A stretch of DNA of 22,223 nucleotides from a virus. Shown here piece by piece: positions 1 through 22,223 of the stretch. The translations under genes and the position numbers were made by a program. Below the pieces are notes generated by a model that was not told the origin of the DNA, did not search any database, and saw only the letters and a list, made by a program, of their open reading frames with translations. Positions within the stretch are counted from its first letter, which is position 1. Each line of letters starts with the position of its first letter. The stretch spans positions 1 to 22,223 of the IMG/VR virus record IMGVR_UViG_3300012954_000100; one strand, written 5' to 3'.

Positions 1-2219
1 AGCAGTGAACCTCGTACATGGATAGGTGTGCCCTTGCTGTAAATGGACAGATTACTCTTGTATTTGTCCAGATTGTTGCATGATCTTGGGAATGCAACAG
101 CAGCAGGGTCCATTTTCTTGAACTCACGACGCATTTTATCGATGTAATCGATCACATCGTCCTCAGTTTTGCTCATGATAATCTTCAAAGCGGACTTGAT
201 CATCTCTCGGCACGGTGCTGGAGTAGATGACTTGACTGCTTCAATGCCCATGATCTTGAGTTTGGGTTCAGCAAACCTCACACCCTCAATGTCCCATGCA
301 TTCAGGATATAACGCTTCTTAGCAGTCCAAATGCCACGTTCAGCGATAGTTTCTCGCTTCATGAACATCTTCTGCTCGTACGCATTTACGTACGTCGAAA
401 GTTCCTGATAGCATTTCGATATGTAGGGTTCAAATCGCTTCTCGCAGGCATCATTGATGAAGTCAACAATCCTCTCTTTAGAAACTTTTTGTACATCAAA
501 TACACTACTGACAAGTAGATCAAGACAGAGATAGATACTGTCAGTATCGGAAGCAATAACATAGTCGTGGTCCTCAGTTTTGAGCAGTTTGTTCAGGTAT
601 TGGTTCATCCGGTTCTCAATCCAGCGGATGCTGAACTGACCACCCAGAGTGATTGCCTCAGCGTTCTCTAATTTGTAGTACCGGAAGTAATTGTTGCCAA
701 TAGCACCATAAGCAGAGTTGAGTTGGATCTTTTTTGCCATCTGGATGTTGTTACACCTGGCAATTTCCTTCTCCAAGTCCTTGGTGGGGTTCTTTTCGTA
801 CTCCTTCTTTGCCTGGATCATCTTTTTCTTGAACACCACCCGCTCACTGTAGATTTTGTCCATCAATTTGGGCAAAAATCCACGTGTTTTGGTGGTGAAC
901 ATGGCACCATTGGGACACACGGTGGTGTCCTCCAGACCAGACAGGTCTACCTCCTCATTGAGAAGTTTATCGACACTGACAGAGGGATATCTCTCATCCA
1001 ACAGCGTCTCCGGAGAGATGTTGTACTGCATGATGAGGTGTGGATACAGTGAGTTCAAGTCAAAACTCACAACCCACTCATAAAGACCAGGTTTTGGTTC
1101 TTTTACGTAAGCACCAGCGTACTTTTCGTTCTTTACCTCGTCTGCCTTGGGTGGGATGACGATTCCTTTCTTCTTCAGGTCGTTGTAGATGATCATGTCC
1201 CACATCCGGACCTGATAAAACACGTCTGTGAAGTTCACCTTGGCGTCATATGCCATGGTGACAGCGAGTTCAATCAGTTTCATCTTCTCCTCAAGGGAGT
1301 CAACCAGTCTCACGTCCTGAATGTTGTATGAAACGAATTTCTGCCAGTCTTTAGAGTAAAACTCCTTGAAACTGTCATATTCAGAGTGATCTAACTTCTT
1401 CTCACCTAGTTCGACTTCACCAATGTAATCAAGTTTATAACTTTCTTGTGCTTTGTAGGTGAATTTCTTGTACAGATCAAGGTAATCAAGGACAGTGACG
1501 CCTGCAATGTCATAGATCTCACGCTCACGGTGCATGATGAACATCTCCTCGCCGGTCACGAGACCCCAGGGAGACATCTTCTTCATCGCTTTCGTACCAA
1601 GCACACGGTTGATGCGCTTACACAGGTACGGAATGTCGTACAACTGACAGTTCCACCCTGTTACCACATCAGGGGTGTCGCTTGCCCAGTAGTTGATGAA
1701 GTGCTGCAACAAATCATACTCATCGTTGCACTGCACATACTTCACCATAGGGTCGGTATTGTGATATTTGCCGACACCGAAGGTCAGAATCCTTTTAGTT
1801 GCATAATTCTGCAGAGTGATGCATAGCATCTCCTCATCACAGTTCTCAACTGTAGGGAATCCCTTCTCAGCAGACACCTCGATGTCGATGGTGACCACCT
1901 TCATCTTCTTGATGTCGAACTTGATCTCGTTCTCGGGGTACTTATCAGATATGTACTGGTAGACGTACCGATTGTTGCCGTAGATCTCGAAGTTCTCTAC
2001 ATCACCATGAGTTTTGTAAAACTCACGGCAATCCTTGACTGTTCCTGGTTGGATGCTCTGGACATACTTGCCATCCAGAGTCTTGAATTGGGTCTTCTTA
2101 CGTGATGGAACAAATAATGTTGGTTGGTAGCTCTCTCTAGTTTTGATCGGGCGACCGTTTTCATATCCACGAACCAGAAAGTCATTGCCGACCATCTGCA
2201 CGTTGGTGTAAAACCTCAT
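1..2219 (-). CDS. gp43: DNA polymerase gp43 (family B), 3' end cut by window edge
   Basis: Replicative DNA polymerase with 3'-5' proofreading exonuclease; it works with the clamp gp45 and the loader gp44/gp62. 739 residues are visible and the frame is open to the left edge, so the C-terminus (roughly the last 100 residues compared with T4's 898) is missing. Exo I shows D112 and E114, the same numbers as in T4 gp43. A TGWN..LYD stretch and YNIQDV fit Exo II and III. Polymerase motif A is DLNSLYPHLI (D387), motif B is KKIQLNSAYG (K496 to G505) and motif C is DTDS (558-561), so all catalytic acids are present. The ATG overlaps the stop of the Sm-like gene as ATGA, with no clear Shine-Dalgarno, which suggests translational coupling. 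Identification is essentially certain. Confidence 0.98.
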   Translation of the reverse strand, partial: MRFYTNVQMVGNDFLVRGYENGRPIKTRESYQPTLFVPSRKKTQFKTLDGKYVQSIQPGTVKDCREFYKTHGDVENFEIYGNNRYVYQYISDKYPENEIKFDIKKMKVVTIDIEVSAEKGFPTVENCDEEMLCITLQNYATKRILTFGVGKYHNTDPMVKYVQCNDEYDLLQHFINYWASDTPDVVTGWNCQLYDIPYLCKRINRVLGTKAMKKMSPWGLVTGEEMFIMHREREIYDIAGVTVLDYLDLYKKFTYKAQESYKLDYIGEVELGEKKLDHSEYDSFKEFYSKDWQKFVSYNIQDVRLVDSLEEKMKLIELAVTMAYDAKVNFTDVFYQVRMWDMIIYNDLKKKGIVIPPKADEVKNEKYAGAYVKEPKPGLYEWVVSFDLNSLYPHLIMQYNISPETLLDERYPSVSVDKLLNEEVDLSGLEDTTVCPNGAMFTTKTRGFLPKLMDKIYSERVVFKKKMIQAKKEYEKNPTKDLEKEIARCNNIQMAKKIQLNSAYGAIGNNYFRYYKLENAEAITLGGQFSIRWIENRMNQYLNKLLKTEDHDYVIASDTDSIYLCLDLLVSSVFDVQKVSKERIVDFINDACEKRFEPYISKCYQELSTYVNAYEQKMFMKRETIAERGIWTAKKRYILNAWDIEGVRFAEPKLKIMGIEAVKSSTPAPCREMIKSALKIIMSKTEDDVIDYIDKMRREFKKMDPAAVAFPRSCNNLDKYKSNLSIYSKGTPIHVRGSL

Positions 2220-2482
2220 TCAGCGGTGACCTGCTGGTATTTTTCGAGTTGGAACTTGTTAGGTTCGACTATGGTCAGAATACTATCAGAATGGATCATC
2301 ATTTCACTCTGTTCTGTGAACTCTGGCCATGATTCGTAAGTAATCTTGTCAATGTCACCCTCGTGGATGACGATTTTGAACGGTTTGACAAGTTTGCAGT
2401 CAGGTTCACCCAGTTCTGTGCTCACTTCTTCTACTCGTGAGATAAGAACCAGGTCATTTTTCAATACTAAGATCTGGATCAT
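2216..2482 (-). CDS. Sm-like small protein, linked to gp43
   Basis: 88 residues, function not established. The layout resembles a small Sm-like beta-barrel: an N-terminal strand pair (LVLKNDLVLIS), a CKLVKPFKI strand, a WPEFTEQSE stretch, then HSDSILTIVEP followed by a short helix ending near Y84. The same pattern (K/E-rich strand, P-x-x-I, W-P/M, D-x-I-[LI]-T-I-x-E, Y) recurs in the 146-residue protein at 18061-18501, so the two look like distant paralogues. It overlaps the nucleotidyltransferase-like gene upstream and gp43 downstream by ATGA at both ends. It is therefore probably translated in step with the polymerase. RNA binding is an inference from the fold, not shown by the sequence. 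Confidence 0.75.
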   Translation of the reverse strand: MIQILVLKNDLVLISRVEEVSTELGEPDCKLVKPFKIVIHEGDIDKITYESWPEFTEQSEMMIHSDSILTIVEPNKFQLEKYQQVTAE

Positions 2483-3219
2483 GGAAGAGATAGTCTCCTA
2501 TTTTTCAATTTTACCATGGATTGACGTATCTTATCAATATATCCAGAGTTTCTCAACTCTTTGAAGACAAGGTTCTCAAATCCATATTCGCCGTACTTAT
2601 CAAGCGAGGATGCACGTGCTGTGCGGAGTTTTTTGACGATTGACTTGAGTGCTTCAGGTTTTTCTGTCTGAATCAGGGTGTCAATCTTGTTCTTCAAGTT
2701 GTTCGTCTTCTTGGTGAGTTCAAATTCATCGATCTCACCCTCAAATTTCTGAGGTTCCTGCACCCATTTGTTCTTTAGAACGCTGTAGACGCCTTGACTT
2801 ACTTTTCTAGAGATACCAGGGCGTTCAATGTATGGTTCTACAGGTGCTCCGTAGACTTTGACATCGTGAGTCAGTTCCCACAACGTCTTCTTGTCCATAA
2901 AATAGTCCGAAATTAGTTCCGGATCGCATTTTGGTACAAGATCTGGGTTGATGACGAGGTGAACATCGATGTCACTGTACTGAGTGTAGTTGTAACCAGC
3001 GTTACCACCCAGCATCAGCACGTCTTGGATCGCAGAATCGTCTAAATCAACAAAATCTGCGAACGCTTTCGCGAAATTCATCAGTGCACGACGCACATCT
3101 GGTTTGAGTTTTGTCCCAATCCAGAACTTAGGGTTCAAATCATCCCTAAAACGCAAAGTCAGACCCGCAGTTTCCCGCAGATCTGATGCTTTGATGTGAT
3201 GAAGGACTCTATTGTACAC
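2479..3219 (-). CDS. Nucleotidyltransferase-fold (pol beta superfamily) protein
   Basis: 246 residues. The core LGGNAGYNYTQYSDIDVHLV (residues 70-89) is the pol beta/MNT nucleotidyltransferase signature: a Gly-Gly turn followed by the D83-x-D85 metal-binding pair. A third acid could be E128 or E132 in VEPYIE. The C-terminal third (about 165-246) is helical and Lys/Arg-rich, which could contact nucleic acid or a nucleotide. The family transfers NMP to proteins, RNA or small molecules; the substrate here is unknown. The only in-frame start after the preceding TAA is GTG at 3219, with no good Shine-Dalgarno. A CTAAATAA late-promoter-like octamer lies about 20 bases upstream. It overlaps the next gene by ATGA. 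Fold assignment is fairly safe; function is open. Confidence 0.85.
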   Translation of the reverse strand: MYNRVLHHIKASDLRETAGLTLRFRDDLNPKFWIGTKLKPDVRRALMNFAKAFADFVDLDDSAIQDVLMLGGNAGYNYTQYSDIDVHLVINPDLVPKCDPELISDYFMDKKTLWELTHDVKVYGAPVEPYIERPGISRKVSQGVYSVLKNKWVQEPQKFEGEIDEFELTKKTNNLKNKIDTLIQTEKPEALKSIVKKLRTARASSLDKYGEYGFENLVFKELRNSGYIDKIRQSMVKLKNRRLSLP

Positions 3220-3240
3220 TAAACTACGACTGTCATCGTA

Positions 3241-3248
3241 TTATTTAG
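3241..3248 (-). promoter_or_regulatory. CTAAATAA late-promoter-like octamer
   Basis: The minus strand reads CTAAATAA, overlapping the hsp20 stop codon and about 20 bases upstream of the GTG of the nucleotidyltransferase-like gene. It is one mismatch from the T4 late -10 TATAAATA, and similar octamers sit at 12596, 13122 and 20952. Promoter activity is inferred only. Confidence 0.4.
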
Positions 3249-3673
3249 AGGTACTCTTTGCGGGCATGGTGATCAGGGACGACTTTCTTCAGAGTTACAA
3301 TCAAAAGTCCGTCCTCAAAGGTCACTGAGGAGATTTCTACGTCCTCACTTAGCGTCCATGCACGCTCAAAGTTACGGTTAGCAAGTCCGCGATGGATATA
3401 TTCTCCATCCGCTTCCTTTTCACGCTTGCCTTCGCAGACAAGTTTGCCGTACTCAGAGTAAACCTTGACTTCATCCTTCTTGAACCCCGCCAGTGCGATC
3501 TCTAGGCGTGTCTCGTGGTTACTGAGTTGGATAATGTTGTATGGAGGGTAGTTACCAACCGTGTTGGACTCCCAAAATTGATTGAATGTTGTGTCCCAAC
3601 CAAGGGCATTCTTATTGATACGGTCAATTAGGTCCGGCAGACCAGCTGCACGAAACTTCTCGATGTTAGACAT
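3245..3673 (-). CDS. hsp20: Small heat-shock protein Hsp20
   Basis: 142-residue alpha-crystallin-type chaperone that holds unfolding proteins, in phage presumably capsid or host proteins during infection. The alpha-crystallin domain spans about residues 43-132, including the RLEIALAGFKKDEVKV strand pair, GLANRNFERAWTL and the closing FEDGLLIVTL motif. The N-terminal arm (MSNIEKFRAAGLPDLIDRI) is short and amphipathic, and the C-terminal tail is brief (DHHARKEYL) with no clear IxI motif. The start is ATG, with CAGGAGA about 8 bases upstream. A T4-type late promoter TATAAATA and a hairpin leader precede it, so it appears to be expressed as a late gene independently of regA. Cyanomyoviruses commonly carry this gene. 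Confidence 0.95.
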   Translation of the reverse strand: MSNIEKFRAAGLPDLIDRINKNALGWDTTFNQFWESNTVGNYPPYNIIQLSNHETRLEIALAGFKKDEVKVYSEYGKLVCEGKREKEADGEYIHRGLANRNFERAWTLSEDVEISSVTFEDGLLIVTLKKVVPDHHARKEYL

Positions 3674-3703
3674 TGATAATCTCCTGTTCAGGCAGATGTT
3701 TTT

Positions 3704-3730
3704 TGTGTGGACCCGTTAGGCATCCACACA
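3704..3730 (-). repeat. Hairpin at the 5' end of the hsp20 leader
   Basis: Perfect 8-base inverted repeat TGTGTGGA / TCCACACA with an 11-base loop, directly downstream of the TATAAATA box. The predicted transcription start falls at or inside its first arm. No T-run follows on the minus strand, so it does not look like a terminator. Confidence 0.6.
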
Positions 3731-3738
3731 TATTTATA
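3731..3738 (-). promoter_or_regulatory. T4-type late promoter TATAAATA for hsp20
   Basis: The minus strand reads GTATAAATATG. The octamer matches the T4 late consensus exactly and lies in the non-coding gap after regA, 58 bases before the hsp20 ATG. In T4-like phages this box is read by gp55, and gp55 is encoded in this window. Confidence 0.8.
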
Positions 3739-3772
3739 CGACTACCTTGATTTTTTGGAGTTCGGAGAACCG

Positions 3773-4207
3773 TCAGGACTCTGGTGCTCTCTTCTTACCA
3801 ATGTTGTACTTGGTCTCCAGTGACCACTCACCCTTCTCGCGGAAGGAGATAACTTTGATCTGATTGAGAGGAGAAACATCCAAGATTGCTTCTCTACCTT
3901 CGTCAGAAATGAGAATCAAACCCCAGTCAACCAGCAGGTTGACGATACGATTACGACGCTGTACGTCATTGATCGTCAGGTTTGCTCTCTTGCCGTCTAG
4001 AGCAAACAGTTCTTTGAAGTGAACGATGAAATACCGTCCCTGCTTATGCAGAATATGGCAGGACTGGTACAGTTTCTTTTCCTTCCGACTCGCTACACCA
4101 ATACGGGTAAGAGTCTCGCGTACTTTTAGAAAATCATCTGGTTCTTGAAGAACCACTTCGATCATTTTTTCAGGGGACCATTCGTAAATAGGTTCTCCGC
4201 CGTTCAT
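3773..4207 (-). CDS. regA: RegA translational repressor
   Basis: 144 residues. It binds ribosome-binding regions of early phage mRNAs and blocks their translation (in T4 these include the clamp, the clamp-loader and its own mRNA). The core is unmistakable: DDFLKVRETLTRIG, KLYQSCHILHKQGRYFIVHFKELF, LLVDWGLI and a C-terminal KVISFREKGEWSL..KYNIG. T4 RegA begins at the Met equivalent to M15 here (MIEVVLQEP). The longer start at 4207 is chosen because GGAGG sits 6 bases before it and it overlaps the gp62 stop as ATGA; M15 has no Shine-Dalgarno. This gives an extra 14 residues (MNGGEPIYEWSPEK) over T4. The last residues KKRAPES extend slightly past the T4 end. It is the second gene of a 62-regA pair. 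Confidence 0.95.
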   Translation of the reverse strand: MNGGEPIYEWSPEKMIEVVLQEPDDFLKVRETLTRIGVASRKEKKLYQSCHILHKQGRYFIVHFKELFALDGKRANLTINDVQRRNRIVNLLVDWGLILISDEGREAILDVSPLNQIKVISFREKGEWSLETKYNIGKKRAPES

Positions 4208-4587
4208 TGCAACCCTCCGGTCTCAAGTCGTTGTCTAATAATGTCTAACTGATCGTTAGATAAAAGAGGGAGCACTTGCTTCGCCTTTTCGTCAGAATAA
4301 CCGTAGTATTTTTTGACAATTTGGAGATTCACTAGCTCATCTTTCCGGACCCAGGGAGAGAATCTCTTCTTGGATCTCAGTGTATTTAGTAAAAAATCGT
4401 ATTGTAACTTATAATCAAGAGAATGATTGATATTCATCTCGTTTGCATACATCAACGAATCAATATGTCCGGACAGGCATCGGTTGACAATGTATGGGAG
4501 GTACTTGGATTCGAGTTGGGGGTCATCATCAATTAGATTGGTCTTACTCACGTTGATGGAGTTCAACCAATCGCTCAATTCAGGCAT
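4204..4587 (-). CDS. gp62: Clamp-loader small subunit gp62
   Basis: 127 residues. It is a non-ATPase subunit that joins the gp44 tetramer to load the gp45 ring at primer ends. Recognisable as gp62 from the start MPELSDWLNSINVSK and from YLPYIVNRCLSGHIDSLMYANEMN and LQYDFLLNTLRSKKRFSPW. It is much shorter than T4's 187 residues, as in other cyanophages. The open frame extends upstream to 4632, but those residues read back into the preceding small gene, so the ATG at 4587 (after GGAAAAAG) is chosen. It overlaps the small gene by 8 bases and regA by ATGA. It is separated from its partner gp44 by about 4 kb of accessory genes. Confidence 0.93.
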   Translation of the reverse strand: MPELSDWLNSINVSKTNLIDDDPQLESKYLPYIVNRCLSGHIDSLMYANEMNINHSLDYKLQYDFLLNTLRSKKRFSPWVRKDELVNLQIVKKYYGYSDEKAKQVLPLLSNDQLDIIRQRLETGGLQ

Positions 4588-4729
4588 TCTTTTTCCGAAT
4601 AATGATCTGGTCGTTCTTGTAGTCAGGAACAAATTCTAACTGGGCGTCATGTTCCCAGCACAGTTCTTCGTACAAACTGTTGAGGGTTGCCATGTCCTCC
4701 CAGAGGTCGGTGGGTTGGTTATCCATCAT
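4580..4729 (-). CDS. Small conserved-looking hypothetical, 49 aa
   Basis: Starts MMDNQPTDLWEDM and continues LNSLYEELCWEHDAQLEF before a charged end IIIRKKNA. It is acidic and Trp-rich, with no signal or membrane segment. The stop overlaps the gp62 start by 8 bases. Tandem ATGs at 4729 and 4726 are possible; an internal Met (MATLNSLYEE, 4693) has GGGAGG only 2 bases away. The amino-acid composition and the overlap with gp62 make it likely to be a real gene. Function unknown. Confidence 0.65.
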   Translation of the reverse strand: MMDNQPTDLWEDMATLNSLYEELCWEHDAQLEFVPDYKNDQIIIRKKNA

Positions 4730-4750
4730 CACCACAGCATACCATAGTAT

Positions 4751-5206
4751 CTATCGATTGAAAATCCTTTGTTTCAATTCTTCTGTCCACTTATCATAAT
4801 AATTTGTCCTCCTCAACTCCTCTCTAGCGTCCTCCAGTTCGCGTCTCTTCTGCACCAGAAGCAAGACCAGTCCACTGTTTAGATGCATGCCTCCTACCTC
4901 CTCTACAAGGTCAGGATGCTCCTCCAGGAACAGGAAGTCGGGGTAGATTTTATTACACTTCTCTGCCAGGTTTGTCACCCACTCAGCAGACTCGTTTTCC
5001 ATAACAAAGATGACTACTTCTTTAGTCCACTTCTTGTTCATGTACCCCACGATCTGGGGGAAGTCTTCATAGTTGATTATCTCAACCTTGTTCTTTACAA
5101 ATGCAGATTTAGCAAACGGACATGGTGGCATCCCACCAAATATTTCACTCGGTTTTGTCAATTTACTAAACCATGCTTGAAGACTAATCTCTTTGTCTCC
5201 AATCAT
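4751..5206 (-). CDS. Hypothetical protein with CPFAKSA motif
   Basis: 151 residues, not identified with certainty. The N-terminal third contains GGMPPCPFAKSAF (from about residue 25). This Cys-Pro-Phe-Ala turn resembles the N-terminus of DUF1415-type cytosolic proteins, but I cannot confirm a relationship. Alternating beta and alpha follows (VVIFVMEN, DFLFLEEHPDLV), then a long charged C-terminal helix (KRRELEDAREELRR...). No signal peptide or membrane segment. The upstream GTG at 5209 is also possible; the adjacent ATG is preferred. It overlaps the preceding gene by 23 bases, which suggests co-translation. Confidence 0.75.
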   Translation of the reverse strand: MIGDKEISLQAWFSKLTKPSEIFGGMPPCPFAKSAFVKNKVEIINYEDFPQIVGYMNKKWTKEVVIFVMENESAEWVTNLAEKCNKIYPDFLFLEEHPDLVEEVGGMHLNSGLVLLLVQKRRELEDAREELRRTNYYDKWTEELKQRIFNR

Positions 5207-5483
5207 CACTTCGATCCGTACGGAACCACTCCATTATATCATCGGCACCAGAAAATTCACTCTTATGCTCAGATGGATCTGGTGATCCTAAATTCAAATC
5301 ATTGTAAAACCTATCCCCAGGATTCATTACCTCACGGCGAGCACGATTCAACCAAGTTCTAGCAGTTGTATTTGCCTTTGCCATCTTGTTTGCCCAAATC
5401 ATGTCCTCTAATGGAACATCTTCACCCTGCACAATCTTTCTGCAGATGCCTTCAAGACGCAGGCGATATTGAGTGGACAACAT
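5184..5483 (-). CDS. Hypothetical protein, 99 aa
   Basis: Not recognised. The N-terminal half looks helical and positively charged (LRLEGICRKIVQGED, ANKMAKANTTARTWLNRARREV). The C-terminal half is acidic and disordered-looking (SPDPSEHKSEFSGADDIMEWF...). It starts at an ATG 10 bases after the PTOX stop and overlaps the CPFA gene. The layout suggests it belongs to the same transcript as PTOX and the CPFA protein. Confidence 0.75.
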   Translation of the reverse strand: MLSTQYRLRLEGICRKIVQGEDVPLEDMIWANKMAKANTTARTWLNRARREVMNPGDRFYNDLNLGSPDPSEHKSEFSGADDIMEWFRTDRSDDWRQRD

Positions 5484-5493
5484 ATGTGATTAC

Positions 5494-6009
5494 TCATGCA
5501 TTACTATCTAGGTGCTTTTCCATTGCCAACTTCAGTTCATAGGCATGCTCTAATTCATCGTTGAGGATTTCAAGAATCTTGTCGTCATGCCCATGAATAC
5601 CAAGGAACCTGGCATAGGTCTCAGCAGCGTGGACTTCTACTTCAAATGATAGGTGGTACGCTGACTTAGGAGCCAACCAGTAATACACCACATTGACCCA
5701 ATAGTAGAGAAGTACCAGGTGTTTGGCGAGAAAACGGTCAATCCAATAATGATTACCGCCCCTGCTCTCCATGTATTCCAGATGTTCGGTTTCATTGACG
5801 CTCTGCTCGAAGTGTTGTTTCATCAAATAGAGATGGTCCGGTCCACGGAGACCCATGCTCTCGCGGAAATGTAGGACACTCAAAAAAGCAAAATAGGGTG
5901 CCCGAGCAATCTCCTCAAGCACCCAAAATCTTTGATAATCCCTCCCTCTATACAGGTAGTCTAGTATCTCAACGGTGAGATTTAGAAAGAAAGTATTGAA
6001 CTGTCTCAT
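5494..6009 (-). CDS. ptox: Plastoquinol terminal oxidase (PTOX / alternative oxidase family)
   Basis: Di-iron plastoquinol:oxygen oxidoreductase that drains electrons from plastoquinol to O2 at the thylakoid membrane. The diagnostic block VLEEIARAPYFAFLSVLHF matches PTOX closely. Counted from the upstream GTG at 6024, the iron ligands are all present: E37, E78-x-x-H81 (in NETEHL), E130 (in EVEVHAAETY) and E157-x-x-H160 (in DELEHAYEL). At about 171 residues it is shorter than cyanobacterial PTOX, trimmed at the ends rather than in the core. I chose the ATG at 6009; the GTG at 6024 would add five residues and neither has a clear Shine-Dalgarno. In cyanophages PTOX is thought to keep photosystem electron flow safe while carbon fixation is switched off. 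Confidence 0.93.
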   Translation of the reverse strand: MRQFNTFFLNLTVEILDYLYRGRDYQRFWVLEEIARAPYFAFLSVLHFRESMGLRGPDHLYLMKQHFEQSVNETEHLEYMESRGGNHYWIDRFLAKHLVLLYYWVNVVYYWLAPKSAYHLSFEVEVHAAETYARFLGIHGHDDKILEILNDELEHAYELKLAMEKHLDSNA

Positions 6010-6031
6010 TGGATATGTATCCACATACTAT

Positions 6032-6850
6032 CTAGTAATTCATAAGCAACAACTCCTTCCTGGTTGTTTGGTTTTTCATATATTCTCCAACTGATCTCAT
6101 GGTGTATGTGAGATCAAACTCTGCTGCTTTCCAGTTCTCAAATCGATCCTGGACTAATTGATCAGAGTTGTAACTGATGATGCAGTCGTTGCTGGACCAG
6201 GCACAGTCACGGGCAAACTTCTCGTGGTCAAACCCCTTGTGCATGTCACCCTTCTTGCCATACAGGTTGTCCTTGATGTCATAGGGAGGGTCAAGGTAGA
6301 CCAGAGCACCCTCTCCTTCCAACAACTTCTCGTAGGACTGGTGCAAGATGGTCCAGTTACGGATTAGTTTGGAGATTGTTGGCAGTCGCATGATGCTCCG
6401 TTCACTAAAGTTGGAGACGCTTGCCTGCTTGGAGAAAGAGCTTGACTCAGTGAGACCGCTAAAAGAGCACTTGTTGCTAACCCAAAAATAACGAGATCGA
6501 TCTTGGTCGGAGGTTGATTCCTCATTGAGTAGTCTCTTTGCTTCATTGAATAGTTCGCGGGCAGCATCGGGATTGTCGTACTGCCGCTTCAGTTTTAGTA
6601 GATCTTCTGCCATCTTCTCCCCGTCATCACGAAGATGGATCCAGAAGTTGACTAGGGGTTCGTAGAGATCGCTACAGACGATGGGGAGGGTGGGGTATTT
6701 TTGTGTGATGAAGATCGCCATTGATCCTCCACCCAGGAAACATTCACGATACTCCCGATAGTCAGACAGACGAGGAAGATGATTGTAAATTTGTGTTGTT
6801 GCACGTGATTTGCCGCCGGGATAACGAAGAGGAGTCTTGGCGAATGCCAT
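6032..6850 (-). CDS. dam: DNA adenine-N6 methyltransferase (D12 / Dam class)
   Basis: 272 residues. It transfers a methyl group from S-adenosylmethionine to adenine N6 in DNA. Motifs run in the alpha-class order: PLRYPGGKS near residue 10 (motif X), CFLGGGSMA near 38 (SAM-binding motif I) and VYLDPPYDI with catalytic DPPY at about 187-190 (motif IV). Length matches T4 Dam and DpnM-type enzymes (about 260-280), and GATC is the likely target by family. The ATG at 6850 shares its base with the upstream stop (TGATG); a TTG one codon earlier is less likely. It is immediately downstream of a candidate nuclease, which raises the question of a restriction-modification pair. Confidence 0.94.
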   Translation of the reverse strand: MAFAKTPLRYPGGKSRATTQIYNHLPRLSDYREYRECFLGGGSMAIFITQKYPTLPIVCSDLYEPLVNFWIHLRDDGEKMAEDLLKLKRQYDNPDAARELFNEAKRLLNEESTSDQDRSRYFWVSNKCSFSGLTESSSFSKQASVSNFSERSIMRLPTISKLIRNWTILHQSYEKLLEGEGALVYLDPPYDIKDNLYGKKGDMHKGFDHEKFARDCAWSSNDCIISYNSDQLVQDRFENWKAAEFDLTYTMRSVGEYMKNQTTRKELLLMNY

Positions 6851-7350
6851 CAAAGAATGTCTTGAAAGTTTTCCAGAAGTGCGTCTGCAGTTGTGGTTTT
6901 ACTAGAGGGAGTGACGTTCTCTGCCAACATAGTATAGTCCCCAGGTTCTAGTTTGAACTTGGCAGTAGGGGATGATGGGGTGTAATAGATACGCTTCTCA
7001 ACAGTATCCCAGTCGGTTACTGCGATAGACATTTTCTTAGTGTCCACCAGAAGCATGTAGTCGAAGGTCTTCTCTACGAATTTTACATCGTTTCGGAAGT
7101 TTTTCAACACAACACTCTTGGTGCTACCGTTCTTATTGAACATATTGAGAGTTCCTTTCATCTCGTAATTATGTTCAGCAGACTTGAAGTCCACCCCATC
7201 CATGTAATCACCAACGTAATCTAGTTGACCGTCACTCCACTTAGCGAATGAGTTTTCTTGCAACCAGGTACGAATTGTCTTGAACGCATTTGACTTCATT
7301 TGAGGAGTATTAGTTGCATCAACGCAACCAAAAAACTCCTCAAGATTCAT
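6850..7350 (-). CDS. Hypothetical, candidate PD-(D/E)XK nuclease next to Dam
   Basis: 166 residues, not firmly recognised. The middle holds DFKSAEHNYEMKG (residues 54-66), which could be a PD-(D/E)XK active site: D54, then E63-x-K65. It is followed by FDYMLLVDTKKMSIAVTDW, a strand-turn-strand typical after such a core. The N-terminus is helical (MKSNAFKTIRTWLQ). It is placed between a sugar epimerase and dam, sharing a base with the dam start. Two starts are possible: ATG at 7350 with ATGA overlap (chosen) and ATG at 7368 overlapping by 22 bases; neither has a Shine-Dalgarno. The nuclease idea rests on one motif and on context, so it is tentative. Confidence 0.7.
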   Translation of the reverse strand: MNLEEFFGCVDATNTPQMKSNAFKTIRTWLQENSFAKWSDGQLDYVGDYMDGVDFKSAEHNYEMKGTLNMFNKNGSTKSVVLKNFRNDVKFVEKTFDYMLLVDTKKMSIAVTDWDTVEKRIYYTPSSPTAKFKLEPGDYTMLAENVTPSSKTTTADALLENFQDIL

Positions 7351-8255
7351 ATTGTCAAAGTTGACCATAATTCAGATGTAAGTTGATCTTCTAAATTGAT
7401 CTTCGGTTCCCATCCTAGCATAGATTTTGCTTTTGTAATATCAGCAAGTGTTTCTCTTGCTTCACCTTTACGTTCTGGGATATACACTCTTTCTCCACCA
7501 ATCATGTCAGCAACTTGATTGATAGAGTAGTTAGTTCCTGTGCCGATGTTGATTGCTTCACAAGAAACATAGTTGTTCAAAGCACACATATTTGCTTCAA
7601 CCACGTCCTTGACATGGGTAAAGTCACGTCTCTGCTCACCATCACCAACGATGGTCATAGGTTCACCACGACGTTTTTGTTCTTGGAACAAACCAATAAC
7701 AGGTGCATACTGTCCCTTCAGTGGTTGGCGGGGACCGTAGACGTTGAAGTAACGGAGGGAGATCGTCCGCAAACCGTGCAGACGATAGTACATGTAGCAG
7801 AACTTCTCTGCGGATACCTTGCTTGCTGAATAGTGATTCAAACAATCAGTGGGCATGAACTCCCGAAGAGGAGGTTCGTTGTTCAAACCATACGAAGAAG
7901 AGGTAGAGGAATTGACAAACCTCCGTGCACCTACTTCTCGTGCCAGTTCCAGCATGTTGCATGTTCCCTCAACATTTGTGGTAACACAGTCGAAGGGATT
8001 CTTCATTGCAAGTTGAATCCGAGAGTGTGCTGCCAGGTGGAACACAGCCTCGACACCCTTGAAGATAGGGCGGCATGCTTCGATGTCACGAATGTCTTCG
8101 ATATGATTCTCTACGTCACTGTCGTACCAGTTGAAAGCATCATTCGCTTCTGCTGATTCGTTGTCAATGACTACAACTTCATGACCATCATGCAGCAGGC
8201 GAGAGACGACGTGGGATCCAATAAATCCAGCACCGCCTGTTACAAGACATTTCAT
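7347..8255 (-). CDS. NAD-dependent sugar-nucleotide epimerase/dehydratase
   Basis: 302-residue extended short-chain dehydrogenase. The Rossmann turn GGAGFIGSH (7-15), an acidic residue after strand 2 (VVVIDNE), FHLAAH, and the catalytic Y142-S-A-S-K146 with Ser/Thr around 117 are all present. ISLRYFNVYGPRQ and FTHVKDVVEA are the substrate-side signatures of UDP-glucose 4-epimerase-like and related GDP/dTDP-sugar enzymes. It would modify an NDP-sugar in the cytoplasm; exact substrate not determinable. ATG overlaps the 26-residue membrane peptide (ATGA) upstream and the candidate nuclease downstream. Cyanophages often carry such genes, probably for glycan or lipopolysaccharide changes. Confidence 0.92.
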   Translation of the reverse strand: MKCLVTGGAGFIGSHVVSRLLHDGHEVVVIDNESAEANDAFNWYDSDVENHIEDIRDIEACRPIFKGVEAVFHLAAHSRIQLAMKNPFDCVTTNVEGTCNMLELAREVGARRFVNSSTSSSYGLNNEPPLREFMPTDCLNHYSASKVSAEKFCYMYYRLHGLRTISLRYFNVYGPRQPLKGQYAPVIGLFQEQKRRGEPMTIVGDGEQRRDFTHVKDVVEANMCALNNYVSCEAINIGTGTNYSINQVADMIGGERVYIPERKGEARETLADITKAKSMLGWEPKINLEDQLTSELWSTLTI

Positions 8256-8332
8256 TGACCTTTACCAATCAACCAGAGTGAGCAGATAGCAACAGCCACA
8301 ACCAGTGTGCCGTACACGATGATGACAGCCAT
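8252..8332 (-). CDS. 26-residue single-pass membrane peptide
   Basis: Reads MAVIIVYGTLVVAVAICSLW then LIGKGQ: one hydrophobic helix with a positively charged tail, so probably N-out/C-in. The stop overlaps the epimerase ATG as ATGA, the usual junction style here, which supports its being translated. Its size and shape recall small photosystem or cytochrome subunits, but no specific family is recognised. No good Shine-Dalgarno. It starts 32 bases after the gp44 stop. Confidence 0.55.
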   Translation of the reverse strand: MAVIIVYGTLVVAVAICSLWLIGKGQ

Positions 8333-8363
8333 GTTTTGAAAAAGTTCTTTTACTAATTTAGGT

Positions 8364-9308
8364 TTACTTGAACTCGCAATTGACCATAATCTCAGTCATT
8401 GCTGCGAGGAGATTGATCTCCTGATCTGCCGCAAAGGCAGACTGGTACTGGTATTTCGCAATGATTAGTACCGCCTCAGGTATAGACTTTGGTTTCATAT
8501 GCTCATAAATTGAGTCATATAATTTCCTGAGGATTGTGTTGGGGTCGTTATCAAGGTTTTGAACGATCCACTTCCTGACGTTAGGGAACTGCTTTTTACT
8601 AATGTAAGTAACTAATTCGTCAACCTGTACGTTAGTAAAGTCTGCAAGAATTCCTACGTCTATTCTACCACTAGTTGCATACCTTTGGCACTCATTTAGT
8701 ACACGTCTCCAGTCAGGAAAGTGTTTATTTATGAGTTCAACTGCAACCTTGGGTTCATACTCAACACCTTCAGTGTCAAGAATTTGAGTCAACCTTTTGA
8801 AGAACCCAGCAGCGATCAGTTGTTTTTCTTTCCCTGTAACTCCGAAATCGACCACCGCGCATCGGCTGTGGAGAGGTTCAATAATTTTGTTCTTGTAATT
8901 ACAGGTAAAGATGAACCTACAGTTGTTGTAGAACGCCTCGATGTTAGCTCGGAGTAAGAGTTGAACATCATGTGTAGTATTATCTGCCTCATCGATGATG
9001 ATGACCTTGTGCCTAGATTCAGACGTAAGAGAAACAGTTGAAGCAAAATTCTTTGCTTGGTTACGAACCGTGTCCAGAAATCGTCCTTCATCTGACCCGT
9101 TGATGACGTAGTAGTCCGCCCCAAGTTCATGGCACAGTGCCTTTGCAACGGTCGTTTTCCCTATACCAGGAGGACCAGAGAGCAATAAATTAGGAAGCTC
9201 ACCACTATTTACAAGCTCCATGAAAGTCTTTTTTATAGACTTCGGGAGAATGCAATCACCAATGGTCTTGGGTCGATACTTCTCGACCCAAAGAAAATCA
9301 TCATTCAT
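8364..9308 (-). CDS. gp44: Clamp-loader ATPase subunit gp44
   Basis: 314-residue AAA+ ATPase that opens and loads the gp45 sliding clamp as a complex with gp62. It begins WVEKYRPKTIGDCILP, the conserved start of RFC-like loaders. Walker A GPPGIGKTT (45-53), Walker B VIIIDEAD (102-109) and the arginine-finger motif SRC (148-150) are all intact. Length equals the T4 protein (about 319). ATG overlaps the stop of the preceding 81-residue gene. T4 gp44 translation is controlled by RegA; RegA is encoded about 4 kb downstream, but no binding site can be assigned by eye. Confidence 0.97.
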   Translation of the reverse strand: MNDDFLWVEKYRPKTIGDCILPKSIKKTFMELVNSGELPNLLLSGPPGIGKTTVAKALCHELGADYYVINGSDEGRFLDTVRNQAKNFASTVSLTSESRHKVIIIDEADNTTHDVQLLLRANIEAFYNNCRFIFTCNYKNKIIEPLHSRCAVVDFGVTGKEKQLIAAGFFKRLTQILDTEGVEYEPKVAVELINKHFPDWRRVLNECQRYATSGRIDVGILADFTNVQVDELVTYISKKQFPNVRKWIVQNLDNDPNTILRKLYDSIYEHMKPKSIPEAVLIIAKYQYQSAFAADQEINLLAAMTEIMVNCEFK

Positions 9309-9550
9309 CCTTGTTCTGACGAAATGGGTGCATTACTGGAAATGACAGGGGTTTTTTGTTTGATGACAATGAAGGCATCTTTGTTGTACTTGCGGGTGCC
9401 TTTGACAGGTGCCCACTTGGTGCCAGCACCATCGATCTCATAAACCGAGGTACCACCAATCTCTACGACGATCTCAGCATCGCTAGGCCAATCAAGACTC
9501 TCCACTGCCAGGGAGAGTTGACCTAACCAATCACCACTTGATGTAATCAT
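9305..9550 (-). CDS. Hypothetical protein between gp45 and gp44, 81 aa
   Basis: Not recognised. It appears beta-rich (AEIVVEIGGTSVYEID, DAFIVIKQKTPVI) with a Ser/Pro-rich C-terminal tail. No signal or membrane segment. Overlaps gp44 by ATGA and follows the small 52-residue gene by 3 bases, so it sits inside the clamp/loader transcript. Confidence 0.75.
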   Translation of the reverse strand: MITSSGDWLGQLSLAVESLDWPSDAEIVVEIGGTSVYEIDGAGTKWAPVKGTRKYNKDAFIVIKQKTPVISSNAPISSEQG

Positions 9551-9553
9551 AGT

Positions 9554-9712
9554 TCAATAATGAGATTCAGGGTCATCACAGAAAAAAACTTCTTTGAAAC
9601 GTGGGAGGTCAGGACAGATGTCCATCCACTGCTGGAGAGTTAGTTTCTGCACCTCGTCTGGGAGGATGCAGAGTCTCCAGAAGGGAGGGCGACGCATCAG
9701 ATGGATGTACAT
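9554..9712 (-). CDS. Hypothetical protein after gp45, about 52 aa
   Basis: Compact sequence with RRPPFWRLCILPDEVQKL and WMDICPDLPRFKEVFFCDD, rich in Trp, Pro and Cys. The composition is clearly protein-like but the family is not recognised. The open frame extends back to a TTG at 9790 inside the gp45 tail (78 residues), without a ribosome site. ATG at 9712 is preceded by AAGGCG and is preferred; ATG at 9697 is the next choice. It lies between gp45 and the 81-residue gene. Confidence 0.65.
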   Translation of the reverse strand: MYIHLMRRPPFWRLCILPDEVQKLTLQQWMDICPDLPRFKEVFFCDDPESHY

Positions 9713-9764
9713 CGCCTTCGGGAACGGTTTATTCAACTCAGAACTAGGGTTCCGATTGATGTGA

Positions 9765-10433
9765 TTAGTCGCACGTGGAGTCTGGTTCAAGAGCGATGAA
9801 GTAAGTGAGTTTGTAATCAGTGTTGGTGAACTTTGCCAGGTTTTTGGATGAGATCCGAACTTGGTAGTCCTTAGGGATCAGACGGATGTTCTCAATCTTG
9901 AAGTTGAAGGAGAAGTTCCGGTCAGTCTCGCCAACTTGAATCGAATACTCATTGCTCGTATCGTTCTTACGGTCAGATACAAGCAGTTTTACAATTCCAT
10001 CTTCACCTACCACCGACATGTCGGGTAGTTGCATGATGGAAGAAGACTTCAAGATCCGGGTCAGGTCCGCTTCACTCAGTTTGAAGACAACATCTTCGCT
10101 GGGAAGTTGCATCTCCTTTTCAGGAGGAGCAACAATCACACTAGGGTCTGAGAAGAAGAACTTTGCCAGGTTGTTACCATCCTTGATGATGGCATAAGAC
10201 GTGTTGGTAGACACGTCAACCTCAGGAGACCTGTAAAGAGACAGGGTATTCAGGAACTGAGGCAGGTCATAAATTGCGAAGTCACGTGGGATATATTCGT
10301 CAAGTTCTGCTTCTGCCAGAACGTTCTTCATGACAGAGATCGTTCGCAATTTGTTACCTTCTTTGAAATAAAGAGACTGATTGATCGTCGTGAAGTTTTG
10401 CAGGATCTTCAGAGTCTTTTCTGACAGTCTCAT
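9765..10433 (-). CDS. gp45: Sliding clamp gp45
   Basis: About 222 residues. It forms a trimeric ring that gives gp43 processivity and in T4 also activates late transcription through gp55/gp33. Start MRLSEKTLKILQNFTTIN aligns with the T4 N-terminus. The internal FAIYDLPQFLNTLSL, SDPSVIVAPP and the ending YFIALEPDSTCD are all clamp hallmarks. An in-frame extension upstream (GTG 10469, ATG 10454) exists, but the predicted transcription start near 10467 excludes the GTG, so the ATG at 10433 is chosen. It is the first gene after a terminator and has its own promoter (-35 10496-10501, -10 10474-10479), decoupling it from the hli operon. Confidence 0.95.
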   Translation of the reverse strand: MRLSEKTLKILQNFTTINQSLYFKEGNKLRTISVMKNVLAEAELDEYIPRDFAIYDLPQFLNTLSLYRSPEVDVSTNTSYAIIKDGNNLAKFFFSDPSVIVAPPEKEMQLPSEDVVFKLSEADLTRILKSSSIMQLPDMSVVGEDGIVKLLVSDRKNDTSNEYSIQVGETDRNFSFNFKIENIRLIPKDYQVRISSKNLAKFTNTDYKLTYFIALEPDSTCD

Positions 10434-10473
10434 AGGTGGTTCTCGGAGTTTCATAATGTAACTTGCCACCGAA

Positions 10474-10501
10474 ATTATAGCATAAAAAAGGGACTTATCA
10501 A
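10474..10501 (-). promoter_or_regulatory. Sigma70-type promoter for gp45, embedded in a terminator
   Basis: On the minus strand TTGATA (10496-10501), a 16-base spacer, then TATAAT (10474-10479) with an upstream TGC that makes it an extended -10. The start would fall near 10467, about 34 bases before the gp45 ATG. The -35 hexamer occupies the loop and stem of the terminator at 10484-10506. Confidence 0.8.
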
Positions 10502-10506
10502 GTCCC
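10484..10506 (-). terminator. Rho-independent terminator ending the hli operon
   Basis: The minus strand has a perfect 7-base stem GGGACTT / AAGTCCC with a 3-base loop (GAT), followed by six T. It closes the hli - hli - acidic peptide unit. The stop codon of the 46-residue gene lies in the stem-loop. Confidence 0.9.
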
Positions 10507-10638
10507 TTCCCATACGGGAGACATCAGTCCACTGTCCGGACCGTCAAAATCGTCGTCGTCACTATCTGCTGTTAGCAGAAAGAAAACAAGGGGGGTCAGA
10601 AAAAATAATATTGTCTGCCCCCATGCAAGATCAATCAC
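10498..10638 (-). CDS. 46-residue membrane peptide with acidic tail, hli operon
   Basis: Begins at a GTG that overlaps the hli stop as GTGA. One membrane helix (QTILFFLTPLVFFLLTA) is followed by an acidic run SDDDDFDGPDSG and LMSPVWEGT. It resembles short cyanobacterial/cyanophage membrane proteins with a DDDD-GP tail; function unknown. Its TGA lies within the terminator stem-loop and overlaps the -35 of gp45. A longer frame extending upstream through hli is not plausible because it reads hli out of frame. Confidence 0.65.
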   Translation of the reverse strand: MIDLAWGQTILFFLTPLVFFLLTADSDDDDFDGPDSGLMSPVWEGT

Positions 10639-10742
10639 CAAATACCTGGGATGATCTGTCCGGTTGTGGCATAAGAACCGATTGCAGCAATGACACCAAG
10701 CATTGCTGCCCAACCATTGATGCGTTCTGCTTTTTCAGTCAT
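10635..10742 (-). CDS. hli: High-light-inducible protein, minimal 35 aa form
   Basis: Chlorophyll-binding single-helix thylakoid protein that protects photosystems from excess light. The helix core AERINGWAAMLGVIAAIGSY followed by TGQIIPGIW is a classic cyanophage Hli. The usual ExxNxR motif reads E6-R-I-N9-G-W11, so the Arg that normally pairs with Glu across two helices is Trp here. The gene is very short and easily missed. It lies 48 bases after the other hli and is translationally linked to the 46-residue peptide. Transcription is expected from the promoter at 11033-11061. Confidence 0.92.
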   Translation of the reverse strand: MTEKAERINGWAAMLGVIAAIGSYATTGQIIPGIW

Positions 10743-10790
10743 GATTCTAGAGTGAGGTAAAATTTGCTTTGGTCACCATGGAATTTTCCA

Positions 10791-11009
10791 TCAAATACCA
10801 AAAGACCCAAAGAAGAAAACGCTGCCTGAGAAGGCATACGAAACTACAGCGGCAACGAAACCAAGCATGGCGACGCGACCGTTGAGTTTCTCAGCACGTT
10901 CTGCATACGTCTCATAACCATAACGCTCTGCGTCGGTTTGTGAGACATACATACGAGGCTCGCGAGCAAAAAGATTCTGTTGCCCACGCTCGTTGGTCGT
11001 GACGGTCAT
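10791..11009 (-). CDS. hli: High-light-inducible protein, 72 aa
   Basis: Hli/Scp family photoprotection protein. The C-terminal half carries YAERAEKLNGRVAMLGFVAA with intact E40-x-x-N43-x-R45 chlorophyll-binding motif, then a hydrophobic helix ending in SGSVFFFGSFGI. The N-terminal 35 residues (MTVTTNERGQQNLFAREPRM...) form a hydrophilic stromal-side extension. First gene of a three-gene unit with its own consensus sigma70 promoter, so host RNA polymerase should express it early. The ATG at 11009 lies about 17 bases from the predicted transcription start, leaving a very short leader with no clear Shine-Dalgarno. Confidence 0.94.
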   Translation of the reverse strand: MTVTTNERGQQNLFAREPRMYVSQTDAERYGYETYAERAEKLNGRVAMLGFVAAVVSYAFSGSVFFFGSFGI

Positions 11010-11032
11010 GATAGGTTACGAACTGTTACTTT

Positions 11033-11061
11033 ATTATATAGTAATGTAACGAGTCTGTCAA
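11033..11061 (-). promoter_or_regulatory. Perfect consensus sigma70 promoter for hli
   Basis: TTGACA (11056-11061), exactly 17 bases, TATAAT (11033-11038) on the minus strand: all 12 consensus positions match. The -35 abuts the stop codon of the sulfotransferase-like gene. The start would be near 11026. Confidence 0.88.
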
Positions 11062-11931
11062 CTACCAAGAGTGTGGGATGTAACCAAAACAAGACTTGAA
11101 GTTATTATATACCCATGACATTTGGTCTCGACCCCAGGCAATATCCTCTTCACTCAAAACTTCCAGGTCAGTCTGTTGATGATTTTCAGCAATGCCACCA
11201 GAGCAGTAGGCATTGTCATACAGAATACCGACAGGGTGATCAAGAAGATTCTCCAACAGACGCAGTTCAGAATCACGTGACCACAAGTCCTCCATAATTA
11301 GGTGTTGAACATTGTCAAAGCACTGCCAACGTTTATAGATTTCTGCATAGTCAACGATATGCCAATCTCTATTCTCTACACAATGCTTCCAATAAGAAAT
11401 GCTGGTGGGAAATTTTTCAGAAACTTCTCTCCACTTACGTCTCTCCGCTATATCTTTTTTGAGATTAGATGTCTTATGAATTTTCCATTGCGGTTTTGGA
11501 TTCTTCGTTTTCGTTCTCTGTTTGTAGATGTCTGAGAGTTGAGAGTAAGATCTCCTGACAGGATCTCTCCAGATCAGAGTAACAGTAACGTTGAATTCTT
11601 TTTGAAGTATCGGAGCAATCCTCTGCAGGAAATACTCAGGTAATGCCTGATTGCTATTGGAAAAATCCAACAACCCATTCCTACTCTTCACATACTCAAT
11701 GTAGTCAAAGAGTGTGTAATCCTTTTTGATGTAAGACTCAGTCCTATGACTGTGTTGAGACTCCCAGTACCACCGTGCCTCCGACTCATCAAGAGACAAA
11801 TAATAAAGAAGGTTCGGTTCTGTTTTCCGAGCCTCCCCCATAGGTGCATATCCAGTTTTGTCAATGCTGTAACACAGGGGTTTTGTACCTGAGTACGCTG
11901 CCCCTGCATTTATGTGCAAATTAGCAGTCAT
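11062..11931 (-). CDS. Sulfotransferase-like protein
   Basis: 289 residues. An N-terminal INAGAAYSGTKPL stretch is placed like the phosphate-binding loop of PAPS sulfotransferases (usually KxGTT or SGTT). VTVTLIWRDPVRRSYSQLSD resembles the 3'-phosphate motif RDPxxRxxS, and MEDLWSRDSELRLLENLLD matches the YEDL-x-L-x-x-L-L pattern near the C-terminus. These fit a transfer of sulfate to a glycan or other acceptor, but the loop is atypical, so activity is uncertain. ATG at 11931 is chosen because the longer frame (11961) reads well into the preceding gene. Overlaps that gene by 11 bases. Its stop directly abuts the hli promoter. Confidence 0.75.
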   Translation of the reverse strand: MTANLHINAGAAYSGTKPLCYSIDKTGYAPMGEARKTEPNLLYYLSLDESEARWYWESQHSHRTESYIKKDYTLFDYIEYVKSRNGLLDFSNSNQALPEYFLQRIAPILQKEFNVTVTLIWRDPVRRSYSQLSDIYKQRTKTKNPKPQWKIHKTSNLKKDIAERRKWREVSEKFPTSISYWKHCVENRDWHIVDYAEIYKRWQCFDNVQHLIMEDLWSRDSELRLLENLLDHPVGILYDNAYCSGGIAENHQQTDLEVLSEEDIAWGRDQMSWVYNNFKSCFGYIPHSW

Positions 11932-12574
11932 CTGAGTAATTTTCTGCCAGATCACCGCCAATATTAGCTGCTTTATCAGAAGAGAACATAGTAACGAGTC
12001 CGCCGAGAAGAGGTCCTACAAGAGGAATACCTATCACAGCGGGAGCAGCTGCAGCACCAACGCTAGCACCCAGGACTCTTCCCTGAGCTTTGCCACCACC
12101 GACCGCCTCGATACACGCGACGTTCAGATCGCCCGATGCTGCACCGAGCTTTGGGAGGCCACCCTCATTCTTCATGTTGAGAGTGCCTTGCATTGTGTAC
12201 TCTTCGATGGTTCGTTGAGTACGTTGTTCTGAACTGGTTCGGGGTTTACCGCTACCAAACAGTCCACCTGGTCGTTCTGAGGACTTGTTTAGATCCAGTT
12301 CTTGGACACGACTCAGAGTCTTGGGATCATTCGAGTTGTATCGGACGCTATATCCTTGCGGTCCGACTTGAGCCTCGTATGATGAAAACTCACTTACTGG
12401 GAGGTTGAGATTGGGATAGACCATCCGCTTGTTATTCACAAGCATTCCAATCATGGCAAGATGAGAAACACCAAGAAGTCCGCCAAGCCCTAAGGCAAAC
12501 CATTTCAAAGATGAACTTCGCTTCTCAGGTGCCTGTTGGGGGGATGGTTGTTGCCCAGGATTTGGGAACACCAT
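11921..12574 (-). CDS. Membrane-anchored hypothetical protein, 217 aa
   Basis: Not recognised. A Pro/Gln-rich N-terminus is followed by a membrane helix (about residues 24-46, WFALGLGGLLGVSHLAMIGML). A polar middle follows, and then a long Gly/Ala-rich hydrophobic stretch (about 165-195, GASVGAAAAPAVIGIPLVGPL). The latter resembles the Gly-zipper segments of membrane-inserting or virion-associated proteins. The ending SDDC overlaps the sulfotransferase-like gene. ATG at 12574 has no good Shine-Dalgarno. A CTAAATAA octamer lies about 25 bases upstream, right after a terminator, so late expression is plausible. Confidence 0.75.
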   Translation of the reverse strand: MVFPNPGQQPSPQQAPEKRSSSLKWFALGLGGLLGVSHLAMIGMLVNNKRMVYPNLNLPVSEFSSYEAQVGPQGYSVRYNSNDPKTLSRVQELDLNKSSERPGGLFGSGKPRTSSEQRTQRTIEEYTMQGTLNMKNEGGLPKLGAASGDLNVACIEAVGGGKAQGRVLGASVGAAAAPAVIGIPLVGPLLGGLVTMFSSDKAANIGGDLAENYSDDC

Positions 12575-12595
12575 AACAGACGAATAATATTCAAT

Positions 12596-12603
12596 TTATT
12601 TAG
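12596..12603 (-). promoter_or_regulatory. CTAAATAA late-promoter-like octamer
   Basis: Immediately downstream of the T-run of the 12604-12628 terminator and 22 bases before the ATG of the 217-residue membrane protein. Non-coding position supports a promoter role; one mismatch from TATAAATA. Confidence 0.5.
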
Positions 12604-12628
12604 AAAAAAAGGGGACCCGAAGGTCCCC
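12604..12628 (-). terminator. Rho-independent terminator of the beta-barrel gene
   Basis: Minus strand stem GGGGACC / GGTCCCC closed by a UUCG tetraloop, followed by seven T. It starts 26 bases after the barrel stop codon. Confidence 0.95.
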
Positions 12629-12653
12629 CGCTTCTACCTTATGTGGTAATGAA

Positions 12654-13025
12654 TCAGAAGTTATACTTCAGACCCACCTTACCACCATAACCACGATCGA
12701 TGTCATCATCGCCAGATCCGATGAAGGAGACTTCGCCGTATGCGCCGAGTTTATCGGACACAGCAACACCGATACCTGCCTTACCAGAGGGGACAGTATC
12801 ACTGTCGCCATCGTCAGGGGAGACCAGACTAGCGCCACCCTGGACGTAGTAAGAAGCAGATTCACCCAGAGCACCCTCGTAGCCTGCGTGGAAATCTGTC
12901 GTTGCTCCTGTGTAATTTGAGCCCGTCCAACCTGCGTTGGTTTCCAGATTCACGTAGGGTCCGGCGAATGCAGCACCTGATGTTGCTGCGAGTGCAGCGG
13001 TTGCTGCCAATACTTGTTTGATCAT
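12654..13025 (-). CDS. Small secreted outer-membrane beta-barrel-like protein
   Basis: 123 residues. Signal peptide MIKQVLAATAALAATSGAAF with AFA-G cleavage at about 21/22, then Tyr/Gly-rich alternating strands (YVNLETNAGWTG, DFHAGYEGAL, SYYVQGGASLV, AGIGVAVSDKLGAYGEVSF, YGGKVGLKYNF). It ends in Phe, as outer-membrane proteins do for insertion by the BAM machinery. An acidic loop (DDGDSD) could bind ions. The upstream frame (to 13115) runs through leader hairpins, so the ATG at 13025 just before the signal peptide is chosen. It is a monocistronic unit with its own promoter-like octamer and a strong terminator. Probably of host origin, changing the envelope of the infected cell. Confidence 0.85.
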   Translation of the reverse strand: MIKQVLAATAALAATSGAAFAGPYVNLETNAGWTGSNYTGATTDFHAGYEGALGESASYYVQGGASLVSPDDGDSDTVPSGKAGIGVAVSDKLGAYGEVSFIGSGDDDIDRGYGGKVGLKYNF

Positions 13026-13065
13026 TGATTTGAATGAACTTACGGAGTCTAACCCGTAGATAAAG

Positions 13066-13119
13066 GTGGTCTCGACGTGACCACGCTGTGTGAAGATTCG
13101 TGACTGACTAGGCACGAAT
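13066..13119 (-). repeat. Two consecutive hairpins in the beta-barrel leader
   Basis: First (nearest the start of transcription): ATTCGTG / CACGAAT, perfect 7-base arms at 13113-13119 and 13096-13102. Second: GTGGTC / GACCAC at 13079-13084 and 13066-13071. Neither is followed by a T-run, so they look like mRNA leader structures rather than terminators. Confidence 0.6.
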
Positions 13120-13121
13120 AC

Positions 13122-13129
13122 TTATTTAG
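13122..13129 (-). promoter_or_regulatory. CTAAATAA late-promoter-like octamer for the beta-barrel
   Basis: Non-coding, between gp46 and the barrel gene; the leader hairpins begin three bases further on. A TTGACA hexamer at 13151-13156, overlapping the gp46 stop, could also supply a -35 with a poor -10 (TACTCT, 17-base spacing). Confidence 0.5.
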
Positions 13130-13152
13130 AGTAAACCAATTTTGTCCGTATG

Positions 13153-14862
13153 TCAAGTCAGTCGTGAAAACCCACCCACCTTCTTGAACTCCAGGCTGTG
13201 ATTGAACTTGTCGAAGAGTTCGTTCTTATGTGAGATGATAAACACATTAGCGTCCTTTATCACAAAGCGAACGATCTTCAGAAATTCCTCGGTTCCGAAC
13301 CCATCAAGGGATGAGTCGAACACCTCGTCCATAATCAGCAGGTTGGTAACGACGCTGTTCTTCAGACGAGCGATCTCCCTCCACGTGAACAGGAGAGCGA
13401 GGTCAATCCTCATCTTCTCCCCCTCACTGAAGGATGCATACGAGAACTTCTCATGCACAGGAGTCTGGATCTTCTCGTTGAACTCCTCGTCCAGCGTGAA
13501 GTTGATATAGAAATCCATCCGCTGCAGATAGTCGTTGACGAGGGTGTTGATCATCGGGAGATACTTCCTGATGATCGAACTCTTCACGCCATCGTCCTTC
13601 AGCAGCAGACTGCCCTGTGTCAGATAATCGTATGTGTTCTTGGTATCTTCTAGTTCCTTGAGTACGGATCGTAGTTTGTCTTTGTACTCGGATAGTTTTT
13701 CATCTTCAGCAGATCGGTTCTCAATGCTATCGGTAAGGTTTTGAATTTCTGATTCAAGATCTGATTTTCGTCGTCCTGAATTAGAAATTCTAAGATTGAA
13801 CTGAGAAATTTCATGCGAGGTGTTTGTGATCTCCCTTTGCAGCGAAAGAAACTTCTGCTCTTTCTCCTCCTCAGCACTGATTGCTTTCTCGATTTGAGTC
13901 AGACTATCGGTGTGCTTCTGTAGAAGTTGCTGGAGATGTTCGATTCTATTTACACGAAACTCATCGTCAATGGTCTGGGTACAGGTAGGACAAACCGTAT
14001 TTTCTTCAAAGAACTTGATATCTTTTGACGAACTGAGTTCTTTTGTTTGAAGTTTTGCTTTGAATTGATTCAGTTTCTTTACAGTAGCGCCTGAGGAGGT
14101 GAAACCTTTGATGGCAGTTTGGAGATCTTCAACCTCTTCAAGGAGATCAATGACGGTCTCTTGGTGTTCAGCACACTCTTGATCAAGTAGGGCGATCTCT
14201 TGCTGTTTGGCAGCGATATCATTCTGTGCTGAGTCCTCTAGTGTTTTGATAAACCGCTTCTGCATCAGAATTTTATCTGCTACAGATTCCTTCTTCAAGT
14301 CTAACACCCTCAGAGCGTCCTTAGAGTCCTTCAAACGCCCCTTGATGATCTCGGACATAGAAGAGAACACAGAGATGTCTAGAAGGTCTTCTATGACCTC
14401 TCTGCGGTGTGCTGCAGAAAGCTGCATGAATGGAACGAAACTAGCACTACCCAAGATGACGATCTGGGTGAACGACTTGTAGTTCAGTTTCAAAATCTGC
14501 TTCTCAAGAAATTGCTGCTGCTCCTTGGCATCACAATCTTCGTTGAGTTTTGATCCGTTCCGATAGATCACAAAGATATTTGGTTTGATGCCACGTACCA
14601 CCTTGTACTTGGTCGTGCCAATCTCAAACTCAATCTCTACCACGCAGTCACGTTCGTTGACACTGTTGACCAACTGTGGTTTGTTCACCTTACGAAAAGG
14701 TTTACCAAACAACGAGAACGTAAGTGCATCAAGGATTGTACTTTTACCTGCACCATTCTGACCAACAATCAAGGTATCCTTGCTTGTGTCTAGAGTGATG
14801 TTAGTAAACTGATTCCCGGATGATAAAAAGTTTCTATAACGAATTTCTTTGAAAAGAATCAT
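13153..14862 (-). CDS. gp46: Recombination endonuclease subunit gp46 (Rad50/SbcC-like)
   Basis: 569-residue SMC-type ATPase that pairs with gp47 to resect DNA ends for recombination-dependent replication. Walker A GQNGAGKST (34-42) follows the FxxIxxxNFLSSG start. A zinc hook CPTC (291-294) sits between two coiled-coil arms (about 165-285 and 305-415). The ABC signature SFSEGEKMR (477-485) and Walker B NLLIMDEVFD (from 507) complete the C-terminal lobe, and ISHK provides the H-loop. Length is like T4 (560). ATG overlaps the DUF3110-like gene stop as ATGA. Confidence 0.97.
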   Translation of the reverse strand: MILFKEIRYRNFLSSGNQFTNITLDTSKDTLIVGQNGAGKSTILDALTFSLFGKPFRKVNKPQLVNSVNERDCVVEIEFEIGTTKYKVVRGIKPNIFVIYRNGSKLNEDCDAKEQQQFLEKQILKLNYKSFTQIVILGSASFVPFMQLSAAHRREVIEDLLDISVFSSMSEIIKGRLKDSKDALRVLDLKKESVADKILMQKRFIKTLEDSAQNDIAAKQQEIALLDQECAEHQETVIDLLEEVEDLQTAIKGFTSSGATVKKLNQFKAKLQTKELSSSKDIKFFEENTVCPTCTQTIDDEFRVNRIEHLQQLLQKHTDSLTQIEKAISAEEEKEQKFLSLQREITNTSHEISQFNLRISNSGRRKSDLESEIQNLTDSIENRSAEDEKLSEYKDKLRSVLKELEDTKNTYDYLTQGSLLLKDDGVKSSIIRKYLPMINTLVNDYLQRMDFYINFTLDEEFNEKIQTPVHEKFSYASFSEGEKMRIDLALLFTWREIARLKNSVVTNLLIMDEVFDSSLDGFGTEEFLKIVRFVIKDANVFIISHKNELFDKFNHSLEFKKVGGFSRLT

Positions 14863-15116
14863 TCAACAGGGATTACAAGGTCATTCTTATTGATGATCGC
14901 GTACTTAGTACCCGTTCGTTCACATGCTGCGATGGCAGCTTTGTCAGCAATGTCTACGACTTCCATCTCGGATTCCATACCATTACTCTCTAACATCATA
15001 ACATATCTTTCTGCATCGTCACGTTCTACAAAGAAAAATACAACCTTCTCTCCGGTCTCATCAACCACAGCAAATGCACCCTCATTTTTAGTTTCTACTG
15101 GGGTGATGATGTGCAT
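14859..15116 (-). CDS. DUF3110-like protein between gp47 and gp46
   Basis: 85 residues. The run EKVVFFFVERDDAERYVMML, followed by ESNGMESEMEVVDIADKAAI, resembles the cyanobacterial DUF3110 domain (strand, E/D-D-A-x-R-[FY]-x-x-x-L-E, strand, V-x-x-[IV]-D). DUF3110 proteins are small, of unknown role, and largely confined to cyanobacteria and plastids. It starts on the last base of the gp47 stop (TGATG) and overlaps gp46 by ATGA, so it is translated between the two nuclease subunits. Whether it acts with them is unknown. Confidence 0.8.
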   Translation of the reverse strand: MHIITPVETKNEGAFAVVDETGEKVVFFFVERDDAERYVMMLESNGMESEMEVVDIADKAAIAACERTGTKYAIINKNDLVIPVE

Positions 15117-16156
15117 CAGATACCTTCACACGCTAGTTGATATGCTTCCGTCAGTATATTTTTGATCTTAGATTTATTTAGATTTGTCTCCAGATCATCC
15201 ACGTACTTGTTCAGCAGAGTCATGGTGTCTTCTGTCTGTTCAGCGAAGTCAGCATCCATAAAGATGTACTCCGTCTTCTCGATAATCTTGATCTCGACAG
15301 GGTTTGCCTTGGCAAGTGCCTCCATGAAGCGATCGTATTCCTTGTCGTTGCTCTTCTTGAATACGACTACCTTGACGATCTTCCCTGTGTAATCACCGAA
15401 CTTGAACAACTGACGAGGAGTGTCCGAATACTTGATTACCTTGTACAAGGTGTTCGGATTGTCCACGTTTTTCATGGTGTAGTCTTCGGTGTCAAAGATC
15501 ACACACCCACGCTTATCATTTACATCACTCCAGAACATTTCATAGGGGTTACCGATGTAATAAATCTGTCCGTTGGTTGACCTGGTGTGGAAGTGACCAG
15601 ACAAGACGCGGTCAAACTTCTTGTAGGCATCAATGTCATTGCCATGCTCCATGACATGACCATGAGTGGCAACAAATCCATTGAGTTCAAGGTGACCCAT
15701 GGCAACCTTTGCCTTGGTGTCCTTGATTTTCTTATAAGTTTGCTCCCTGTTCTCTGGATTGATCCAGGGGACAAACAAAATCGGCAGACCACCGACAGTT
15801 ATCTCTTCGCAATCGCCAACAATACGAACATTATCGTACTCTCGTAGGAGTAGGTCGATAGTATTGATCTCGTTAGTGTTTTTGTAGAAGGCGGTGTGAT
15901 TGCCCACAACAGAAATAACAGATATCCCCATATCTCTAAGACGGTCGAAATAATTTCTTTTCGCCCAGTCCAAAGAATATAGATCAACACCTTTACGGTT
16001 GTCAAAAGTATCTCCAAGGTCGAGAACAGTTGTGATACCTTCTCTTTCCAGCATCGGAAAGAAAGTTCCTTCATAGAATTTTAGGAAGTAATCGTGGTAT
16101 ACCTTAGATCCTTTCTTGAATCCAAAGTGTTGATCAGTGATGATGGCAACTTTCAA
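15116..16156 (-). CDS. gp47: Recombination endonuclease subunit gp47 (Mre11/SbcD-like)
   Basis: 346-residue metallophosphoesterase nuclease partner of gp46. Metal ligands are visible: D8-Q-H10, D46-L-G-D49, G85-N-H87, G154-H-L-E and G187-H-F-H190, all five phosphoesterase motifs in order. Length matches T4 (339). The start is a TTG, not ATG: it forms a TTGA overlap with the previous stop and has an excellent GGAGG six bases upstream, and the next Met is far inside the domain. Conserved partner gene gp46 follows after the DUF3110-like gene. Confidence 0.97.
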   Translation of the reverse strand: MKVAIITDQHFGFKKGSKVYHDYFLKFYEGTFFPMLEREGITTVLDLGDTFDNRKGVDLYSLDWAKRNYFDRLRDMGISVISVVGNHTAFYKNTNEINTIDLLLREYDNVRIVGDCEEITVGGLPILFVPWINPENREQTYKKIKDTKAKVAMGHLELNGFVATHGHVMEHGNDIDAYKKFDRVLSGHFHTRSTNGQIYYIGNPYEMFWSDVNDKRGCVIFDTEDYTMKNVDNPNTLYKVIKYSDTPRQLFKFGDYTGKIVKVVVFKKSNDKEYDRFMEALAKANPVEIKIIEKTEYIFMDADFAEQTEDTMTLLNKYVDDLETNLNKSKIKNILTEAYQLACEGI

Positions 16157-16398
16157 AGTTTGCCTCCAACAACCCCACTGTTTACTACACGTGTGTATTG
16201 TTCGAGAGTTCCTTCTTGCTCACACTGAAGATGCCAACGGGTCATCGTGACGACTGCTTCCCTGGTCATACCAGTTAGCATTTTGCGACCCCCTTTAGTC
16301 ATCGTGGTCCACAATCCCATGCGAGTCTCCCAGACATAGAAGACTTCATCTACGAGACATGCACCCTCAGGGATAGTGAATTCAGTTGTTGTCTCCAT
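16153..16398 (-). CDS. Hypothetical protein upstream of gp47, 81 aa
   Basis: Not recognised. Starts METTTEFTIPEGACLVDE, then FYVWETRMGLWTTMTKGGR and EAVVTMTRWHLQCEQEGTL, ending NSGVVGGKL. Trp-rich alpha/beta, no membrane segment. ATG at 16398 is preferred because the longer frame (16443) reads into the preceding gene. Its last codons hold the Shine-Dalgarno of gp47. Confidence 0.78.
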   Translation of the reverse strand: METTTEFTIPEGACLVDEVFYVWETRMGLWTTMTKGGRKMLTGMTREAVVTMTRWHLQCEQEGTLEQYTRVVNSGVVGGKL

Positions 16399-16591
16399 CT
16401 TTTTTGTTGAAACCAAAGGGACCTTCTTTTTCTTCCAAAGCAAGTTTCAGGGCAACGCCACCGACTGCTTCCATAACTTTGAGCACATCTTCTGCCTTGG
16501 CACCCTCACCGAGTTCCTTGGCAACGTACCAATACTTAGGCCAAAAATTTTCACCTGCCTTTTGGTAATCCTCAAGAGTGAGAATTTTCAT
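16382..16591 (-). CDS. Hypothetical protein, 69 aa
   Basis: Starts MKILTLEDYQKAGENFWPKY; helical in the middle (GAKAEDVLKVMEAVGGVALKLALE) and charged at the end (GPFGFNKKDGDNN). Function unknown. ATG at 16591 overlaps the upstream stop as ATGA and has GAGGA six bases ahead, deciding against the longer frame (16618). Confidence 0.75.
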   Translation of the reverse strand: MKILTLEDYQKAGENFWPKYWYVAKELGEGAKAEDVLKVMEAVGGVALKLALEEKEGPFGFNKKDGDNN

Positions 16592-17220
16592 GATCCATCC
16601 TCTGTTTTGTACATCCATTCTTCAGTGTGACCTACCGTCCACTTATCAGAGTTTTCAACTCGATAGTTTTGGGTACACACCTTGAAGTCAGGCATTTGGG
16701 TGTCCTCTGGAATAAGACTCATGTCTTTCCAGATGACTCGGTTGTTTGGTTGGGCAGCAAACTGTCCGTTGTCGAGTCTTAGAATATTGAAAGACTTGTG
16801 TTCAGGGTCATGTTGACTGAACCCAGTGTCTAGAGTAGATGACTCGCTGTGACAGGTATCTACGGTGAACATGTATTCACCGGGATGCATCTGCCGGTCT
16901 TTACCAAAGAACTCACATCGTGAGAGCATTGGTTTTTCGATTACTGTGAGATTGTAATCAAAACAGTCCCACAATTGTAGCGTATCTAGAGGCAAATCAC
17001 CATGATCTTCCTTCCAAACGAACGCACTTAGAGGAAGTTTGTCGAACAGAGCACCATACTCAGGGAGCAGAGTCTCAAAGTACAGTGCTTTGTACTGAAC
17101 GCTCTTGACACTAACCCAGTAACCATCAGTGTATTCGCCATGACCGTGTTCCAGGTCATACAAATACTCCTTACGTACCTTGACCGGAACCGGTGGCAGA
17201 TTATGGACTAAGAATGCCAT
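16588..17220 (-). CDS. Hypothetical protein, 210 aa, near gp55
   Basis: Not recognised. Trp/Tyr/Asp-rich with paired strands (GYWVSVKSVQYKALYFETLL, LQLWDCFDYNLTVIEKP, PGEYMFTVDTCHSE). Asn/Gln-rich linkers and an HPE.. region contain no obvious catalytic triad. No signal peptide. ATG shares a base with the previous stop (TAATG). It is probably one of the conserved cyanomyovirus unknowns that travel with gp55/gp47. Confidence 0.78.
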   Translation of the reverse strand: MAFLVHNLPPVPVKVRKEYLYDLEHGHGEYTDGYWVSVKSVQYKALYFETLLPEYGALFDKLPLSAFVWKEDHGDLPLDTLQLWDCFDYNLTVIEKPMLSRCEFFGKDRQMHPGEYMFTVDTCHSESSTLDTGFSQHDPEHKSFNILRLDNGQFAAQPNNRVIWKDMSLIPEDTQMPDFKVCTQNYRVENSDKWTVGHTEEWMYKTEDGS

Positions 17221-17477
17221 TACTTTTTCTTTGTGTTAGGGGGTTCATAACCCCAGAGTTTAGGACTGATCTTTCCTGCTGATTGATCGAACCGGATGAA
17301 GTCCTTCTTGTACGTATCGTAGTAATGATCGAATAGATCTGTGGTCTTTGCTGCCATAGTGAGGTCATACCGTAACTCACCGTTGACCTTGTACTGCACC
17401 AAGTATGCCGTGTAGGGCAGAGTGGTGTCATCTCCCTCTGCCTTTTGGCAGTTCTCACGAATGATTGAAACTTTCAT
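17220..17477 (-). CDS. Hypothetical protein after gp55, 85 aa
   Basis: Not recognised. Begins MKVSIIRENCQKAEGDD, then strands AYLVQYKVNGELRYDLTMAA, and ends in a basic tail PPNTKKK. The start overlaps the gp55 stop as ATGA, so translation is coupled to the late sigma factor. The position is where a gp55 partner might be encoded, but it has no visible similarity to T4 gp33 and lacks a hydrophobic clamp-binding tail. Confidence 0.75.
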   Translation of the reverse strand: MKVSIIRENCQKAEGDDTTLPYTAYLVQYKVNGELRYDLTMAAKTTDLFDHYYDTYKKDFIRFDQSAGKISPKLWGYEPPNTKKK

Positions 17478-17944
17478 CGATAGTTGTTGCGGTACTGAAC
17501 TGCGTCTTTGATTGAATTGTACTCAGATGACTTGGACATCTCATCTGCTGCAAACACTTCGTCGTAACCTGACCGCTCGATGATTTTCTGACGGATCTCT
17601 AACTGCTTTTTCTCCTTCTGGATCCGACGCAAGAAAGCGTAGTGGATGATCTGAGTAAAGTAAGCGAAAGGGTTCTTGGACTTCTCGGGATTGAAGTTGT
17701 TGATGTACTGGACACAGTTTTCAATGCCATCACAAACCATGTCGTCTTTGAACATGTAGTTGACAAAGTTTGGTTTGTAAGATAGGTGCGTCGCTATCTT
17801 GAGAAAACACTCACCCAAGTAGTTGGTGATGCGAGGTTTCGGTTGACCAAGTGCCTCAGCATCGGCAATTTCTGCCTTGTAGGCAATGATTGCAGCAAGG
17901 AACTCTTTGTTATTTACATAATGTTCAGATCGCTTTCTTGTCAT
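17474..17944 (-). CDS. gp55: Late-transcription sigma factor gp55
   Basis: 156 residues. It replaces sigma70 on host RNA polymerase and recognises the TATAAATA late -10. The region YMFKDDMVCDGIENCVQYIN, then NFNPEKSKNPFAYFTQII and LRRIQKEKK (about 63-113) is the sigma2-like core and aligns well with T4 gp55, as does the start YVNNKEFLAAIIAYK. It is about 30 residues shorter than T4 at the C-terminus and ends QYRNNYR, without the hydrophobic clamp-binding epitope (SLDFLYE) of T4. It has its own sigma70-like promoter in the non-coding gap upstream. Confidence 0.95.
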   Translation of the reverse strand: MTRKRSEHYVNNKEFLAAIIAYKAEIADAEALGQPKPRITNYLGECFLKIATHLSYKPNFVNYMFKDDMVCDGIENCVQYINNFNPEKSKNPFAYFTQIIHYAFLRRIQKEKKQLEIRQKIIERSGYDEVFAADEMSKSSEYNSIKDAVQYRNNYR

Positions 17945-17966
17945 CTTATTGGTTTTTCATGATGTA

Positions 17967-17994
17967 AGTATAGCACAGCTTGACAGAAGTGCAA
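17967..17994 (-). promoter_or_regulatory. Sigma70-like extended -10 promoter for gp55
   Basis: TTGCAC (17989-17994), 16 bases, TATACT (17967-17972) preceded by TGTGC, in the gap before gp55. The start is predicted near 17960, about 16 bases before the ATG. TGTGCTATACT is shared with the elements at 21344 and 21509. Confidence 0.75.
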
Positions 17995-18018
17995 AACACC
18001 TGTAGACTAACTCTGTCA
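17981..18018. repeat. Inverted repeat around the gp55 -35
   Basis: TGACAGA (17981-17987) and TCTGTCA (18012-18018), perfect 7-base arms 24 bases apart. One arm lies in the promoter spacer. This could be an operator; no regulator is known. Confidence 0.35.
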
Positions 18019-18060
18019 GGGTTGATCGGAAAGATATAGCTAGCTTTAGAACAAGTATTA

Positions 18061-18501
18061 CTATAGAGTATCTTTAGAGGCATCCTCTGCCTTATAGAGT
18101 TCTTCAAAGGATTCTCTTGCTTTATCTACTGTATTGATAAACCCCATATCCTTAGTAAGTTCAGGATGCTCTCTACTGAACCCTGAAGCAATGATGTTCT
18201 TATAGGTATTGATTACGTCTTCGTCTTTGATTTCAGAGATAGTAATAATACGATCCATATCCACGATAAAGACATCTTCATCTGTCAACCTCATCCAAGG
18301 TTCAAACTTATATCCCATAGGAACTCCAGTTCCACCTCTAGAACGAATCTCTTCACAGATAATGGGATTATCAAAGATGATCTTGTCATCATCATCTGCA
18401 ATAACCATGACCATAGAGAGAATCTCCTCTCCAGAAACCAGCTTGACCGCTGCTATGAACTCGTCATACGGGTTATCAGAGCTTGATTTGAATGATGTCA
18501 T
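18061..18501 (-). CDS. Sm-like protein after uvsW, 146 aa
   Basis: The N-terminal half has an Sm-like beta pattern: AAVKLVSGEEILSMVMVIADDDDKIIF, then DNPIICEEI and a Gly-rich turn. FEPWMRLTDEDVFIVDMDRIITISEIK follows. Compared with the 88-residue protein at 2216-2482 it shares strand order, the W-P/M turn and a closing D-x-I-x-T-I-x-E. The C-terminal 50 residues are acidic and helical. The position after uvsW parallels T4 uvsW.1, but the sequence is different. ATG overlaps uvsW by 26 bases. It is transcribed before the gp55 promoter. RNA binding is possible but unproven. Confidence 0.78.
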   Translation of the reverse strand: MTSFKSSSDNPYDEFIAAVKLVSGEEILSMVMVIADDDDKIIFDNPIICEEIRSRGGTGVPMGYKFEPWMRLTDEDVFIVDMDRIITISEIKDEDVINTYKNIIASGFSREHPELTKDMGFINTVDKARESFEELYKAEDASKDTL

Positions 18502-19924
18502 AATTGAACTTTTCTTCGTTATAGTATTTGATACGTTCTATAAGATGGTTCAGCGTGTAGTTAGTTTTCTGACCCTTCTTACAATCATCTGCTATATCGT
18601 ATAGAGTTGCATTCAATTTAGAATCACTCTTCCGTAGCACCCTCCCGATTGATTGAAGTGTCCTGATTCTTGACTTACTAGGTGATGCAAAGACCACGTT
18701 GTGTAAGTTCTTTATATTGATGCCTGTTGAAAAAGTTCCGAAAGAGGCGATGATAATCGCGTCGCTCTCTGATTCTGCAATCGTGCGGACTGATTCCCGT
18801 TCCTCCACATCCACGCCACCATGAATAAAAAATACCTTTCGGTTATCATTATTTATGAGGTTGAAAAGAACCTCTCCATGTGCGGCAACCCGACTGAATA
18901 AGATCAAGGTGTTACCTTTTAGATCTAGCGCCAGGTTCTTGATGAACTTGTTTCGCTTATCGTGACCGATCAAGTATTGCACCTCATCCTCATAGGTCTC
19001 GAATGGGGTTTGCTTATGCTTGAGCAGCAGAACTTTGATGTTTAGTTTAGCTAAGTACCCGGCGTCTTGGAGTTCCTTTGTATTGATAATTTTATACGAG
19101 GGACCGAACAATCCCTCCAACACCCACTTATGAGTTTGGGTGCCATCCAGTGAACCAGTAAACCCGTAACGGTAGACGGTGTCATGCATCTTGGTCATGA
19201 TGCCTACCAGTGACTTGGACTTGAAGTTATGTGCCTCGTCACCAATGACTACTTCAAACTGTCTGAACCATTTCTTATCTAACTTGTAAATTGACTGCCA
19301 GGTTGATATAATAATATTCTTATTACTGTTGATATCTCGACCACCATATATTTTATGACACTCATTAGCAGCATCCAAACCATAATCATCGAAGTCCTTG
19401 TACATCTGTTCCACCAAGGATGTGGTCGGAACAATGACCAGGATCTTTCTCTGGTGGGCAGCATGATACTGCACAACAGCGTAGATCATCAAAGACTTGC
19501 CCGAACCGGTCGGGGAAATAATCAACCTTCTCTTTCTTTTGAGGGCGTCGTAGACACCTTCGACCTGATAATTCCTAGGAGTATGTTTAGATATAACACC
19601 TAACCAGTCTTTGACGCCCCTGTGGGATATACCTTCATCTTCTTGGTAAGGCAATCCATAATGTTTTGAGTCCTTGAACTCGAAGGTATAATTATATCGC
19701 TTACAAAATTGACAGACCTTATCCAGCAGACCTACGTAGATCTCTCGCTTCTGGATGTTGAATAGTCTAATCTTTCCGTCCCAATACTTGCTCCGGTATT
19801 GAGGCATAAACTTTGCCCCAGGGACATCAAAGGTAAACTGGTCCTGGAGTTCGTGCTGTATATGTGGATCACAATCCACTACAAGATATACTTCGTTCTT
19901 CTTTTTGATCAATAAATCAGCCAT
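18476..19924 (-). CDS. uvsW: UvsW ATP-dependent helicase
   Basis: 482-residue SF2 helicase that unwinds R-loops, D-loops and stalled forks and shifts the phage from origin- to recombination-driven replication. N-terminal UvsW-type domain (about 1-105), then Q-motif-like RNYQ (117-120), Walker A SPTGSGKS (137-144), DEAH (229-232) and motif III GFTGSL (254-259). A C-terminal RecA lobe contains the motif VI QSIGRVLRKSD. Length matches T4 (about 500). ATG at 19924 overlaps the uvsY stop by 8 bases; the TTG at 19951 is rejected. Confidence 0.97.
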   Translation of the reverse strand: MADLLIKKKNEVYLVVDCDPHIQHELQDQFTFDVPGAKFMPQYRSKYWDGKIRLFNIQKREIYVGLLDKVCQFCKRYNYTFEFKDSKHYGLPYQEDEGISHRGVKDWLGVISKHTPRNYQVEGVYDALKRKRRLIISPTGSGKSLMIYAVVQYHAAHQRKILVIVPTTSLVEQMYKDFDDYGLDAANECHKIYGGRDINSNKNIIISTWQSIYKLDKKWFRQFEVVIGDEAHNFKSKSLVGIMTKMHDTVYRYGFTGSLDGTQTHKWVLEGLFGPSYKIINTKELQDAGYLAKLNIKVLLLKHKQTPFETYEDEVQYLIGHDKRNKFIKNLALDLKGNTLILFSRVAAHGEVLFNLINNDNRKVFFIHGGVDVEERESVRTIAESESDAIIIASFGTFSTGINIKNLHNVVFASPSKSRIRTLQSIGRVLRKSDSKLNATLYDIADDCKKGQKTNYTLNHLIERIKYYNEEKFNYDIIQIKL

Positions 19925-20375
19925 AACCGGAAGTGAAGCGTCGCCACTCAATCGCGTTTTTGATCTGATACGATCGATTCGATACCTGCCTCAGAATCTC
20001 TTCCAAGTATTTCAGCATTGAATCAAAGTATTCGATCTTCAATCGTGTTTTGGATAACTTCTCATCAGACTCAAGATATAACTTGAGGTCATCCTTATCT
20101 CTGATTTTGTAAGGGAATGGTTCTGCCTCGTAAACGGCAGCAGTTGCCTTACCGGTATAGTATTTTCTCCTTTCGAGTAACAACGAACTGTAAATTTGTT
20201 CGTTTTGTTTCCTCATGAGCAGGATTGTATTATATAGTCCATAATATTTGGCGTGTAATTGGGGCACCTTCAATGACTCGGTGTCCAATTCATCCTGGTT
20301 GATTATGGCATCCTTAGTCCACATCTCTTGGATGTTGTCAAGACTAAGGGGTTTAGACTTTCTTTCCAAGGACAT
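19917..20375 (-). CDS. uvsY: UvsY recombination mediator
   Basis: 152 residues. It loads the UvsX recombinase on gp32-coated single-stranded DNA. Start MSLERKSKPLSLDNIQEMW, then a Tyr/Leu/Lys-rich helical body including LMRKQNEQIYSSLLLERRKYYTGKA. The C-terminal LEEILRQVSNRSYQIKNAIEWRRF matches the T4 UvsY ending (DAIKSRGFAIKHIQDMRAF). Overlaps the structural gene upstream by 23 bases; ATG at 20375 is preferred over the TTG before it. Next to uvsW as in T4. Confidence 0.93.
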   Translation of the reverse strand: MSLERKSKPLSLDNIQEMWTKDAIINQDELDTESLKVPQLHAKYYGLYNTILLMRKQNEQIYSSLLLERRKYYTGKATAAVYEAEPFPYKIRDKDDLKLYLESDEKLSKTRLKIEYFDSMLKYLEEILRQVSNRSYQIKNAIEWRRFTSGYG

Positions 20376-20931
20376 CAATCATATCAAAAATAGTATACTT
20401 GAATGTTACCGACGCTGTAAAGTAACGTTCTTCAGTCTCAATAGCACTAAAAGGAATGCCTGACAGACTGATCGGGAACATTTCCTTGAACTTGATCTTC
20501 ACCGCAGGGTTGTAATCACTGTTCAAGATAATCAAAGTCCCATCAGAACGCTCATTGAAAGGAGCATCCTCTTGGGGATAGAACCGACTATCTCTCTTCA
20601 GGTCCTCGTACTGCTGCAAGGACTCTGGATATCCCAGACCTGTGATCCAGTCATAGATCTGTAGATAGTTCTCACAATTCTCGTCCACCATGAACTGCAG
20701 AGACAAGTCTCCATACTGCAGTTTGTCACCTGGGACAGGAATATCTCTGAGATAGTTTGTCTGCTGTGCTACCCCTAACGTGATGTCAGGGATGTTCGCC
20801 TGGTTGCAATAGAAGCTAACCTTGGGACAACGATTCAAAATAAAATTGAACCCAACGATGCTCAGGAAGTTCCTGTTCGTGGGTTCATTCAATTTATATG
20901 GAGGAGTAGCACCTCTTACTCTCGTCTCCAA
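20353..20931 (-). CDS. gp19-like tail-tube-fold structural protein
   Basis: 192 residues. The pattern VSFYCNQANIPDITLGVAQQ, then VPGDKLQYGDLSLQFMVDEN and YLQIYDWITGLG recalls the tail-tube fold. So does the closing FKEMFPISLSGIPF with TASVTFKYTIFDM. T4 gp19 has QCKATALP, VAGDRTFDDWTVTVMNDE, DWQSIA, GLWPTNVGAI and FTVTFAYDYW in the same order. It is thus likely to be a tube, tube-initiator or baseplate-hub protein, in the uvsY-proximal place where T4 has baseplate genes. The start is uncertain: the only usual codon is TTG at 20931. The frame continues up to an ATA (reading IARRRNETLETR) where related proteins would be expected to have ATG. Confidence 0.8.
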   Translation of the reverse strand: METRVRGATPPYKLNEPTNRNFLSIVGFNFILNRCPKVSFYCNQANIPDITLGVAQQTNYLRDIPVPGDKLQYGDLSLQFMVDENCENYLQIYDWITGLGYPESLQQYEDLKRDSRFYPQEDAPFNERSDGTLIILNSDYNPAVKIKFKEMFPISLSGIPFSAIETEERYFTASVTFKYTIFDMIDVLGKKV

Positions 20932-20951
20932 AGTCTCGTTGCGGCGACGAG

Positions 20952-20959
20952 CTATTTAG
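20952..20959 (-). promoter_or_regulatory. CTAAATAG late-promoter-like octamer
   Basis: The minus strand reads CTCTAAATAGC; the octamer overlaps the TAA of the 54-residue gene and lies about 20 bases upstream of the structural gene. It is two mismatches from TATAAATA. Confidence 0.45.
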
Positions 20960-21120
20960 AGGCGATACTCTTCTACGATGTCGAGGACACGGTTCAGCAT
21001 ACTGTGAGCACCATCGTGCCAGCTGCCTACTTCTGATCTCAATGTTCCGTCGTAAAGTTCACGCTTCAACTTTAGGATGCGACAGGTTATTTCTTCTCTC
21101 GTTAGTGCTGTACGGGGCAT
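20956..21120 (-). CDS. Small hypothetical protein, 54 aa
   Basis: MPRTALTREEITCRILKLKR, then ELYDGTLRSEVGSWHDGAHS and MLNRVLDIVEEYRL: helical, charged, no membrane segment. Clean ATG and frame; it ends at the structural gene's late-promoter-like octamer. The next gene upstream ends 2 bases before its ATG. It appears conserved in style, but the function is unknown. Confidence 0.75.
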   Translation of the reverse strand: MPRTALTREEITCRILKLKRELYDGTLRSEVGSWHDGAHSMLNRVLDIVEEYRL

Positions 21121-21122
21121 AA

Positions 21123-21317
21123 TTACCACCTTTTAGTTTTTAGGAAATGGAGCACATCTTCACGAACGTCCATCAACTCATGAAAACACTGTTGGTTATG
21201 AGCACACTGACGAAGCGAGGGGTCGGGTTTGAGAACTGATTCAATGAACAGATCTAAACCTCGGTTCCACTTATCTCGCTTGGTTTCAGGGTTAGAAATA
21301 ACGTTCTGATCCTGCAT
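21123..21317 (-). CDS. Small hypothetical protein, 64 aa
   Basis: MQDQNVISNPETKRDKWNRG, then LDLFIESVLKPDPSLRQCAH and NQQCFHELMDVREDVLHFLK. Mostly helical with two Cys and several His; a metal site is possible but the spacing (C-x(5)-C) is not a known motif. Preceded by a TGTGCTAGAGT element at 21344-21354 after a strong terminator. Confidence 0.72.
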   Translation of the reverse strand: MQDQNVISNPETKRDKWNRGLDLFIESVLKPDPSLRQCAHNQQCFHELMDVREDVLHFLKTKRW

Positions 21318-21343
21318 GAAAAATGTAAGTGGTTACCTTATTT

Positions 21344-21354
21344 ACTCTAGCACA
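21344..21354 (-). promoter_or_regulatory. TGTGCTAGAGT extended -10-like element
   Basis: Shares TTGTGCTA with the elements at 21509 and 17967 and lies 27 bases before the 64-residue gene, just after a terminator. The -10 (TAGAGT) is weak and no convincing -35 is seen. GTAAATAA just downstream may add a late-type signal. Confidence 0.45.
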
Positions 21355-21364
21355 AAATAGCAAT

Positions 21365-21400
21365 AAAAAAGACCTCATGCAATTGCCCTGCATGAAGTCT
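21365..21400 (-). terminator. Rho-independent terminator
   Basis: 12-base stem AGACTTCATGCA / TGCATGAGGTCT (one G-U-type pair), short loop, then six T on the minus strand. Confidence 0.92.
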
Positions 21401-21450
21401 TAGTGTGTGAGAAATGCCGCCCAGGAGACCAACTCTAGATCTTTATCCAT
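21400..21450 (-). other. Possible 16-codon mini-ORF between two terminators
   Basis: ATG at 21450 gives 16 codons, ending in the next terminator. The same frame is open back to 21504 and reads plausibly as protein (FRKPRRPFELIVRWDRM...), but no ATG, GTG or TTG starts it. AGGAG at the head of the frame looks like an orphan Shine-Dalgarno. It may be a decayed or non-canonically started gene, or chance. Confidence 0.25.
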
Positions 21451-21508
21451 ACGGTCCCACCGAACAATCAGCTCAAATGGGCGTCTGGGTTTCCTGAACG
21501 ACTCCTAA

Positions 21509-21519
21509 ATTATAGCACA
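21509..21519 (-). promoter_or_regulatory. TGTGCTATAAT extended -10 promoter
   Basis: Exact TATAAT with TG at the extended position, beginning inside the T-run of the terminator at 21519-21548. The -35 region (CAGCAG) is poor. It would drive the 21400-21508 interval up to the next terminator, giving a transcript of only about 130 bases. Confidence 0.6.
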
Positions 21520-21548
21520 AAAAAGACCCCCTGCTGCATGTGGGGGTC
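21519..21548 (-). terminator. Rho-independent terminator
   Basis: Stem GACCCCC / GGGGGTC, 10-base loop, then six T on the minus strand; it lies 10 bases after the stop of the 59-residue gene. Confidence 0.92.
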
Positions 21549-21558
21549 GGTATCGTGC

Positions 21559-21738
21559 CTATAGTAAGATTTCCTTACATATTCGTTTACAAGCACTTGA
21601 TTCGTATTCACATTCAATCAAACACTCAAAGTAGTCGTTGATTCGCTCCATCTGCAGATCAGTTTCTTCTAGGGCGTCTACAGACTTTGATAATCTTCCC
21701 CACTCGGTCATTTGATTGTGTGAAATTATGTTGTGCAT
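21559..21738 (-). CDS. Small Cys-containing hypothetical protein, 59 aa
   Basis: MHNIISHNQMTEWGRLSKSV, then DALEETDLQMERINDYFECL and IECEYESSACKRICKEILL. An amphipathic helix leads to a C-terminal cluster of four Cys (C39, C43, C50, C54), which could bind metal or form disulfides. A start at the internal ATG (21711, MTEWGRL) is equally possible; neither has a clear Shine-Dalgarno. Closed by its own terminator. Confidence 0.72.
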   Translation of the reverse strand: MHNIISHNQMTEWGRLSKSVDALEETDLQMERINDYFECLIECEYESSACKRICKEILL

Positions 21739-21897
21739 GTTGAATCTCGTAATGCGAACTCCATACTATGGTCATGAAAAAGTGGTTGGGGGTTTCATTT
21801 CATAAAGTCCGCTCCAAATTCTGTTACTATCTATACTACTTTGTGTTTATTCACTAACATTCATTGCTTTTTTACATTTCTATAATGTTCTAAACAT
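21739..21897. other. AT-rich non-coding gap after gp23
   Basis: 159 bases with no convincing ORF, tRNA or repeat. Several TATAGA-like sites occur on the minus strand (ATTATAGAA and GTATAGATA) but without a matching -35. It is likely to hold the promoter of the 59-residue gene, not assignable by eye. Confidence 0.4.
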
Positions 21898-21926
21898 AAA
21901 AAAAAGGACCCCCCGAAGGGAGTCCT
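21898..21926 (-). terminator. Rho-independent terminator after gp23
   Basis: 9-base stem AGGACTCCC / GGGGGTCCT (one G-U pair) with a UUCG tetraloop and eight T on the minus strand, 18 bases after the gp23 stop. Confidence 0.96.
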
Positions 21927-21944
21927 GATGAATGTGAACCGTGA

Positions 21945-22223
21945 TCACATGAGGTTTTGGACCTTGACGCGACGATAGTAGCGGTTGGAACCAGCGGTGA
22001 TACGACCCAGACCTTGGGTGGTGCCTTCGGCATAGGGGTTGGCGACCATGCCGTAGCGGGTCTTGAAGCCAATCTTCGGCTGGAAGGTGTCCTGACCAAC
22101 GGCGCGAACCATTTGCAGGGGCACGTAAGGGCAGTAGAAGAGACCGGCGTCATAAGGGTTAGAACCCTTGTAGCCCATCACGTAATACTGATCTGCACTC
22201 AGGTTAGCAGCAAACGGGTCAAT
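21945..22223 (-). CDS. gp23: Major capsid protein gp23, C-terminal end only
   Basis: Only the last 92 residues are in the window; the gene continues past the right edge. The text YVMGYKGSNPYDAGLFYCPY, then VPLQMVRAVGQDTFQPKIGF, KTRYGMVANPYAEGT and a final RYYRRVKVQNLM is the strongly conserved C-terminus of T4-type gp23. It forms the hexameric shell of the head. The stop is followed by a strong terminator, as expected for a highly expressed late gene. It fixes the window as myovirus and puts the head-gene module to the right. Confidence 0.97.
   Translation of the reverse strand: MDPFAANLSADQYYVMGYKGSNPYDAGLFYCPYVPLQMVRAVGQDTFQPKIGFKTRYGMVANPYAEGTTQGLGRITAGSNRYYRRVKVQNLM

Follow-up and report, generated by a model that had tools for sequence, protein, structure and literature searches.

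A Pol-β-superfamily nucleotidyltransferase encoded beside the DNA polymerase gene of a T4-like phage, and capsid-targeting-like prefixes among its relatives

The stretch of DNA analyzed here (the window; 22,223 nucleotides) comes from a marine T4-like phage; it is a 22-kb genome fragment, virus record G000. Six genes lie on its minus strand in the order gp62, regA, hsp20, NT, SM, gp43, where NT and SM are our abbreviations for a nucleotidyltransferase and an Sm-like protein.

4204..4632, minus strand: gp62, clamp-loader subunit (PHROG 225, E = 4e-43)
3773..4207, minus strand: regA, translational repressor (PF01818, E = 1e-45)
3245..3673, minus strand: hsp20, upstream edge of the cargo slot discussed below (PF00011, E = 1e-14; PHROG 432)
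2479..3219, minus strand: NT, Pol-β-superfamily nucleotidyltransferase, 246 aa, predicted GTG start (open reading frame, PHROG 36119, AlphaFold model, alignment)
2479..2482, minus strand: ATGA overlap of NT and SM (sequence; conserved in relatives)
2216..2482, minus strand: SM, Sm-like protein, 88 aa, DUF6561 / PHROG 483 (PF20198, AlphaFold model, PDB 3by7)
2216..2219, minus strand: ATGA overlap of SM and gp43 (sequence; conserved in relatives)
3..2219, minus strand: gp43 DNA polymerase, truncated at the contig end (tblastn)

By tblastn, gp43 matches the polymerases of cyanophages and marine single-cell viruses at 66 to 73%. In T4, gene 43 is directly preceded by regA, and NT and SM are both absent there; an earlier note on this DNA had already stated that neither gene has a T4 counterpart at this position, and its coordinates, strand and ATGA overlaps also agree with the sequence. 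Among the matches listed, the NT/SM overlap is 4 nt in 48 of 74 NT-SM-gp43 loci (−1 in 4 of 74) and the SM/gp43 overlap is 4 nt in 41 of 74; in the lineage of the window the NT/SM overlap is nearly always 4 nt. Conservation of the overlaps across these loci means that the chaining of the genes is conserved and not due to chance. Compared with relatives of ∼86 to 92% NT identity, pN/pS is 0.10 to 0.13 for NT and 0.14 to 0.20 for SM, so both genes encode proteins under strong purifying selection. Farther along the minus strand, as judged by eye, are an ORF resembling a Dam-type DNA methylase (6035-6853; RYPGGKS) and one resembling an NAD-dependent sugar epimerase (7350-8255; VTGGAGFIGSH).

NT gives a full-length profile match to PHROG 36119, an unnamed phage family (E = 1e-51; residues 13 through 245 of 246 aligned with 11 through 247 of 247), although the N-terminal prefix of the window clade is peculiar to it; all 61 aligned relatives match the same family. 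PF01909 (NTP_transf_2) is weak on the window protein (0.054) and is matched by 50 of the 61. The AlphaFold (AF2) model has a pLDDT of 91, falling below 50 for residues 1 through 9. Its palm is built on strands 64-70, 84-90 and 125-132, so that GG, DxD and E128 are positioned as they are in Pol-β enzymes, and its C-terminal region consists of four helices. Across the 61 relatives, with identities down to 26%, L28, G71, N77, S82, D83, D85, H87 and E128 are invariant, as are P156, R202, N216, L222 and R223 toward the C terminus. The acidic residues are encoded as follows.

2965..2973, minus strand: codons of D83, I84 and D85; the two metal-binding aspartates, D83 and D85, are invariant (61/61) and, in the model, sit on strand 84-90 or next to it
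2836..2838, minus strand: codon of E128, the third acid, invariant (61/61) and within strand 125-132 of the model

A pol β-type assignment had been made from GGNAGYNYTQYSDIDVHLV and its residues D83 and D85, and it is borne out: the predicted structure contains the three-acid site, G71, D83, D85 and E128 are invariant, and the GG/GS turn, the DxD motif and the third acid all fall on the strands expected of the superfamily. Judged from this invariant site and the model, NT is predicted to be a catalytically intact Pol-β-type nucleotidyltransferase. Structure matches in the PDB comprise CD-NTase, AAD(9), MNT antitoxin and poly(A)/terminal-uridylyl transferases, all with E values of at least 1e-3; the best has E = 1.4e-3 with a TM score of ∼0.2 to 0.3, and with scores this poor the substrate is not readable from the fold. 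AAD(9)/AadA and the CD-NTases resemble NT in having a helical domain after a Pol-β palm that carries GG/GS-DxD, but their Foldseek matches to NT (E of 1e-3 or worse, TM ∼0.2 to 0.3) are poor and the sequence homology is confined to the palm; modification of an antibiotic in the manner of AAD(9)/AadA is implausible in a marine phage. A weak profile match of the C terminus to ICT1 (E = 0.022) was judged a chance helical match. Predicted viral proteins match the NT model with TM scores of up to 0.89, and several of them are much longer fusions. Among the NT loci gathered here, the NT domain is joined to a phage lysozyme (L144:5971-7503), to DUF5662 and an S-adenosylmethionine lyase (L169:5920-9738) or to DUF3008 (L170:781-2277).

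SM matches PF20198 (DUF6561; E = 1e-26), and its AF2 model (pLDDT 87) superposes on PDB 3BY7 with a TM score of 0.87 at 1.6 Å, which upholds the earlier description of the small gene as Sm-like. By its title, 3BY7 is a protein with structural similarity to Sm/LSm-like RNA-binding proteins, and the entry holds five chains. Within the grouping of 3BY7, DUF6561 and PF16243 (Sm_like), SM shares the fold and gives a profile match at E = 7e-5, with only ∼20% identity. TIP60, which has a putative Sm-like protein as its five-fold component, matches this profile too. SM probably forms a small ring that binds RNA or protein. A second Sm family, PHROG 431, is often encoded directly upstream of SM, and the window holds a further paralog.

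18061..18501, minus strand: Sm-like paralog, PHROG 471, beside a UvsW-like helicase ORF (PF16243 Sm_like, E = 1.4e-11; PDB 3by7, E = 1.6e-4)

The database label of PHROG 471, "methylamine utilization", is a mislabel of an Sm-like family. Several Sm-like paralogs are present in cyanophage genomes, and they often stand in tandem ahead of gp43 (L111, L112, L075, L083); our literature search found nothing on DUF6561, nor a relevant link between Sm-like proteins and cyanophages. It is possible, if on balance doubtful, that SM, as an RNA-binding ring of the Hfq/LSm type, acts with RegA to adjust how the replication operon is translated, independently of NT. The Sm fold of the model, the conserved placement of the gene just before gp43 at most SM-gp43 loci and the five-chain relative 3by7, along with the TIP60 match, are consistent with such a role, whereas the Sm paralogs elsewhere in the genome (18061-18501) speak against it.

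The two genes differ in distribution. The NT loci, gathered among the matches listed, are those similar to the window or to Cr30-like sequences, so the proportions given for them are not unbiased. SM occurs in 106 phage records, all of them cyanophages or marine single-cell viruses, and NT in 45, including Caulobacter phage Cr30, Maribacter phages, Prevotella Lak phages and huge phages. Cultured cyanophages with NT include DSL-LC02, DSL-LC03 and S-CRM01. Some 100 cyanophages carry SM, mostly without NT, and many phages (Cr30-like, Maribacter, Lak, huge) carry NT without SM; SM is thus a separate and more widespread protein than NT and one of several Sm-like paralogs in these phages. The order NT-SM-gp43 is fixed only within the lineage of the window (NT identity from ∼59% up), and outside it NT and SM are non-adjacent: freshwater cyanophages have an extra Sm paralog between them, S-B68, S-H34 and S-CRM01 have NT near gp55/gp61 and far from gp43, and in Cr30-like phages NT adjoins gp43 and there is no SM. 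Co-conservation of the pair, as the earlier note envisaged it, therefore holds within the window lineage and fails beyond it. NT and SM are neighbors in one phage lineage, not an obligate pair, the latter being ruled out by their independent distributions.

Residence of NT beside gp43 is nevertheless old, as shown by NT-gp43 synteny that spans NT identities of 99 to 32% and gp43 identities of 99 to 40% (reaching Cr30 at 32%/40%) and by the correlated divergence of the two proteins (r = 0.92). The interval between hsp20 and gp43 also takes unrelated genes. SM runs straight into gp43 in the window, as had been noted, but in one sub-lineage a 1.4-kb gene for a B12-binding radical-SAM protein lies between them in overlapping frames (L051:6977-8383, L095:6973-8394, L101:6976-8430). 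Elsewhere the interval holds purM and a carbamoyltransferase gene (P-SSM2), tandem Sm paralogs (some phages) or, between NT and gp43, an ACP-like gene (PF00550; L061:1257-1523). Just upstream of NT, Cr30-like phages carry endolysins of unrelated GH19-like and M15/VanY-like types at the same position (L211:5387-5995, L266:2205-2813, L164:5488-5967 and, in Cr30, L080:2877-3512), a case of non-orthologous replacement at a single site. The hsp20-gp43 gap acts like a slot for cargo, where NT is a long-resident accessory gene. As this slot accepts unrelated cargo, a position beside gp43 is weak evidence for a role at the replisome, and the proposed coupling to the replisome is unsupported, given also the NTs that lie by gp55/gp61.

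A different lead comes from the N termini. In the T4 capsid-targeting sequence (CTS), residues 4 and 7 drive targeting and residues 8 and 10 processing, and the gp21 protease cuts after [LI]xE (PMC9026906). T4 ipII and ipIII both begin MKTYQEFIAEA, and many NT relatives begin, from predicted starts, M[KRQ]x[FY]xx[FY][LIV]xE (e.g., MKTFSSYIKEALT, MKSFSSFITESLT and MKTYTGFFKESISF); they thus have in common with IPII/IPIII an N-terminal targeting pattern with [LI]xE, in phages with gp21 and gp23. The NT of Caulobacter phage Cr30 has the prefix MRKFSQLLED. Called by a strict regular expression for this short motif, a T4-type CTS (MKxFxxFIxE-like) is found, among the matches listed, in 24 of 112 dereplicated NTs against 18 of 1,597 neighboring ORFs, counts that are not independent since the NT sequences are related; shuffled N-termini gave 0.28 (NT) and 1.1 (other ORFs). 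Of 73 NTs, 52 have an [LI]xE in the N-terminal segment, as against 24% of background ORFs, again among the matches listed. On the NT tree the CTS has been gained or lost at least 13 times, and the sister of the window clade (L109, L111, L112) has a CTS. Both a gp21-type protease and gp23 are encoded on five of six large NT contigs, themselves fragments, two of them from the window clade, and gp23 is present in all eight contigs with a clear NT tag (L111, L202, L142, L146, L245, L255, L261, L199); in the CTS-matching lineage L156/L239, no gp23 was found in 62 to 84 kb. In T4, ipII and ipIII adjoin lysozyme e and nudE; NT has endolysin genes as neighbors elsewhere, and a NUDIX gene in Maribacter phages. 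Neighbors of NT in bacterial contigs, checked for structural genes, gave no informative PHROG match.

The window protein itself departs from this pattern. It begins MYNRVLHHIKASDLRE-T (predicted start), and the prefix of its clade, MYxRVLxHIxAxDLRE, has no aromatic residue at CTS positions 4 and 7, both of which are needed for targeting of the T4 internal head proteins. The pattern M-x-x-[FY]-x-x-[FY]-[IL]-x-E, matched by 24 of 112 relatives among the matches listed, is absent from it. The sole part kept is the LxE just before the NT core, which appears as LRE, LNE or IDE in distinct window-clade prefixes.

3172..3180, minus strand: codons of L14, R15 and E16, an LxE in the poorly ordered N terminus and a possible prohead-protease site

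Two window-clade contigs, G001 and G002, encode a gp21-type protease (PF03420) and gp23 (the window being a fragment). The NT prefix occurs in no other ORF of these two contigs, where other ORFs carry a canonical CTS. Candidate packaged proteins of the window clade are ORFs with the T4-like targeting prefixes MKKFSTFITEAR, MKSFRDFFED and MKNFAEFMLE (L276:13737-14630, L276:16354-17313, L285:15544-16473, L286:10379-10888). With both aromatics missing, an unshared prefix and canonical tags on other ORFs, packaging is a proposal at the family level and a weak one here; for the window NT it is weakly indicated by the LxE site and the CTS-bearing sister clade.

The best explanation as a whole, to which we give a probability of about one half, is that NT is a host-modifying enzyme that in its relatives is often packaged in the phage head. 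The group transferred would probably be a nucleoside monophosphate and the acceptor an RNA or a macromolecule of the host; nucleotidylation of RNA or of some host target is the most likely activity. In many relatives a T4-type CTS would load NT into the prohead, the gp21 protease would clip it after [LI]xE, and the clipped enzyme would be injected along with the DNA in the way that T4 Alt is; translation shared with gp43 would reflect operon packing and not replisome function. Packaging and injection of the relatives are suggested by the enrichment of CTS-like prefixes and by gp21 and gp23 in the same contigs. The idea of a host-modifying enzyme, already voiced in the earlier note, is plausible, but on the grounds of these capsid-targeting-like prefixes and not of gp43 coupling. 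More tentative, and to our minds short of an even chance, is the fuller proposal that this large, unnamed family is packaged in heads of the T4 type by way of interchangeable CTSs and injected to nucleotidylate a host target early, the window clade having a divergent, still cleavable leader. Delivery of NT in the virion is an attractive hypothesis at the level of the family.

Rather unlikely is an enzyme that modifies a host protein by AMPylation or UMPylation (MNT-antitoxin-like or DrrA-like) for counter-defense or takeover as an early product of the gp43 operon, not injected. The window clade has no canonical CTS, PADLOC PDC-S09 matches 40 of 61 members, and both profiles and folds show similarity to MNT antitoxin and DrrA, but these last matches are weak and confined to the palm. 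MNT-type antitoxins, ∼100 aa long and paired with HEPN, have in common with NT a minimal nucleotidyltransferase palm; NT differs from the type VII (HEPN-MNT) antitoxin in being twice as long (246 aa), in its conserved helical C terminus and in its neighbors, which are hsp20 and an Sm-like gene with no HEPN partner, and it was rejected as a HEPN-MNT antitoxin.

Quite unlikely, and likewise at odds with delivery in the virion, is an unpackaged enzyme that is expressed alongside the replication genes and repairs or tails the ends of RNA or tRNA in the infected cell (terminal transferase, RlaP-like or CCA-like). Weak MTPAP-like palm matches in 28 of 61 members, weak matches to poly(A)/TUTase structures, strongly conserved basic residues in the helical C terminus (R202, K220, R223) and tRNA genes within 6 kb at 21 of 112 loci (among the matches listed) would fit such an enzyme. 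Searched up to E = 10, however, the window NT has no match to RNA-repair nucleotidyltransferase profiles (RlaP, CCA-adding), giving only the weak PF01909; no RNA ligase or kinase was identified among the annotated recurrent neighbor clusters, so that an RNA-repair cluster was rejected, and the tRNA proximity is unspecific, as most of the tRNAs are found away from gp43, in contexts where tRNA genes are common in T4-like phages. The model of the earlier note, in which NT and SM work as a pair tied to the replisome or to the translation of gp43, is highly improbable: ATGA overlaps conserved across the window clade and correlated NT, SM and gp43 identities favor it, against the many phages with NT or SM alone, the radical-SAM gene that separates SM from gp43 and the NTs by gp55/gp61.

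T4 injects the ADP-ribosyltransferase Alt together with CTS-tagged internal proteins, which serve in DNA defense and host takeover. Alt is a packaged host-modifying enzyme, whereas NT is a nucleotidyltransferase whose packaging is only predicted. In uncultured phages, candidates for injected proteins can be recognized by short N-terminal tags. The multiple Sm-like paralogs of cyanophages, of which at least one is mislabeled in databases, form another unstudied group. If aquatic T4-like phages inject nucleotidyltransferases as T4 injects Alt, this would be a new chemistry among injected phage enzymes; a widespread nucleotidyltransferase family would become testable and would be a counterpart of T4 Alt.
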